Shown in pieces: positions 1 to 64,000 of a stretch of DNA of 64,000 nucleotides (positions within the stretch are counted from its first letter, which is position 1; the number at the start of each line of letters is the position of its first letter). This DNA comes from Aliivibrio fischeri ATCC 7744 = JCM 18803 = DSM 507 (GTDB lineage Bacteria; Pseudomonadota; Gammaproteobacteria; Enterobacterales; Vibrionaceae), in assembly GCF_023983475.1 (NCBI RefSeq), contig NZ_CP092712.1:1054001-1118000 (forward strand). The letters run 5' to 3'. The position numbers and the translations under genes were made by a program. The notes under the pieces were generated by a model. It ran no database searches and was not told the DNA's origin. It worked only from the letters and a program-made list of their open reading frames with translations.

Positions 1-347
1 TATGGATTGCGCCAGCATTAGCAGTGATCATGCCTATCGTTACAATTATTGCATCTCGTGCAAATATTGGCGGTCTTGCGTTCTTAAGCTCAAGTTTAAC
101 TAACGCTGGTGTTATCTTAACTTCTGGTTTTGCGTTATTCCCATTCGTAATGCCATCAAGCTTGAACCCGAACCACAGCTTAACTATGTGGGATTCAACT
201 TCAAGTGAGTTAACACTTACGCTAATGACATACGTTGCTATCGTAATGGTACCAATTATTCTTGCTTACACTATCTGGACGTACATTAAAATGTTTGGTC
301 GTCTTGATAATAAATTCATTGAAGAGAACAAAACGTCTCTATACTAA
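1..347 (+). CDS. cydB: Cytochrome bd ubiquinol oxidase subunit II, C-terminal part
   Basis: The reading frame is already open at base 3 and ends at a TAA at 345-347, so only the last ~114 residues are present and the start lies upstream. The visible part is a membrane protein with two long hydrophobic stretches and a short polar tail. With CydA it forms the high-affinity bd-type quinol oxidase that reduces oxygen to water in the inner membrane. The identity rests on resemblance to the CydB C-terminus and on the next two genes, cydX and ybgE, which follow cydAB in gamma-proteobacteria. Confidence 0.93.
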   Translation, partial: WIAPALAVIMPIVTIIASRANIGGLAFLSSSLTNAGVILTSGFALFPFVMPSSLNPNHSLTMWDSTSSELTLTLMTYVAIVMVPIILAYTIWTYIKMFGRLDNKFIEENKTSLY

Positions 348-359
348 GGAGTATTTACT

Positions 360-467
360 ATGTGGTATTTCGCATGGATTCTAGGTGTTCTACTTGCTTG
401 TGCATTTGGTATCATCAATGCTCTTTGGTTAGAGCACTCAGAAATGATGGATAAAGACAGTGAGTAA
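360..467 (+). CDS. cydX: Cytochrome bd-I small subunit CydX
   Basis: A 35-residue ORF starts at ATG 360 behind a good ribosome binding site (aaggag at 346-351) and begins MWYFAWILGVLLAC, the CydX/YbgT family signature. It is one transmembrane helix with an acidic C-terminus. CydX binds the CydAB oxidase and is needed for its stability and activity. It lies 12 bases after cydB, and its last 8 bases overlap the GTG start of ybgE, indicating translational coupling. The gene is easily missed because of its size. Confidence 0.93.
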   Translation: MWYFAWILGVLLACAFGIINALWLEHSEMMDKDSE

Positions 468-762
468 TCTCGCTGACAAAATTGATAGCGTACAATCTCC
501 AATCAACAATATCGTCATTCGTTTATTGTTGGTTGGTGTCGCAGTGTTCCATATGGCTATGCTAATGTGGGAACCGACAATATACGCTGAGCGAATTGGT
601 GGATTTAGTGGGTTATTGGCCCCAGCTCTAATTTACTCAGTGTGTACGGCATTCATTTTTGTTGTTGGATTTATCCCACAGAAATGGGGATGGAAGCTTC
701 TGTTTAGCCCATATTTTTCAATGTTGATTTTGATATATTTCAGTTACTTATACTTTATGTAG
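460..762 (+). CDS. ybgE: Cyd operon protein YbgE
   Basis: A 100-residue membrane protein with about three hydrophobic helices, matching the YbgE family found immediately after cydX in enterobacteria and vibrios. The start is GTG at 460, inside the end of cydX (8-base overlap), which suggests translational coupling. The molecular role is not established; expression with cytochrome bd oxidase implies a part in its assembly or function. A strong terminator follows at 804-842 and closes the operon. Confidence 0.85.
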   Translation: MSNLADKIDSVQSPINNIVIRLLLVGVAVFHMAMLMWEPTIYAERIGGFSGLLAPALIYSVCTAFIFVVGFIPQKWGWKLLFSPYFSMLILIYFSYLYFM

Positions 763-803
763 TTTGCTTGCATTAAAGTCATCAGTTGAAACATAATATT
801 GAG

Positions 804-842
804 TGGTTTGTTACTTATTTAAGTGACAAACCATTTTTTTTT
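804..842 (+). terminator. Rho-independent terminator after cydABX-ybgE
   Basis: A 13-bp stem (one G-T wobble) with the 4-base loop ATTT is followed by nine T residues. It separates the cytochrome bd operon from the tol-pal operon. Confidence 0.9.
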
Positions 843-939
843 ACGATTTAACCTCAAAATGTAAATATCATATAGTTACCTAGGGTTAAGATCAGTTATA
901 GTTAGCAATTGATTTTTCAATAATAATGAGAAAGGTGAG

Positions 940-1350
940 ATGAATATGAATCCATTTAAATGGCCTATAACCATTTATTATGAAGATACCGATGCCGGTG
1001 GCGTTGTATATCATTCAAACTACCTTAAGTTCTTTGAGCGTGCACGAACTGAACTATTACGAGATAAAGGGGTCTCCCAACAAGTAATGTTGAATGAATC
1101 TATAGGCTTTGTTGTAAAGAGTTTACAGATTGATTTCATTTCAGCTGCTCGTTTAGATGAACAACTTATTGTTGAAACATTAATAACAGAAATTAAAAAA
1201 GTATCGCTAACCTTTTGTCAAATATTGGTTAATTCTGACGGTAAAGTATTGTGCAAAGCTACGGTTAAGGTAGCCTGTGTCGATAATTCAGTTATGAAAC
1301 CAACGGCGATCCCATCGTTTATTTTATCGGAGATATCTTGTGACAGGTGA
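940..1350 (+). CDS. ybgC: Tol-Pal-associated acyl-CoA thioesterase YbgC
   Basis: A 136-residue hot-dog fold thioesterase. The motif [17 protein letters not shown] near residues 13-27 is the 4-hydroxybenzoyl-CoA thioesterase/YbgC signature, with the catalytic Asp in DTDAGG. YbgC hydrolyses acyl-CoA or acyl-ACP thioesters and is associated with phospholipid synthesis proteins at the inner membrane. It is the first gene of the tol-pal operon here, and its last 11 bases overlap the GTG start of tolQ. Length and context are typical of the family. Confidence 0.95.
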
Positions 1351-2026
1351 ACTATCAATTCTCGATCTATTTTTACAAGCTAGTTTATTAGTTAAGATCG
1401 TGATGCTTATTCTATTAAGCTTGTCTGTAATTTCATGGGCGATGATTTTTAAGCGCTCAAAAGTATTATCTGTAGCTCGTAGCGATGCGGAACGTTTTGA
1501 AGATAAATTTTGGTCTGGTATGGATCTATCTCAACTGTTCAATGAAGTGAAAGTTCGTAAAGATCGAATTAGCGGAACAGAGAAAATCTTTTATTCAGGT
1601 TTTAACGAATTTGCTCGTTTATCTCGAGTAAATTCGTCTTCATCAGAAGCGGTAATGGACGGAACGGCTCGTGCTATGCGTGTGACGGTTTCTCGTGAAG
1701 TAGATAACTTAGAGACGAACCTACCTTTCCTAGCGACAGTTGGCTCTATTACACCTTATATCGGCCTGTTTGGTACGGTATGGGGTATTATGCACGCATT
1801 CATTGCTCTGGGTGCAGTAAAACAAGCAACACTTGCTATGGTGGCTCCGGGTATCGCTGAAGCACTTGTAGCGACAGCTATGGGTTTATTTGCTGCTATT
1901 CCAGCAGTTATCGCTTATAACCGTTTAAGTGTTAAAGTAGGCAAGTTAGAACACAACTATGCTGCATTTATGGATGAGTTCTCAAGCATTCTTCACCGTC
2001 AAGCTATGGCGAGTCAGGAGAAGTAA
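1340..2026 (+). CDS. tolQ: Tol-Pal system proton channel subunit TolQ
   Basis: A 228-residue homologue of MotA/ExbB/TolQ. It has an N-terminal membrane helix (about residues 15-37) and two more near 130-195, including the conserved [16 protein letters not shown] segment. With TolR it forms a proton-driven motor that energises TolA, which acts on Pal during outer-membrane constriction at division. The start is GTG at 1340, preceded by a ggagat ribosome binding site at 1329-1334 and overlapping ybgC; the stop overlaps the tolR start by one base (TAATG). Confidence 0.96.
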
Positions 2027-2472
2027 TGTCTGGCTATCAACCTAAAAAGCGTAAGTTAACTGCCGAAATCAATGTGGTTCCATACATTGATGTAATGTTA
2101 GTGCTATTAATTATCTTTATGGTAACGGCTCCTTTTGTAACTCAAGGTGTTGATGTTGATTTACCGGAAATGACCAATACGAAATCAGCACAGGCAATGG
2201 CAGGAGAAGACCCTAATGCGACATTTATTATCGTTGAAGTAGATAAAGACGGTAATTTAGGTTTAAGCGTTGATAACCAAGAAGTGCGTCGCCCAATGTC
2301 GATGCAAGAGATGATCACTAACGTAAAAGCAGAATTAAGCATAAAGCCAAATTCCCCCGTTGCTGTTGGTGGCGATGCAAGTACGCCATATGCTGAAATT
2401 GTGTTGGTCTTGGATGAATTGAGTCGAGCGGGTGTCAGTAAAGTAGGCTTGCTCACTGATCTCAAGGAATAG
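2026..2472 (+). CDS. tolR: Tol-Pal system protein TolR
   Basis: A 148-residue ExbD/TolR family protein. It has a single N-terminal membrane helix containing the essential Asp (PYIDVMLVLLIIF, residues ~19-31), followed by a periplasmic domain. With TolQ it converts the proton gradient into conformational work on TolA. It starts one base inside the end of tolQ and precedes tolA by 13 bases. Length is typical. Confidence 0.96.
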   Translation: MSGYQPKKRKLTAEINVVPYIDVMLVLLIIFMVTAPFVTQGVDVDLPEMTNTKSAQAMAGEDPNATFIIVEVDKDGNLGLSVDNQEVRRPMSMQEMITNVKAELSIKPNSPVAVGGDASTPYAEIVLVLDELSRAGVSKVGLLTDLKE

Positions 2473-2485
2473 AAGTGAATAACCA

Positions 2486-3439
2486 TTGATGAAAGCGGAT
2501 AATAATTACACATTTGCCATTGGTGTTTCTGTAGTGCTTCACTTACTGTTAGTGATAGCACTGATATTCGGTAGCGATTTTTCTTTAGATGACAAAGCTA
2601 AGCCAAATACGATTCAAGCAGTTGTGATTGATCCAGGCACTATCGCTAAGCAAGCAAGTCAAATTCGACAAGAGCGTGAAAGAGCTGAGCGAGCTGAACA
2701 AGATCGTTTGAAGAAATTAAAACAGCAGGCAGAGCGATTAGAAAAAAATCGAAAAGCGGAAGAAGAACGCATTCGTCGATTGAAAGAAAAGCAAGTTCAA
2801 GAGAAAAAAGCGGCTCGTCAAGCGGAAGAAGAACGCAAAAAAGCAGTAGCTGAGGCGAAGAAAGAAAAAGAACGAGCTGTGGCAGCAGAGGCTGAACGTA
2901 AACGAAAAGCAGACGCAGCAGCGAAAGCAGAAGCGGCAAAGCAGGCTAAAATAAAAGCTGATAAAGAAAAAGCGGCTAAAGAGGCGGCTAAGAAAGTACA
3001 GTTAGAAAAAGAACGAGCAGCTAAAGCTGAAGCAGATCGTAAGGCAAAAGAAAAAGCGGCCAAAGCAGAAGCTGAGCGTAAGCAGAAAGAAGCAGCATTA
3101 AATGATATCTTTGCAGGTTTAGAAGATGAGAGCGTTAAAAATACATCTGCGAAAGATAAGCATATTAGTGATGAAGTTAATCGTCATGCGGCAATTTATA
3201 CTCAAATGATTCAACAAAATTTGTTGGTAGATGAGACGTATGTCGGTAAAAGTTGTCGAGTGAAAATTAAGTTAGCGTCTTCTGGATTGCTTTTATCTGT
3301 AACCACACTAGGTGGTGATGCTCAAGTTTGTCGAGCAGCAAAAACAGCAGTGACAAAAGTGAATGTATTTCCTATGCCAAAAGATGCGGATGTTGTTGCT
3401 AAGTTAACGAATATAAACCTTACCGTTCAACCAGAATAA
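2486..3439 (+). CDS. tolA: Cell envelope integrity protein TolA
   Basis: A 317-residue protein with the three-part TolA plan. An N-terminal membrane anchor (residues ~9-28) is followed by a long Lys/Ala/Glu/Arg-rich helix (about residues 55-205) with many short AEAERK/KAAKEA-type repeats, and then a globular C-terminal domain with a Cys pair (near CRVKIKL and VCRAAK). The helix spans the periplasm so the C-terminal domain can reach TolB/Pal. Low-complexity coding explains the long antisense open frames in this stretch, which are not genes. The start follows tolR by 13 bases. Confidence 0.95.
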
Positions 3440-3449
3440 GGAAGAGCAA

Positions 3450-4802
3450 GTGCTTAAACGATGGATATTAACCCTATTTGTGGTTTGTTTAGGTTTTAGT
3501 CAGGTCGCAAAAGCCGAGCTAGAACTGGTTATTACAGAAGGTATTGATTCAGCAAGACCAATTGGTATTGTGCCTTTTAAATGGCATGGAGAAGGTAAGT
3601 TACCACAAGATATATCTGCGATTATTTCGTCTGATTTACAGCGTAGTGGTAAGTTTAGTCCTATTCCAACGAATAAAATGCCACAAACACCTTACAAAGA
3701 TTCGGACATTAATTACGAAGCTTGGACAAAAATGGGGGTGGATGCCATTGTTACTGGTGAAGTTAAATTAAACGCACAAGGTAAGTATGAAGTTACATAC
3801 AAACTTATCGATGTTGTTCGTGGTCAGCTAACTAAAGGTCAATCTAAGGCATTAGATGAATCAGGTAAGTTAGTACTTACTCGAGACCATATTTTAGTTA
3901 ATAAAGTGGCGTCATTATCGACAAAGCAACTGCGTAAATATGCACACCGTATTTCTGATGTGGTGTATGAGAAATTGACAGGTGAAAGAGGTGCGTTTTT
4001 AACTCGTATCGCTTATGTTGTTGTAAATGATAAAGCACAATACCCATACCAGTTAAGAATTGCTGACTATGATGGTTATAATGAACGTTTAGTTCTGAAA
4101 TCGAAACAACCTATCATGTCACCAGCATGGTCACCTGATGGTAAAAAGCTTGCATATGTAAGTTTTGAAAATAGAAAGTCACAAATTTTCATTATGAATA
4201 TTTATACGGGTAAGAGAGAGTTAATTGCTTCTTATCCGCGTCATAATGGAGCTCCGCGCTTCTCACATGATGGTGATAAGTTAGCGATAGTATTATCAAA
4301 ATCTGGAAGTCTGCAAATTTATGTTGTGGATTTGAAGACCAAAAAAATGAGTCAAATTACTCGCGGTAGAGCGAATAATACCGAACCTTTTTGGGCTCCA
4401 GATAACAAGTCACTTATATTTACATCAGATCGGGGTGGTAAACCTCAGATATATAGAGTAAATTTAGGGGATGGTTCGACTAAACGTTTAACCTGGCAAG
4501 GCAGTCAAAATCTTGGTGGGCAGATTACTCCAGACGGTAAATACATCGTTATGGTAAATCGCTCAGAGACTGGATTTAATCTAGCGAAACAAGATTTAGA
4601 AACCGGTGCTGTCCAGGTCTTAACAAAGACACTACTGGATGAGTCACCAAGTATTGCGCCAAATGGTGGCATGGTGATTTACAGTTCAATCTATAGAAAA
4701 CAAAATGTTCTTTCTATGGTTTCTATAGATGGCCGTTTTAAAGCTCGCTTACCAGCGACTAACGGTCGTGTAAGGGCACCAGCGTGGTCGCCATTTTTAT
4801 AG
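3450..4802 (+). CDS. tolB: Tol-Pal system beta-propeller protein TolB
   Basis: A 450-residue periplasmic protein with a Sec signal peptide (cleavage after ...SQVAKA, residue ~22). An N-terminal alpha/beta domain is followed by a six-bladed beta-propeller of WD40-like PD40 repeats, visible as recurring W(A/S)PDGK, FSHDG and SPDGK motifs. TolB binds Pal and TolA and controls outer-membrane tethering to peptidoglycan. The start is GTG at 3450, ten bases after tolA, with aaggaag upstream as ribosome binding site. Confidence 0.96.
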
Positions 4803-4836
4803 CTACTAAAATATTTAGGAAAATAAGGAAAATACA

Positions 4837-5403
4837 ATGCAACTAAATAAACTTCTTAAGAGCCTTTTAATCGCGTTGCCTGTGGTTGCTCTTTCAGCTT
4901 GTAGTTCTAGCGACAGCGCAACTGACAGTACTGCTGGCCAAGAATCAACTAATGCTGCAGAGACTCAAACAACTAACGGTGCAGAAGGTCAAACAGATAC
5001 AGCTGTTCTATCTTCTATCGAAGCTGATGAAGCAATGAACGAAGCTGAAGTACGTGCTCAAGCTGAGCAAGAACTTCGTAAAGTTCAAACTGTTTACTTC
5101 GCATTTGATAACTCAACAATCTCTTCAGAATACGAAGATATGCTTGCAGCTCACGCAGCTTTCCTAAGTGCTGATCCTTCAATCAAAGTAACTGTTGAAG
5201 GTCACGCTGATGAGCGCGGTACTCCTGAATACAACATCGCTCTAGGCGAGCGTCGTGCTAAAGCAGTATCTAAGTACCTACAAGCTCTAGGTGTTTCTGC
5301 AGACCAAATCTCTATCGTAAGCTACGGTGAAGAGAAGCCACTAGTTCTTGGCCAAACAGCTGAAGACTACGCTAAAAACCGTCGTGCAGTATTAGTATAC
5401 TAA
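4837..5403 (+). CDS. pal: Peptidoglycan-associated lipoprotein Pal
   Basis: A 188-residue lipoprotein. The signal peptide ends in the lipobox LSAC (lipidated Cys at residue 22), followed by a Ser/Thr/Gly-rich tether and an OmpA-type peptidoglycan-binding domain (about residues 80-188). The domain carries the motif [21 protein letters not shown], whose Asp and Arg bind diaminopimelate. Pal anchors the outer membrane to the wall and is the target of TolA/TolB. Codons are more optimised than in neighbouring genes, consistent with high expression. Confidence 0.97.
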
Positions 5404-5428
5404 TCGATAGTTTATAAGGCTGACTTAT

Positions 5429-6202
5429 ATGAAATACAGTAACCTTAAGCGAATCATTCCGCTTACGTTGCTGGCTAGTGCGGCGACCCTTGTGGTCGCC
5501 GCACCTGCTCCAGTCACAGATTTAAATGCCAGTTCCAATTCTACCTCTTCTGCTCCTGCATCATCGGCAAGTATTGAACGCCTAGAACGTTTAATTAAAA
5601 GTCGTAATCAAATTCAGCTTCAATTACAACAGCAGTTGGATGGTTTATCTCAAGAGCTTTCAGAGATGCGAGGCACGGTAGAGCGCAATAGCTATGAACT
5701 TGATCAGATGCTTGAGCGTCAACGTCAGCTGTATATTGAAATAGACAACATAAGAACAGCTAAACCAACTGTAGAAGCGAAGCCTGAAGCAACAGAAGGT
5801 GGATCAACAGAAGGTGCTTATGCTGCTGATACTAATGAAAATGCGGCTTACCAAAATGCAGTGGATTTGATCTTAAAAGAGAAAAACTACGCAGGGGCAA
5901 CAAAAGCATTTCAAGAATTTGTAACGGCATACCCTGATTCAGTATATAGCTCTAATGCACATTACTGGTTAGGACAGCTGTACTTTGCTCAAAAAAATGA
6001 TGTAGAAGCAGCCAAGAGTTTTGCTAAAGTCGTTAGTTATGCAGACTCAAATAAACGAGCTGATGCTCTACTGAAGTTAGGCGAAGTTGCTAAACGCAAT
6101 AATAATAATGCGGCAGCGAAAAAATATTATCAAAAAGTAGTGAGTGAGTATCCAGATAGCACGACCGCGAAAACGGCAGCATCTAAACTGAAATCACTGT
6201 AA
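5429..6202 (+). CDS. cpoB: Cell division coordinator CpoB (YbgF)
   Basis: A 257-residue periplasmic protein with a signal peptide (cleavage near residue 24). It has an N-terminal trimerising coiled coil (about residues 45-110), an acidic linker and C-terminal TPR repeats (about residues 135-257; motifs AYPDSVYSSNAHYWLGQLYF and YQKVVSEYPDS). CpoB links Tol-Pal function to peptidoglycan synthesis by PBP1B at the septum. It is the last gene of the tol-pal operon, 25 bases after pal and 31 bases before a terminator. Confidence 0.94.
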   Translation: MKYSNLKRIIPLTLLASAATLVVAAPAPVTDLNASSNSTSSAPASSASIERLERLIKSRNQIQLQLQQQLDGLSQELSEMRGTVERNSYELDQMLERQRQLYIEIDNIRTAKPTVEAKPEATEGGSTEGAYAADTNENAAYQNAVDLILKEKNYAGATKAFQEFVTAYPDSVYSSNAHYWLGQLYFAQKNDVEAAKSFAKVVSYADSNKRADALLKLGEVAKRNNNNAAAKKYYQKVVSEYPDSTTAKTAASKLKSL

Positions 6203-6233
6203 CTTTGCTGAATTTTTAGTATTTTTAAAACAT

Positions 6234-6257
6234 AAAGGAGCCTATGGCTCCTTTTTT
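6234..6257 (+). terminator. Terminator of the tol-pal operon
   Basis: A nine-base stem (AAAGGAGCC) with a three-base loop and a T-run lies just after cpoB and 77 bases before nadA. Confidence 0.85.
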
Positions 6258-6333
6258 ATTTCCCCTAACTTGCTGACTAAATCATTAGGGGTATAATGCT
6301 CAGACTATTTGAAAAAAGTTACTGAGCTGAGCA

Positions 6334-7383
6334 ATGGGCCATATTCTAGATCACATCGATACCGTTTATCCTTTCCCTCCAAAGCCAATCGCATTAAGTG
6401 CGGAAGAGAAAGTAGAATACATTTCTAAAATTAAACAATTACTTAAAGATAAAAATGCGGTATTAATTGCCCATTATTATACGGACCCTGAAATTCAAGC
6501 ATTAGCTGAAGAGACTGGTGGTTTTGTTGGTGATTCACTTGAAATGGCTAAATTTGGTAATCGTCATGAAGCAAAAACATTAGTGATTGCTGGTGTTCGT
6601 TTCATGGGAGAATCTGCAAAAATCCTAACGCCTGAAAAAACCATTTTAATGCCGACATTAGAGGCTGAGTGTTCATTAGATTTAGGTTGTCCAGCAGACA
6701 AGTTTACTGAGTTTTGTGACGCGCATCCTGATCACACGGTTGTGGTTTACGCTAATACTTCTGCAGCAGTAAAAGCTCGAGCTGATTGGGTAGTAACATC
6801 AAGCATTGCTTTAGAAATCGTAGAGCACCTAGATGATGAAGATAAAAAAATCATCTGGGGTCCTGATCGTCATTTAGGCTCATATATTGCGAATAAAACT
6901 GGCGCAGATATGCTTCTATGGCAAGGTGAGTGTATTGTTCATGATGAATTCTCAGCAAAAGCCTTAAAAGATGCTAAAGCACTTCACCCTGATGCTGCTG
7001 TGTTAGTTCACCCTGAATCACCTGCAAGTGTTGTTGAGTTAGCGGACGCTGTTGGTTCTACAAGTCAATTAATCAAAGCAGCTAAAGAGCTACCACAACA
7101 AAAAATGATTGTTGCAACAGATAAAGGTATTTTCTTTAAAATGCAGCAAATGGTGCCAGAGAAAGAATTACTTGAAGCACCAACTGCAGGTGCTGGCGCA
7201 ACATGCCGTAGTTGTGCTCACTGTCCTTGGATGGCTATGAATGGCTTAGTTGCTATTGAGAAGTCACTTCGAGAAGGTGGGTCTGAGCATGAGATTTTTG
7301 TAGATGAAGAAACACGCTTAAAATCTCTTATTCCATTAAATCGTATGTTAGATTTTGCTGAGCAATTAAACGCAAATAGATAA
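6334..7383 (+). CDS. nadA: Quinolinate synthase NadA
   Basis: A 349-residue enzyme that condenses iminoaspartate with dihydroxyacetone phosphate to make quinolinate, the first pyridine ring precursor of NAD. It needs a [4Fe-4S] cluster. The expected cysteines are visible in [17 protein letters not shown] and CRSCAHC. Other family motifs include [10 protein letters not shown] near residue 48 and GDSLEMAKF. Length matches the proteobacterial form. It follows tol-pal, as in many vibrios, but has its own terminators on both sides. The Shine-Dalgarno sequence is weak, so the start at ATG 6334 rests mainly on homology. Confidence 0.95.
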
Positions 7384-7402
7384 TGCGATAAATGTTTTAT
7401 AT

Positions 7403-7435
7403 AAAAATGGCGACCATATTGGTCGCCATTTTTTT
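7403..7435. terminator. Bidirectional terminator between nadA and the UPF0149 gene
   Basis: An 11-bp perfect stem (AATGGCGACCA) with loop TAT has A residues on the left and T residues on the right. It can end both nadA (+) and the convergent gene whose stop codon is at 7456 (-). Confidence 0.9.
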
Positions 7436-7455
7436 ATTTTATTTTTGGACTTTAT

Positions 7456-8046
7456 TTATTCGTCGCGACTTGCTTCTGCTTCTGCAAGTTCATAACCACG
7501 CATGGTTAATCCTGATAGCATCATAGGTACGGCATTGTAAATTTCAGTGAATTCACCTAACCCTTCGATACCTTGCTCTTCTAATGCAGATAGCGCCGTC
7601 TCTGGGTCAAAAAGCATACTAATAGAAAGTAACACACCACCAAGTAGGGCATTGTTTTCACTTTCTTCTGGCATTAAGGTTTCCCAATCATCACGAGTTA
7701 ATTGCCAGCCTTGTAATAGACCTTCTGAAAATTGACGAGTTTCAGAAGTAACGATTTCTTCATCATCTAATTTACACTCTTCAGGCCATTGCCATGTGCC
7801 AGATAAAAACGCTTCACGATAATCATTCCATAAGTTAACAACGATGTTCGCATAAGCTTCTAGATCTTCTGCATTAGTAAATGGAGAAGTTTCTTCACCA
7901 CCCCATAAAAAAGCTAACCATTCATTTGGATTAATCAGATTAGGGGCTGCTGCCATAGCGGCAATAAAACCTTGAGTTTGCGCTTCAGTAAGCAGTTTAT
8001 TTTCTAATTCAGGGTTTGAAAGAATTGTCGTAAGTGATAAAGACAT
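7456..8046 (-). CDS. YecA/YgfB (UPF0149) family protein
   Basis: A 196-residue acidic, mostly helical protein. Family features include QGFIAAMAAAPNLI near residues 25-38, a W-rich segment LAFLWGG, and FSEGLLQGWQLTRDDWE near residues 107-123, all characteristic of UPF0149. Unlike E. coli YecA it has no C-terminal SEC-C zinc motif and ends in an acidic tail, so it is closer to the YgfB branch. The biochemical role is unknown. It shares a bidirectional terminator with nadA and is divergent from alaE. Confidence 0.8.
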   Translation of the reverse strand: MSLSLTTILSNPELENKLLTEAQTQGFIAAMAAAPNLINPNEWLAFLWGGEETSPFTNAEDLEAYANIVVNLWNDYREAFLSGTWQWPEECKLDDEEIVTSETRQFSEGLLQGWQLTRDDWETLMPEESENNALLGGVLLSISMLFDPETALSALEEQGIEGLGEFTEIYNAVPMMLSGLTMRGYELAEAEASRDE

Positions 8047-8356
8047 AGTGTTCTCATTCCATTCAATTTTTTACTATTGTACCAAGAAGTTTTTGCCTTG
8101 TCTGAAATGAAATTATGTAGCAATTTTGTATGTAATTTTATTACCTATACTGCCAAGTAGTTGATCAAACTGATTTTGAACGTAAAAATAGCTGTAAATT
8201 TACTACATAGTTTCAACTTCAGTATCTAATTCTGTATACATTGTGGTCTAATAGCTATAATTGCTAGTCAGATCTGCCTGTCTAGTTCATTCCACTGGAT
8301 GTATTTCATCATCCAGTCCATTAGTCTGATATTTGTGTGTTGGAGAGAGTAAGTTA
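8047..8356. other. Divergent intergenic region upstream of alaE
   Basis: This 310-base AT-rich stretch between the divergent UPF0149 gene and alaE holds no convincing ORF, RNA gene or riboswitch. It presumably carries both promoters. A ribosome binding site (ggagag at 8342-8347) sits 9 bases before the alaE ATG. Confidence 0.6.
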
Positions 8357-8809
8357 ATGTCTAAGAAAGGGCCATTTAATATCCGCAATGCTGCGGCTGA
8401 TACATTTGCAATGGTGGTTTTTTGTTTTATTACGGGCATGTTTATTGAAATATTAATTTCAGGAATGACATTTGAGCAGTCGTTGGCTTCTCGAACTCTT
8501 TCCATACCAGTTAACATCGCAATCGCATGGCCTTATGGGGTTTTTCGTGATTTTATGCTTCGTCAAGGTGCTCGTATATCACCGAGCAAATTCATGAAGA
8601 ATATTGCAGACTTAGTTGCGTATGTGACATTCCAGTCGCCAGCTTACGCTATGATTTTATTAGTCGTGGGGGCAACACCAGAGCAAATCATTACTGCTGT
8701 TTCAAGTAACGTTGTTGTCTCATGTGTAATGGGGGTGTTTTATGGTTACTTTTTAGATGCTTGCCGTAAAGCATTTAAAGTTCCTGGTTATTACACACCA
8801 CAAGCGTAA
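8357..8809 (+). CDS. alaE: L-alanine exporter AlaE
   Basis: A 150-residue inner-membrane protein with about four transmembrane helices. It closely resembles E. coli AlaE across its length ([46 protein letters not shown] and [13 protein letters not shown]). AlaE exports L-alanine and protects cells from alanine or dipeptide overload. The chosen start, ATG 8357, has a ggagag ribosome binding site 9 bases upstream. An in-frame start eight codons earlier has no such site. A terminator follows. Confidence 0.92.
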
Positions 8810-8834
8810 GTATAAACTTTTATGTTACAGATAG

Positions 8835-8863
8835 AGCCAGCATATAATTATGTTGGCTTTTTT
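8835..8863 (+). terminator. Terminator after alaE
   Basis: A 10-bp stem (AGCCAGCATA with one G-T wobble), loop TAAT, then a T-run. Confidence 0.85.
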
Positions 8864-8987
8864 GTTTATAACACGAGCAAGACGTGTAAAAATGAAGCAA
8901 CCAATTGAGATTCTGCAAGAAACTCCTTGACCCCTAGAGGCTAAATCATTAAATTAGCGCTCGTTGTTTCAAAAAGAACAACAATTC

Positions 8988-9075
8988 GGTGAGTTGTCCG
9001 AGTGGCTGAAGGAGCACGCCTGGAAAGTGTGTGTACGGCAACGTACCGAGAGTTCGAATCTCTCACTCACCGCCA
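8988..9075 (+). tRNA. tRNA-Ser (anticodon GGA)
   Basis: An 88-base type II tRNA. The acceptor stem GGTGAGT pairs with ACTCACC, followed by discriminator G and encoded CCA at 9073-9075. The anticodon loop CTGGAAA gives GGA, reading UCC/UCU serine codons. The long variable arm and the T-loop GTTCGAATC are visible. It is the probable insertion site of the AT-rich island that starts just downstream. Confidence 0.96.
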
Positions 9076-9081
9076 CATTCT

Positions 9082-9110
9082 AAGCCCTAGCAGAAATGCT
9101 GGGGCTTTTT
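9082..9110 (+). terminator. Terminator after tRNA-Ser
   Basis: An 11-bp stem (AAGCCCTAGCA with one wobble), tetraloop GAAA, then TTTTT. Confidence 0.88.
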
Positions 9111-9591
9111 CGTATCTATAGCTTGTTCAGTGCCCACTGAGAGTACACAAAAGAGTACATAAGCATGCAACTAGATACTTCTCGCGAAGCTAATTACCTT
9201 ATTAAGTCTAATACTGGCATTTATACATTTGAATGGAATGTAAGAGCTGATATTAAATAATAGGTGAGAGAGCTGGTGGCACTCATTAACCAACAATTTT
9301 ATTAAAAGCTTAACTTAATAGTACGCTTGTAATCCGCTGTTTTTATGATCATCGTTTTAAGGTGTTCATTTATGTTTACGACAGCATGTGGCGTCAATCT
9401 TGAGTCGAGTTTATGAATATTATAAATTGAACTAAAGTGTAGAATTTTGAGAGTTATAAGCAGTTTGCAAACAATAGGTCTATGAACTTAGAAAATTTAG
9501 TTATAGCATGATGTGAGTAGAAATATATAATACTTTCTACGTGATTAAAATGTCAATTAATCATTAATTTATCAGTAATGGTTGGGAAAAT
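9111..9591. other. Tract between tRNA-Ser and the defence-like operon
   Basis: This 481-base non-coding tract begins with a short sequence bearing the inverted-repeat-like element GTACACAAAAGAGTAC (about 9143-9158), which lies just upstream of the integrase remnant. The remainder, 9261-9591, is AT-rich, holds no intact gene and must carry the promoter of the 9592-15114 operon. No copy of the tRNA 3' end was seen here or after the operon. Confidence 0.6.
9165..9260 (+). pseudogene. Integrase N-terminal remnant
   Basis: An ATG-started frame of 31 codons (MQLDTSREANYLIKSNTG..., then YTFEWNVRADIK) ends in TAA followed at once by TAG. The segment resembles the extreme N-terminus of tyrosine recombinases that integrate next to tRNA genes in Vibrionaceae, which commonly have a (T/S)GxYxFRW motif here. 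No catalytic domain remains. A short in-frame stretch after the two stops (VRELVALINQQFY, 9264-9302) might be another scrap of the same gene. The family assignment is from recall of similar proteins and is moderately certain. Confidence 0.5.
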
Positions 9592-12228
9592 ATGAATGTG
9601 AAGGAAAAAATTAGTTTTAATGTGTCTGCGCGCACTGCAAGATTAATTGGGCGAGAGAATGTCGCTACGTCTGAAGGTGCGATTATCGAATTGGTTAAAA
9701 ATACTTATGATGCAGACTCCGATATATGTGTAGTTTTTTTCGATATTCCATATCCTAGCGCCCCAAATAAATTGTCTAATAGTGAATTTTATAATCTTTT
9801 ACCATACGCTAGAGAGTCTGGCATTTCTCTTGAGTCTGCGTACTCACTTTTGGACGAGTTGTGGGTAAAGAACAAATTTGAAGCTCCAGAAGGTGTTAAC
9901 GGTAAGGATTTAAGTGATATTAGAAGGGAGTTTGTTAGAAGTAACAGTAAGCTAGAGTATTTTTTCGCGTCTTTTTCATGCGTCTATATAATAGATAATG
10001 GAGAAGGGATGAGTGCTGATATAATTAAAAAACAGTGGATGACAATTGGAACTGACAATAAAGCGTTAGAGTTCGAGTCTACTAATGGCCGAATAAAATC
10101 CGGTGCGAAAGGCATAGGGCGATTTGCATTAGATAAGTTAGGACGTTTAGGCGAAATGCGAACTATAACATCTGAATATAATGAAAGTACTATTTGGCAT
10201 GTTGATTGGGATAGTTTTGAGCAACAAGGTAAAAATATAGATGAAATCTATGCGACCATAGAGTCAATACAATTCAATCATAGTGATTACCTTAAAGAAG
10301 TTTTACCTAGTGCTGCAATTGAAGATTTCGATAAATCAATTGTTGATTTCAAATATTCCTCTTTATTGGCATGTATGGAGAGTGGAACTATTATCAAAAT
10401 ATCTTCAGTGAGGGATGTTTGGAATGAAAGAACACTTAGATCATTGAGAACTGGATTAGAAAGTTTAGTTCCTCCGGTGGAAGACTCTAGCTTTCAATTG
10501 TTTATGTATAACAATTGTTATGAAGAGTTCAATGGAAAAATTTTACCAGAAGTTTGTGAAGATTTTGATTATAAAATTAATGTTACTGCTGATAGTGATT
10601 TAAATTTAAATATTACTGTGTACAGGAATGAGTTTGATGTTGAGAAGATTCCAGATAATGTTTTTAAAAGAGATTTCTTCCAAGATGAAAGGTTTAATAA
10701 GGAATCTTTTAAAAAAGGAGGGTACACTTTAAACGTCCCTTTAGGTCAGTTACTTCCTGGTATTAGTGAATCTGAAACATATGATATTGACGAGATCGGT
10801 TCTTTTTCTTTTAGCCTTTACTTTATGAAACAGGCATCGAATCAAAGAGATATTGAAGCTTATTTCTTAAAAACGATCAATAGTGAAAATCGCAAACATT
10901 GGTTAAAGATTAATAGTGGTGTAAAAGTTTTCCGTGATAATTTTAGAGTTCGCCCATACGGAGAACAAGATAGTGCATCGTGGGATTGGCTTGGTTTGGG
11001 GAATCGTGTGGCATTAAGCCCAGCAGCAGTAAGTAGAAAAGGTTATTGGAAAGTTTCCCCTCAAAACATTGCAGGTGTAATTAATATATCTAGAGTACAT
11101 AATCCTCACTTTCAGGATAAATCAAGTCGAGAAGGATTGCAAGAGTCTGACGCATTACTTAAGTTTCAAGAGATTATTAAGAGATTAATTAAAATTTTTG
11201 AAGATGATCGTAGTTCAGTATATAGCGAATTTAGGAAATATCGTGATGATAATACTGTAGTTCCAGCAAAAGAAGATGTTTCAAATCAAGAGAGGCGAAA
11301 AGCGGATTTAATTGCAGATAAAATGTTTAAAGAATATAAACATAAAAAATTTAGTAATGGTGGAAGAAAACAAACTAAGTCTGATGATGAAACTTTAGCG
11401 ATTGCTTATTTAAGTGAAAAAAATGAGAAGCAGAATCTTGAAAGAGAATTAGATGATGTACAAAAAGAGAATTTTCTGCTGAGAATTTTTGCGTCTAGTG
11501 GCGTTACCATAGCTTCGTTTACACATGAATTAGATAATTTACAAACTAAGTTAGGTGACAGGTTTGGAGAGATAAAAGAGACATTACTTAATTATGTTAA
11601 AGAAGAAGATTTTAAAGAGGTTATTAAATACGAAAATCCATTTTACAAGATTGATTTATTTGAAAAAGAAGACAGAAAACTTAAGCGTTGGTTACAATAT
11701 ACACTGAGAACAATCAGAAAAGATAAAAGGAATAGAAAGCAAATTAATATTTCTGATTATTTTTTGACATTTGAAACTGATTGGATTGATACTTTAGCAG
11801 AGAGAAAAGCATCAATTGAACTTATTGATAATGCGAAAGGGTATCAGTTAAGAGCTTTTGAAATTGATTTAGATTGTATTTTCAATAATTTAATTATTAA
11901 TTCTCTTGATGCATTCATGGCAGCTAAGAGTAGATGTGAAAGAAAGATAAAGATTCAGCTTGATAGCAATTCATCTGGTTTATTTATAATCTATTCCGAT
12001 CTTGGCCCTGGTCTTAGTAAAGATATCGCTGAGCCTAAAGATATATTTAAACCTACATATACAACTAAAAGAGACAAAAATGGTAAGGAAGTTGGTACAG
12101 GGATGGGTATGTGGCTGTTATCTAAGACACTAGAGGAGTATGGAGCTAAAGCAATATTAAATAAACCAGATGTTGGTTTTGAGTTACAATTGATTTTTCC
12201 ACATAAATATCAAAATAAAAGGAAATAA
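9592..12228 (+). CDS. Dual GHKL-ATPase protein with histidine-kinase-like C-terminus
   Basis: An 878-residue cytosolic protein with no membrane helix and two separate Bergerat-fold ATPase domains. The N-terminal one is Hsp90/MORC-like: N box ELVKNTYDAD (N37, D40), G1 box DNGEG (135-139), G2 box GAKGIGR (171-177). The C-terminal one is sensor-kinase-like: N box NNLIINSLDA (765-774), DLGPG (803-807), IFKPTYTTK and GTGMGMW (835-841). Between them is a charged helical region with a candidate phosphoacceptor in SFTHELDN (H645). It is followed after 3 bases by a receiver-domain gene and then by HNH and methyltransferase genes. Inferred role: sensor and kinase of a regulated restriction-like defence system. 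Codons are strongly A/T-ended, with many AGA arginines. Confidence 0.8.
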   Translation: MNVKEKISFNVSARTARLIGRENVATSEGAIIELVKNTYDADSDICVVFFDIPYPSAPNKLSNSEFYNLLPYARESGISLESAYSLLDELWVKNKFEAPEGVNGKDLSDIRREFVRSNSKLEYFFASFSCVYIIDNGEGMSADIIKKQWMTIGTDNKALEFESTNGRIKSGAKGIGRFALDKLGRLGEMRTITSEYNESTIWHVDWDSFEQQGKNIDEIYATIESIQFNHSDYLKEVLPSAAIEDFDKSIVDFKYSSLLACMESGTIIKISSVRDVWNERTLRSLRTGLESLVPPVEDSSFQLFMYNNCYEEFNGKILPEVCEDFDYKINVTADSDLNLNITVYRNEFDVEKIPDNVFKRDFFQDERFNKESFKKGGYTLNVPLGQLLPGISESETYDIDEIGSFSFSLYFMKQASNQRDIEAYFLKTINSENRKHWLKINSGVKVFRDNFRVRPYGEQDSASWDWLGLGNRVALSPAAVSRKGYWKVSPQNIAGVINISRVHNPHFQDKSSREGLQESDALLKFQEIIKRLIKIFEDDRSSVYSEFRKYRDDNTVVPAKEDVSNQERRKADLIADKMFKEYKHKKFSNGGRKQTKSDDETLAIAYLSEKNEKQNLERELDDVQKENFLLRIFASSGVTIASFTHELDNLQTKLGDRFGEIKETLLNYVKEEDFKEVIKYENPFYKIDLFEKEDRKLKRWLQYTLRTIRKDKRNRKQINISDYFLTFETDWIDTLAERKASIELIDNAKGYQLRAFEIDLDCIFNNLIINSLDAFMAAKSRCERKIKIQLDSNSSGLFIIYSDLGPGLSKDIAEPKDIFKPTYTTKRDKNGKEVGTGMGMWLLSKTLEEYGAKAILNKPDVGFELQLIFPHKYQNKRK

Positions 12229-12231
12229 TAA

Positions 12232-12888
12232 ATGAAAATGATTTATAGGTTAGGTTATTTAGATGAGGATGATTCAGATATTAGTTTTTTCTATAACCGT
12301 TTTATAAAGACGTATAGTGAATACTATAGCATGGTGGAGTTTAAGCCGAAATCAGATATTAATGAACTTATAGATGAAATAATGAATGAGGGATTAGATG
12401 CAATTATTGTTGATTTTAGATTAAATGAATATGATCCTATAGGATATAGAGGCCATGATGTTGTTAATATGGTTAGAGAGCAAAAGAAGGACTTTCCTTG
12501 TGTAATTCTTACCTCTAATCCAGAAGATGCTATTGATAATTCTTTTGATACGTACATTGTTTTTAGAAAAGAAACTGCATTTGGTGATGTTTCTGATGAA
12601 AAATCTTTATTTGAAAATAAACTAAGAAAAAGCATAGAACATTACAGAGAAATGATATTGGATGCAGAAAATGAATTTTTAGAATTATCAAAGGTGACGG
12701 AATTAAGTTTGGAACAAGAACAAAGATTAATAGAATTAGATGATATAATAGAATCTAATTTGAGTTATAAGAATAAGGTTCCAAGTTATTTGAAGGAGAG
12801 CTCCCATGTTAAAAATATAGAGTTACTTGTTAATAATACTAAAACTATAATAGAAAAATTAAATGAAATAAAAGATAGATCGGAATAA
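12232..12888 (+). CDS. Stand-alone response-regulator receiver protein
   Basis: A 218-residue protein. Residues ~1-125 form a CheY-like receiver with an acidic pocket (LDEDD, D11-D14), phosphoacceptor D61 in IIVDFRL, switch Thr in LTSN (T94) and conserved Lys in FRKE (K113). The remaining ~90 residues are helical and charged, with no recognisable DNA-binding or enzymatic output domain. It starts 3 bases after the dual GHKL protein, so the two probably form a kinase-receiver pair. The output is likely protein-protein contact, perhaps with the HNH or methyltransferase product; that is inference. Confidence 0.8.
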   Translation: MKMIYRLGYLDEDDSDISFFYNRFIKTYSEYYSMVEFKPKSDINELIDEIMNEGLDAIIVDFRLNEYDPIGYRGHDVVNMVREQKKDFPCVILTSNPEDAIDNSFDTYIVFRKETAFGDVSDEKSLFENKLRKSIEHYREMILDAENEFLELSKVTELSLEQEQRLIELDDIIESNLSYKNKVPSYLKESSHVKNIELLVNNTKTIIEKLNEIKDRSE

Positions 12889-12896
12889 TTTTTACC

Positions 12897-13496
12897 ATGT
12901 TTAAAGTTAGATGTATAAACCCAAAGAGAAGTTGTACAGAGACAAAAAATAGTTACCGATTATATAAGCCTTATTTGAAAATAGACTTTAATAGTTGTTG
13001 TGGCTATTGTGGTATTCATCATGTTTACTTTGGTTCCGGTAACGCTTTTCATATTGACCATTTCGCTCCAAAGAGTTTGTTTAGAGAGTTGGAGAATGAT
13101 TATTCTAATTTGGTTTATTCATGCCCCATATGTAATATAGCAAAAAGTAATCACTGGGTTGGAAATGCACCGACCGAAAATATAGTTGGTAATAAAGGTT
13201 TCTATGATCCATGTGATATTAGATATGATAATGCATTTTATCGTGATTATAGAGGGAAAATAAAATATCGAGAGGAATATTCTGCTGCTGAATATATGTA
13301 TAAGAAAATGAAATTTGGCTTAAAAAGGCATGAGCTATTTTGGTTGGCAGATTATTTTCAAAATATAGTCTCTGAACTTTCACAGCAATTAGATGATTTA
13401 GGCGATAAGCACCCATTATTTTCTGACATTGATGAATTATTAAATCAATCAATACGGCAAATGTCAAAATACCATAAGCTAACTAGAGAGTTGTGA
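12897..13496 (+). CDS. HNH endonuclease
   Basis: A 199-residue protein with a zinc-supported HNH nuclease core: CGYCG (first Cys pair, near residue 37), HIDHFAPKS (catalytic His region, near residue 53) and NLVYSCPICNIAKSNH (second Cys pair and the Asn/His region, near residues 72-87). HNH enzymes nick or cut DNA with one divalent metal ion. It lies between the receiver gene (8-base gap) and a DNA methyltransferase gene (7-base gap), so it is the natural candidate for the cleaving component. It is shorter than most restriction enzymes and has no obvious separate target-recognition domain. Confidence 0.82.
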   Translation: MFKVRCINPKRSCTETKNSYRLYKPYLKIDFNSCCGYCGIHHVYFGSGNAFHIDHFAPKSLFRELENDYSNLVYSCPICNIAKSNHWVGNAPTENIVGNKGFYDPCDIRYDNAFYRDYRGKIKYREEYSAAEYMYKKMKFGLKRHELFWLADYFQNIVSELSQQLDDLGDKHPLFSDIDELLNQSIRQMSKYHKLTREL

Positions 13497-13503
13497 ATTA
13501 GCA

Positions 13504-15114
13504 ATGAGTAAGAATTTAGGTGTTTTCTATACTCCCCATGAGTTAGTTGAGTTTGTAAAGCTTCAACTTGAAAAAACGATAGACTTTAGTAAAGTTAATA
13601 GCATTCTAGAACCTAGCGCAGGTGATGGGAGATTTATTGAATCAATCTTAAAAATGATACCGGAAGATAAACTTAATATTAAGCTTATTGAAATTGACAC
13701 AGAGTCATGTAGGAAACTTAGGGAAAAATTTGTCCCTAAGTATAAAAATATTGTTGTTAATAATGATGATTTTCTTTTTTCTAAATTAGAAAAAAGAAAG
13801 TATGATTTGATTATTGGTAATCCTCCTTACATATCAAAGAGTAGATTGGAAAGGGAACAGATAACTCAACTTAGAAATATACTAACTGAGTTTGATATAC
13901 CACATTCTGCGGATAAAAATATTTGGACTTCTTTTATATTAAAATGTGAAAGAGCATTGTCTATCGATGGGGTTATGACGTTTGTCCTTCCTTTTGATCT
14001 TCTTCAAGTGAAGTTTTCTGAGAGTATACAAAACTTTTTGGAACGAAATTTTGAGCGTATCGATATCTATACATTTCAAAGCTTAGTGTTTAGAGCTGCC
14101 GGTCAAGATACAGTATTACTTGTTGCACATAAAAGACATAAAAGTCCTGGCTTGTATATATATGATGTGGATTCAATTACCAAAGAAAAAAGAAGTAATG
14201 AACCTTTACTTTTGACAAGGCAGGCTTGTCGTAAGAGCACCGCCAAAAGTAATGGAGTAAAATGGAGTTCCTTAGTATTATCAGATTGCGATATAGAATT
14301 TTTGAATAGCCTCTACACTAAGTTAAGTTTAGTGGACAATTATTTAATATCTCGACCTGGCTTGGTAACTGCCGCTAATGACTTTTTTATTATAGATTCT
14401 GAACGTCTACAAGAGTTCGGGCTTCAATCATTTTCAAAACCTGTTGTTCAGAAAGGTCTTTACGTTAAGAATAAGCTCGTTTTTAGTAAGCGAGACTATG
14501 ATGAGCTAATAGATACTGGGTTACCCGGTTTTTTTCTTGATTTTAATAACTATACTCAAGGAACATCGAGCCAAGTCGATGAGTATTTGGCTTTTGGAGA
14601 ACAGTTAGGTATACATAATAGATTTAAGTGTAGAAATAGAGAGTTTTGGTATAAAGTACCAATGGTTCCTCCTGGTGATGGTTTTTTCTTTAAAAGAAGT
14701 AGTGAATATCCTAAATTATTAAAAAATGAGAGTAAAGTTTATTCAACTGATTCCGCTTATAATATTTTTGTTAAACTTGGTTATGATATTAATTCGGTTA
14801 TTTATTCGTATTACAATCCTTTGACTATGTGTTTTGCTGAACTATTTGGCAGATATTATGGAGGAGGGGTTTTAGAGTTAATACCGAGTGAATTTAAAAG
14901 ATTACCTCTACCCTATACTAGTATTTCTCTACAAGAGTTTGAGTCTTTTAAAAAAGATTTTGATGAAAAGTCTTCGATTGTCGATATTTTGGATAAATAT
15001 GGACGATTTATTTTAAAGGATGCATTATGTATATCAGATAGTGACATTGATAGAATATTGATTATATATAGGTCTTTAGTTAATCGAAGGCTTAATAAAT
15101 CTATCACTAGATAG
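13504..15114 (+). CDS. N6-adenine DNA methyltransferase (Eco57I/TaqI-like)
   Basis: A 536-residue gamma-type amino-methyltransferase. Motif X-like GVFYTPHELV lies at residues ~6-15, motif I EPSAGDGRF (AdoMet binding) near 37-45, and motif IV GNPPY at 105-109 (catalytic N106-P-P-Y109). The C-terminal half (about 250-530) resembles the target-recognition regions of Type IIG/Eco57I-like enzymes, with RYYGGGVLELIPSEFKRLPLP near its end. No PD-(D/E)XK nuclease motif is evident, so it is probably the modification subunit, with cleavage supplied by the HNH gene just upstream. It is the last gene of the four-gene operon, and a terminator follows at 15178. Confidence 0.88.
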   Translation: MSKNLGVFYTPHELVEFVKLQLEKTIDFSKVNSILEPSAGDGRFIESILKMIPEDKLNIKLIEIDTESCRKLREKFVPKYKNIVVNNDDFLFSKLEKRKYDLIIGNPPYISKSRLEREQITQLRNILTEFDIPHSADKNIWTSFILKCERALSIDGVMTFVLPFDLLQVKFSESIQNFLERNFERIDIYTFQSLVFRAAGQDTVLLVAHKRHKSPGLYIYDVDSITKEKRSNEPLLLTRQACRKSTAKSNGVKWSSLVLSDCDIEFLNSLYTKLSLVDNYLISRPGLVTAANDFFIIDSERLQEFGLQSFSKPVVQKGLYVKNKLVFSKRDYDELIDTGLPGFFLDFNNYTQGTSSQVDEYLAFGEQLGIHNRFKCRNREFWYKVPMVPPGDGFFFKRSSEYPKLLKNESKVYSTDSAYNIFVKLGYDINSVIYSYYNPLTMCFAELFGRYYGGGVLELIPSEFKRLPLPYTSISLQEFESFKKDFDEKSSIVDILDKYGRFILKDALCISDSDIDRILIIYRSLVNRRLNKSITR

Positions 15115-15177
15115 AATAGTTATGTTTGTTTCTGTTAGTTTTAATTTGGTAATATACCAGAAAGCATACTAATATGA

Positions 15178-15209
15178 ATGCCAGTGATACCTTACTGGCA
15201 TAATTTTTT
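15178..15209 (+). terminator. Terminator after the methyltransferase gene
   Basis: An 8-bp perfect stem (ATGCCAGT/ACTGGCAT) with an 8-base loop is followed by AA and six T residues. It probably marks the end of the island operon. The rest of 15115-15394 contains no gene. Confidence 0.75.
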
Positions 15210-15394
15210 AATTTATAATACCTGATTGAAATAGTTAGAAAATATTTAACTCTCGAAAAGGATGTTTACATATTATTCTTATCCATTTTTCTGCAAAATT
15301 ATCTGACTATTTATTTGGGTTGGTATAAATCCTCTCTTGATCTGAAAAGTCACCTCTGACGTATAACATAGAGAACTCAAACATAGAGGTACAT

Positions 15395-15781
15395 ATGTAT
15401 CAGTTAACCGTTTTTTATGATGGAACTTGTCCATTGTGTGCAAAAGAGATGAGAGCACTCAAAAAGCAAGACAAAAACAATGTGATAAAAACCATTGATA
15501 TTTATAGTGAAGCATTTTCTGAATACCCTAATATTGACCCAAAGGCTGCGAATACGGTTTTACATGCATTAAACCAGAAAGGTGAGCTGATTCTCGGGTT
15601 AGATGTAACGTATCTCGCATGGAAACTAGTGGGTAAAGGTTGGTTTTATGCTCCTCTCAGATGGCCGGGAATTAAGATGATCGCAGATTGGTGCTATCTA
15701 CATTTTGCTAAAAATCGTTATCGAGTGTCCTATTGGTTAACGGGAGTGTCTCGTTGTAATAAAACAAGTTGCTCAAAATAG
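15395..15781 (+). CDS. DCC family thiol-disulfide oxidoreductase (DUF393)
   Basis: A 128-residue protein with the thioredoxin-like motif FYDGTCPLCAKEM at residues 7-19. The DxxCxxC arrangement defines the DCC/DUF393 family, which is thought to carry out thiol-disulfide exchange; substrates are unknown. A hydrophobic, Trp-rich middle and a Cys-containing tail are typical. It begins the vertically inherited stretch after the island and is followed 31 bases later by an SDR gene, probably in the same transcript. Base composition returns to that of the surrounding chromosome. Confidence 0.83.
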   Translation: MYQLTVFYDGTCPLCAKEMRALKKQDKNNVIKTIDIYSEAFSEYPNIDPKAANTVLHALNQKGELILGLDVTYLAWKLVGKGWFYAPLRWPGIKMIADWCYLHFAKNRYRVSYWLTGVSRCNKTSCSK

Positions 15782-15815
15782 ATTGTGATGTGACAGAGCT
15801 TTACGAGGAATCATG

Positions 15816-16523
15816 ATGAATATACTCATTGTTGGAGGAAACGGTGGTATAGGTTTTGCGATGATAAAAGAGTGCCTTACTCAGTATTCAGTTGCTCACA
15901 TCCATGCGACTTATCGTCGAACTAAACCACGGTTTCAGCATGAAAGAGTGAGCTGGTATCAAGTCGATGTTAGCCATGATGATGAAGTGAAATTATTCAG
16001 TGAATTATTTGATGATATCGATTGGGTTATTAATTGTGTTGGTATGCTACATACATCAGATAAAGGGCCTGAGAAAAATTTAGGCGCATTAGATAGTGCT
16101 TATTTTCAGCAAATAATATTGGCAAATACATTACCAACGTTATTATTAGCCAAATATTTCACCCCAAAACTTAAAAGTACGAATCACCCTAAATTTGCCG
16201 TTATTTCTGCGAGAGTAGGTAGCATTTCAGACAATGAATTGGGGGGATGGTATAGCTATAGAGCATCAAAAGCAGCGTTAAATATGTTCATTAAAACCAT
16301 GTCAATTGAATGGCGAAGGAGTGTGAAGAATGGTGTGGTATTAGCTCTTCACCCGGGAACTACAGACACTGCATTGTCTAAGCCATTTCAAGCAAACGTC
16401 CCACAAAATAAATTATTTTTACCAGCAAAAGTAGCAGGTGATCTTATTGGGTTGATGAAATCTAGTTCACCTCAAGAGAGTGGTAAGTTTTTGGCTTATA
16501 ATGGCGAAAGTTTACCTTGGTAA
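15816..16523 (+). CDS. SDR family NAD(P)-binding oxidoreductase
   Basis: A short-chain dehydrogenase/reductase of about 235 residues. It has the N-terminal glycine motif ILIVGGNGGIGFA (cofactor binding), NCVG in the middle, and the catalytic YSYRASKAALN (Tyr-x-x-x-Lys) near residue 148. It is close to the C-factor (CsgA-like) branch of SDRs; the substrate is unknown. Two tandem ATG codons (15813 and 15816) are possible. The second has the better distance to the gagga site at 15805-15809. Confidence 0.85.
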   Translation: MNILIVGGNGGIGFAMIKECLTQYSVAHIHATYRRTKPRFQHERVSWYQVDVSHDDEVKLFSELFDDIDWVINCVGMLHTSDKGPEKNLGALDSAYFQQIILANTLPTLLLAKYFTPKLKSTNHPKFAVISARVGSISDNELGGWYSYRASKAALNMFIKTMSIEWRRSVKNGVVLALHPGTTDTALSKPFQANVPQNKLFLPAKVAGDLIGLMKSSSPQESGKFLAYNGESLPW

Positions 16524-16728
16524 TAAATCAGTTACTTTGCAACAGAGCGATACATCACCATGCTTTACTCAGTCTAAGTTTACAGTGTTATATCTATGAG
16601 CTCTCACCAACCAAAAGATTATTCTTTATTTAATTTCTATTTACCTATCAAGCTTCTTAATAACAGCGTAGGATTAGACTAACTTTAGCTAAAATCAGGC
16701 TTGCACTCCGGTGCTTTAAGATAAAATC

Positions 16729-18087
16729 ATGAAACTAACCGAAAAACCGTTGCTTAATAACGCCTTACTTATTTCTATTTGTACACCGCAATTTAAAGGT
16801 GAGGAAGCCAAACAATCCTTGGCTGAACTCACTCGCTTGGTGACAACATTAGGCTTTAAAGTTGTCGGAACGCAATCTCAAAAGCAAACCTCTACGCAAA
16901 AGATGAGTGTGCTAGGTGCTGGGAAATTGGCAGAGATCGCACACATCACAGGTAATCAAGGAGAGGGTACGGATGCCGATACCGAAGATTTCTTTGATGA
17001 AACTGATTTTGATGATATTCCTTCAGAGAACTTACCGTTTGGTTGTGCTGATGTTGTTGTCTTTGATTGTGATTTAAGTCCATCTCAACTGCGTAATGTT
17101 GAGAATCAACTTGGTGTTCAGGTATACGATCGCACGGGTATTATCATTGAAATATTCAGTCGTCATGCTCGTACACGTACCGCTCGTCTTCAAGTTGAGA
17201 TGGCTCGCCTGAATTATGTCGCACCAAGATTGAGAGAATCTTCAATCGGTGACAGTGAACGCCAAATGGGTAAAGGTTCAGGTGAGACAAGTTTAGAGCT
17301 GGACCGTCGTAAAGTTCGTGATCAATTAGCTGAATTACGTCGAGAGTTAGACAGTGTTCAAGATGAACTGAAGGGACGACGAGCTCAGCGTTCTGAACTG
17401 TTTTGTGTTGCTTTAGTGGGTTATACCAATGCTGGTAAATCTTCAATGATGCGTGCATTAACAGGCAGTGAAGTACTGGTTGAGAATAAGTTGTTTGCAA
17501 CACTAGATACAACAGTGCGTGCGCTGTATCCAGAAACTCAACCTCGAATTCTTGTTTCAGATACCGTAGGGTTCATAAAAAAATTACCACATGATTTGGT
17601 CGCTTCTTTCCACTCAACGTTAGCAGAAGCGCACGATGCTTCATTATTACTGTATGTAGTAGATGCCTCAGATCCAACCTTTAGAACTCAGCTTGATGTT
17701 GTACATGAGGTACTTGGTGAAGTGGGTGTTGATGGCATTGATAAGTTATTAGTTTTAAATAAATCTGATCAACTGACTCCTGAGCAGCAACAAGCATTAA
17801 TGGAAGAGTTTCCTGATGCAATGATGACATCAACTCGTAATCCACTTGATGTAGCTAAATTGCATAAATACATTGTTAACGCTTCAGAGAAAGGGATGAT
17901 CGAAGAAGAACTCATTGTTCCTTATGATGCAAAAGGCATAATGGGAGAGATCCGCTCAAGCATGAGTGTGGTGAGTGAAGAATATGATTATGATCATATG
18001 AAGTTAACAGTGCGTTCTAGTGCAATTGATTTAGCAAGATTAAAAAAGCTGATGTCGAATTTATCAAGCAATAACGACAGTGAGTAA
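16729..18087 (+). CDS. hflX: HflX-like GTPase
   Basis: A 452-residue HflX-family GTPase. It has the N-terminal HflX domain with GAGKLAEI, a helical linker with the family-specific GSGETSLELDRR stretch (near residues 185-196), then the G domain: G1 GYTNAGKSS (~229-237), G3 DTVGF, G4 NKSD. HflX binds the 50S subunit and rescues or splits stalled ribosomes. An acidic insertion near residues 83-104 (TDADTEDFFDETDFDD) is unusual, and the usual hfq neighbour is absent, so this may be a paralogue of the hfq-linked hflX. Confidence 0.82.
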   Translation: MKLTEKPLLNNALLISICTPQFKGEEAKQSLAELTRLVTTLGFKVVGTQSQKQTSTQKMSVLGAGKLAEIAHITGNQGEGTDADTEDFFDETDFDDIPSENLPFGCADVVVFDCDLSPSQLRNVENQLGVQVYDRTGIIIEIFSRHARTRTARLQVEMARLNYVAPRLRESSIGDSERQMGKGSGETSLELDRRKVRDQLAELRRELDSVQDELKGRRAQRSELFCVALVGYTNAGKSSMMRALTGSEVLVENKLFATLDTTVRALYPETQPRILVSDTVGFIKKLPHDLVASFHSTLAEAHDASLLLYVVDASDPTFRTQLDVVHEVLGEVGVDGIDKLLVLNKSDQLTPEQQQALMEEFPDAMMTSTRNPLDVAKLHKYIVNASEKGMIEEELIVPYDAKGIMGEIRSSMSVVSEEYDYDHMKLTVRSSAIDLARLKKLMSNLSSNNDSE

Positions 18088-18177
18088 TCATAAGCTCAAA
18101 GTTGTAATATGCGTTTTATAAAAAATAACAAGGCACTCATTGTTTGAGTCTTGGTTTATATTTATCCAAATGATCAT

Positions 18178-19638
18178 ATGAATACAGAAAAAAAATCGTT
18201 GGTTTCTCAACAAATCATTGAAGATGCATGTGAATGGGCAATCATGCATGGGGTAGCATTCAGACAAGCAGATAATACGGCAAGACATTGTCCATTTAGT
18301 ATAGCCTCTATGAGTATCGAGCGTGATGTATATCAACATTTGTTGAGAGTGACTCCGCTGATCACTAAATTAATCCATAACGTTTCTGAAGATCATGATT
18401 TTCTCCAATCATCATTAAGTGATATGGCAAAAGCTGATCCGTTCTTTGGTTTATTAATGTCATTACATCAACAACTGCATGGTGACGCTCATAATAAACT
18501 TGTTGCTGAGCGTCAGCCGTTATTATTGATGCGAACTGATTTTATGGATGACCGTCAACACGGTGCAAAAGTCATTGAATTTAATGGTATTGCAGCTGGC
18601 ATGGGGCCTTTTGGCCAACGAGCGGCAGAGCTTCATGCGTTTATGAAACAGCAATGGCCAAATACGTATCACCAATGGATTGAAGATGCATCGGCTGTGC
18701 CTGCTGAAAATCAAGGTTTAGAACAACTTGCATATGGTATTGCAGCGGCAGCGAAATCGGTAAATGCGCATTTTGGTAATGAAAGCAAACCGACATTCTT
18801 GATGGTTGTACAAAAGAATGAAGATAACGTGTATGACCAACATTTGTTGGAAGTTGAACTCCAAAAGCAAGGTGTTCGAACGGTTCGAAGAACGTTTGAA
18901 CAATTAAGAACTCAGCTATCTAGTGGTGATAATAAACGCTTATTGCTAGAAAACGTTGGTGCTGTTGATGTGGTTTATTTACGTGCAGGCTATCAGTATG
19001 AGGATTATTTCTCAGCAGAGCTTAATGAGTCAATTTGTTGCCATACGTTGAGCCAAACAAGGTTATTTATTGAACAGCATCATGTTGCCGTAAACGCAAC
19101 CATTAGTCAGCAATTAGCGACCAGCAAATCAATGCAAATGTTGTTAACTATGATGCCAGAAAGTGAATATGCTCGTTGGGGATTGAGTATAGACGAAGCA
19201 TCATTGGTTAAAAGCGTATTAGCTGATATGAAACCGATTAATGCCGATACTATTCATTGGTTTACTCTTAATGCGAATAAGTCTGAATGGGTATTAAAAA
19301 ATCAAGGTGAAGGTGGTGGACATTGCGTTTTTGGTGATGATATTACCCAAAAGCTCAATCAATTAGATGCTGCAAAATATGACGCATGGGCGTTAATGCA
19401 GCGCTTATATCCTCATGAACGTGATACACCAACGGTAGCGGTTCGAGATGGTGAACAGACTCTTGTAAATGATTTAGTGAGTGAAATAGGGCTGTTTACC
19501 GCTTACTACAATGGTAAGCCTGTTACTGAACTGGATGGTTATGCGGGTTATTTAATTCGTAGTAAGCCTGCCAGTGAAAATGAAGGTGGAATTCATAGTG
19601 GAAAAGGTATTTTAGACTCTTTGGTTTTAGTGGATTAA
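18178..19638 (+). CDS. Glutathione synthetase, eukaryotic-type
   Basis: About 486 residues that match the eukaryotic (GSS) ATP-grasp family rather than the bacterial GshB. Landmarks are VIEFNGIAAGMGPFG near residue 133, YLRAGYQYEDY, the Gly-rich loop VLKNQGEGGGHCVFGDD near residue 385, and the C-terminal GYLIRSKPASENEGGIHSG. The enzyme joins gamma-glutamylcysteine and glycine using ATP. The ATG at 18178 is chosen because the upstream TTG has no ribosome binding site and no family-like sequence follows it. It lies 90 bases after the HflX-like gene. Confidence 0.78.
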   Translation: MNTEKKSLVSQQIIEDACEWAIMHGVAFRQADNTARHCPFSIASMSIERDVYQHLLRVTPLITKLIHNVSEDHDFLQSSLSDMAKADPFFGLLMSLHQQLHGDAHNKLVAERQPLLLMRTDFMDDRQHGAKVIEFNGIAAGMGPFGQRAAELHAFMKQQWPNTYHQWIEDASAVPAENQGLEQLAYGIAAAAKSVNAHFGNESKPTFLMVVQKNEDNVYDQHLLEVELQKQGVRTVRRTFEQLRTQLSSGDNKRLLLENVGAVDVVYLRAGYQYEDYFSAELNESICCHTLSQTRLFIEQHHVAVNATISQQLATSKSMQMLLTMMPESEYARWGLSIDEASLVKSVLADMKPINADTIHWFTLNANKSEWVLKNQGEGGGHCVFGDDITQKLNQLDAAKYDAWALMQRLYPHERDTPTVAVRDGEQTLVNDLVSEIGLFTAYYNGKPVTELDGYAGYLIRSKPASENEGGIHSGKGILDSLVLVD

Positions 19639-19768
19639 TTTTTCCTTAATACAAACTGAACCAAACATTAAAATAGTTCGTAAAAAATACGAGTCTCAAT
19701 TGTGGACTCACACTCAGTTTATGCATTTAAGTACCTTATGGTCATTGAATAAATGAGGTGTTTTTTTT

Positions 19769-20002
19769 ATGGCTGATATTTTTGTTTGGCTCGGTGTTGT
19801 GGTGTTTCTCGTTGGCGGTGCTTTACTAGTCTTAGAGGCTTTTAGCCAGAGTATTGTGTGGGGGTTGTTGTGTATTATTTTCAATCCTATAGCGATTGTC
19901 TTTTGTAGTATGCATTGGAAAGATGCCAAATACCCATTTGCAATTCAGAGTATAGGGCTATTTATCACATTATTAAGTTTATCGTTACAGTCTAACTATT
20001 GA
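19769..20002 (+). CDS. Small inner-membrane protein, unknown function
   Basis: A 77-residue protein made almost entirely of hydrophobic helices (residues ~5-28, 30-48 and 58-74) around a polar loop MHWKDAKYPF. A gaggtg ribosome binding site lies 7 bases before the ATG. No family is recognised. Its reading frame uses normal codons and has its own intergenic spaces, so it is probably real. It might be a stress-associated membrane peptide, but nothing in the sequence proves a function. Confidence 0.65.
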   Translation: MADIFVWLGVVVFLVGGALLVLEAFSQSIVWGLLCIIFNPIAIVFCSMHWKDAKYPFAIQSIGLFITLLSLSLQSNY

Positions 20003-20068
20003 TTTTCACTTTATTCATACGGTGACTTTCGGTACATTGAGTTAATCGTTAATAAAGAGAACGGAAAC

Positions 20069-20491
20069 ATGTTTGAAGTAAAAAATGTCGCGTATATAAA
20101 TAAAGAAAAAGAGGAAGTCCGTTCTATTCGAGATTCGGTTTTTATTCAAGAGCAAGAGATCGATCCTGAAATTGAATTTGATGGTTTAGACTCAAGTGCT
20201 GTTCATGCGCTTGTGTATTGTGATGGAGAAGCGGTTGGAACTGGACGCATTTTAAGTGATGGCCATATTGGACGCATTGCGATTTTAAAAGCGTATCGCT
20301 CTAAAGGTTTAGGCTCTAAAATTGTATTATCACTTATAGAAGAAGCGGTAAGCCAAAACTATGAGCGTGTATATTTAGGCTCTCAAAAACACGCGATTCA
20401 GTTTTATGAAAAACTGGGATTTCGACCTTATGGCGAAGAGTTTATTGAAGCCGATATTCCACACCTGTCTATGGAAAAAATGATTAAGTAA
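20069..20491 (+). CDS. GNAT family N-acetyltransferase
   Basis: A 140-residue GCN5-related acetyltransferase. Motif A, IGRIAILKAYRSKGLGSKIV (acetyl-CoA pyrophosphate binding, with a RxxGxG variant), lies near residues 68-88, and the C-terminal QFYEKLGFRPYGEEF motif near 111-125. The layout resembles the ElaA/YjcF-type single-domain enzymes. The substrate is unknown. A bidirectional terminator follows 30 bases after the stop. Confidence 0.87.
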   Translation: MFEVKNVAYINKEKEEVRSIRDSVFIQEQEIDPEIEFDGLDSSAVHALVYCDGEAVGTGRILSDGHIGRIAILKAYRSKGLGSKIVLSLIEEAVSQNYERVYLGSQKHAIQFYEKLGFRPYGEEFIEADIPHLSMEKMIK

Positions 20492-20521
20492 GATAATTTG
20501 CAGTATGGATAAATTAATATT

Positions 20522-20558
20522 AAAAAAGGCACCGCATAAAAATAAACGGTGCCTTTTG
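20522..20558. terminator. Bidirectional terminator
   Basis: An 11-bp perfect stem (AAAAGGCACCG/CGGTGCCTTTT) with a 12-base loop has A and T runs on opposite sides. It lies between the convergent GNAT gene (+) and the small acidic protein gene (-). Confidence 0.88.
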
Positions 20559-20571
20559 GTATTTGATTGTA

Positions 20572-20889
20572 TTAGTAATCGCTATCACTTGGTTCAATGA
20601 AGAATTCGCCATCAATGGTTTCTGCAATTTCCAGAATTTTAACGATTTCACCATTAATTGTGATGTTAGCTAAACGAACAGGATCTTCATCATAAGGATG
20701 GAAAGGAGCCATTTGAACTTCAATTCGGTACTCTTCACCATCTTTACCTTGAAACCAGCCTTCACCGAATTCAAGTTCAGTTTCATCGCCTTCTTCTTCA
20801 CAAGTGTGGTAAGCCGAAACTAATTGAGCACCTTCAAAATTTAATGTGGTGGTTTCTTCCCACTCCACAACGTATTGTGCGTCTTCCAT
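20572..20889 (-). CDS. Small acidic protein, unknown function
   Basis: A 105-residue, strongly acidic soluble protein (EEEGDETELEFGEGWF and a DSDY tail) with a single Cys near residue 30. No signal peptide, membrane segment or familiar motif is seen. The Shine-Dalgarno sequence is weak. It lies downstream of the MFS gene's start region on the opposite side and ends at a good terminator, which supports it as a real gene. It resembles conserved Vibrio hypothetical proteins; no function can be assigned. Confidence 0.72.
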   Translation of the reverse strand: MEDAQYVVEWEETTTLNFEGAQLVSAYHTCEEEGDETELEFGEGWFQGKDGEEYRIEVQMAPFHPYDEDPVRLANITINGEIVKILEIAETIDGEFFIEPSDSDY

Positions 20890-20952
20890 TTTAATATCTC
20901 ATAATTATTTAGGTGCGCATTGTAGCGCGCACCGTAATAAGAATCTAAGGAA

Positions 20953-22113
20953 TTATTCGCCTGCAACCATTGGGCGGTGTTGACGAATATTAGCGAAGAT
21001 CATGTAAATAGCTGTTGCTAATAAGATCGCAAATAAGTAGCTCATAAGACCTTCGGCAGTGTTCATTAATGTATTTGCCATAACAGGGCCACATACCGAA
21101 CCAATACTGTAGCTAAAAAGCATTACTTGTGTTGCAGACACAATATAAGATTCATCCAGTTGATCACAGCCAAGTGAGATCGCAATTGGGTAAAGTGCAA
21201 ACGCAGCCATACCAAGAAGAACTAAAGCTACTGCCAGTACAGCTGCGTGATCACTCAATGCAGTTAAACCAACAGAGAAAACACCTAAAATACAAAATAG
21301 AGCCATTAGTAGCGTTTTAGCAAAATGTTTCGATAAATAAGAAACAATCGGTTGTACTGCCATACCACCAAGAACGATCAGCGCCATAAGACTACCAATT
21401 TGCGCAGTGTTAATGTTGCGATGTTTCAATTCTAATGGCATTAGACCATACACTGCACCCAGTAATAGACCAGACACAACACAACCCATGATAGAAGCTT
21501 TGTTTAGTTTTAGTATTTGTTTGAAGTTCAAAACATTGTGGTGTTGAACTTGAGGTTGTGCACCTTTACCAAATAATAAACAAGCAATGGCCATCATGAT
21601 TAGGCCGATGATCATGTAATACGGTAATAGACCTTCAATACCAATAAAACCGATACCAAGTTGTCCTAGAGATGAACCGCCATAAAGTGCGCCCATGTAT
21701 AAACCTAAGCGTTTTGGTCGGCTTTCTGCATCACCAATTAACAGCCAAGACTCAACAACAACAAATACACCAGCGACGGCAATACCAGCAACGAATCTTG
21801 CTACCATCCAAAATAATTCATCAGGAATAGCAGGAAGAGCTATAATTGTTGCAGCAAGCAGAGCTAAGAATAAAACGAATGAGTTTTTATGGCCTAAACG
21901 AGCCACAAAAGGTTCGATAACACCGGCACCAACAAGTAGACCTGCATAAAAAGCACTGGCTAACCAACTGGCGTATTTCGCCTCAATCCCATATTGACTT
22001 AGCATTAGGGGGATTAAGCTCATTAAATACCCTGATGCAATAGCAAATAAAGAGAGAGCAATCACAGGAATAAGTAGACCAGATTGTGATTGAGTTGATG
22101 TTGTTTTTTCCAC
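20953..22113 (-). CDS. MFS transporter (YcaD-like)
   Basis: A 386-residue inner-membrane protein with about twelve hydrophobic helices. MFS landmarks are the loop 2-3 motif EPFVARLGHKNS near residue 66 and a charged central loop near residues 185-195 between the two six-helix halves. The overall pattern resembles the YcaD group of major facilitator transporters, whose substrate is not known. It is divergent from the 22353 membrane-protein gene and ends 63 bases before the acidic-protein start. Confidence 0.85.
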   Translation of the reverse strand: MEKTTSTQSQSGLLIPVIALSLFAIASGYLMSLIPLMLSQYGIEAKYASWLASAFYAGLLVGAGVIEPFVARLGHKNSFVLFLALLAATIIALPAIPDELFWMVARFVAGIAVAGVFVVVESWLLIGDAESRPKRLGLYMGALYGGSSLGQLGIGFIGIEGLLPYYMIIGLIMMAIACLLFGKGAQPQVQHHNVLNFKQILKLNKASIMGCVVSGLLLGAVYGLMPLELKHRNINTAQIGSLMALIVLGGMAVQPIVSYLSKHFAKTLLMALFCILGVFSVGLTALSDHAAVLAVALVLLGMAAFALYPIAISLGCDQLDESYIVSATQVMLFSYSIGSVCGPVMANTLMNTAEGLMSYLFAILLATAIYMIFANIRQHRPMVAGE

Positions 22114-22352
22114 CGCAGTGCCTCAAAAAAAGTAATAGATAGGAAGTAATTTTCCGCGACTATGAGGCTAAAGAGTAACCAAGTAAAACGAGTAATTTTT
22201 CTCGTAAAGATAAATTTTGCTAATTGAAATATAATGAATAAATTAGTGAGCAATTTATCTCACTTATGCAACAAATGTGATCTTGATCTTGTTTCTCAAA
22301 AGATAGATTATTGCGCAACATTTATTACAAGAAATAACTAAAGAGGTGTGTT

Positions 22353-22988
22353 TTGAACACTATTTTGCGTCAGATTTTTAATCCTAAACGAATGCTATCT
22401 TATTGTTTACTGGCTTTAATTCCTGCTATTGTATTTTATGCATTATCATTGTTTGGCCTTAATAAGGCATTAGGCTTTACTCCAATGGAAGTGTTGAGAG
22501 ATTTGGCACAACAAACAGAAGTGCATAGTTTCCGTGGATTTCTTTCAAACATTGGCGTGTGGTTTTGGGTAGGTTCAATTTCAATTGCTTTTTTCAGTGC
22601 GATTTTTGTTCATAGTGGTAAGAAGCAACGCTTACTTTTTCTAATGGGAACGTTGGCATCAATTTTAGCTGTTGATGATTTTTTCTTAATTCATGATCGA
22701 TACGTAAATCAATATATTTGTTATTTCTTTTATGCTGTCGTGGCTCTTGCCATTTTAGCGTTACACTATAAAGATATTATTGAAATTGATGGCTTCTCAT
22801 TTTTACTGGCTGGCGGGTTACTAGCAGGTTCAATTGGTACTGATGTGATTCAAGGTTATTTACCTTTTGGTTATGAAACAACTCAGATCTTTGAAGAGGG
22901 CTGTAAGTTTGCTGGTGCGGTATCTTGGTTCTACTTTACTTGTGTTGTTGCATCATTTGGTGTGACGAGAGTGAAACACGACTCTTAA
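22353..22988 (+). CDS. Multi-pass membrane protein, unknown function
   Basis: A 211-residue protein with six predicted hydrophobic helices (roughly residues 15-35, 68-88, 95-112, 125-142, 150-168, 188-205). Conserved-looking polar residues sit at membrane edges, in VDDFFLIHDRY (near 109-119) and FEEGCKF (near 181-187). The Asp/His/Glu pattern could bind a metal, as in ceramidase-like membrane hydrolases, but this is only a suggestion. The start is TTG at 22353 behind aaagaggtg; no better ATG exists upstream. A strong terminator follows. Confidence 0.68.
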   Translation: MNTILRQIFNPKRMLSYCLLALIPAIVFYALSLFGLNKALGFTPMEVLRDLAQQTEVHSFRGFLSNIGVWFWVGSISIAFFSAIFVHSGKKQRLLFLMGTLASILAVDDFFLIHDRYVNQYICYFFYAVVALAILALHYKDIIEIDGFSFLLAGGLLAGSIGTDVIQGYLPFGYETTQIFEEGCKFAGAVSWFYFTCVVASFGVTRVKHDS

Positions 22989-22995
22989 TAAGAGT

Positions 22996-23031
22996 AGAGC
23001 AGTATTTGTTATGTAAATACTGCTCTTTTTT
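22996..23031. terminator. Bidirectional terminator
   Basis: A 12-bp perfect stem (AGAGCAGTATTT/AAATACTGCTCT), 7-base loop and T-run. It serves the 22353-22988 gene (+) and possibly the convergent DMT transporter gene (-). Confidence 0.88.
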
Positions 23032-23038
23032 ATTTTGG

Positions 23039-23896
23039 TTAAGATTGATGATGTCTTTTTTCTAATTTCTGATTCACAAGAAGCGCCAATAAAATTAAAG
23101 CACCGCCAATGCTCAACCTTAGAATATCCGCATCTCGATTCCATATTAATAGATTTACTAAGATACCCGCAGGAATAAGTAGATTATTCATTACGGCTAA
23201 CACACCAACATTCACCAGTGTTGCACCTTTATTCCACATAAAATACCCCATGCCTGATGCTATCACGCCAAGATAAATTAATACTCCCCACTGAACGGAT
23301 GTTGTTGGCAGCTTTTCGCTATTTCCGAATAATAAATAACAAGTACTGGCAACAATAAATGCGCCTATAAAGAAGAAACCAAAAACTGTTTTTTGTTCAA
23401 TTTCTTGATCTTTCATTAAACGTTTATAGCAAACTTGTCCTGTCGCAAAACAAAGGTTTGCCCCTTGAACGAGTCCAAACCCTAATAAAAAACCTGCATC
23501 AATCCCATTATATCGAATGGCAATCGCTCCTAGTGTTGCGATTACGGCACTGATCATAAAATGCGAATGAAATTTACCTTCAAATGCATCATTTAATAAA
23601 GTGATATAAATAGGGGTCATCACAGTAAAAAGCAAAACTTCAGGAACGGTAAGGTATAAGAAGGATTGGTAGTAGAAGACATACATTCCCCCTAATTGAA
23701 TAGCACCAATAGCCATTAATTTAAGCGCTGTATTCAATGAGATATTTTTTGGGCGTAGGAAAGGAAGAAAAACTAAGGTAGCTAAACCAATACGCATTAG
23801 CACAGAAAACCAAGCATCAACTTGGCCAGCTAAATATACGCCGATAAGGCTAAATGAAAAAGCCCATAGTAGAGTAATTGAAAGTAAATATGACAT
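23039..23896 (-). CDS. DMT (EamA) family transporter
   Basis: A 285-residue membrane protein with ten hydrophobic helices arranged as two EamA repeats. It opens with LLWAFSFSLIG, typical of this superfamily, and has the second-repeat pattern GVIASGMGYFMWNKGA near residues 213-228. Related proteins export amino acids, amines or carboxylates; the substrate here is unknown. The C-terminal tail is basic (KLEKRHH). It ends next to a bidirectional terminator shared with the preceding gene. Confidence 0.85.
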   Translation of the reverse strand: MSYLLSITLLWAFSFSLIGVYLAGQVDAWFSVLMRIGLATLVFLPFLRPKNISLNTALKLMAIGAIQLGGMYVFYYQSFLYLTVPEVLLFTVMTPIYITLLNDAFEGKFHSHFMISAVIATLGAIAIRYNGIDAGFLLGFGLVQGANLCFATGQVCYKRLMKDQEIEQKTVFGFFFIGAFIVASTCYLLFGNSEKLPTTSVQWGVLIYLGVIASGMGYFMWNKGATLVNVGVLAVMNNLLIPAGILVNLLIWNRDADILRLSIGGALILLALLVNQKLEKRHHQS

Positions 23897-23965
23897 ATCT
23901 CATCTCGTAATAAAAACAATGTACGCATTCTAAATGAGATTTACTATCAGTAAAGGAAAAAGACA

Positions 23966-23994
23966 AATAAAAAAAGGCTGAAGAGTCAGCCTTT
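23966..23994 (-). terminator. Terminator of the DUF333 lipoprotein gene
   Basis: A 9-bp stem (AAAGGCTGA), loop AGAG; on the minus strand it is followed by a T-run. It lies 24 bases beyond the stop of the gene at 24018-24380. Confidence 0.82.
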
Positions 23995-24017
23995 ATTATT
24001 TTTAGATATGATTCGTG

Positions 24018-24380
24018 TTATTTCTGGCTGCTACGGAAGAAATCCCAAGCGTTAACCATTTCACCCGTCTTTAATACACATGTGCTGTCATCTAAGTTAT
24101 ATGTGCCTTCTTGTTCAACACAATATGCAGCAGCAGGATTAGGCTTTCCAACAGGTTTAGTCATTGATTGTTTGTGGTTACGGTAGTATTCCCAAGCGTT
24201 AACGACATCGCCGTTACCTAATGTACAATTACCTGTTTCTAAATCATAGGTGCCACGCTCAGCACAAAATGTTGCAGCAGGGTTGGTTGCATCTGCTTTT
24301 GTTGGTTCTGGAGTTTCAGATGAACTGCATGCAGCTAGTGCTAATAGCATTGAAATCGTAATTACTGTTTTTTTAAGCAT
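24018..24380 (-). CDS. Lipoprotein with two DUF333 repeats
   Basis: A 120-residue lipoprotein (lipobox LAAC, Cys at residue 18) with a short Ser/Thr/Pro linker and two tandem copies of the Cys-containing DUF333 motif: NPAATFCAERGTYDLETGNC (about residues 33-52) and NPAAAYCVEQEGTYNLDDSTC (about 81-101). Each copy is followed by G(D/E)VVNAW. DUF333 proteins are sometimes labelled putative hemolysins, without firm proof. Each repeat holds a Cys pair that may form a disulfide. It lies 27 bases after a second lipoprotein gene, probably as one operon. Confidence 0.83.
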   Translation of the reverse strand: MLKKTVITISMLLALAACSSSETPEPTKADATNPAATFCAERGTYDLETGNCTLGNGDVVNAWEYYRNHKQSMTKPVGKPNPAAAYCVEQEGTYNLDDSTCVLKTGEMVNAWDFFRSSQK

Positions 24381-24407
24381 TAGAGTGTCCTTTAGATTGT
24401 GGTGGTG

Positions 24408-24797
24408 TTATTGGCAATCTTGAGTCATGCTGCCTTGCTGAGCAGGTTGAGTCATTTGATATTGACCTTTAAGGCTGCGATATACACGAGTATTCCAGAC
24501 TTGACCGTCATCAAGCTCAAAATCAATCGCGTAATTAATGCCATTCACTACCTGAGTTTTTACATCTACTATTTGTTTAAGTTTAGCTGATGTATTCATC
24601 ATGCTTAAAACGTACTCAACCGCTTCTTTTGCTTCCGGTGTTACGGTAGATGTTGTCCATCCACCTGCCATATTATTATCTACATTACAAATTGGATTGA
24701 TATTATCTGATGAAACCGCTGGTGTTTTTTCTGATTGAGTTGAACACCCTGCGATAAATAATGCTGAGGTTATTGCAATTATTACTGATTTATTCAT
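24408..24797 (-). CDS. Lipoprotein with cystatin-like domain
   Basis: A 129-residue lipoprotein (lipobox IAGC, Cys at residue 18). The mature part shows the cystatin layout: a glycine motif MAGGW near residue 45, a helix EAKEAVEYVLSMMN, and the QVVNG loop near residues 85-89, corresponding to the papain-inhibiting QVVAG loop of cystatins. A Cys pair (near C37 and the penultimate residue) could form a disulfide. The start at 24797 is preceded by a GGAGTC ribosome binding site. It is upstream of the DUF333 lipoprotein gene in the same direction. Protease inhibition is inference. Confidence 0.72.
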   Translation of the reverse strand: MNKSVIIAITSALFIAGCSTQSEKTPAVSSDNINPICNVDNNMAGGWTTSTVTPEAKEAVEYVLSMMNTSAKLKQIVDVKTQVVNGINYAIDFELDDGQVWNTRVYRSLKGQYQMTQPAQQGSMTQDCQ

Positions 24798-25094
24798 GGT
24801 GACTCCATGTATGGTAAGAATTTTTCTTAAGTTTAATCTAATCCTTAAGAGGCAGAATTCCAAACTAATCGTATTTTTTTAATCATTAATCTCATTTTCA
24901 ATGCAGTTTTTTATCTCAAGTTAGACGTCTAAAGCATTTATTCATTATTTATCGCCTCAATGAATGAGTGATTATTTTATGGCAGACTTCACATCTTTTT
25001 GTGTTTCTGGTTAAAGATATAAGGAAGGTTCTATTATTTTGTAATAAACATTATTAGCATTGGTCGGTTGTTTCTAAATTGTAAATGGTTATTT

Positions 25095-27578
25095 ATGTTG
25101 CATAAGTCTGATAAAAGGCTGTTGACTTTTATTTCGTTAATGCCGATTGCTTTAATTGGTATCTTTACTTTGGTTTTAAACGCGATTGTAATTCATGAGA
25201 ATCAAACCAAAGTTGGCTCATTAATAGAATCATTATATTCGGATGCACTTACGCAAGAAAAAGGTCGTGTAAAGCAACAAGTTGATAGTATTTATGAACA
25301 AATTATTTATGAAGATAATTTGGCAGAACAAACGCTAAAAAAATCAATTCAACATCGTATAGACGATGCCTACGGTGTTATTCGTTTTATATATCAACAA
25401 AATGAAGAAAAAACCAAACCTGAAATAATAAAGTTAATAGCAGATGCTCTGCGTCAAACTCGTTTTAACGATGGTCGAGGTTACTTTTTTATCTATGACA
25501 TGAATGGTACAAATTTAATGCATCCTATTTTTCCTGAATATGAAGGGAAGAATCTGATTAATTTTACGGATATTCACGGCAAAAGAGTCGTAGAAGATCA
25601 TGTGAAAATGATGAGAGAAAAAGGAGAAGGTTTCAGTCAGTGGTGGTACCCAAAACCAGATAACAAAGATGAAGCTTTTGAAAAAATAGGCTATGCAAAA
25701 TACTTTGAACCATTAGATATATATATTGGTACAGGAGAATATGTTGTTGATGTTGAAGAAGATATACAACAAATATTACTTGCATGGATATCTGAGGTTC
25801 GATATGGCGATGACGGTTATATATTTGTTTTTGATCATTCAGGCAACATCTTATCTCATCAAGATAAAAGTTTAATAAATACTAATATTTATAATAAAAC
25901 GGATATTAATCCTTATGAATTTATGAATACGTTAAATTCAAAATTTGATGATAATAACAGCCGCTTCTCTAAGTATTTAAATCGACTTGATGCATTTAAT
26001 AATGGTTCTGATTCTCAGCTAAGCTATATAAAAAAATACGATAAATGGGATTGGGTGATTAGTGGTGGAGTTTATACTGATACAAATAAGCGTCTTTTAG
26101 AGAAAAAAGAAAGAATATTAATTCAGCAAAATCAAGAAGAGTTGAAGAAAATACTATTACTAACATTAACCTTGGCGTTGATTCTTACCTTATTATCATT
26201 GAGTGTTAGTAAATATGTTGCGATGCGCTTTAATAAATTTCAAGATCGAATTTGTAATGATTTTGAAGTGTTAGAGAAAACAAAAAATAAAATGCAATAC
26301 ATGGCTCTACATGATGGATTAACGCAATTACCAAATAGGGTCATGCTAGAGTCAAGAATTGAAGAAGAAATTGTTAAAGCTCAGCAATCAGGAAAGATGA
26401 TAGCTTTAATGTTTGTTGATTTAGATGATTTTAAAAAAGTGAATGATCATTATGGGCATGATGTTGGCGATAGATTATTAACGTTAATTAGCTCTAGATT
26501 CAGTCATTTTATTGAAAAAGACGAAATGGTCGCACGCTTTGGTGGAGATGAATTTGTTTTTTGTTTTTCTAATTTAACGTCTCAACAAGATGCTGAATTA
26601 TGGGTTGAGAAGATTCAATCCGTTTTTGAAGATGTTTTCTCTATAAACGGTAAAGAAATTACAACTGGATGTAGTATTGGGGTAGCAATGTACCCTAAGG
26701 ATGCGACTTGTTCTTCTGAGCTTATTTCTAAAGCTGATATTGTGCTTTATAAATCAAAAGATGTTCATAAAGGCGCATCACTTTTCTTTGATAAAAGCAT
26801 TGATGAACAAGTGAGCTATGAATTTAGTTTAGAAGAGGAGCTAAAAAGTGCATTAGATAAACGTGAGATCACTTTAGTATATCAACCTCAAATTGATACC
26901 AAAACTGGTGAGATTTATGGTGTAGAGGTGCTTTCTCGATGGTGCAATAACAAATTAGGTTCTGTTTCTCCCGTTCAATTTATTGCTGTAGCAGAAGAAA
27001 TAGGGATGATAGATCAGCTTGGCGATTTTGTTTTACAGCAAGCGTGTGAAGATATTCAAGAAGTGATGCCTAATGGTACGAATGCCATTATGCTTTCAAT
27101 TAATATTTCACCTAAGCAATTAATTAGAAAGGGATTTGTATCTCGTATAATGAAGATTGTTTCGAGAACAGGTATTGATGTGTCACGGATCACCTTCGAA
27201 ATAACAGAAAATATTCTAATCAGTGATTTAAAAAGTGTATCGCCCATTTTATTGGAACTACAGAAACTCGGATTTGGTATTTCATTAGATGATTTTGGTA
27301 CCGGTTATTCATCGTTAAGCTATCTTAATATTTTACCGATTACAGAAATTAAGATTGATCGCTCTTTTGTAAGCAGTTTATTCACCAATGATCAAAGTGA
27401 ATCTTTGATCAAAGCGATTATTGCTATCGGAGCTTCATGCCAAATGACGGTAGTGGCTGAAGGTGTTGAGACTAAAGAGCAATTAGAGAAATTAAAAGAA
27501 TATCAATGTGATTTGGTTCAAGGGTATTACTTAGATAAACCACTTTCCATTAGTGAATTAAAAGCAAAGTACGCATAA
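25095..27578 (+). CDS. Membrane GGDEF-EAL protein with Cache sensor
   Basis: About 827 residues. Membrane helix 1 (about 13-35) is followed by a large periplasmic sensor with two Cache-like units (near residues 95-185 and 215-320; motifs DGRGYFFIYD and DGYIFVFDHSG), helix 2 (about 350-370), GGDEF (about 405-560) and EAL (about 575-825). The cyclase motif RFGGDEF is intact. The EAL side has EVLSRW (EVL for EAL), DDFGTGYSSL, KIDRSF and VAEGVET, so it also looks competent. It should make and/or degrade cyclic di-GMP in response to a periplasmic ligand. ATG 25095 is preferred over the TTG nine codons upstream. Confidence 0.9.
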   Translation: MLHKSDKRLLTFISLMPIALIGIFTLVLNAIVIHENQTKVGSLIESLYSDALTQEKGRVKQQVDSIYEQIIYEDNLAEQTLKKSIQHRIDDAYGVIRFIYQQNEEKTKPEIIKLIADALRQTRFNDGRGYFFIYDMNGTNLMHPIFPEYEGKNLINFTDIHGKRVVEDHVKMMREKGEGFSQWWYPKPDNKDEAFEKIGYAKYFEPLDIYIGTGEYVVDVEEDIQQILLAWISEVRYGDDGYIFVFDHSGNILSHQDKSLINTNIYNKTDINPYEFMNTLNSKFDDNNSRFSKYLNRLDAFNNGSDSQLSYIKKYDKWDWVISGGVYTDTNKRLLEKKERILIQQNQEELKKILLLTLTLALILTLLSLSVSKYVAMRFNKFQDRICNDFEVLEKTKNKMQYMALHDGLTQLPNRVMLESRIEEEIVKAQQSGKMIALMFVDLDDFKKVNDHYGHDVGDRLLTLISSRFSHFIEKDEMVARFGGDEFVFCFSNLTSQQDAELWVEKIQSVFEDVFSINGKEITTGCSIGVAMYPKDATCSSELISKADIVLYKSKDVHKGASLFFDKSIDEQVSYEFSLEEELKSALDKREITLVYQPQIDTKTGEIYGVEVLSRWCNNKLGSVSPVQFIAVAEEIGMIDQLGDFVLQQACEDIQEVMPNGTNAIMLSINISPKQLIRKGFVSRIMKIVSRTGIDVSRITFEITENILISDLKSVSPILLELQKLGFGISLDDFGTGYSSLSYLNILPITEIKIDRSFVSSLFTNDQSESLIKAIIAIGASCQMTVVAEGVETKEQLEKLKEYQCDLVQGYYLDKPLSISELKAKYA

Positions 27579-27607
27579 AAGGTTTTTGTTTAGAATATTA
27601 AAAAAGA

Positions 27608-27642
27608 AAGAGCAGTGATAATACATCGCTGCTCTTTTTTAT
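27608..27642. terminator. Bidirectional terminator between GGDEF-EAL gene and chitinase
   Basis: A 13-bp stem (AAAGAGCAGTGAT with one wobble), 5-base loop, T-run on the right and A-run on the left. It separates two convergent genes. Confidence 0.88.
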
Positions 27643-27662
27643 TAAGTGTAATTAATCATTTA

Positions 27663-30600
27663 TTATAAGTTACACACTTTAGTCCAACTGCCGTCACTTC
27701 CTGGTTCTGCTGCTGTCCACCAATTTGCTTGGTAAATAATGTTATTGTGAACTACTTGATCTCCAGTATTTGCGTGGCTAGGGTTACCTGCCCAATCTTT
27801 TTGTGGAAGATCTGGATAAGTAACAAGTCCTGTAGCATCACAGCCCGCATCAGGTGTGCCGCCATTACCACCACCATTGTTACCACCAGAGCTTAAATCC
27901 GCTAGAGGTAAATCTGGTTGCTCAAACTTGAAGGCATAATCAACGTTGTTAATATTGACTGTATAGTTTGCTGGACCAGAAATTGGTAGATAGTAAACCA
28001 TATCCAGTTCATACACGCCGCCTGCTGGTAGTGCTTTCCATGCTGGAAGAGTGAAAGCAACACGGTGCATTGTTCCATCTAAACCACCAATATTGTTTGG
28101 ACGAGTATGACCAGAAGCGATGACTTGTAAACCACCACCAGATTGATCTTTCGCATTATCAGGAGCTGATACTGGAATATCGAACTGGAACTCAGTTCCT
28201 CCAGGAATATCTTGACCTGTGTTGTTTGTGAACGTCACTTTTGGATTAATTGGGTAGTTTTGATCACCCACTTTAAAACCGCCTACGTTTACAGCAATAT
28301 CAACCGTTTCTGTTGGAATAGCTCCTGTAGCTACGGTATTGCCATATGGTGTTGCTGATTTAAATTTCTCATAAATCGCTTTCGTCATGGTGTTACCCAT
28401 GTGGTATTCACCATTACCTGTTTGACAAGCCGCTTCAGTTGCATCTACAGAAGTACGATTACCATTTGCATCCAGTACGTAACAGCTGTAATCCCCAGCC
28501 AGTTCCCAGAACATGATGCCACCAATCTCTTGGTCGATAACGTAGTCCGCTTTTACGTTGATAGAATCTTTATCTTCTGTTGATAAGAAGACTTTTTTCT
28601 CTGCATTCCATAACCATGGTGCGACAGCAACGCTGTCATAGTGGCGAGTATAAGTGCCCACTAATTGATCCGCAGGGTCATTTGCTGGATCTAAACCATA
28701 GATATTCGCGTAAGAGCCAAAGATACCTTCTTGTAAGTTTTTAGCATGCCACATAGGGTTAGAACCTGCGCCCATTTCTTGGCCATATGAGTTCTTATCA
28801 TGCCACATGTTATCGATACCTAGTGCACCGTAACCACAATTGTTTTTCTCACCTTCACCAGTACCTGGTTCACATTGAGCTTGATCTGGAAGTGGAGCTC
28901 GACCCCATAAGCCATTTTCACCGCCAGTTACGCCTTGCCAGCCACGAGTATAATAAGGAACACCAATATTGATTCGACCTGCAGGCATTGAACCGCGGAA
29001 ATAATGGTAAGCCCAATCGGTATTTAGGTAACCAATACCACCGTAAGCTTCAGTACCATAAACATTCCATTGAGCTAATTCAGAATCTTTACCAGTATCA
29101 TATAGTGCAGCATTGTGACCAACATGGTCGTTCCATGCACCATGTAAGTCGTATGACATGATATTTACGTAATCAAGGTATTGCGTAACATCAAACGTTT
29201 CCATACCACGTAATAAGTAGCCAGATGATGGTGCTGCGATCGTTAGCATGTAATGAATATCATCTTGTGAAGATGCAACATCCAGTTTTTCACGTAATGT
29301 TTTCATCAGAACTTGATATGATGCCCACAGGTATTGGCGACGAGGTTCCATGAATTCTTTATCATCAGGATTACCTGCACCAGCCATTGAGGTAGGATAT
29401 TCATAATCGATGTCTAAACCATCAAATTTGTACTTACGCATCATTTCAACTGCTGATGCTGCAAATTTTTCGATAGCTGCGTGGTTGATGCTGCCATCTG
29501 CATTGGTTGTCATGGTATAAAAACCACCATCTGCAACACGATTACCATCAGCACCGAAGTGACCACCAGTTTCAGCCCAGCCACCAATCGATATTAATGT
29601 TTTAACGCCGTGTTTTGCTTTAGCTGTTGCTAGTGCACCAAAGTGGCCTTTAAATCCAAGTGCAGGATCAATTTCAACGCCTGCCCACTCTTTACCTGTC
29701 GCTGCATTATTTGGGTCGGTAACATCACCTACATTGACTTTTCCATCTGAACCAATGCTTACGAAAGCGTAGTTAATATGGGTTAGTTGCTCCCAAGGGA
29801 TATCTTTTACCAAGTAACTATTTTGTTCGTCACCGCCATCACGCCAACTTGTAAAGTAACCGATCACACGACGAGGGTGGTCAGCCCCCATTTTCTCACG
29901 GCCTTCTTTATCATAGATAGTACAGTAAGGCACTGTTACGCCTTCTGTTTGGTATAAACCATCAGGACGACAGTTATCTGCAACTGGCAATGAACTTGTA
30001 ACCGTTAAATTAGCGGAAGCTGAATTTGCCGTTGCGCCTAAATTGTCTGTCGCTTTAGCATAGACAGAAAGAGAACCTACAGCCGTTGTAGTGTACTGAA
30101 GGGTATAAGGTGCTGTTGCAGCTGTGCCAACAAGAGTGTTATCGATATAAAAATCAACTTTATCTATTGTGCCATCTGAGTCTACGGCATCTGCTGTTAG
30201 TGTAACGACAGAACCAAGTTCAACATTTGTTGCAGATAAGCTTAACGTCGCTGTTGGTGCGATATTGTCAGTAGGAGTATTTGTCACATTAATTGCAACA
30301 GAGCTTACTGTGCTTTGGCTTCCTTTATCATCATAAGATTGCGCACTGATTGTATGGTTGCCTTCAAGAGCTGTCCATGTAGTAGAGTATGGAGAGGCTG
30401 TTACTGAGCTAATTACGACACCATCAACAGAGAAGTCGACGCGAACTATATTGCCATCGCTATCAGCCGCTGATGCTGTTAACGTGACAAGGTCACCTGT
30501 AGTGAGTTGTTCCGTTGCACTAGGAGATGTTAGATCTACCGTTGGCGCTTCATTTGGTACTTCTCCTGAACATACACCGAGATCTTGCCATGCACCCCAT

Positions 30601-30827
30601 TCACCAGCAGTTGCGGGGTCATTATTTTGAGTCCAATATTTGGCCTTATAGGCATTAGAACCTTGTTTTACTTCTTCTCCACCATTGTACACTTTCCCTG
30701 CATCCCAAGCTTCAAGTGGCGAGCAATCTACAGCCGCTTGAGCATTAAATGCCATTAAACAAGAAAGGGTTAGGGTAGATAGAGCAAATTTATAATTATG
30801 TTTTTTTCTTAAATTTGAATGTTCCAT
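27663..30827 (-). CDS. Secreted multi-domain GH18 chitinase
   Basis: A 1054-residue exported chitinase. The signal peptide (1-31, ends AQA) is followed by a CBM5/12 chitin-binding module (about 34-88, motif AKYWTQ), two Ig/PKD-like repeats (about 92-185 and 188-278) and a GH18 catalytic domain (about 315-850) with [10 protein letters not shown] at 469-478, where E476 is the catalytic acid. A beta-sandwich domain (about 865-980), a Gly/Asn-rich linker and a C-terminal CBM5/12 (motif ANWWT) complete it. It hydrolyses chitin outside the cell for uptake as GlcNAc oligomers. The RBS aaggat lies upstream, and a small hairpin sits in the leader. Confidence 0.94.
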
Positions 30828-31355
30828 TTCATATCCTTAAAGGTAATTCAAAAATCACCAATCACTTTTTAATTGGTGTGAAATAAGATTAGGATATAAA
30901 AAAAATTCTGCTAAGAATGATTTATAAATTACAAAGCGACTCGCAATAAAACTAATGTAAGTTAACAAGGTTACATTTGTTTTTGTATCAAGGTTACTCA
31001 TTTACTATGCACCTATCTGGTTAACATGGCTTATTATGAGTAATAACTATTATTTTTCATTTATTTATTAAATTTTATGTGCAGTTTTAACTTTTTGAAT
31101 CTAAATGGTTTTTGCCGTATTTTTATGTTTAATCTGATTTAAGATATACGCTTTAGCTATAATAATTTAGATAATTTTCATTATTTAAATTAATTCCAAC
31201 TTTATTTAATTAGCCTATTTTTTTGCTTTTTAACCCACGGTATAACACTTGAAAAAGCGCGATAACGTTAATTAGTTAAAGGAAGCGTTTTAGTTATTAG
31301 CATTCATTAGTCATGGTTGAATTTATGAATGAAGTTACTTTTATAAGGCATATAA
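30828..31355. other. Divergent promoter region of chitinase and chemoreceptor genes
   Basis: This 528-base, very AT-rich region lies between two divergent genes and has no convincing ORF. On the chitinase side it holds a leader hairpin at 30856-30878 (stem CACCAAT/ATTGGTG). No cyclic-di-GMP or other known riboswitch core was recognised. Confidence 0.6.
30856..30878 (-). promoter_or_regulatory. Hairpin in the chitinase 5' leader
   Basis: On the minus strand a 7-bp stem CACCAAT/ATTGGTG with a 9-base loop sits about 29 bases before the chitinase start codon and is followed by a short T-rich stretch. It could influence translation or early termination. The evidence is structural only. Confidence 0.4.
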
Positions 31356-33308
31356 ATGGGTTTACTCCTTCAATATTATCGTAATTCTTTACAGCTACGT
31401 TATCAGCTAATGGTTCCATTTATTGGTACCTTCATAATATTCTTTTGTAGTGCTACATTTTTGCATACAAACCTTATCCGCACAGAAAATAATATTATGT
31501 CTTCAATGGTGAGTAATACTATTTCTGAAGACTATATTGAACTTGATAACTTGTTTTCGAGATTAAGAACTGCTGCAATTCGTAGTGAAATGTTCGATCC
31601 TGAGAGAGGACAAAAGGAATATAACGAAGCTTACCCTAAGATCTTAGAAGATAAAGACAAAGTGATTACTCGTTTAAGAAATATGGGGGAGTTAAGTCGT
31701 CAGGACCTGAATGATTTAGAAAGAATTTCACAATCTTTTGATGAGTTTCATTCTATTTCAAAAAAGATGATTGATGAAAAAGTAGATGGGCATAATATAT
31801 TTTTAAATGTGTTACCGTGGTTAGCTCCTTATCTTGAGAATTTAGACGTGAATCATCATCCTTCAAATGTAGACGAATGGCCGATTATTCGTGATAAGTT
31901 ATCGGTGATATCTGAAGGAATTGGGTATAAATCTTCGGGGGTGTTCTATTTACGTCTTCAAGAAGATGGTGATGAGCTTCACGCATTGCTAGACCAAATG
32001 GAAGAATTGATTGAACCAATGTATAAGGGACCAGCGTTAAAGAAATTACAAAGCGAATTTCTTGATGTATGGCGTAAAGAATTAAGAACATTAGAAAGCA
32101 TAACTGCGCGTTGGGTTGGATATCAGGCTAAGCGTGCTGAAATTAGAGCAGAAGCTAGGCAATTAATTGATAATTCAGTTGCAAACAGCAAAAAATACTT
32201 AGAAAACAACTTCAATAATACAATAGAAAATGCAGAAAATAGTATTGTTGTTAATATTGTTGGGTTATTAATTGGTGCAGTGTTAGCATCTATTTTAGTG
32301 ACGATTTTAACCCGTATCATTATTACTCAATTAAATTCAGTACAAAGTGTTATCCGTGGTTTGGCTGAGCGTAATTTAGTATTTCATACCAGTTTAAAAG
32401 GTGTGAATGAAGTTTCTCAGCTTGGTGAGAATACCGATATAACGATTAATACGCTAAGAGGAACAATTAAAGATCTTAACTCGCATGGTCAAGAATTGGC
32501 ATCTGCATCATTACAATTGCGTTCAGTTATGGAATTAAGTGCAGAAAACAGCAGTGTTCAAAATGATCAAGTGAGCATGATTGCTGCGGCAATTACTGAA
32601 TTATCGGCATCTGCAAATCAAGTTGAAGCATCTGCGAAGGCGGCGGAAACAAGAATGAGTGGTGTACAAGAGCTATGTCGCTTAGAAATGCGTTCTTCAC
32701 GTGAGAATGGTGATCGCGCCAGTGCTTTGCAAGAGCAATTAAATGATACGTCTTTAGTTGTTGAGCATCTAAACAAAGAATGTGAGCAAATTGGTAATGT
32801 TATTGCGGTGATTCAGAATATTTCTGAGCAAACTAACTTGCTTGCACTTAATGCTGCGATTGAAGCTGCTCGAGCTGGTGAAATGGGACGTGGTTTTGCT
32901 GTGGTTGCAGATGAAGTTCGAGTACTAGCAACAAGGACTCAAGACTCAACGGAAACCATTCAACGAATTATTGAACAATTGCAAAGTAAATCGACAGATG
33001 CGCAGCAAAATATGCAACGTTGTTTATCTATGATTGATGAAACTGCAGCGTCAGTATTACAGTCACGAGATCAATTATCGTCGATGAATGAAGCGATGGA
33101 TGAATTATCACAATCGAATGCTGAAGTAGCGACAGCGGTTTCCGAACAATCACGTACTATGGTTGAAATTAGCGAGAATATTACGACAATTCGAGACATT
33201 ACTAACCAAAATGTAGCGGGTATTGAAGAAGCAACAGTGACAAGTACACACCTATCAGAGCTAGCTGAAAAACAACAGCAACAATTGGCTACTTTTAGAG
33301 TCGATTAA
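31356..33308 (+). CDS. Methyl-accepting chemotaxis protein
   Basis: A 650-residue chemoreceptor. Transmembrane helix 1 (about 18-40) is followed by a helical periplasmic ligand domain of about 255 residues, helix 2 (about 297-322), HAMP, and a cytoplasmic signalling hairpin. The highly conserved tip [20 protein letters not shown] is near residues 489-508. It transmits ligand binding to CheA/CheW and so controls flagellar rotation. No CheR-binding pentapeptide is seen at the C-terminus. Its position divergent from a chitinase gene suggests, without proof, that chito-oligosaccharides might be its ligand. Confidence 0.93.
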
Positions 33309-33335
33309 AGTGCTTAAAACATCATGAAATTAAGT

Positions 33336-33369
33336 GGGTGAGGAATAATTATTTCTTGCCCATTTTTTT
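33336..33369 (+). terminator. Terminator after the chemoreceptor gene
   Basis: A 10-bp stem with three G-T wobbles (GGGTGAGGAA), 6-base loop, and a T-run. Confidence 0.65.
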
Positions 33370-33445
33370 ATTAAGAATAAAAAGTGAAAGTAAAGCTAAA
33401 GGAAGTAATAGAGAAGTGAAACATTGAAATTTACAAACGCTAGAT

Positions 33446-33553
33446 GGGTGGAAGCCCCAGCCACATCCCGGCACACACGTCGCCCGCTGCGGCTGCTCCC
33501 TTCCAGGCCTGACCGAGTTCACGAGTTAGTGTTGCGGGAGGACCAGGGCCTCC
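33446..33553 (-). ncRNA. ffs: 4.5S signal recognition particle RNA
   Basis: On the minus strand this ~108-base segment matches bacterial small SRP RNA. The 5' end GGAGGCCCTGG pairs with the 3' GGGGCTTCC and is followed by ACCC. Conserved internal elements include CTCCCGCAACAC, the tetraloop and Ffh-binding region GGTCAGGCCTGGAAGGGAGCAGCC, and GTGTGTGCCGGGATG. It pairs with Ffh to target nascent inner-membrane proteins. The ends are estimated by comparison with the E. coli RNA and may be off by a few bases. Confidence 0.95.
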
Positions 33554-33787
33554 ATAGATTCTGTTGTTCCTAAGAACGAATTGGATTATTCAACATGCAC
33601 GTTGAGATTGCAAGCACAAATAAGCAAAAACAAACTAAGTGATTAATAATTAAACGCTTAGAGTATGTTTGGGAATCATTGAAAAAAAGGCACAGTCTCG
33701 ATTTTGAGATCTAACAGTGCTTTAGCCTATAAAGTAAATTCTCTTGGTTATAATTACAGCACTTTAATTACTGTATAGAGGAAATTC

Positions 33788-34537
33788 ATGTCACAGTTAA
33801 CCGCAATTGCATTATTTATCTCATCATTAAGCTTGTTGAGTTTTTCATCTCTAGCAGCAGAACCGCCTGCTGATAATGGGGAGTTTAGTGGAGATGCAAA
33901 GGTCGGATTCATCTATACCAAAACAGATGAAACTTCGATGTCGGTTAATTCTGGATTAACTCTAAAATATGAAGAAGCACTTTGGCATCATAAAGTTGCG
34001 TTCTCGACTTACTATACAAAAGGTAATGAGAGTGATGATGGTACGAACAAAAATAAAACAGTTTATGATGTTAAATATGACATGACAGATACTTTCTTTG
34101 TATTTGGAAATGCTAAATATGAGCACGATCAGTTTGCTACATACCGTGAGCAAGCCTTGTTAGTCGGTGGTTTTGGTGCAACGTTGGTGGATTCCTCAAA
34201 CTCAAAATTAGATGTAGGGGCCGGTCCGGGTTATCGTTATTCTAAACGACAAGCTTTTGATGAAGATTTACCAAACAATTCGGAAGATGAAGTAATCGCA
34301 AACTTGTTCATTGAAGGGGACAGCAAAATCACTGATGGTTTAGAGCTTGGTGGTGGTGTTCGTATGGATTATGGTGAATCAAATACAACAACAACGACTC
34401 ATGTTTATTTAAAAAATAAATTAATGGAGAGCTTGTCTTTGTTGATTGATGCTGAGTATATATACAATAGTGTTGTGGCTACTGGTAAAGAACACGATGA
34501 AATATACAGTACAATCAGTCTAAATTATGCTTTCTAG
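33788..34537 (+). CDS. DUF481 outer-membrane beta-barrel protein
   Basis: A 249-residue protein with a Sec signal peptide (cleavage after SLAA, residue ~24). Alternating hydrophobic beta strands end in the C-terminal aromatic signature NYAF, typical of outer-membrane barrels. The pattern (SGDAKVGFIYTKTDETS, GPGYRYS, GVRMDYGES) matches the DUF481/YdiY salt-induced outer-membrane family. The function is unknown. It has its own intergenic regions and lies between ffs and a diguanylate cyclase gene. Confidence 0.82.
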   Translation: MSQLTAIALFISSLSLLSFSSLAAEPPADNGEFSGDAKVGFIYTKTDETSMSVNSGLTLKYEEALWHHKVAFSTYYTKGNESDDGTNKNKTVYDVKYDMTDTFFVFGNAKYEHDQFATYREQALLVGGFGATLVDSSNSKLDVGAGPGYRYSKRQAFDEDLPNNSEDEVIANLFIEGDSKITDGLELGGGVRMDYGESNTTTTTHVYLKNKLMESLSLLIDAEYIYNSVVATGKEHDEIYSTISLNYAF

Positions 34538-34723
34538 ATAATTGTTAATTATATTTAGGCTGAATGGTTATAGGTTTAATTAATTAGCATAGATACATAA
34601 TTGGCGTCAATATGACGGCGCCATTAATTAAGCTATTCACCTGAATTATTAGAGTGTGATCACTAATTTATTTTATATATTTGATAAAATAATCATGAAA
34701 AAATTAGTTATTTATTAGGTTAC

Positions 34724-36619
34724 ATGAATCTCAAGCAAATAAAATATTTTATTGTTACATTTATATTAATCGGAGCTACTCCGATTTTTTATTTTTGGAC
34801 ACTATATCAAACAGAACTGAATGCCATCCAATCTTCAAGAGAGACAGAGGCTAAGCATCAACTGAATTATAGTCAAAATGCCATCAATGAAATCTCTTCT
34901 GAGTTATCAACTTCGCTACGTTTATTGGCTGATAGCCGTGCATTATTGCAGTTTATCCAATCACCATCTTTAAAAAATAGAGCATTACTTGAATCTCTTT
35001 GGTCATTAACTGCAACCAATTATTCATATATATCACAAGTGCGTTTTATTGATTCTGATGGTCTGGAGCAATCTCGGGTTGATGATATTAATGGTGAAAT
35101 AAAAGTTACTCCTATTTACCAATTACAAGATAAGTCTCAACGTAACTATTTTTTATATGCACAAACATTAAAGGCAGAAGAGGTTGGTAGTTTTGGTATT
35201 GATCTTGAAACAGAAAATGGAAAAGTAGTTATACCTCTTCAACCTACATTACGCATTTTTACTCCTGTAGAAGTTGCTGATGACCGTAAAGGGTATTTGG
35301 TTTTTAATTTAGATGTGTATGAAATAATTGAAGAAATTGATTATTCTATTGATAACCATTATAACTTAGAATTTGTTGGTCTTGATGGTTATTATTTAGC
35401 ATCTAAGAATAAAGAAAAGATGTTAGGTAACCTTATAGAAGAAAGAGATAGTTTTAATTTATTGATTGAAAATCCTAACTTATGGAAAGCGATGAAAGAT
35501 CGTAACATCCATAGTTTCAAAGATAAGAAACATTTTTTTGCATTTGATAAAATAGCATTAGGAAATGGATTTGAAGGCAGTGAGCTTTATTTATTATTAA
35601 CAAGCAATATTAAAATAGACTCTGCGGGTACAGATCATAAATTAGCATTTATTATTTATGAAACAATAATGGCCATTATTTTACTTATTATCTTATCCGT
35701 TATTATTTCTCGATATATTGTAAAACATCGAACAACCAGCCTTGAGAGCCAATTAGCACTAGCCGCTTTGAATGGTATGTCTTCGATTGTGATCACTGAT
35801 AAGAACAACCGTATCATCAAGGTAAATGAAGAGTTTACTCGGGTTAGTGGCTGGGAAGAATCAGAAGTGATGGGACAATGTCCTTCAATTTTTCAATCTG
35901 GTGTTCATAGTGATGCGTTTTATGCTGAAATGTGGCAAACAATTCAAAAAAATCAGTGCTGGGAAGGTGAAGTTGTTAATAAAAGAAAAGACGGTACGTT
36001 AATTACTGAAATCTTACGAATTCAAGCAATTATGGGTAAAAATGGTAAGGTTCAGTATTTTATCGCCTCTTTTGTTGATATTACTGCTCGAAAAGCATTA
36101 GAAAACTGCTTAAGAGAGTTGAGCGAGAAAGACATGCTGACTCAATGTTGGAACCGAAGAAAGTTTGAAGCTGAGTTTTCAAAATTAACAAATAAACAGC
36201 GTTTGATGCCTGAAGTAAATATGTCTTGCTTGGCTATTATTGATATCGATTATTTTAAACGTATTAATGATCAATACGGACACGATGTCGGCGATAAAGT
36301 TATTAAAAATGTCGCTAGAATTTTACAAACAGAAAGTCGAAATATTGATTTTGTAGCAAGAATTGGCGGCGAAGAGTTTGCTATTTTACTTCCAAATACA
36401 AGCTTGAAGGAAGCCGAAGTGATTTTAAATCGCTTGAGGGTTGCTCTTCATCTTGCTGATGGTCCGCAAACGATAACTGTTAGTGGTGGTATTACTGATA
36501 TTTGCGATTCTGGTGAGGCAACTTACAAGCGTGCCGATCTTGCTTTATATGAATCAAAAACGGCTGGTAGAAATCAAATATCTTGCTTTCCATCCAGTGA
36601 AATGGATCAAATCGCGTAA
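34724..36619 (+). CDS. Membrane PAS-GGDEF diguanylate cyclase
   Basis: A 631-residue sensor enzyme. Transmembrane helix 1 (about 8-28) precedes a periplasmic sensing domain of about 280 residues, then helix 2 (about 308-330), a PAS domain (about 345-460; GWEESEVMGQ, FVDITARK) and a GGDEF domain (about 465-620) with the active-site motif RIGGEEF intact. It makes cyclic di-GMP from GTP in response to an unknown signal. No RxxD inhibitory site is seen just before GGEEF. Its stop codon directly abuts that of the convergent T6SS kinase gene, leaving no room for a terminator. Confidence 0.92.
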   Translation: MNLKQIKYFIVTFILIGATPIFYFWTLYQTELNAIQSSRETEAKHQLNYSQNAINEISSELSTSLRLLADSRALLQFIQSPSLKNRALLESLWSLTATNYSYISQVRFIDSDGLEQSRVDDINGEIKVTPIYQLQDKSQRNYFLYAQTLKAEEVGSFGIDLETENGKVVIPLQPTLRIFTPVEVADDRKGYLVFNLDVYEIIEEIDYSIDNHYNLEFVGLDGYYLASKNKEKMLGNLIEERDSFNLLIENPNLWKAMKDRNIHSFKDKKHFFAFDKIALGNGFEGSELYLLLTSNIKIDSAGTDHKLAFIIYETIMAIILLIILSVIISRYIVKHRTTSLESQLALAALNGMSSIVITDKNNRIIKVNEEFTRVSGWEESEVMGQCPSIFQSGVHSDAFYAEMWQTIQKNQCWEGEVVNKRKDGTLITEILRIQAIMGKNGKVQYFIASFVDITARKALENCLRELSEKDMLTQCWNRRKFEAEFSKLTNKQRLMPEVNMSCLAIIDIDYFKRINDQYGHDVGDKVIKNVARILQTESRNIDFVARIGGEEFAILLPNTSLKEAEVILNRLRVALHLADGPQTITVSGGITDICDSGEATYKRADLALYESKTAGRNQISCFPSSEMDQIA

Positions 36620-37579
36620 TTACTTTTTAGAAAATATGGAAGTTACCTTTTTTATCATAGGCACTTTGGTGTCTATTTGGCAGTTCTTCATTTCTTTGAA
36701 TATATTAAGTAGCCCTTTAAAGTTCAAGTGTCGTTCGCTTGGTACTGGGCCCATTGCTTGTAGTAGTAAATGATGCAGTTTTTGCTCTTCTCTTGTTCTT
36801 GGTTCTAATTGCTCTTTATTCTGTTGATAAGGATGTACTTTAAATAGTAATTTATAGAGTAAAATGGCTAATGAATATAAGTCACTTTTTATTGTTGGGG
36901 CATTGCCTTGCAACACTTCTGGAGCTGCATAGTCGCCACTCCAAGCATGGACTTGGTTAAAGTTTATCGTAAATTTGTTTTTCTCTGGGTCTAGGTTTCG
37001 ACTGATACTAAAATCGAATAAAAATAATTCATTACTATCAGAAATAAGGATATTTCCTGGTTTTAAATCGCCATGTATCACGCCTCGTTTATGACAATGA
37101 TGTATGCAATTAATTAAGCTATATGCGTATTTCAATCTCGCATCGATAGGAATGTTTTCAAAAGGTGAATCCAATAATAGAGAGAGCAATTCACCTTTAA
37201 TAACCGGCATAATAAGAAAACCACGCTGCGACTCATTACATAACGCCAAGTGTTGTATTGATACAATATTTGGATGGTGTAAATGACTAGATTGAATATA
37301 TTCATTTACCAGTAATAAATCGGCATCAGCAAAATGGGAGGCTTCACTATTTAACACTTTTATTGCCATATGGTAATTATTCAACCCTATGCTTTTTAGC
37401 AATAAATCATCAACTTGATACACAATCCCCATACCACCAACACCAAGAACTCGCTTAATTTTATAACGTTCATTAATGATCTTTGGAAGAGGGAGAGCAC
37501 TTGCCTCTTTTACTGTAGACTTTGTATTTATTTCATCGGAGTCATCGGAAATAAAGTGATCTATATTGATATCAGTCAT
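36620..37579 (-). CDS. T6SS-associated Ser/Thr protein kinase
   Basis: A 319-residue Hanks-type kinase. It has glycine loop GVGGMGIVY (about 45-53), AIKVL with the ATP-binding Lys (about 72), catalytic loop HGDLKPGNIL (about 170), DFS in place of the usual DFG metal-binding motif, and APEVL and SDLYSLAILLY. There is no membrane helix and no periplasmic domain, unlike classical PpkA. It overlaps the phosphatase gene by 4 bases and is the last gene of the T6SS operon. The expected role is to phosphorylate the FHA protein and trigger T6SS assembly, opposed by the phosphatase. Confidence 0.88.
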   Translation of the reverse strand: MTDINIDHFISDDSDEINTKSTVKEASALPLPKIINERYKIKRVLGVGGMGIVYQVDDLLLKSIGLNNYHMAIKVLNSEASHFADADLLLVNEYIQSSHLHHPNIVSIQHLALCNESQRGFLIMPVIKGELLSLLLDSPFENIPIDARLKYAYSLINCIHHCHKRGVIHGDLKPGNILISDSNELFLFDFSISRNLDPEKNKFTINFNQVHAWSGDYAAPEVLQGNAPTIKSDLYSLAILLYKLLFKVHPYQQNKEQLEPRTREEQKLHHLLLQAMGPVPSERHLNFKGLLNIFKEMKNCQIDTKVPMIKKVTSIFSKK

Positions 37580-38247
37580 CTGTTGGCCTTAATCATAATG
37601 GCAGATAAATTATCATTAGCTTCTGTTAGTAATACTTGTTCTTTTAAGTGATAGCAGCCTTTGAGGGCACTTGGAAGAGCCATGCACGCTTCAATCATAT
37701 TATTTGATAAGTACTTATGTACGCCATCACTGGACAGAAGAAAAGTATCTTTATGCTGTAATGGAATAATGCAATGTTCAATTGATAAATTGTGGCCCAT
37801 TCCTATGGCTTGTGTGAGTGCTTCTTTCCCATTTTGCTCACGGGTGTGATCTTTCGATATTTGATATAACTTGTTATGGCGAAATAAATAGCATCGAGAA
37901 TCGCCTGCCCATAGACAAGCGATATGACCATTATGAGCAATTAACATACAGACCGTGCTGCCAATAACGGCACTATGGGATAATGTCTTTTCTTGACTTA
38001 AATGGTGATTAACTTTTAAAAGCATTCTCTTTGCTTTATCAATTTTTTGTTCTAGGCTGCCGTACAGTAATTCAGAGTGGAAGGCATCAACAATCATTCC
38101 ACTCGCAATTTCACCATACTCATATCCACCCATGCCATCTGCTATTATCCAGATGCCTTGCTCGGTAAAAGATAAAATCGCATCTTCGTTTTTATCTCTT
38201 ACCTTGCCTTCTTCTGAAAAATGGGCCGTTTGAAATTGTTGGCTCAT
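37576..38247 (-). CDS. T6SS-associated PP2C phosphatase
   Basis: A 223-residue PPM/PP2C Ser/Thr phosphatase with the metal-binding motifs KNEDAILSF (about 18-26), IADGMGGYEYGE (about 35-46), WAGDSRCYLFR (about 114) and SSDGVHKYL (about 171). It matches PppA/Stp1-type phosphatases encoded in T6SS clusters, which dephosphorylate the FHA protein and reset the system. It overlaps tssM by 4 bases upstream and the kinase by 4 bases downstream, so the three are translationally coupled. Confidence 0.92.
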   Translation of the reverse strand: MSQQFQTAHFSEEGKVRDKNEDAILSFTEQGIWIIADGMGGYEYGEIASGMIVDAFHSELLYGSLEQKIDKAKRMLLKVNHHLSQEKTLSHSAVIGSTVCMLIAHNGHIACLWAGDSRCYLFRHNKLYQISKDHTREQNGKEALTQAIGMGHNLSIEHCIIPLQHKDTFLLSSDGVHKYLSNNMIEACMALPSALKGCYHLKEQVLLTEANDNLSAIMIKANR

Positions 38248-41200
38248 CCATTAATCCTTTTTGGAAGATAAAAATTCGTTAATATTTTTCTATTAAAAGG
38301 ATTAGGGGTTCGATCACTATAAATAAGGTATTTGGCTTTCATTCCTTTATTTTCTAGATCTACTTTTATGACATCTTGACCTCGGTATTTATTGACTCTG
38401 AATTTGTCTAATACTCGGAAGAAAGCCCAAGGGCCTGAGTTTTGTTGGTTTACGACTTTAGAGCCACTCAGATCTTGCAAAACAAAGCTGACGTATTGAC
38501 GCTGATTTGTTATTGGCCAAGTAAATTGTTTTTTCTGTATTGGACCATGACGGTAAGCAAATTTGTTTTTCCCGTAATAAAATGTGGACTGTAAGGCACT
38601 TGCATCCAGTTCAAATGGCGCAATACGGAACGAGACATTGGCTTCTTTTCCTTTTGAGCCATAAAACATACGCTGGATAGTTAACCCGTAGTTATATTGA
38701 TCTAAGAATGAATCAGACAGCCCTAATGAACGTCCATGTAAGGATTTTTGTTTGAATTTTCCTTTTTGTTTATACACAAATGAGGATAAATAGGCGTCAA
38801 AGAAATTATCTAAAATACCGCCGTTTTGAAAGAATTCATCAAAGTCAGCAATGTTTACATCATGGCTACTATTTCTAAATGGGTATCGACCAGATAAAGC
38901 GACATCGTAATGAGTAACGACTTTATCATGGTAAACCATTTGTACGTGTTTTCTTGAATGACTCAGAATAATTCCCCATGCGTTATTCGATATTTGTTTC
39001 CACCATTGCTGTAACGGTTGAGGAAGTGTTTCTGCCATTACACGTATATCATTTAACTCATTTGGTATTCCTTGCATGCGATCACGAGCAATCTTAAAGG
39101 CTGATGAATCAGGGTTAGGTGAGAACTTCACCATAGATAAACGTCCACTCAATTCGTTGATCACAACTAGCGCATCTTCTAATGGAATCGTTGCTTGATC
39201 TTTATCTGTGAGTAACAGGTTCAGTGGTTCAAATTGATTACTTACTGCTTTACGAGCGCTTTGAGATCGTTCTTCGACACTGTGTAAGCCAAGAGAGGCG
39301 ACTTTCTTCAGTTTCGTATTTACAGGTAGTTTCTTAACTTGGCCTGCAGTTTTTGAAGCAACTTGAGCCTTATCAACAAAGGTAGTGTTTTCTTTTATTA
39401 GATTTAAAAGTTTTAAAATTGGTTGACTCGAACCAGTAATATTCGATATCTGAAGAATGGCTTCATCCATGTTTTTAGATGGCTTAATTTGAAGTTGATC
39501 TACCGCTTCTTTCCAATATTTAATGTAATCATGGAAATATAAGTCTTCGACATCTGCGTATAGTCCACGGATCTCATTTGCACTTAAGTCACTTGATAAA
39601 CCGATAACCCAGTTCTCTTCAATCAGTTGTTTTACTTGGTCTAATCCTTTACTCAGAAAAACCGCTTTATATCCTTTTTGCGTATATAAACCAGGAATAA
39701 TGGTATTGGTATGATTGAACAGGTTTTGATTTGGTCCTAAGTGGTCACTGATTTTTATGTCACGTAAATCCATCTCTTTTGCATCTTGTTTCAGTTGTTG
39801 GTAAACCAATTCTGATGTATCTGCTTCACGTAAAAATTTACGAGATTTAGCGATTAAATTATCGTTTAATTGAACTGGTTCAAATTCGATATTTAATAGA
39901 TTAGAAAAATGCGCTTGAAGTTCTTTTTGTTCTGTTGCTGAACCACTGTATAAATATGACCAATGCAATCCCATCCATTCTTCTAGATATGCTTTATCGA
40001 GATGTTCATGTAGATTCAACATTAAATATGCACGTAAAGAGGGCGTTAAAAACTCTCTATTATCTTGATTGTTTGCCACTTGGTATTCGAGTTCACTTGT
40101 CACTTTAGGAAGTAATAAGTTCAGTAAACTTCTTTGATACGCGGTTTCTGCTGCCTTCCGTAATTTATCTCCTTGTTGGAGTCCCGCAAACTCATCTGTG
40201 AGCGTTTCACTCTCTTTTGAATACACTTGAGTTGCTGCTAATAAGGTATTTAACGTTGGCAGTAATTCAATAGAAGGAGCTAAAGGGGATAAATGGACAA
40301 TCTGTTGATTATAATCGCTAGAAAGAGACAGTAATTCTTGTTGCTTATGATGATTGGTTAAAAAGCTGGTTGCCCATAATGAACCAAACCCAATCACAAT
40401 AGCAAAAGAGGCTGCATAGACCGCCATGTTTTTCAGTTTTACTTGTTTCTCATATTTTTCATCCAATGTAGCGAGCTCACTGTTTGGAAAAATCACCTCT
40501 TCGAGTAATTTTCGAATAAAGAACCCACGTTGATGTTTATAAGTAGGGAGAACTCGAGAGCTGATCCCAAGGTTTTGCCCAATACCTGACGTGGTTGATT
40601 CAGTATGGGTATTTGTTGGCTCGGGTACTGACGTTAGGTATAAACCGCGTAAATGAGAGGCTTGGTGATAACGGGTTTTAGTAAAGGCTAATTCAGAAAA
40701 TAACGCTAAGCGTTCAGCAAGAAAGCTTAATTGGCGTGGGAATTGTAATAGCTCTGCACGTTTCATCACATCACGCTCATCGTGTAAGCGCGACATGACT
40801 TGGGAATCGATACGTAAAATGAGCTTTTCGAACTCATGTTTAATTTTATCGGCTTGTTGGCCTTCACCTTCGTTAAAAGTGACGCCAAACACTTGGTCCA
40901 TTTCCTCTCTGGATAGAGAAGAGAAAAAGGGTTCGAATCCCTCGACTTTATCCATTTTCGTTAATAAGAAATAGATAGGCATATCTGAGCTTAAATCATG
41001 TCTTAACTCTTGTAAGCGTTCACGAACATAGCGGGCTTGAACTTCGATAGCACTTTCATCTGGAGATTGTAATGTTGTGATATCAATAGTTAGTATGACT
41101 CCATTTAATGGGCGACGGCGGCGCTTATTGCGTAAAGCTTTTAAAAAATTTCCCCAAATTGGTTTACTTAACTCATTTTCATGTTGATCAAAAAAGCGTC

Positions 41201-41765
41201 CTGCAGCATCTAAAAGAACGGCATGGTTAGCAAAATACCATTCACAATGTTGGCTATTTTGAATGTCTCTTGTGTAATGCCCATCAGTTTGGTTTAAAGG
41301 GAAATCTAACCCTGAACACTCTAAAAGAGTTGTTTTACCACTATTTTGTGGGCCAATAACCATATACCAAGGAAGTTGATATTTAACGTTATTATTGAGT
41401 TTTCCATATAACCCAGCACGCTTGATTGTTGCAATTGCAGCTTCAAGTTTTGTTTTGAGAATGGTGCTGTGTTCACGAATAAAAGCCATTTCAGATTGTG
41501 CGGCTTCATACGCTTCTCTATTTTCTTCTTTTTGTGCTTCTCGTTTTGCTAAGCCCCACAAAGTCAGATTGAATGCTCCCCATAGTAGTAAGCAAATGAT
41601 AACCGTTAATGTTTTTCCAGTAGTCGTTTCAATTAATGGGGTATTTGCTATCGCAATATGTTTACCAAATAGACACAATAATAAGGCAATAAATAGTGTT
41701 AATAATAAGCTCCAACACCATGTCTTTTTTAATGTGTTAAGCAATGAATTAAAAAATGATTTCAT
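38244..41765 (-). CDS. tssM: T6SS membrane subunit TssM (VasK/IcmF)
   Basis: About 1173 residues. Two N-terminal membrane helices (about 12-32 and 45-66) are followed by a cytosolic GTPase-like domain with Walker A GPQNSGKTTLL (about 130), a third membrane helix (about 435-458), and a large periplasmic region ending in the TssJ-binding beta domain. TssM spans the envelope, linking TssL to the lipoprotein TssJ. The start at 41765 is chosen because AGGA lies 8 bases upstream; an earlier in-frame start would overlap tssL. Length is typical. Confidence 0.94.
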   Translation of the reverse strand: MKSFFNSLLNTLKKTWCWSLLLTLFIALLLCLFGKHIAIANTPLIETTTGKTLTVIICLLLWGAFNLTLWGLAKREAQKEENREAYEAAQSEMAFIREHSTILKTKLEAAIATIKRAGLYGKLNNNVKYQLPWYMVIGPQNSGKTTLLECSGLDFPLNQTDGHYTRDIQNSQHCEWYFANHAVLLDAAGRFFDQHENELSKPIWGNFLKALRNKRRRRPLNGVILTIDITTLQSPDESAIEVQARYVRERLQELRHDLSSDMPIYFLLTKMDKVEGFEPFFSSLSREEMDQVFGVTFNEGEGQQADKIKHEFEKLILRIDSQVMSRLHDERDVMKRAELLQFPRQLSFLAERLALFSELAFTKTRYHQASHLRGLYLTSVPEPTNTHTESTTSGIGQNLGISSRVLPTYKHQRGFFIRKLLEEVIFPNSELATLDEKYEKQVKLKNMAVYAASFAIVIGFGSLWATSFLTNHHKQQELLSLSSDYNQQIVHLSPLAPSIELLPTLNTLLAATQVYSKESETLTDEFAGLQQGDKLRKAAETAYQRSLLNLLLPKVTSELEYQVANNQDNREFLTPSLRAYLMLNLHEHLDKAYLEEWMGLHWSYLYSGSATEQKELQAHFSNLLNIEFEPVQLNDNLIAKSRKFLREADTSELVYQQLKQDAKEMDLRDIKISDHLGPNQNLFNHTNTIIPGLYTQKGYKAVFLSKGLDQVKQLIEENWVIGLSSDLSANEIRGLYADVEDLYFHDYIKYWKEAVDQLQIKPSKNMDEAILQISNITGSSQPILKLLNLIKENTTFVDKAQVASKTAGQVKKLPVNTKLKKVASLGLHSVEERSQSARKAVSNQFEPLNLLLTDKDQATIPLEDALVVINELSGRLSMVKFSPNPDSSAFKIARDRMQGIPNELNDIRVMAETLPQPLQQWWKQISNNAWGIILSHSRKHVQMVYHDKVVTHYDVALSGRYPFRNSSHDVNIADFDEFFQNGGILDNFFDAYLSSFVYKQKGKFKQKSLHGRSLGLSDSFLDQYNYGLTIQRMFYGSKGKEANVSFRIAPFELDASALQSTFYYGKNKFAYRHGPIQKKQFTWPITNQRQYVSFVLQDLSGSKVVNQQNSGPWAFFRVLDKFRVNKYRGQDVIKVDLENKGMKAKYLIYSDRTPNPFNRKILTNFYLPKRING

Positions 41766-41775
41766 CCGTAAAATC

Positions 41776-42609
41776 CTATAAATCAATTTGCTGAAAAGCT
41801 TGAATTACATGCTCTGATTGTTGGTCCAATACATAATAGAAACCACCGTAAATAGCACACAATGAGAAAACCACAACACATACGATGCCAACCCAAGAGC
41901 TTTGTCTTGTGAGTTTATGGCGTTGAACTTGTTTCGGTTCCCAGTTTGGAGAGAGACTGGCTTGCTCATCTCCTCGTAAAGAGCGAATTTGGCGATAAAG
42001 AGAATCACGAATGGCGTCTAATTCGACCAGACCTCTTGATAACACTCGATATTTGCCTTCAAAACCTAAGCTCAAACATAAATACATTAACTCTAATAAA
42101 TCTAAATACTTAGCAGGGTTTCTACTGAGTTTTTCTAATAGTAAGAAAAATTTCTCACCACCATATGTTTCGTTATGAAAGCTACTTAACATGCTTTTTG
42201 AGGCCCAGTGACTTTCTGAACCCCATGGAGTTGTTACGATAATTTCATCAACGAAAGTGCAAAGCAGGTAGCGAGATAAGGCAACATAATTACTCTCAAC
42301 GCCTGAGTTAATGGCTTGAAACTCGAAGGATTTTAACTCTTCAACTAATTTCGGTTTTAGTAACTCAATATCTTGGTAGCTTTCTTTTTTTAAGTCACAC
42401 GTGATACAGAGTAATGAGGAAGCAGCACTGATTAGTGGGTTGTTTCCTGCAAAATTGTATTCTTCTGGTTTAATACGCGCGGCGTAAACCATTCGTTCTT
42501 GAAGCTGGTTGAATTTGGGTGCACTTGGGCTTTCAGTTAATGTTGGGTTAACTTGATTTGGCTCTTGTGTGATAAGTACAGTACGGTCATCCATGCTACT
42601 GCTGTTCAT
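41776..42609 (-). CDS. tssL: T6SS membrane subunit TssL (DotU family)
   Basis: A 277-residue protein with a cytosolic helical DotU/IcmH domain (about residues 50-220; motifs SLLCITCDLKK and YLCLSLGFEGKYRV) and one C-terminal membrane helix (about 240-262) ending in the periplasm. With TssM and TssJ it forms the T6SS trans-envelope complex and contacts the baseplate through TssK. It lacks the peptidoglycan-binding OmpA-like extension seen in some TssL proteins. It starts one base after tssK ends. Confidence 0.94.
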   Translation of the reverse strand: MNSSSMDDRTVLITQEPNQVNPTLTESPSAPKFNQLQERMVYAARIKPEEYNFAGNNPLISAASSLLCITCDLKKESYQDIELLKPKLVEELKSFEFQAINSGVESNYVALSRYLLCTFVDEIIVTTPWGSESHWASKSMLSSFHNETYGGEKFFLLLEKLSRNPAKYLDLLELMYLCLSLGFEGKYRVLSRGLVELDAIRDSLYRQIRSLRGDEQASLSPNWEPKQVQRHKLTRQSSWVGIVCVVVFSLCAIYGGFYYVLDQQSEHVIQAFQQIDL

Positions 42610-42610
42610 A

Positions 42611-43933
42611 TTAACTATTCCTTATTGCCCAAAAGAAAAGAGAAAGCTCAGGGAAATCACCTGCAATATGGAAGGCAAATCCTCCAGATTGCGTTAGTTG
42701 AGAGCGATCGTTTGAGGTTAAATCAAGGGTGAAATAACAATAATCACCATGGAAAGGAACTTGTCTTGGGGCTACGGAAAGTGAGCGACAAGTGATACCC
42801 GGTAATTGAAGGTTTACAAGGTTGCGAATTTTTTCAACAGGCCCGACTTTTAATTGTGGTGGCAGTTGTTTTCGTAAGCTTTCAGCATCGGTGTGAGAGC
42901 GAGCCGCGAGAATAAAGGTGGCTTCTTGCAATAAGCTATCATCAGAAATAGGGGCAATAAGTACACCGTGATTGCGTTTTTGTAGTGGTATCTCAAAGGC
43001 GTTTTGTTTTAATGACTGATTCAGTTGTTTACGCAAATGAAATAAGATCTGATCAAATGACTCGCCTTGTTCTTTATGATTGTATGATAATTTTAGATCT
43101 GGTCGACGATGACCAGAATCATAAGTAGACAGCTCTCCTTGCAAAGATGAAAGTAATAAAAAGAGCTCCTCTGGATGGTATTGAGAGCACTTATTTAGAT
43201 AGTGGAGTTGAGGCTCATACTTATTTAATAATTGAAGTAATAAGAAGTCACCAATTTCAGAGGTTGCGTGCCCTGATTTCGTAATACGTTCGGCTAAAAT
43301 ATCGGCTTTATGAGTAACGAGCGTTAAGACTTCTCGTAGCGAACGGTGAACAAGAGACGAGTGAACACCATTAATAAAACTCGCTTCAAAATTAGGGTTG
43401 AGTTGAATCGCACCTTCTGGAGTGACTTGTTTAATTTCACACAGTTTAATTTTAACCCAATGATTATCAATCTCTTCTTCGGTAATAATATGAAAATCCA
43501 ACTCACCACAACTGATAGTCTGCAAGTTTTGTACTTGGGCATTATTATCTGAAATGGTTAAATCGTGAGAAACATAACGAGTGTTAATTTCGGTTTCTTT
43601 TTCATCGCGAGCTTCTGGACTATTGATAGTCGATAAAGAAATCGCTAAATACAGATTTAAGTTTGTCTTAGGCGCATCAGACTCCCAAACAATAGGGGTT
43701 GTTTGATGTTGAATATCAAATAGTGAACCATCGGGTAAAATACCACTAGCCTGACTGATCACGATCTTTCCAACAGATAAATGATGATTATCAAAACTCA
43801 GAGAATGGAAACCCCAATTAAACCTGTGTTGCTTCTGCGTACGTACTTGCAGTTGATTTTGATAGTAACGATCACTTTGTTGGAAATGTTGAGGCCGCAA
43901 TAGCATGCCTTCTTTCCATATAACTTTTTGCAT
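42611..43933 (-). CDS. tssK: T6SS baseplate subunit TssK
   Basis: A 440-residue cytosolic protein beginning with the conserved VIWKEGMLLRPQHFQQSDRYY, the hallmark of the TssK (VasE/ImpJ) family. Later family motifs include HRSLREVLTL and FHGDYCYFTLD. TssK trimers tether the TssFG baseplate wedges to the TssLM membrane complex. It lies 11 bases after tssJ and one base before tssL. Length is standard. Confidence 0.95.
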   Translation of the reverse strand: MQKVIWKEGMLLRPQHFQQSDRYYQNQLQVRTQKQHRFNWGFHSLSFDNHHLSVGKIVISQASGILPDGSLFDIQHQTTPIVWESDAPKTNLNLYLAISLSTINSPEARDEKETEINTRYVSHDLTISDNNAQVQNLQTISCGELDFHIITEEEIDNHWVKIKLCEIKQVTPEGAIQLNPNFEASFINGVHSSLVHRSLREVLTLVTHKADILAERITKSGHATSEIGDFLLLQLLNKYEPQLHYLNKCSQYHPEELFLLLSSLQGELSTYDSGHRRPDLKLSYNHKEQGESFDQILFHLRKQLNQSLKQNAFEIPLQKRNHGVLIAPISDDSLLQEATFILAARSHTDAESLRKQLPPQLKVGPVEKIRNLVNLQLPGITCRSLSVAPRQVPFHGDYCYFTLDLTSNDRSQLTQSGGFAFHIAGDFPELSLFFWAIRNS

Positions 43934-43944
43934 TTATCTATCCT

Positions 43945-44436
43945 CTAAATTCGCGCATTATTGCTTTGTGGGGCGTTATTTTTCTTTTTCACGCGTTTTA
44001 ATTTGACGATAGAAGAGTCGGTAGCGATCAATTCTACTTTTTGCGCCTCTTCTGGCTCAACTGTGTATATGTAATGCCATTTTGCATTATCTATATCTTG
44101 ATAAGCGCCGATAACGGCTAAATATTGTCCTTTTTCACTGAGCTTTAATTTGATGATTTTCTTATCGCCAGGGCGTAAGATGATTTCCTCTTCTGCGATA
44201 AAATCCGTTCCTAAGGTTGATTTTGCATTATTGTATAAATCAAAAAATTCTGAATTTTCAAAGCCAGTAATGGAAGATAACTCCAATACCCTTACCACTA
44301 GAGGCGAGGGGCGATCCGCATGATCAGGGTTAACATTTGCAGATGCATTGAGAGTAAGCGCTACGTAAGTTGGATCAGGTGTGCTGCTGCACCCAATGAG
44401 TAACAATAGAGCTATGAAGGTAAATAATTGTTTCAT
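43945..44436 (-). CDS. tssJ: T6SS outer-membrane lipoprotein TssJ
   Basis: A 163-residue lipoprotein with lipobox LIGC (Cys at residue 16), then a transthyretin-like beta-sandwich domain with the family pattern VALTLNASANVNPD and RPSPLVVRVLEL. A basic C-terminal tail (KLKRVKKKN) is present. TssJ sits in the inner leaflet of the outer membrane and binds the periplasmic end of TssM. It is 36 bases after the FHA gene, the largest gap in this part of the operon. Confidence 0.92.
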   Translation of the reverse strand: MKQLFTFIALLLLIGCSSTPDPTYVALTLNASANVNPDHADRPSPLVVRVLELSSITGFENSEFFDLYNNAKSTLGTDFIAEEEIILRPGDKKIIKLKLSEKGQYLAVIGAYQDIDNAKWHYIYTVEPEEAQKVELIATDSSIVKLKRVKKKNNAPQSNNARI

Positions 44437-44472
44437 AGTGAATACGTCCTTATCCTTAATTCTTTATGCTCA

Positions 44473-45783
44473 TTACACACGAAGTGCTGCTGTGAGCATT
44501 TGTAATTGAGATTCATATTGCTTAGCAAAATCTTGCTCTAATAATGCGTTGCGCCAATCAGGGTCCTTACTGATTTGTTTGTGTAGTTTGCTGTAAGCCT
44601 GCCAATATTTGGCGTCAGGTTTACCAAACTTGCTTTGTATTCCGTCTTGCACAAAGCGATATATCAGCGTTTCTGGAGAGAGTTTTTCAATCAATGCATC
44701 TAACGTATGTTGGCAAGCATCATGAATAGCCAATTGATTCGCTTGGATGTCTTTACAGCTTTGGTTGATGGCTTCAATCCCTTGTAGATACCCAGGTTTA
44801 TGATGAATAATGATATTGAGTGCATCGTTAACATCATGGGTGAATTTTATTGGGTTATTACCTTGGCCTTGAATCGTGGTGGCATTCGCTGTTAATTTAT
44901 TTTTGATTTCAGTACGCGTACGTAGCAATTGTTGGATGCCATTTACTGAACTGCGAAGCGCTGATCCAATATCAAATAAGGTTTGTTCTGGATCTTCGAG
45001 ATTAGTAAGTTCGATGCCTAATCCTTTAGATAATGCAGCTAAATAAGCCTCGTTTGAGGTTACTTGTGCATCAGGTACTTCTTTGTTTGTGATGCTATCT
45101 ATTTTCTTTTTAGAGGTTGTATTGATCTTTTCCTTTGATCTTTTTGGTTGATAAGTCGGTTCTAGCTCAATCTCATCATCAAGGGAATCATTGCTAAGTT
45201 CTTCTTCATTAAATATTGGAGAAATGAATTGCTCTTTAAGTAGCACATCATCCATTTGTGTATGAGAAGGTGTCGATTCTTCTACTTGTTTTAGAATGAT
45301 TTCTTCGTCTGAATTTAATAGTTCTTCAATTGGTCCATCACTTAAAAAGCTGTCATCAGGGATCATGTCAAATACCGATGGTGATTCATCCGTACCATGG
45401 TTTGATAAAGGATCACGAGAGGCATTTGGATTTGTTTCTGGTGAGCGATAATTGGTTGGGTCTTGTAATAGACGAGCACGAATTTTAATGAAGCCAAGCT
45501 CATAAACATCCCCATGAGATACAGGATGTAATTCACCGCTATTCAGTGATGCTTCTTCACCATTGAAGTAGGTGCCATTGGTACTGTTATCGGTAATAAA
45601 AAATTGATCATCTTCAAAGCTAATTGAAGCATGAACGTTTGATAATTGTCTTTTACTATCTGCAATATACCAATCGGCATTTGGACTGCGACCAATGGTT
45701 CCACCAGCCTTTTTGAAGGTAAAAGTAGGTAAGGTATCAATAGGTAAATCTTGTGATTGAATAATATCAAAAGCCAGTTCCAT
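44473..45783 (-). CDS. tagH: T6SS FHA-domain protein (TagH/VasC)
   Basis: A 436-residue protein. The N-terminal FHA phosphothreonine-binding domain (about 25-95) carries TIGRSPNADW, LSNVHASI and DNSTNGTYFNG. A long acidic, disordered middle (about 110-240) is followed by the C-terminal T6SS-FHA helical domain (about 250-436). It acts in the threonine phosphorylation pathway, bringing phosphorylated partners to the secretion machine. The kinase and phosphatase genes at the end of the same operon are the expected partners. The ribosome binding site lies inside the end of the small lipoprotein gene 3 bases upstream. Confidence 0.9.
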   Translation of the reverse strand: MELAFDIIQSQDLPIDTLPTFTFKKAGGTIGRSPNADWYIADSKRQLSNVHASISFEDDQFFITDNSTNGTYFNGEEASLNSGELHPVSHGDVYELGFIKIRARLLQDPTNYRSPETNPNASRDPLSNHGTDESPSVFDMIPDDSFLSDGPIEELLNSDEEIILKQVEESTPSHTQMDDVLLKEQFISPIFNEEELSNDSLDDEIELEPTYQPKRSKEKINTTSKKKIDSITNKEVPDAQVTSNEAYLAALSKGLGIELTNLEDPEQTLFDIGSALRSSVNGIQQLLRTRTEIKNKLTANATTIQGQGNNPIKFTHDVNDALNIIIHHKPGYLQGIEAINQSCKDIQANQLAIHDACQHTLDALIEKLSPETLIYRFVQDGIQSKFGKPDAKYWQAYSKLHKQISKDPDWRNALLEQDFAKQYESQLQMLTAALRV

Positions 45784-45786
45784 CTT

Positions 45787-45915
45787 TTATTCCTCCTCTG
45801 AAACTAACGTGGTTTGCTCTTGTGGAGCAGGGTTGCCAACAGGACGATATTCATCGTAATTGCTGCATGCTGACAGCAGTAATAGGGTTGTGATTAGTGA
45901 AAAGCGTAACAACAT
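45787..45915 (-). CDS. Small lipoprotein between vasH and fha
   Basis: A 42-residue ORF (ATG at 45915) encodes a signal peptide with lipobox LSAC (Cys at residue 17) and a short acidic mature peptide that starts SNYDEYRPVGNP and ends in SEEE. It begins 2 bases after the vasH stop and ends 3 bases before the FHA start, so it belongs to the T6SS operon. The lipobox, phase and spacing support translation. It is too short to be TssJ, which is encoded further on. The function is unknown; it may be an accessory envelope lipoprotein. Confidence 0.72.
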   Translation of the reverse strand: MLLRFSLITTLLLLSACSNYDEYRPVGNPAPQEQTTLVSEEE

Positions 45916-45917
45916 GC

Positions 45918-47486
45918 TTAATATCTCCATTCCTTGGCGGACAAATTGAATTTTCGTAATCGATAATCAAGAGAACCTTTTGATAGCTCTAGTCGGTTAG
46001 CTATGGTCTGTAGATGCCCTTGATGTTTCTCTAAATATTGCATTAAAACGTTCTTCTCAAATTGGTCTATTTGAGAAGATAAACTGCCAGTTAACGTCTG
46101 CTCTTTCTTCTCTTTTGGCGTCATCATCATGATGCTATTCAAGACTTTTTCTATGATGGATTTATCCAATTGTTGGCAGTCAGGTGCCTCCATACAGCAA
46201 CGCTCTATGATGTTTTTTAGCTCACGAACATTCCCTGGGAATGCGTAATTATCAAGGTAGTTGATAAACTCATTAGTTAATGCGGGAATGGGTTGGTGAA
46301 GCTCTAAAGCATAATGTTTAGCAAAAAATTGACTCAATAAAGAGATGTCGCCATAACGCTCTCGAAGTGGAGGAAGTGCGATGGTAAATTGTGCTAAACG
46401 GAAATAGAGGTCTTGACGGAATTCACCTTGCTCAATTTTTTTGATTAAAGCTTGATGTGTTGCTGCAACGACTTTGACATCAATATCGTAAAGGGTAGTT
46501 GACCCTAACGGACGAACTTTTTTCTCTTCTAATACGCGGAGCAGCTTGGCTTGCAGTGAGCTTGGCATATCTCCGATTTCATCTAAAAAGAGGATACCTT
46601 TATCAGCTGAGCGGATTAAACCAATGTAATCTCTATCCGCTCCAGTAAACGCTCCTTTTTGATAACCAAATAACTCACTTTCAAGTAGGTGTTCAGGAAT
46701 AGAAGCACAGTTTTGTACAACGTATGGCTCATTTCTTCTATTACCAAATTGATGAATAGCTTTTGCGATAAGCTCTTTACCGCTTCCTGTTTCACCAGTT
46801 ACTAGCACGTTGCGATTAATATGCAGTGCTTTAGATATATTAAGACGTACCTCTTTTATCGCACTACTATCGCCCACAATATTAAAATCCGATGGGATGT
46901 GGGTTGTTGATGAATGAGGAGCAATCTTTTGATCCAATAAAGCGTAACTGTTTTTAATTGCTAGAGCGATTCGGTCAATAGCAAGTGAGTTAAGGGTATA
47001 AATTGTTTGGCGATCGCTTTTTTGGTAGGTACTAAAATTGGAGAAATAGAACATGAGTACGCCTGAAATTCTTTGTTGTGAATTTCTTAATGGCATAAAT
47101 TCAACTTCACCATCGGTTAGAGTGTAATACTCTGATTGTTCGAATAAAATATGCTTAATATCATCAGTACATTGACTAAAATGAAGATTAAAATTACGCC
47201 CTTCACTCATACAGAGAGTTAACGTATTAAATTCACGATAATCGGTATTAATGATGTTATTTTTGTCGTGTTTATTCTCAAAAGGCAAAGAGGTGATTTG
47301 AGGTTGATGTTTAGAGTCAGAATAACCTTCAGCCATTTTAAATAATTGTGCACCAGAAGGTTGCGATAAAAAGCAAATTACCTTTTGGGCACCACTGTGT
47401 TTTAAAATTCCAGATAACCAACATTGAGTGAATTTATTAAAGTCACTTTGTTGTTCTGAAGTAATATTCATTAATAGCTCTGGCAT
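45918..47486 (-). CDS. vasH: T6SS sigma-54-dependent activator VasH
   Basis: A 522-residue enhancer-binding protein. An N-terminal GAF-like sensory region (about 1-200) is followed by an AAA+ sigma-54 interaction domain (about 205-430) with Walker A GETGSGKE, the sigma-54 contact loop GAFTGA, Walker B FLDEIGD, and a C-terminal Fis-type helix-turn-helix (near 480-515; LQTIANRLELSKGSLDYRLR). In V. cholerae VasH turns on the hcp-containing auxiliary T6SS clusters. It lies 5 bases after clpV. No -24/-12 promoter was recognised upstream of tssA, so its targets are probably the unlinked hcp/vgrG loci. Confidence 0.94.
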   Translation of the reverse strand: MPELLMNITSEQQSDFNKFTQCWLSGILKHSGAQKVICFLSQPSGAQLFKMAEGYSDSKHQPQITSLPFENKHDKNNIINTDYREFNTLTLCMSEGRNFNLHFSQCTDDIKHILFEQSEYYTLTDGEVEFMPLRNSQQRISGVLMFYFSNFSTYQKSDRQTIYTLNSLAIDRIALAIKNSYALLDQKIAPHSSTTHIPSDFNIVGDSSAIKEVRLNISKALHINRNVLVTGETGSGKELIAKAIHQFGNRRNEPYVVQNCASIPEHLLESELFGYQKGAFTGADRDYIGLIRSADKGILFLDEIGDMPSSLQAKLLRVLEEKKVRPLGSTTLYDIDVKVVAATHQALIKKIEQGEFRQDLYFRLAQFTIALPPLRERYGDISLLSQFFAKHYALELHQPIPALTNEFINYLDNYAFPGNVRELKNIIERCCMEAPDCQQLDKSIIEKVLNSIMMMTPKEKKEQTLTGSLSSQIDQFEKNVLMQYLEKHQGHLQTIANRLELSKGSLDYRLRKFNLSAKEWRY

Positions 47487-47491
47487 GATGG

Positions 47492-50074
47492 CTAGTCCTC
47501 AAACTCGCAAAAGACTTGGCCATTTTCATCGATACATAGAGATATACTGGTCAATGGTTCTTTTCTAGCCAGTGCTAGCAGTATTTGGGATGAAAATGCA
47601 GGTTTTAGTTGTCCATTAATAATGGCATCAATATTTCTCGCACCGGTTTCAGTTAATGTACAACTTTGAGCAATGTGTTGAATGATTGCTTCGTCATAAT
47701 GAAGAGTGATTTGTTGCAATGACAGCTGTTCGGTTAATTGTTTAAGGCGAATATCTACAAGGGCTTCCATACTTTCCATATCAAGAGGGAAGAATGGGAC
47801 AACGGTCATTCGTCCGACTAAGGCTGGTTTAAAGTACTGATTTAACGTTGGACGGATGGCTTTAGTTAATGCATCTGTTGTCGGTTTTTCTTCTTGATTA
47901 CAAAGGGCTTCAATTTGATCAGAGGCTAAGTTTGAGGTCATGATTATTAGCGTTTGTTTGAAGTTGATTTCTCTTCCTTCACCATCATTAGCTACGCCTT
48001 TATCAAAAATTTGATAGAAAAGGTTCATGATTTCAGGGTCTGCTTTTTCGACTTCATCAAGTAATACAACTGAATAAGGGCGTTGACGAACGGCTTCAGT
48101 TAACACACCGCCTTCACCATATCCAACGTAGCCAGGAGGCGAACCAATTAGGCGAGATACGGTGTGTTTTTCTTGAAACTCTGACATATTGATAGTGGTA
48201 AGAAATTGTTCGCCGCCATACATTAAATCGGCAATGGCTTGAGCGGTTTGAGTTTTTCCTACACCACTTGGACCAACAAAAAGAAATACACCAGTTGGAG
48301 AATTAGGGTTGTTTAATCCTGCTGCAGTGGCTTGGATTGCTTTTTCTAAGGCGATGACGGCTTGATCTTGGCCTTTGATTTGTTCTTTTAGCTTTGATTT
48401 TATCGTAAGTACTTGAGTCGCTTGTCCACGTTGTAATGTACTCATTGGAATTCCGGTCCAATGGGATACTACCTCAGCAACCAAAGATGGGCAGGTTTCG
48501 TAATTGACTAAAGAGTGTGTGTGTTGTGCATCCGATAGCGCTTGATGTATCTCTTGCTGGTTGCAAATTAATCGATGCTTTTCTTCTTCATCATCACATA
48601 GTGCAATGTCAATTCGAGAAGTTAGCAGTGCTTCGGCTAATTCTTTTTGTGTTTGCCATTCTTGCTCTAACTGTTCAGCTTCAAGGTGGGTTTGAGACAG
48701 CTTTTCTTTCAATTGAGTAATGGTGTTTTCTTCAATATTAATTCCTGCTTGTTGATCTCTTAATACACAATCAAGCTCACGTTGAGTAATAGCGATAATA
48801 TGTAATAACGTTTCTAATGACTCAGGCTTGGCTTTTAAATTGATCTTCACACGTGCACAAGCTGTATCAAGAAGATCGATGGCTTTATCTGGTAGTTGAC
48901 GACCGCTAATGTAACGTGCAGATAATTCAGCAGCGGCAATAATGGCATCATCTCTTACATAAACACCGTGGCTTTCTTCATAACGCTCTGCAAGACCTCG
49001 TAAAATTGTTACAGCTTGACTAACATTTGGTTCGTCTACTTTTACCGGTTGGAAACGTCGTGCAAGTGCAGGATCTTTTTCTATGTATTTTTTATATTCA
49101 GACCACGTTGTTGCACCTATTGTACGTAATTCACCTCGAGCAAGAGCTGGTTTTAGAAGATTGGCTGCATCATTGCTACCTGCTTGTCCACCAGCACCAA
49201 TTAGAGTATGTGCTTCATCAATAAATAAGATAATAGGTGTCGGACTTTCTTGAACTGCTGTGATAACCAAATTTAAGCGACGTTCAAATTCACCTTTAAT
49301 ACTTGCACCTGCTTGAAGTAACCCAAGATCCAAAGAGAGAAGGGCGACATTTTCAAGCATATCGGGTACTTCTCCTTGAGCTATTTTTATTGCTAAACCT
49401 TCTACTAATGCAGTTTTGCCAACCCCCGCTTCGCCAACAATCATTGGGTTATTTTTACGGCGACGGGCTAAAATATCGATCATTTGACGAATTTCAGAAT
49501 CTCGGCATAAAACAGGATCAATTTTATTATCTTTCGCCAATTGTGTGTAATTGGTCGTGTATGCATCGAGTGCATTTTGATGTTCAGCAGAGGATTGAGA
49601 ATCTTGATTCGCGCAGCTGACTAAGCCTTCAACCTGTTGTTTTAATGAAGCGATAGGAATGACACTGAGTTCACGGTAATAGGGGGTATGCCCATATTTA
49701 TTTGGATGGGAAAGGAGAGTCAGCAGTAAGTTCGCTGCTAATACTTCAGAAAGCTGCATCTCTAGCATGGAGAAAAGATAACTTTCTTGAAGCCATTCAA
49801 TTAACGCAGTTGATAAAACGGGGTGATTACTTTCAGATGAGGTGCTTTTTCTTCCGTGTTGTAGCGCTTCAATTAAAACATCAGTAGATACATTGTATTG
49901 CTGACAAGCTTTATTCCAAAAACTTTGTGGATTATTCAGTGCCGCAAGAATAAAGTCTTCACATAACACTTCATTACCGCCACGAGTGACGCATAATTGT
50001 GCACCTTGCTCTAACGCAAGATGTGACTCTTTATCTAATGTTTTAATTAATTGAGGTAGTTCTACGTTAATCAT
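47492..50074 (-). CDS. tssH: T6SS sheath-disassembly ATPase ClpV (TssH)
   Basis: An 860-residue Clp/Hsp100 AAA+ unfoldase. An N-terminal Clp domain (about 1-150) is followed by AAA1 (Walker A GEAGVGKT near residue 218), a coiled-coil middle domain (about 410-520), and AAA2 (Walker A GPSGVGKT near residue 605; ATP-hydrolysing [11 protein letters not shown]). ClpV extracts and recycles contracted TssBC sheath. It overlaps tssG by 4 bases and is 5 bases ahead of vasH. Length matches ClpV rather than ClpB, and the context settles the assignment. Confidence 0.95.
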
Positions 50075-51111
50075 AATGTTTTCCCTGAAAGTGTAATACG
50101 TCCTTCATTTGGGTTTGAACCTAGCCAACTCGTCCAACCTAAGCAGCATTCATTATCGACTGATAAGGTTAATGGACGGGGTTCATCTTTTTTTAAATGA
50201 AGTTGAATATCAAAATCGAGTGGATCTTTAACGGTAAATTGCACTAATTGATTGAGTGCGATCCAATTTGGTTTATCGGTTAAAAAAGAGTGGAAGTGAT
50301 CCCACGTTAATTCTTTTATATGTATACGAAATTTATTTGCTCTATCTGGTGCACTACTGCCCAAAACAGAGGTACTAGAAAGTACGGCATTGTTCTGCCC
50401 TAATTCACAGAGTTGTTGTGTTGGTATTGAGCAATGACGAAGAATGCACTCTTCAATATGTATCGCTGAATGCTGGAAGTAATATCGTAATAGCGCTTCG
50501 ATTGTATTTGCTGATCTTACCCTTTGGCTTAGTAAACCAAGGTAAGGAAATAAGCGAGACCAGTTAATTGAGTCATCATCACGCAGTTCAGGATTTTTTA
50601 ATCCAAGTAATGCAAAGATATATTGTGAAAACGGATCATTGGCGCCTTCTCTAAACGCTGCGTTATAACGGTATTTTTGCCAAACACTACGAATTAAACG
50701 ATGTAATCTGTGATGGAAAATATCAAGAAATGACTTTAGAACGTTATTTTCATCTTGGAGTAAATAATCATTATAAAAAGCAGGTAAGGGCGATGAAGCA
50801 CCAATTAATGACAGCATATTTAACGTCATAATGACTTTTGGTAGCCCATCATCATGAGTGATTACTTTAATACTTTGAATCTCACGAGGAGCGAAACCTT
50901 GAGAAGGGTTCGCTACAAATTGAATGCGATCATAGGCCTGATCAAGATCCCACTCATCATGATTGGTTTTTAAGTGATGACATACATGATCCAATGCCTT
51001 CATCAAAGATAAATGTCCAATATGTTCAATGGTTATTCCTAATTGAATAGGAATTTGATTTGATGTTATCGAGACTAAATTAGAGGTTGTTGCCCCATTC
51101 GTGGTAGCCAT
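50071..51111 (-). CDS. tssG: T6SS baseplate subunit TssG
   Basis: A 346-residue protein of the TssG (VasB/ImpH) family. Family features are FVANPSQGFAPREIQ (about residues 65-79), a central FYNDYLLQDENN and FLDIFHHRLHRLI segment, and GLLSQRVRSANTIEALLRYYF. It forms the TssF2-TssG wedge of the baseplate. Its first 37 bases overlap the end of tssF, an unusually long overlap that implies strict coupling, and its end overlaps clpV by 4 bases. Confidence 0.94.
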   Translation of the reverse strand: MATTNGATTSNLVSITSNQIPIQLGITIEHIGHLSLMKALDHVCHHLKTNHDEWDLDQAYDRIQFVANPSQGFAPREIQSIKVITHDDGLPKVIMTLNMLSLIGASSPLPAFYNDYLLQDENNVLKSFLDIFHHRLHRLIRSVWQKYRYNAAFREGANDPFSQYIFALLGLKNPELRDDDSINWSRLFPYLGLLSQRVRSANTIEALLRYYFQHSAIHIEECILRHCSIPTQQLCELGQNNAVLSSTSVLGSSAPDRANKFRIHIKELTWDHFHSFLTDKPNWIALNQLVQFTVKDPLDFDIQLHLKKDEPRPLTLSVDNECCLGWTSWLGSNPNEGRITLSGKTL

Positions 51112-52826
51112 GAATAGTCTCCTCCATCAGTGCTTGTAACGTGCAATTGGTTGAATGAATTCATACTGGTATAAAGCGATAAAAATTCATTAATTACAGT
51201 GGAAAATAAATATAGCTCGCCTTCACATAAAAAGTGCTTCGTGTTGAGATGAAGTTGTGTATTCATTGCTCGTACAGGAGCACCTTCATATAACATATCG
51301 CAAGGTTTGGTCGATATATTTACGATGCCATCGATCAGTCTTTTATGTTTTTTTCCTTTTGCATCATCTTGTTGGCCAGCAAAATCATAAGCAAGCAAAA
51401 TGCGTTTAAACGCTTCTGGCTTGGTTAATGAAAGATAATTAAGTGACATATTTGATATGAGTGACCAAAGACCATCTTTATCAATGGGTGGGGTGTAGCA
51501 AGGCGTTACTGTTCTGATATTGGTAAATGTTGCTGAACCAGTTGTTTGATCTGTTGTTTCTGTAATAGAGTTTACAGATAAACGCTGAGCTAATGCCCCA
51601 TTACATGCAGTAACGGCAATAGAAACCGTCACGCTATTGGTAAAGGTGTGTTGAGAACGAAACGATAGATACGTATCAAAGTGCCCACTGACAATGTTCT
51701 TTTCTTGGCGGATACTGTAATAGTTTGAGCGATTTTTATTTTCATTATGTTCAAATGATTCAAAGTGGTAAAAATCGATACGACCTTTTTGTCCTGGGTT
51801 CCAACCGTGTACTTCTTTGACAGATAAAATGGTACTGCTATCGTCATTTAAAGAAACCGGTGTGATCTTATAATGATCTTTTCTGTGGTTAAGTAAGAGT
51901 GGTTGAGTATCACTTTTAAATGAATTAACGATTGGGGTACAAAATAGCTCTGGTTGAACACGATTAGCGTAAAAAGGCTGTTGTGTGATGTTATCTAACG
52001 TGAATTTTAAATCGACATATTTACACCCTTGACTAAACTGAGCTGGCCAAACTGGTAACTCAGTTAAGTCAATGTAGTAATATTTTTCTGGGTAACAAAA
52101 AAATTCTTGAATGTGTCGGTAGCCTTCAAATGTATTGAGAGGGTAATCAAAAATAGCTTCATTGGTTTTAAAGCCAACAGGTTTAATGCTATGGATTGGA
52201 AACGTTGAGCGATTGATTTGTTCTAACTCTTTATCCAAAGCGCAAAACTCAGCTTGAGTGGTGGAAGAGCAAAGTGCCATAATGAGAGACAAGCAACTGG
52301 CTTTGTCACCATTAAAATGAACACGTAACTGTTTCATATTTAACGATGCTAGATCGATTCCTGAAGGTAATTCCAATCGTAGTTGATAAATGCCACCATG
52401 CCCATTTGCTGTAAAAGACGATGAATGAAGAGATACAGGGTAAATATCAACATCAAAACACGTTTTAAACTTACATTGAACGCCATCAATAGGTTGGCTA
52501 AGCACTTCCGTACCACGCTTAATTATTGATGCTTGGGTTGCTTCACTTGCTGGTGTAAATTGCAGAGTACTCATTGCCGGAATTGCTTGAACATAATTAG
52601 GCCATAATAGACGCATTAATGAATGGGTTAATTCAGGTAATTGGTTATCTAAGCGTTGATGTAAACGACCAACTAAAAAAGCGAATCCTTCGAATAATCG
52701 CTCAATATCCGGATCTAATCCTTCTTGCCCTAAATAAGGCGCTAGAGCCGGATTTTCTCTCGAAAACGACTTTCCTAATTCGCGTAGTGCCGCTAATTCA
52801 GATTGATAGTAATGATTAAAACTCAT
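51075..52826 (-). CDS. tssF: T6SS baseplate subunit TssF
   Basis: A 583-residue protein beginning with the family hallmark FNHYYQSELAALRELGKSFSRENPALAPYL. The segment DPDIERLFEGFAFLVGRLHQRLDNQLPEL follows near residues 38-66. TssF (VasA/ImpG) pairs with TssG to build baseplate wedges around the VgrG hub. It overlaps tssE by 4 bases and tssG by 37 bases. Length is standard. Confidence 0.95.
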   Translation of the reverse strand: MSFNHYYQSELAALRELGKSFSRENPALAPYLGQEGLDPDIERLFEGFAFLVGRLHQRLDNQLPELTHSLMRLLWPNYVQAIPAMSTLQFTPASEATQASIIKRGTEVLSQPIDGVQCKFKTCFDVDIYPVSLHSSSFTANGHGGIYQLRLELPSGIDLASLNMKQLRVHFNGDKASCLSLIMALCSSTTQAEFCALDKELEQINRSTFPIHSIKPVGFKTNEAIFDYPLNTFEGYRHIQEFFCYPEKYYYIDLTELPVWPAQFSQGCKYVDLKFTLDNITQQPFYANRVQPELFCTPIVNSFKSDTQPLLLNHRKDHYKITPVSLNDDSSTILSVKEVHGWNPGQKGRIDFYHFESFEHNENKNRSNYYSIRQEKNIVSGHFDTYLSFRSQHTFTNSVTVSIAVTACNGALAQRLSVNSITETTDQTTGSATFTNIRTVTPCYTPPIDKDGLWSLISNMSLNYLSLTKPEAFKRILLAYDFAGQQDDAKGKKHKRLIDGIVNISTKPCDMLYEGAPVRAMNTQLHLNTKHFLCEGELYLFSTVINEFLSLYTSMNSFNQLHVTSTDGGDYSWLPRMGQQPLI

Positions 52827-53248
52827 GCTGCACCTTGTGTAATATTGGTTTCAGCGTTGCGGTTAGCGGCTTGAGCATGAGCGGTAAATGAAATAGCGGT
52901 ATTTTTCCCATTAATGATGACATCACCACTGACATCAAAATAGAGACGTAAAGGGTTATAGATATCACCTAAATAGCGGACTTGAGGATTAATGATTCTC
53001 GTTTCATAGCGAGCGATAACACGTTCAACCTCGCGTTTAATATGAAGGATGGCATCATGCGGACTCATGTGAGACATATTAAGATCTGGCAAGCCTAAAT
53101 CAGGACAGATCAATGCAGCCCCTTGTCTTGTTGAAAGTAACTGACTGACGTGTGAGCGAATTGATTCTGTCATATGCTGTGCCGTGACAGATTGATTGCT
53201 TTGTGTTGTACCACTTAATAGTCGTTCAAATAATCGTTGGTTCGACAT
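52823..53248 (-). CDS. tssE: T6SS baseplate subunit TssE (gp25-like)
   Basis: A 141-residue homologue of phage T4 gp25. It shows the LLSTRQGAALICPDLGLPDLN segment (in two parts, about residues 38-58) and the C-terminal core IARYETRIINPQVRYL (about 77-92) with the conserved E-x-R-I pair. It links the baseplate to the first sheath ring. It is separated from tssC by an 89-base gap with a large stem-loop and overlaps tssF by 4 bases. Confidence 0.93.
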   Translation of the reverse strand: MSNQRLFERLLSGTTQSNQSVTAQHMTESIRSHVSQLLSTRQGAALICPDLGLPDLNMSHMSPHDAILHIKREVERVIARYETRIINPQVRYLGDIYNPLRLYFDVSGDVIINGKNTAISFTAHAQAANRNAETNITQGAA

Positions 53249-53283
53249 ATTTCACTCTTTATTCCATTAACACCCTGTGAAAT

Positions 53284-53329
53284 ACCCTGTGTTTATTGTC
53301 AATAATTAGACTTTTACTAAACACAGGGT
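53284..53329 (-). promoter_or_regulatory. Intercistronic stem-loop between tssC and tssE
   Basis: The only sizeable gap in the first half of the T6SS operon holds a 12-bp perfect inverted repeat (ACCCTGTGTTTA/TAAACACAGGGT) around a 22-base loop. A further partial copy of CACCCTGTG lies next to it on the tssE side. No T-run follows on the minus strand, so it is not a classical terminator. It may protect the tssABC message or reduce read-through, giving excess sheath protein. Confidence 0.6.
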
Positions 53330-53337
53330 GAAAGGGA

Positions 53338-54813
53338 TTACTCTTGATCCAATTTACCAACTAACGACAAAGTAAAATCAGAACCCATGTATTTGAAGTG
53401 TGGGCGAACTGATAGGTTTACTTTGTACCAACCTGGATTGCCTTCAACGTCCATTACTTCGATATTGGCTGCACGAAGTGGACGACGGCTACGAACTTCT
53501 GCTGGTGGATTTTCTTGATCAGCAATGTATTGACGAATCCAAGTGTTTAACTCTTGTTCTAAGTCTGTACGTTCTTTCCAGCTACCGATTTGTTCACGCT
53601 GTAGCACTTTAATGTAATGTGCAAGACGGCTAATAATGAACAAGTAAGGGAGTTGCGTGCCCAAACGGAAATTTAACTCAGCGTTTTTACCTTCTTCGGT
53701 ATTGCCAAAAAACTTCGCTTTTTGAACGGAATTGGCAGAGAAGAAAGCCGCATTATCTGAGCCCTTACGCATAGTGAGAGCAATAAAGCCTTCCTCTGCT
53801 AATTCATACTCTCTGCGGTCAGAAACAAGAACTTCTGTTGGGATTTTAGTTTCAATATCTCCCATACTTTCAAAGTGGTGGAGGGGTAGATCTTCCACTG
53901 CACCACCTGATTGAGGACCAATAATATTTGGACACCAACGGAAATTAGCAAAACTTTCAGTGATACGAGTTGCCATTGTAAAAGCGGTATTTCCCCATAA
54001 ATAATCTTCGTGAGTAGCAGAAACATTTTCATGGTAATTGAACGCTTTTACAGGGTTTTCTTCTGGGTCATAAGGCTGACGTAATAAGAATCTAGGTAAT
54101 GTTAAGCCTACATATCTTGAGTCTTCTTGCTCACGGAAGCTTTGCCATTTTGCATATTGAGGACTTTCAAAATGATCATTAAGATCTTTTAGATCAGGTA
54201 ATCCCTCAAATGATTCTAAGCCAAAGAATTTAGGACCAGCGGCTGAAATAAATGGTGCATGAGACATCGCTGCTACAGAAGCCAGGTTTTGAAGGTTTTT
54301 AATATCAGGCGCAGAAGGACCAAAGTCATAATTACCAATAATAGCACCAACAGGTTGGCCACCAAATGTACCAAACTCGTTAGTGTAGACATGCTTGTAG
54401 AGTCCTGATTGAGTAATTTCTGAAGCATCTTCGAAGTCCTCTAACAAGTCAGTTTTAGATACATTAATTACTTCGATTTTAATATTTTCACGAAAATCGG
54501 TGCGATCAACGAGTAATTTTAATCCACGCCAAGCTGATTCAAGTTGTTGAAAAGAAGAGTGGTGAAGAATTTCGTCAACTTGCTTACTTAAGCGTTGATC
54601 AATCTCTGTGATCATTTTATCAATCAGTGCTTTTTTGACTGGCTCTTCTTGATTCTGAGGTTTTAATAACTCTTCAATAAAAGCGCTGACACCACGTTTA
54701 GCAATACCGTATGTTTCATCTTCTGGAGTTAAATTAGTTTGAGCTACGATTTGATCAAGAAGTCCAACAGTAACTTGATTATCTAGCTCTTGTGCTGTGC
54801 TTGTATCTGACAT
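53338..54813 (-). CDS. tssC: T6SS contractile sheath large subunit TssC (VipB)
   Basis: A 491-residue protein of the TssC/VipB family. Landmarks are ELLKPQNQEE near residue 49, SAWRGLKLLVDRTDF near 92-106, GAIIGNYDFGPSAPDI near 156-171, and the C-terminal half with RPHFKYMGSDFTLSLVGKLD. With TssB it polymerises into the sheath whose contraction fires the Hcp tube. It follows tssB by 3 bases. Codon use is more optimised than in most of the operon, in line with a structural protein made in many copies. Confidence 0.96.
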   Translation of the reverse strand: MSDTSTAQELDNQVTVGLLDQIVAQTNLTPEDETYGIAKRGVSAFIEELLKPQNQEEPVKKALIDKMITEIDQRLSKQVDEILHHSSFQQLESAWRGLKLLVDRTDFRENIKIEVINVSKTDLLEDFEDASEITQSGLYKHVYTNEFGTFGGQPVGAIIGNYDFGPSAPDIKNLQNLASVAAMSHAPFISAAGPKFFGLESFEGLPDLKDLNDHFESPQYAKWQSFREQEDSRYVGLTLPRFLLRQPYDPEENPVKAFNYHENVSATHEDYLWGNTAFTMATRITESFANFRWCPNIIGPQSGGAVEDLPLHHFESMGDIETKIPTEVLVSDRREYELAEEGFIALTMRKGSDNAAFFSANSVQKAKFFGNTEEGKNAELNFRLGTQLPYLFIISRLAHYIKVLQREQIGSWKERTDLEQELNTWIRQYIADQENPPAEVRSRRPLRAANIEVMDVEGNPGWYKVNLSVRPHFKYMGSDFTLSLVGKLDQE

Positions 54814-54816
54814 GTC

Positions 54817-55317
54817 TTATTCCTTTTCTGTCACTAGACCTAATTCACTTAGTAGTTTTTCACGAGCTTCATCATCAACAAGGGCATCTTCAATTGCTTT
54901 GCGAAATGCAGGAACATTGCCTAACGGGCCTTTTAAAGAAACAAGCGCTTCACGTAAATCCATTAAGCCTTTTAGTTCAGGTACTTGCTCAACAATGCTT
55001 GAAGGATCAAAATCATTGATATGTTTAAAACTTAGATCGACTGCTATTTCCTCATTTCCTTCGCCATCATCTTGAAGTTGGTTTTTCACACCAAAAGAGA
55101 TGTTTAAGTTTTGTTTTTCAATAACGTCATTGAAATTGCTTTTATCAACATTAAATGGTTTTCGATCTTCAAGTTTTCGATCATCTTCTTGCTGAGTAAA
55201 GTCACCAAGAACCATCATTTTCAGTGGAAGTTCAAGATCTTCTGCAGCGTCACCGCTTACTGGTTTGAATGTCACATTTACACGTTCTTTTGGTGCAACA
55301 GATCCATCTTTTGACAT
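54817..55317 (-). CDS. tssB: T6SS contractile sheath small subunit TssB (VipA)
   Basis: A 166-residue protein of the TssB/VipA family with KERVNVTFKP at the N-terminus, LPLKMMVLGDF near residues 26-36, and a C-terminal helix (about 118-150, LVSLKGPLGNVPAFRKAI) that carries the ClpV-binding region in related proteins. It forms the sheath heterodimer with TssC, encoded 3 bases downstream. It lies 15 bases after tssA. Confidence 0.95.
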   Translation of the reverse strand: MSKDGSVAPKERVNVTFKPVSGDAAEDLELPLKMMVLGDFTQQEDDRKLEDRKPFNVDKSNFNDVIEKQNLNISFGVKNQLQDDGEGNEEIAVDLSFKHINDFDPSSIVEQVPELKGLMDLREALVSLKGPLGNVPAFRKAIEDALVDDEAREKLLSELGLVTEKE

Positions 55318-55332
55318 GGGGTCTCCTTGGGT

Positions 55333-56883
55333 TTAATTAAGAACTCGTATTGGGTTTAAACAGCAGAGTCTTTCACGTATGTGTGTCAGCAACTGACTGT
55401 CTTGGTCTTTTTTAGATAATTTGTTATGGCATTGAAGCCACAGTTCAAGTAAACGTTCTTCCAGAATAGGGTCCCAATGAGCGAGTACGGATTGGGAATA
55501 TTGCTTATCAAGCCATGAGAAAAGTGAATTAGCTAAATCGTATTTACTGGATTGAAATAGCAGTTTTGCTTGAGTAAATTGCCAAAAAAAGGCTTCTCTA
55601 TCGGAACGTGATTGGTGATGACCGCGAATAAGAGGTTGCATCACTTCGTTTAAACTGTGCTGCTGTAACAATGTGAGAGCTTCTTGGAAGGCATCTTCCC
55701 AGTCACTACTATTTTGTGATTCATCGAAATGATTTACTGGGGCAGTAGCAGCATGAGTTGAAATCGAACACTGCTGTTGTATCCAAGCCTTTGTTGATTC
55801 ACTAGCAAACTCAGTTCCATCATCGAATTTAAGATCCGTGATGCTTGGTGTTTTGTTGATTAATAAAGACAGCTGATCAGTGATGTTTTGTGCTGCATCA
55901 TGATGATTAAGTGCGGTTAGACTTTCCCAAACCATGAAATGACCATCGATCCAAAATGGTGATTTAGAAAGGCTCTCTTCCATTTCTATAATTAATGTAG
56001 AGTGATTTAATTCTGCTTTTAATTGTTGAAAATATTGTATTCTGGCCTGAGGAACAGGCTTTAACATAGTTACATTATCGTCATTACTTGCTGGCAATTG
56101 AGATATGGTTAACCAGGTTAAAGTCCGGTTTAATTGATACACTTTTTCGTCACTAAGTTTCTGAGATAACCAATATTTTGAGAGTGTTCTCGCTACATCT
56201 TGTAAGTGACGAAATGCTTTATTTGCATCTCTATCGTTTGTGATGTCATCTTGAGAAAATGAGATAGTTGATGTTGTTGATGGAGCTTGTGTTGGTGCAG
56301 ATGGTATAGATTGTGCTGTTACTATCTCATTATTTTCGGTTTCTGATTTTAAACGTTTTTTAAGTTTTTTGATTAATGAAATAACAGAAGATAAATTATC
56401 TGTATTATTTTCAAAAATAGACTCAATTGAATCATCTAATACTGATAATTGTGTAATTAATATATCTGCATCATTTATATTGTCTATATTATCGATAATA
56501 GATTTTGTGGTATCTGTAATTATATTAATGATTTGATTAATAGAGGAATATAGACTTCTTTTTCTTCTTGGGTAAATATCGTCTTTGAATTTAATGATGA
56601 AATCATTAATAACACGGATTAACTCATTATGATCAATAGCAAGATTTCTCTTAGTTATAGATAAGCACAACCAGTAAAGTAACCTATAATCCTTACTAGT
56701 TTCATTTAGTAAATTCAATGAGTTATCATGCACGGCAGACCAGTCCGTCTTGCTTGTAGCAAACAGATTCGTTGATTTTTTTATTTCTTCTTCAATTAAT
56801 TCAAACTCAGGCTCATAAGTTAAATCTGTGCCTAAGCGATCCTTATCTGATATATCAGAAAGGATTGAGTCGTAAGAAAACAT
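55333..56883 (-). CDS. tssA: T6SS tail-assembly protein TssA
   Basis: A 516-residue protein with an N-terminal ImpA_N domain (about residues 5-130; SILSDISDKDRLGTDLTYEPEFELIEEE in consecutive blocks). A variable middle is rich in Asp/Asn/Ile and Ser/Thr/Pro, and the C-terminal VasJ-like domain (about 225-510) has WLTISQLPAS and a WEDAFQEALTLLQQHS helix. TssA organises sheath polymerisation, from the baseplate or at the distal end. It is the first gene of the operon; the upstream 222-base gap must hold the promoter. Confidence 0.9.
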   Translation of the reverse strand: MFSYDSILSDISDKDRLGTDLTYEPEFELIEEEIKKSTNLFATSKTDWSAVHDNSLNLLNETSKDYRLLYWLCLSITKRNLAIDHNELIRVINDFIIKFKDDIYPRRKRSLYSSINQIINIITDTTKSIIDNIDNINDADILITQLSVLDDSIESIFENNTDNLSSVISLIKKLKKRLKSETENNEIVTAQSIPSAPTQAPSTTSTISFSQDDITNDRDANKAFRHLQDVARTLSKYWLSQKLSDEKVYQLNRTLTWLTISQLPASNDDNVTMLKPVPQARIQYFQQLKAELNHSTLIIEMEESLSKSPFWIDGHFMVWESLTALNHHDAAQNITDQLSLLINKTPSITDLKFDDGTEFASESTKAWIQQQCSISTHAATAPVNHFDESQNSSDWEDAFQEALTLLQQHSLNEVMQPLIRGHHQSRSDREAFFWQFTQAKLLFQSSKYDLANSLFSWLDKQYSQSVLAHWDPILEERLLELWLQCHNKLSKKDQDSQLLTHIRERLCCLNPIRVLN

Positions 56884-57105
56884 ATTTACCCTAGCTAAAT
56901 GATGTTGTTCAAGTCAGATTGTATTGATTTAATTATTATTAAAATTATTTTTATATAGAAATAGTAAATGGAAGAATTTAATTAAGAAAGGGGAATAATT
57001 TGCGATGAAAATTAATTGAGAAATAGATCTAAATTTTATGAAACTAAATTAAGAGAACTATTTCTCATGATTTACAAATAAAGCAGGTGTCTTATTTTTG
57101 ATGCA

Positions 57106-57312
57106 TTATTTATTCTTGAAGTCGGAGAGCACAATCTCTAATGCTTTGATTGCTGTTTCTTTGTCTACTTCGTTGCTTTCAAGAAGATAGATTAAATCTA
57201 CTGCTAATTTGATTTCATCCGGTGCGTTATCTAGAGGGTTAGGAGTCTCTGTTTGAACTTCAACTTCGGTTTCAATTTGCGGTATTTGCGGATTATTTTG
57301 GGGGTTAGTCAT
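57106..57312 (-). CDS. rsmS: RsmS/YbaM family small protein
   Basis: A 68-residue protein. After a Pro/Glu/Thr-rich N-terminus, the C-terminal half (LDNAPDEIKLAVDLIYLLESN, near residues 27-47) matches E. coli YbaM (RsmS, DUF2496), reported as a regulator of the rsm-type pathway in some enterobacteria. It overlaps priC by 8 bases, the same neighbour as in E. coli, which supports the call. It lies next to the T6SS cluster, but the pair is housekeeping and probably not part of that operon. Confidence 0.85.
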   Translation of the reverse strand: MTNPQNNPQIPQIETEVEVQTETPNPLDNAPDEIKLAVDLIYLLESNEVDKETAIKALEIVLSDFKNK

Positions 57313-57856
57313 GTTGCTCTCGATAAGTAATTTGTTGTTCTAATCGGATCATTGCTTCTTTACAGCGTTGTAAGCGTTTTTCTGTTGCTAGCAGTTTTTG
57401 TTGTAGATCTTGCTGCTGAGAGAATGAATGACATTGATTAATTGCCAGTTCTTGATCATTTACCATTTGTGCTAAACGGCGTTCCCACTCTTGGTGTTGA
57501 GCTAGGTCTTGATACATATCACTAATGGGTTTTTTATAGCTTCCCTTCGGACGAGGTTCGTTAGAGCGTATACGTTGAGTTGCTACTTCTCTTTGTATCG
57601 CTTCAATTTGAGCAACCAACATTTGCGTTAAATATTCAGCTCTTTGTGTAGTAAGAATATTTGCTTTTTCTTCTCGCTGAATCGATCCAAGCGTTGCTTT
57701 TGCTTCATTTATACAGGGCACAAGATAGCGGCTTCTGCATCCAAATAGACGTTCATCAAATAAAGGAAGTCGCTGTTCCCCTCGACGTCGGTCAATTTCA
57801 GCCGCCGTTTTACCTAGTTGTTCTAGCATGATTTCGATAGAGGTAAAATTAGTCAT
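57305..57856 (-). CDS. priC: Primosomal replication protein PriC
   Basis: A 183-residue, highly basic helical protein rich in Arg and Gln. It has the PriC-type N-terminal LFDERLFGCRS motif (about residues 32-42) and a C-terminal helical bundle with EWERRLAQMVNDQE near 123-136. PriC restarts stalled replication forks by loading DnaB without PriA-PriB. The overlap with rsmS matches the arrangement in E. coli. A transporter gene lies 10 bases upstream on the same strand. Confidence 0.85.
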   Translation of the reverse strand: MTNFTSIEIMLEQLGKTAAEIDRRRGEQRLPLFDERLFGCRSRYLVPCINEAKATLGSIQREEKANILTTQRAEYLTQMLVAQIEAIQREVATQRIRSNEPRPKGSYKKPISDMYQDLAQHQEWERRLAQMVNDQELAINQCHSFSQQQDLQQKLLATEKRLQRCKEAMIRLEQQITYREQHD

Positions 57857-57866
57857 AATTGTTCCG

Positions 57867-58637
57867 TTAGAACCAAGCGTCTAAAGCGAGTTTAACAGCC
57901 AAGATACAAACCACAGTTACAAACACTGGTCGAATAAACTTAGAGCCAAAACGAATAGCTGAGTGTGCACCAATAAATGCACCGACCATTAAGCAGGCGC
58001 CCATAGTTAAACCTAGTGCCCAGTTAATATGGCCAAGAATTGCAAAGGTAACCAGTGAAGTAAAGTTACTGGTGAAATTCATAGCTTTTGCTAAACCTGA
58101 TGCTAATAAGATGTTTAGACGATACATCGCCATGCTGCTCACCGTCCAAAACGCACCCGTTCCAGGACCTGCAACACCATCATAAAATCCTAAAGATAAG
58201 ACTTGAATAATCTGCTGAGTCTTTAGTTTAGGTGTGATATCAGGTAATTGATTTTGATCTGCCTTTGGTTGTGGATGCCAAATAGTATAAATTGCAGCAG
58301 CTAAAATAATTAAAGGTAATCCTTTTTCAAGCCATTCCGTTGAAATATAGTTAACCAGCAAAGTTCCACATGTTGCGCCAAATAACGTTGCGACAAAAGA
58401 GGCTTTCCAAAAATGAGGGTCAAACAACTTCTTTTTAAAGTAGGTGAGTGCAGCCGTAGATGAAGCAAAACTTGCGGCTAACTTATTTGTACCTAAAGCT
58501 ATGTGTGGGGGAAGCCCTATTGAGAGTAGAGCAGGAACGGTTAACATCCCTCCTCCGCCTGCAACAGCATCAATAAATCCAGCAATAAAAGCAACTAACC
58601 CTAGGATGATGAGGGTTGATGGTTCGAGAAATTCCAT
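57867..58637 (-). CDS. TSUP (TauE/SafE) family membrane transporter
   Basis: A 256-residue inner-membrane protein with about eight hydrophobic helices. It has the family motif GFIDAVAGGGGMLTVPAL near residues 20-37 and a matching second-half motif GFYDGVAGPGTGAFW near 151-165. TauE/SafE (UPF0721, YfcA-like) proteins move sulfur-containing or organic anions; the substrate here is unknown. It lies 10 bases before priC and 69 bases after dinG on the same strand. Confidence 0.9.
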   Translation of the reverse strand: MEFLEPSTLIILGLVAFIAGFIDAVAGGGGMLTVPALLSIGLPPHIALGTNKLAASFASSTAALTYFKKKLFDPHFWKASFVATLFGATCGTLLVNYISTEWLEKGLPLIILAAAIYTIWHPQPKADQNQLPDITPKLKTQQIIQVLSLGFYDGVAGPGTGAFWTVSSMAMYRLNILLASGLAKAMNFTSNFTSLVTFAILGHINWALGLTMGACLMVGAFIGAHSAIRFGSKFIRPVFVTVVCILAVKLALDAWF

Positions 58638-58705
58638 ATCAATTCTTAATTATTAATAGCTATAGTAAGCTCGCATCTGCGAATGATTTAAGTAATAACG
58701 AGATA

Positions 58706-60802
58706 TTACTCTATTAGTCTTTTAAAAGGAGGTAAGGCATCCAAAAGAGCTTTACCATAACGCTTAGTTATTACACGGCGATCAAGAAGCACAACTCTAC
58801 CAGAATCCTCCTCTTTACGCAGTAGTCGACCTACCGATTGAATTAATTTTTTACTCGCTTCTGGAACACTGATCTGTATAAATGGGTTACCACCACGACT
58901 CTCAATATATTCAGAATGTGCCTCTTCAACTGGAGAGGTTGGAACTCCAAATGGAATCTTAGTAATAATTAGATTTGTAAGTAGGTTTCCAGGCAAATCT
59001 AATCCTTCAGAAAAGCTTCCTGTTCCAAATAAGATGCTGATTTTATTCTCCTCACAAAGCATTTTATGTTTTTTTAGAATTTCTTGTCTTGATTCCTGTC
59101 CTTGAATAAGTAGGTTCCACCCGTGTTTTTTTACGATCTTTTCTATACCTTCAGCAACTTTGTTCATTTGCCAGTAAGATGAGAATAAAACTAAGCTTGA
59201 AGATTGATCGGCAAGATAAAAGGGGAGTTCTTCTATTAATAAATCTGTAAAACCAGGCGCTGACGGTTCCATTGGTAGCTTAGGGATGACTAATTGAGCA
59301 TTCTCTTGGTAATTAAATGGTGAAGCTAAGGATAAGAAGCGTACGCCATCCTCAGGCTTTTCTGATATACCTGCTTGTTTACAAAAAAACGAATAGCTAT
59401 TTAATGCTCTCATTGTTGCTGAAACGACAACCGCCCCAGCGGCTCGACTCCACAAATTTTGGTCAAGTTGCCAACCTACCTCTAGAGGAGATACGTTAAT
59501 GAAGGTATCGCCGTCTCTGTCTTGACTCTTTTCTAGCCATCTAGCAAGTGGTGCTCCTTTATCACTATTGGGTTTTGCCATTAAAAACCAAACTTGAGCT
59601 AAATTTTCTAATCTTTGTAAGTAAAAGCCTATTTCAGCTAATGCTGGCTCTGCCATTCTCGGTGCTAATTCGCCATCTTTCATGCGTTCAGAGATTAAGT
59701 CACTAATTTTCGCTAGTGCTTGGTTGGCTTTAGTTGAGACTTCTTTTAATTCTTTGGATTGCTCTGCTAACCAGTTTGGTATTTCACCATGTTCAAAACG
59801 ATAAATTCCATCATTATTGAATAATGTTGGATCAAATTGCTTACTTAACTGATTAAGCGTAGGAATTAATTCCTGAATATGTTCATGAAGAGAGTTTTGA
59901 AATCGATTAACTCTTTTTTGATCTGCAAGATTACAGAATTTACTAACCGATTTGTTTAATGACTCTAACCACGAGGCTGAACCTTTTAAACTTGCTGCAG
60001 CAGATGAGTGTTCTCGCGCAACATTTGGCAGATGGTGAGCTTCATCAAAAATATATATGGTTTGTTCTGGTTCAGACAAAACAACACCACCGCCTAAATC
60101 GATGTCAGCCATAACTAAACTGTGATTTGCAATAACCACATCCGCTTTATCTAAGTGTTCACGAGCTTTTTGAAACGGACATTCACGGTGCATTGGTAAG
60201 CCGTTATGACAGCTGTACTTATCTGAAACAATGCTTTGCCAGATAGAAGAGGGAATTGTTGTTGGCCAACTATCTATATCACCGTCCCATTTACCTTCAG
60301 CTAATGCTTTGTACATTCTCTTTAGTAAATCTAACTCTTTCTTTTTTGGTTTTTCAGTAAACAAAGCAACTTGCTTGTCGTCTTCATTGTTTGATTCTGT
60401 TAGTAGAGACAACTTATGACTACAACAATACCGCTGACGACCTTTTGCAATAATAAAAGAAAAAGGCAATGGCGATATACGGCGATAGAAAGGTAAGTCT
60501 TTATGAGCAAGCTGTTCTTGAAGTGCAACAGTTGCGGTTGAGATAACCACTTTTTTGTTATTTAACTTTGCATATGGAATTGCGCTTAGTAGATAAGCAA
60601 GAGATTTACCAATGCCTGTTCCTGCTTCTGCAACAATCATGCGATTAGAATCACTATATTCACCTGCAAGTGATTTAGCGATTTCTGCTACTAAATAGTT
60701 CTGAGCACGGCGAGGTATAAAACCTGGAAGTTGATCTTGTAGTGTTTTGTAGCTTTGGCGAATGCTATCAGTAACCGATTTATTCAGCATGAGAAGGCTC
60801 AA
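58706..60802 (-). CDS. dinG: ATP-dependent DNA helicase DinG
   Basis: A 698-residue superfamily 2 XPD-like helicase. It has Walker A EAGTGIGKS (about 59-67), cysteines for a 4Fe-4S cluster (RQRYCCSH near 127 and YSCHNGLPMHRECPF near 199-213), DEAH box IFDEAHHLP (about 251), and motif VI QSVGRLLRKEEDSGRVV near the C-terminus. DinG unwinds DNA-RNA and branched DNA and helps forks cross transcribed genes. Resemblance to E. coli DinG is end to end. No LexA box in the E. coli form is visible in the upstream 100 bases. Confidence 0.92.
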   Translation of the reverse strand: MSLLMLNKSVTDSIRQSYKTLQDQLPGFIPRRAQNYLVAEIAKSLAGEYSDSNRMIVAEAGTGIGKSLAYLLSAIPYAKLNNKKVVISTATVALQEQLAHKDLPFYRRISPLPFSFIIAKGRQRYCCSHKLSLLTESNNEDDKQVALFTEKPKKKELDLLKRMYKALAEGKWDGDIDSWPTTIPSSIWQSIVSDKYSCHNGLPMHRECPFQKAREHLDKADVVIANHSLVMADIDLGGGVVLSEPEQTIYIFDEAHHLPNVAREHSSAAASLKGSASWLESLNKSVSKFCNLADQKRVNRFQNSLHEHIQELIPTLNQLSKQFDPTLFNNDGIYRFEHGEIPNWLAEQSKELKEVSTKANQALAKISDLISERMKDGELAPRMAEPALAEIGFYLQRLENLAQVWFLMAKPNSDKGAPLARWLEKSQDRDGDTFINVSPLEVGWQLDQNLWSRAAGAVVVSATMRALNSYSFFCKQAGISEKPEDGVRFLSLASPFNYQENAQLVIPKLPMEPSAPGFTDLLIEELPFYLADQSSSLVLFSSYWQMNKVAEGIEKIVKKHGWNLLIQGQESRQEILKKHKMLCEENKISILFGTGSFSEGLDLPGNLLTNLIITKIPFGVPTSPVEEAHSEYIESRGGNPFIQISVPEASKKLIQSVGRLLRKEEDSGRVVLLDRRVITKRYGKALLDALPPFKRLIE

Positions 60803-61314
60803 TTAAATTTAAAGAACCATTGTAGCACGCAAGTTTGAGTGTGATCTTCTGCAAATAATGGAATTCAATGTATTTAAATTGAGATGAATATCACGAAAGT
60901 GAGAATGTGGTAATGCTTTAATCTAAATGTTAAAATTTAGGTTTTATGTAAGTTCGATTTTAACCTGATTATTAGTGAATAATTTTAATGAATTAATTTT
61001 TTCTTGTGATATTTAGCTTTAAATTCTTTTATAGGTGAAAATAAATATTTATAATCAAACTTGTTTTTATCGTTTTTTTCAAAATAACAACTTCACTCAC
61101 ATTGTTAACTGGTTGTAATTTATGGCTTTATGTATTTTTATATGTTTATTTAGATCGTTTGACATGTGAATTTAGTTTTTGCAAAGTAGCAATCGAATTC
61201 AGAAGTACTGATTAATCACACGGTTAGATGTGTTATCGATAGTGAATAAATTATATAAAAACAGGGAACCGGAAATCGGATTTCCAACTTTCTAAGAAAA
61301 GGCAGTGGAATATT
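60803..61314. other. Intergenic region upstream of the first porin gene
   Basis: A 512-base, very AT-rich divergent spacer between dinG and the porin gene. It ends with a structured leader (61264-61309) shared with the second porin gene. A TATATA element at 61252-61257, 6 bases before GGGAACC, is a plausible -10 box. No ORF or RNA gene is otherwise recognised. Confidence 0.55.
61264..61309 (+). repeat. Porin leader repeat, copy 1
   Basis: This 46-base leader begins GGGAACCGGAAATCGG and ends AAAAGGCAGTGGA. It is nearly identical to 63395-63443, differing by a short insertion of about 3 bases in the middle. A 6-bp hairpin (GGAAAT-CGG-ATTTCC, 61271-61285) lies at its 5' end, and the GTGGA end serves as ribosome binding site for the porin ATG at 61315. 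Confidence 0.85.
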
Positions 61315-62262
61315 ATGAAAAAGACTCTAGTAGCGTTATCAGTTTTAGCAGCAGGTTCAGCTCAAGCTGGTATTGAGTTATACAATCAGAATGATGTTAC
61401 GGTTAATATGGGTGGTGACATTGAAGTTGTATATAAGCAAGGTAAAGCTGAAGACGCTGAATTAACTCAAGAAATTCAAGATGCTGATGTTAGCTTTGAT
61501 GTACGTTATGCAATTAACGATGAACTACAGTTTGGTGGTTTTTGGCAAATAAATGATGTTGCTATGGATAAAGATGGCGAGAATGCTGGTGATGTATATG
61601 TAGCTCTTTATTCAGACACGGTTGGTTCTTTTAAAGTTGGTCGTTTGTGTACCGTTCTTGATGATGCTGGTATTGGTTCGGATTACCAGTTTGGTATTAC
61701 TACATTCTTCCAAGGTGAAGATATGTATTGTGCAGATGAAGTTATTCGTTGGGATATTGATAAAGAAAACTTTTATGCAGCAGCTGCTATCGCACAAGAT
61801 AAGAATGGTAACACTGGTCTAAATAATGATTCTACGTATTTTGATGGTAAAATTGGTTACCGTGTAGCTGATTTTGACTTTACAGCTCTTGTTGGTTTAG
61901 GGGAGGTTGGGGGTGATCTACCTACTAGCACTAAACATGATGAGACATTATGGTCTGCACAGGTTCGTTATAATGGCATTGATAATCTTGGTTTAGCAGC
62001 AGCTTATTATTCGATGGATAACGATACAGATACTACAAATACAATGGCTCTGGCTGCGACTTACCAACTTGATCTTCTTGCTCTAGCTGCTGGTTACAGT
62101 CTATCTAGTCATGATGATGATGCTATTGATGACCTTAATACATGGTATGTAAATGCAGGTTATACAGTTGCACCAAATACAACAGCATATGTAGAAGTTG
62201 GTGGTGATGATGCTGACAAGACTCAAACAGGTTTCGCTATCGGTGTTAAAGCTGCATTCTAA
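61315..62262 (+). CDS. Outer-membrane porin
   Basis: A 315-residue Gram-negative porin. The signal peptide is MKKTLVALSVLAAGSAQA (cleavage after residue 18); the mature barrel has alternating hydrophobic strands, many Asp-rich loops, and the terminal aromatic signature GVKAAF that BamA recognises. It opens ELYNQNDVTVNMGG as in Vibrio general porins (OmpU-like). It allows diffusion of small solutes across the outer membrane. A strong terminator follows, and its 5' leader is duplicated in front of the next porin gene. Confidence 0.88.
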   Translation: MKKTLVALSVLAAGSAQAGIELYNQNDVTVNMGGDIEVVYKQGKAEDAELTQEIQDADVSFDVRYAINDELQFGGFWQINDVAMDKDGENAGDVYVALYSDTVGSFKVGRLCTVLDDAGIGSDYQFGITTFFQGEDMYCADEVIRWDIDKENFYAAAAIAQDKNGNTGLNNDSTYFDGKIGYRVADFDFTALVGLGEVGGDLPTSTKHDETLWSAQVRYNGIDNLGLAAAYYSMDNDTDTTNTMALAATYQLDLLALAAGYSLSSHDDDAIDDLNTWYVNAGYTVAPNTTAYVEVGGDDADKTQTGFAIGVKAAF

Positions 62263-62287
62263 TCTTAACTAATTAAGATATACTTTT

Positions 62288-62317
62288 AACCACCCTTTAA
62301 TAGGGTGGTTTTTTTTT
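62288..62317 (+). terminator. Terminator after the first porin gene
   Basis: An 8-bp perfect stem (AACCACCC/GGGTGGTT), 7-base loop, then a run of T residues. Confidence 0.92.
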
Positions 62318-62342
62318 AAGGATGAAATATTTGGAGTTAACA

Positions 62343-62963
62343 ATGAAATTTAAATTAACGCTTTTAAGTTTAATGTTCGTATCTTCCGTTCAAGCCGCGA
62401 CTTTAACTCCCAAAAAAGGAGTGGAAATCTTATTTGTAAATGGAATTAAAACAGAAGAAAAGCGTGAAACTATCGAAGTTGAAGCTATTCCTACTCAATT
62501 ACTGTTGCGTTATAACCAACAATTGGGCAAAGGTAGTTCTAAGAAAGTTTTTGATTCCGCACCATTCGTCGTGACATTAGATGTTCCTGAATCTGATTTA
62601 GTTATTCAGGGGCCAAAAGTTTATAGCTATGAGCAAGCAAAGAAACAATTTAAGTCTCAACCTAAATGGATTATTTCAGATTCACAAGATAATCCGATTG
62701 TTTATAAGCAAGAGACGTTGAAACCAGCTGAAGGGTTTATGCCTTATTATGATTTAGAGTCAATGCTTCAAAAATATAATAAAGAAAAAGGCATTGCTTT
62801 AGGAGGCGAAAATACTCTGATGGCTAACGCGCAAATGATAGGTAATGAAAATAAATCCACAAATAATGAGGTTTCAAATCTTGAACAACTGCAAGGTTGG
62901 TATTTAAAAGCAACAAAGGAAGAGCGTAAAGCATTCCAGAAATGGGTGATAGATCACAATTAA
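62343..62963 (+). CDS. YccT/UPF0319 (DUF2057) family exported protein
   Basis: A 206-residue protein with a signal peptide (cleavage after VQAA, residue ~18). The mature part follows the DUF2057 layout: KGVEILFVNGIK near residues 25-36, LLLRYNQQL, FDSAPFVVTLDVP, and a C-terminal LEQLQGWYLKATKEERKAF segment near 183-201. E. coli YccT is reported to affect curli regulation, but the function in vibrios is unknown. The ATG at 62343 is chosen because ggag lies just upstream; an ATG seven codons earlier has no site. Confidence 0.86.
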   Translation: MKFKLTLLSLMFVSSVQAATLTPKKGVEILFVNGIKTEEKRETIEVEAIPTQLLLRYNQQLGKGSSKKVFDSAPFVVTLDVPESDLVIQGPKVYSYEQAKKQFKSQPKWIISDSQDNPIVYKQETLKPAEGFMPYYDLESMLQKYNKEKGIALGGENTLMANAQMIGNENKSTNNEVSNLEQLQGWYLKATKEERKAFQKWVIDHN

Positions 62964-63082
62964 TTTTTTAGGCTTCTTCATTTTTTATTAGTTTATGGCT
63001 TGTGAATATAAAAAAAATGAAACTAATTTCCCCTTCAAATCTACCTACTTAAATATCAAATTCTATTTATTAACATTAAACG

Positions 63083-63109
63083 GTAACGCTCTCTTGCGTT
63101 GCTGTTTTT
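63083..63109 (+). terminator. Possible terminator after the YccT-family gene
   Basis: A 7-bp stem (GTAACGC with one G-T wobble), 6-base loop, then TGTTTTT. It is about 120 bases beyond the stop codon, so it is less certain than the other terminators. Confidence 0.45.
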
Positions 63110-63207
63110 ATTTATTTTTATCTTTTTGTGTTTTCTATTTCAATTGCTTATGTGATCTTGTGGTTTTTTTGTCCTTTTTGGTGTTTATCTAAATTTATAT
63201 TTTTCGG

Positions 63208-63223
63208 TGTGATCTGTATCAAG
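63208..63223 (+). promoter_or_regulatory. Possible CRP-binding site upstream of the second porin
   Basis: TGTGATCTGTATCAAG matches the CRP consensus TGTGA-N6-TCACA at 8 of 10 positions. It is 187 bases before the GGGAACC leader, which is farther than most class I or II sites. Confidence 0.3.
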
Positions 63224-63394
63224 TATTAAGATGTGCTTATGTAAGTCGCTGTATTGTGTGTGTTTATCATTTTTTACTTTCCTTGACTTTCTTCGTTGAC
63301 ATGGTGAGAAATCTTTAGCAAAGTACTCTCCAGAAATCGAGATGCTAACAAGTTGCACACATAAGATGCTTCTGTAGCAATCCAGATATAAAAA

Positions 63395-63443
63395 GGGAAC
63401 CGGAAATCGGATTTCCAAATCTTTCTAAGAAAAGGCAGTGGAC
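63395..63443 (+). repeat. Porin leader repeat, copy 2
   Basis: This is the second copy of the leader found at 61264-61309, with the same GGGAACCGGAAATCGG hairpin and AAAAGGCAGTGGA ribosome binding site. GATATAAAAA just upstream could be its -10 region. Confidence 0.85.
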
Positions 63444-63449
63444 TTAATT

Positions 63450-64000
63450 ATGAAAAAGACTCTTTTAGCGCTTGCTATCGCAAGTATCTCAGCTTCAGCA
63501 TTTGCTGTTGATACAAGCAGCCAAAACAGCCGTAACGAAGACATGTTTGCATTTGACCCAATGCACAAAGACCAATTCTCTGTTTCTGGTTCTGTTGGTG
63601 TAGGTGGTTACTACGACACTGGTTCTAAAGCATTTTACGATGACTGGGCTACTGGTCTAACACTAGCGGTTAACTACCGTAACAACCGTATCGTAGGTTA
63701 CTTTGAAACTGACCTAATGATGAACTATGCAACTAAGCACGATGTAGCTTCAGATGTTGGTACAGCTAAATGGGTTAATGGTATCGAATCTGGTCCAATT
63801 GCTAACGTTGATAAAGCATGGTTAGGTTTCGATACTGGTTTCGGTATCGCATCTTTTGCATGGGCTAATGATACTGCTCTTGATGCAATCGATGGTGCTG
63901 GCGATAACACTTATGAGTTTGGTGCTTCTGCTGGTGATGCATCTGATGGTTTTAACGTAGTTAAATTCCAAGGTTCAACAAGTGGCTTCGCATACGGTGT
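63450..64000 (+). CDS. Outer-membrane porin-like protein, truncated by the window
   Basis: The frame opens at ATG 63450 and remains open to base 64000, giving about 183 residues. The signal peptide is MKKTLLALAIASISASAFA. The mature region, with VSGSVGVGGYYDTGSK, LAVNYRNNRIVGYFE and KAWLGFDTGFG, has the strand pattern of outer-membrane porins. The start is preceded by the same leader and GTGGA ribosome binding site as the first porin gene. Codons are well optimised, suggesting high expression. The two proteins differ enough in sequence that this is not a recent gene copy. Confidence 0.83.
   Translation, partial: MKKTLLALAIASISASAFAVDTSSQNSRNEDMFAFDPMHKDQFSVSGSVGVGGYYDTGSKAFYDDWATGLTLAVNYRNNRIVGYFETDLMMNYATKHDVASDVGTAKWVNGIESGPIANVDKAWLGFDTGFGIASFAWANDTALDAIDGAGDNTYEFGASAGDASDGFNVVKFQGSTSGFAYG

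Follow-up and report, generated by a model that had tools for sequence, protein, structure and literature searches.

A mobile cassette of a dual-ATPase kinase, a receiver, an HNH nuclease and an exchangeable DNA methyltransferase, tentatively read as a phosphorelay-gated restriction system

The window analyzed here, a 64,000-nucleotide stretch of Aliivibrio fischeri DNA, carries four plus-strand ORFs at 9592-15114, separated by gaps of 3, 8 and 7 bases (Table 1). They encode a histidine kinase (HK), a receiver (REC), an HNH nuclease and an N6-adenine methyltransferase (MTase). An earlier note on this sequence had placed these four co-directional genes, with the same gaps, beside a tRNA-Ser and an integrase scrap. 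All of this was confirmed: ARAGORN finds the tRNA, and 29 of the 31 residues of the scrap agree with the start of an ORF (L155) that lies at the same site in a sister genome (G006) and is above the Phage_integrase Pfam cut-off (66.7 bits).

Table 1. Features of the cassette and its insertion site (window coordinates)
Feature	Position	Strand	Description	Basis
tRNA-Ser (GGA)	8988..9075	+	Adjoins the insertion site	ARAGORN
att-like stretch	9040..9122	+	tRNA-Ser 3' end and downstream bases	BLAST against sister genomes
Inserted block, 6.1 kb	9123..15266	.	Follows tRNA-Ser	Absent in G005
Integrase scrap, 31 codons	9165..9260	+		Likeness to the L155 integrase start
HK, 878 aa	9592..12228	+	Predicted N-terminal MORC/Hsp90-type GHKL ATPase and transducer, coiled coil, DHp, C-terminal kinase ATPase	
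REC, 218 aa	12232..12888	+	Receiver with D61, then C-terminal helical part	
HNH nuclease, 199 aa	12897..13496	+	PtuB-like	HNH, 38.6 bits (Pfam)
MTase, 536 aa	13504..15114	+	N6-adenine DNA methyltransferase, Eco57I/BseCI/TaqI type, NPPY motif	M_Eco57I_C, 109 bits

The cassette is inserted at a tRNA site that other islands use too. Genome G005 has an empty site, with one base between the counterparts of window positions 9122 and 15267; a second relative (G007) also has an empty site, and a third carries a DISARM-like island at the same tRNA-Ser. From the att-like stretch, 70-79 bases recur at the far end of same-site islands (L153, L155 and L156) in three sister genomes, with 93.5-98.6% identity by BLAST. 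A repeat search of the window saw no second copy of this stretch, and none of the 20 repeat families listed (28 in total) is a direct repeat that flanks the insertion. The A/T-richness that had been said to set the genes apart from their flanks stood only in part. GC content runs from 0.28 to 0.33 over the five 1-kb steps between 10 and 15 kb and from 0.35 to 0.44 over most of the first 30 kb, but it is also low at 25-27 kb (0.30 and 0.32), outside the cassette. Thus, A/T-richness by itself is weak evidence.

The domain calls made earlier for all four products hold, by Pfam for three of them and by structure model for REC. In HK, the first ATPase and transducer span residues ~10-548, His645 lies in DHp, and the kinase ATPase spans ~713-875. 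The window protein matches HATPase_c_3 (47.9 bits) and HATPase_c (39.9 bits), which are found in 57/58 and 58/58 HKs, respectively. The phospho-His is invariant (90/90 HKs) and the ATP-binding motifs are kept, leaving both ATPase domains intact; one HK each deviates at D803 and G807. GHKL motifs, an S5-type transducer and a MORC-like fold, the marks of paraMORC/MORC-type proteins, are all present, and the model indicates a MORC/Hsp90-type ATPase joined to a kinase core. VIA-align returned mainly kinase cores for HK, one domain filling the list, so the absence of other folds from it carries no meaning.

The window REC scores 22.8 bits against Response_reg, under the Pfam cut-off of 30.2. Its model has a (beta-alpha)5 fold with a pLDDT of 93, and its Foldseek matches are receivers; the assignment is therefore weak by sequence and firm by model. 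D61, described earlier as intact, is present and invariant in 86/86 RECs. The receiver Asp, Thr and Lys occur together with the kinase phospho-His and ATP motifs, as in histidine kinase/response regulator pairs, and these residues predict phosphotransfer. No DNA-binding domain was recognized in REC by Pfam or in the structure model. The HNH His is likewise invariant (86/86 nucleases), and the nearest solved structures to this nuclease are PtuB-type chains (E 2e-4 to 6e-3). The MTase matches PADLOC model PDLC03267 (476 bits), of type II kind.

The expectation that the four genes would recur together in other genomes was borne out. HK-REC-HNH order is kept in 85 of 89 loci (genome loci, n=80, being the best 80 of 457 ranked by HK similarity), and the remaining four run off their contigs. 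The MTase adjoins the trio in 84 of those 85 loci; in L058, which has the trio, no MTase was found. Queries made with just HNH turned up HK-REC in 5/5 new genomes and in 5/5 plasmids, four of the latter known before. Judged by ORF lengths, there are no REC-HNH fusions in the 89 loci or in 6 HNH-search matches. The trio is spread over Bacteroidota, Pseudomonadota, Bacillota and one methanogen MAG, carriers include plasmids, viral contigs and a tRNA island, and some relatives begin the cassette with a gene for a small HTH regulator. We conclude that the four genes are a real, conserved mobile unit. Among 369 genomes, with at most two candidates per genome scored, an HK of the window's class (E<=1e-60) was found only in the window's own genome, and a search in "distant" mode with the Enterobacter HK gene matched no E. 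coli carrier.

Broken copies also occur: in its annotated form, the L005 HK is missing the first ATPase motif and has an IS66 element alongside, the L049 REC ORF is only 70 aa, and the L195 HK has an in-frame stop. Counts omit the REC of L049 (apparently broken) and those of L014 and L045 (contig ends), as well as the L088 MTase, which a contig end cuts; for L030, whose MTase is split over two ORFs, the larger ORF alone entered the analysis. In the Enterobacter relative L006, too, the MTase is truncated by a contig end. One distant relative, L120 of G033, was included manually. The MTases of L007, L013, L019, L081 and L090 fell under the threshold of the first profile and were placed by hand; that of L081 passes Eco57I (93 bits), and those of L090 and L120 just graze N6_Mtase (17.8 and 19.9 bits, cut-off 20.4).

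HK, REC and HNH co-evolve, which shows that the trio works together and is silent on the direction of the signal. MTase type changes ~14 times on the HK tree (a quick tree with long branches), compared with a mean of 29.7 when types were shuffled, and a value as low occurred in 0/200 shuffles. For MTases of type 3, HK correlates with the MTase at 0.75, close to its 0.78 with HNH. Therefore, MTase and trio often move together. Each has also been replaced as a block. These swaps are no proof that HNH lacks specificity, because MTases of differing type could share a target, but they constitute a natural experiment on where specificity resides.

We tentatively favor, at somewhat under an even chance, the reading that this is a mobile restriction-like defense cassette of two exchangeable modules, MTase and HK-REC-HNH, with the nuclease gated by a phosphorelay. 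The MTase module would mark host DNA. The N-terminal ATPase of an HK dimer would act as a clamp, closing on DNA (or a DNA-protein complex) without the host mark, and the coiled coil would convey this closure to the DHp helices. His645 would then be phosphorylated and hand its phosphoryl group to Asp61 of REC, and phospho-REC, via its C-terminal helical part, would turn on HNH to cut invading DNA. A more specific and more doubtful form of this proposal is that the relay licenses a nuclease without sequence specificity of its own, the MORC-type clamp-kinase reading the state of the DNA and the swappable MTase supplying the specificity of the whole complex.

Most bacterial two-component systems respond to chemical or physical cues by controlling transcription. 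We know of no earlier one with foreign DNA as its input and DNA cutting as its output; if the more specific form of the proposal is true, this would be the first. The spread of the trio suggests that phosphorelays may gate restriction too. It would also give a testable cellular function to prokaryotic MORC relatives, whose role was deduced in 2008 from gene neighborhoods (PMC2292703).

Kinase, receiver and effector could instead form a Detocs-like abortive-infection relay. HK would sense an infection cue other than methylation, phosphorylated REC would free HNH to act on all unprotected DNA, including that of the host, and the MTase would mainly protect the host or serve as antidote. The likeness of HNH to PtuB, the effector in Septu and retron systems, and the exchangeable MTase agree with this. 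However, retention of the MTase in 84/85 loci is a better fit to self/non-self marking, and the MORC-type module suggests sensing of DNA or of a complex, and we consider such a relay rather unlikely.

Less probable again is an ordinary type II restriction-modification (R-M) system, in which HNH itself would be the sequence-specific enzyme and HK-REC would just tune expression or activity, for example on establishment in a new host. MTase and nuclease genes do lie together as in type II R-M, the MTase is of the normal type II kind, and it tracks HK within MTase type 3; relatives occur in plasmid stretches without an annotated kinase (L182 and L183), and small HTH genes precede some cassettes. 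Against this, REC has no recognized DNA-binding domain, a target-recognition domain of its own would hardly fit into an HNH of ~190-200 aa, trios have been exchanged between MTases, and the trio is linked more tightly than a tuning role requires.

We rate it as very unlikely that the cassette is simply a member of the HEF_HK/Response_reg_2 group, two-component-like elements that neighbor R-M genes (Bellieny-Rabelo 2021, PMC8011034). The HK plan is the same (HATPase_c_3, DHp, HATPase_c), with receiver and MTase adjacent, and kinases L117 and L118 (HEF_HK) and the similar L123 and L124 score 154-194 bits against the HK profile of the present family; a third HEF_HK kinase, L119, scores 226 bits. 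Pfam, on the other hand, does not support membership: at E<=0.01, HEF_HK (PF19191) matches 0/58 HKs and Response_reg_2 (PF19192) 0/78 RECs, although the control L118 matched the former (30.2 bits) and its receiver the latter (51.3 bits; the sole neighbor of L117 and L118 scored). The L117 and L118 kinases (993 and 1003 aa) have neighbors of 555 and 617 aa and C5-MTases, and they form a separate clade, with SH-aLRT support of only 77 for the present group. L119 passes HEF_HK, but no MTase was seen adjoining it.

PADLOC models matched numbered 51 among 134 flanking ORFs versus 9 among 134 control ORFs, all gammaproteobacterial; 15 of the 25 models listed are one family (PDC-S02), and a post hoc threshold of E<=1e-40 leaves 7 names among those listed versus none in the control. 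That the cassette is a maintenance or addiction module of mobile elements and not defense, as the plasmid, viral-contig and tRNA-island carriers and the similar number of distinct names listed (10 versus 9 in the control) might suggest, seems least probable, since such carriage is just as typical of defense, a DISARM-like island uses the same site, and addiction and defense are not mutually exclusive.

In line with the earlier remark that no named system with this combination is known, neither HK nor REC of the window has a match in PADLOC-DB (2023 release) at E<=0.1; for HNH and the MTase, the sole matches are to models of PtuB-like nucleases and of generic MTases. The HNH resembles the effector PtuB of Septu and retron-Septu in type and size. 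Septu, to our knowledge, pairs it with PtuA, an ABC-type ATPase, and has no relay and no MTase; membership was rejected, as the HNH partner here is a GHKL kinase and PADLOC, run over 58 HKs, matches REase_II, PDC-M43B and Cas3g models and not PtuA. Detocs has a kinase-receiver relay, like the one proposed for the cassette, that drives a toxic effector; as far as we know, its genes and effector are different and it has no MTase. PorX has a helical-bundle layout, and its match to REC has a TM of 0.46 and an rmsd of 8.8 Å. In both, a receiver is followed by helices and coupled, in the cassette putatively, to an enzyme domain, but in PorX this is a fused PglZ domain (PMC12839542), and PorX regulates a secretion system. 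In VcSduA, a Shedu with a GHKL domain (PMC12137116), a GHKL ATPase and a nuclease likewise occur together, and both activities are required for its phage defense; it differs in being a single protein with a PD-(D/E)XK nuclease and no relay or MTase in the account given there.

The paraMORC GHKL ATPases of R-M neighborhoods (Iyer 2008, PMC2292703) share a MORC-like GHKL and S5 domain near MTases, and some, including paraMORC1, were noted with HNH. Many of them occur with helicases, unlike the cassette; the word "receiver" is absent from the text of that paper, and in the portions covered here no kinase core fused to paraMORC is named. The legend to Figure 6F of a 2026 paper (DefensePredictor, PMC13092281) includes HATPase and REC among its abbreviations, for predicted, unvalidated systems that may or may not include the cassette. 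No paper naming the four-gene set by title or abstract turned up in the mostly open-access journal literature, covered as text, nor is the set described in the portions covered of PMC8011034, PMC2292703, PMC13092281, PMC12137116, PMC12839542, PMC7824862, PMC3710099 and PMC10952713.

The earlier description of the cassette as undescribed in kind nevertheless goes too far: R-M "paraMORC" GHKL proteins date from 2008 (PMC2292703), and a 2021 paper (PMC8011034) described a kinase of the same plan that comes with a receiver and lies next to R-M genes. The HEF_HK kinases are soluble, with N-terminal HATPase_c_3 and C-terminal HATPase_c, the receiver adjacent, R-M genes near and a wide, patchy distribution (PMC8011034); HATPase_c_3 and HATPase_c in one kinase near R-M genes, which characterize that group, are found in the cassette as well. 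By Pfam the DHp and receiver families differ, and the HEF_HK group has conspicuous C5-MTases, Vsr and varied nucleases including HNH_2 (PMC8011034), whereas the cassette has one HNH type, always as third gene. Judging from these sequence comparisons, the cassette appears to be a separate lineage that the HEF_HK/Response_reg_2 Pfam models miss, within a kind that is itself not wholly new.

Re-examination of the window bore out the four ORFs, the gaps between them, the tRNA and the integrase scrap described in an earlier note. Pfam assigned HATPase_c_3 and HATPase_c to the dual GHKL-ATPase histidine kinase (HK), a sub-threshold Response_reg to the receiver protein (REC), HNH to the third protein (HNH) and M_Eco57I_C/Eco57I to the N6-adenine DNA methyltransferase (MTase). 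The note had proposed the cassette as a candidate undescribed defence system. No PADLOC 2023 model matched HK or REC at E ≤ 0.1, HNH gave weak matches to PtuB-like and other models (best 49 bits), MTase scored 476 bits against a generic type II MTase model, and nothing exceeded a curated cut-off in an NCBIfam search of the window proteins. Two PADLOC models named “type II restriction enzyme,” PDLC03485 and PDLC03419, match 19 and 12 of 58 HKs, respectively; such kinases may have been labelled restriction enzymes through annotation based on their neighbours.

The four-gene neighbourhood is conserved elsewhere. Across 84,980 species genomes, 457 HK relatives were detected, and the best 80, with five viral contigs, three plasmids and the window, form a set of 89 loci. 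HK, REC and HNH (the trio) occur in this order on one strand in 85 of the 89, and the remaining four (L014, L045, L052 and L085) end within or just past HK or REC. An MTase adjoins the trio in 84 of 85 loci (79 downstream, 5 upstream); none was found at L058. Median gaps between cassette genes are 1.5, −4 and −4 bases. Ensifer, Bacteroides and Salipiger plasmids have all four genes in the order of the window, and a methanogen MAG, possibly misbinned, carries the cassette (L037). In the viral contigs L087 and L090 it lies beside genes that by eye are phage tail/tape-measure-like, so phages may themselves carry it.

Because the original loci were chosen by HK, we also ran the reverse test, with HNH as the sole query. 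The class to which L011 (a Flavobacterium) belongs, covered by 395 genomes, gave six matches, one being the L011 genome itself; the other five all encode HK-REC-HNH-MTase, with at most 81% DNA identity to any earlier locus. The same query found five plasmid records, all with HK-REC upstream. Four were already known from the HK search and the fifth is from Deinococcus, where the MTase is the first gene. The Rhizobium phaseoli locus L195 has an in-frame stop in HK and an unassigned 425-aa ORF after HNH, and no match to either MTase profile. An MTase search of plasmids returned 56 records; among the 30 listed, three are cassettes of known plasmid loci, and two others (L182 and L183) have an N6-MTase and no kinase annotated in the stretch.

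The relay and catalytic residues are invariant: the DHp His in 90/90 HKs, Asp61 in 86/86 RECs and His55, Asn71 and Asn80 in 86/86 HNH proteins. Both HK ATPase sites keep their motifs in the alignment, apart from single departures and gaps. In the AlphaFold2 model of HK (pLDDT 86), residues ~629–873 resemble histidine-kinase cores and ~10–548 resemble MORC/Hsp90 ATPase-transducer modules. Residues ~61–120, the least conserved part of the N-terminal ATPase and absent in some relatives (e.g., L004), are a candidate sensing insert. The REC model (pLDDT 93) comprises a receiver and a C-terminal helical part, with a loose best match to PorX. The nearest solved chains are PtuB proteins for HNH (E 2e-4 and weaker) and BseCI and TaqI for MTase. 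At the HNH column of window C38, 31 of 86 proteins have Thr and two Ser; at that of C79, 31 have Val and two Ile. C35, C76 and the catalytic residues are retained despite these changes, and the metal site is possibly shifted or lost in the substituted proteins.

Pairwise identities among HK, REC and HNH correlate at r 0.76–0.87, and those with MTase at a lower 0.41–0.46. All three pairings with HK exceeded 500 of 500 permutations; as this includes the HK–MTase pairing, the MTase is partly co-inherited with HK. By MTase type, the HK–MTase correlation is 0.75 within type 3 and 0.43 within type 2. On a quick HK tree with long-branch warnings, MTase type changes 14 times and is clustered (shuffled mean 29.7 changes; 0 of 200 shuffles as low as 14), starred branches require type 3 to have been gained or lost at least 12 times, and MTase position (upstream or downstream) changes five times. 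Loci L026 and L056 share 94% identity in their MTases and 89% DNA identity over 199 bases upstream of HK; their HK, REC and HNH are 43, 32 and 51% identical, and DNA identity goes from ~0.6 to >0.9 at the HNH/MTase junction. L068/L077 and L018/L070 have a similar block pattern with less sharp edges: the common upstream stretch reaches ~130 bases past the start of HK, and the MTase match of L018/L070 begins ~220 bases within the gene. The conserved upstream stretch codes for a small HTH-like protein in L026 and L054, whereas L056 lacks an intact copy. A profile of this protein matches 15 of the 85 loci whose upstream DNA is long enough, and inspection by eye shows a different small HTH-like ORF in five more. 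From these comparisons, the trio behaves as a single unit, and the MTase forms a second unit that can be exchanged.

The window HK gave only partial matches across 13 genomes of the same genus. In genome G005 the left flank aligns up to window position 9122 (98% identity) and the right flank from 15267 (96%), with a single base between; G007 has the same joint within two bases by genome search. As the flanks join in both, the intervening block is an insertion directly after tRNA-Ser. Three other genomes (G002, G006 and G013) have different islands at this site, with an integrase above the Pfam cut-off and the tRNA 3′ end repeated at the far end. In the window copy the integrase is reduced to a 31-codon scrap, and no second copy of the tRNA-end repeat was found. 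The G002 island encodes DrmA (636 bits) and DrmB (175 bits) homologues, a DISARM-like set; three ORFs from the G006 and G013 islands had no PADLOC match.

Coordinates of cassette features and comparison loci
Feature	Position	Content or setting
Inserted block	window 9123-15266	
HK residues ~61-120	window 9772-9951	
DISARM-like island	L153:1262-10877	DrmA, DrmB, NERD-helicase-like; same tRNA-Ser site, sister genome, left flank 98% identical
Cassette, viral contig	L087:1197-14123	
Cassette, viral contig	L090:7580-18596	
HEF_HK-like set (by eye)	L123:3923-9950	G004, same genus as window; C5-MTase-like, 997-aa kinase, 595-aa receiver-like protein
PAPS-reductase-linked kinase	L119:2765-7882	PAPS-reductase-like gene, HEF_HK kinase, 637-aa protein
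C5-MTase sets	L110:6803-11256; L121:4103-8659	Shorter dual-ATPase kinase, 340-362-aa receiver protein; Campylobacter plasmid and gammaproteobacterial genome
Wider-family kinase (rhizobial plasmids)	L111:7001-11318; L112:7001-11376	Kinase, 645-680-aa protein, FtsK-like gene on opposite strand

The mobility of the cassette and the DISARM-like island in its insertion site fit a role in defence. The 134 ORFs flanking 82 loci matched 51 PADLOC models at E ≤ 1e-20 and control ORFs (134 of 140) matched 9, but 15 of the 25 listed flank models are from one family; distinct names among the models listed numbered 10 and 9, respectively. The simplest signal route would run from HK through REC to HNH, because REC has no recognised DNA-binding domain and always adjoins HNH. 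The MORC-type half of the HK model suggests DNA or a DNA–protein complex as input, and we infer that methylation may be the signal sensed. Exchange of trios around one MTase suggests an HNH without target specificity, although isoschizomers could imitate such exchange.

Other kinases lie beside different genes. PAPS-reductase-like genes occur in DNA phosphorothioation clusters, and L119 is possibly a kinase system linked to another DNA modification; its 637-aa protein had no Pfam match. The C5-MTase is annotated in L110 and assigned by eye in L121, and no Pfam family matched their receiver proteins past the receiver. The 645–680-aa protein of L111 and L112 likewise had no Pfam match.

HEF_HK/Response_reg_2 systems resemble the cassette in kinase ATPase plan, neighbouring receiver and nearby R-M genes. 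A 2021 paper (PMC8011034) describes HEF_HK kinases of this plan with an adjoining Response_reg_2 receiver and R-M neighbours, and speculates that they control R-M. The earlier note knew of no named system with this combination; related kinase–receiver pairs beside R-M genes were already published, so the cassette is not wholly new in kind. None of 58 HKs and 78 RECs matched the HEF_HK and Response_reg_2 models at E ≤ 0.01, which speaks against membership of that group. HEF_HK was found in three of 229 genomes of the class. In two of these loci (L117 and L118) a kinase of ~1000 aa accompanies a C5-MTase and a long neighbour protein, which in L118 is Response_reg_2; in L119 the kinase is shorter and adjoins the PAPS-reductase-like gene. 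L123 and L124 resemble L117/L118 by eye, and a quick tree groups these four with support of 100 and sets the HNH-linked kinases apart by a branch whose support is only 77. Since the models are unmatched, the L117/L118 gene sets differ and the tree separates the kinases, the cassette is a sister lineage of the HEF_HK systems, with a fixed HNH.
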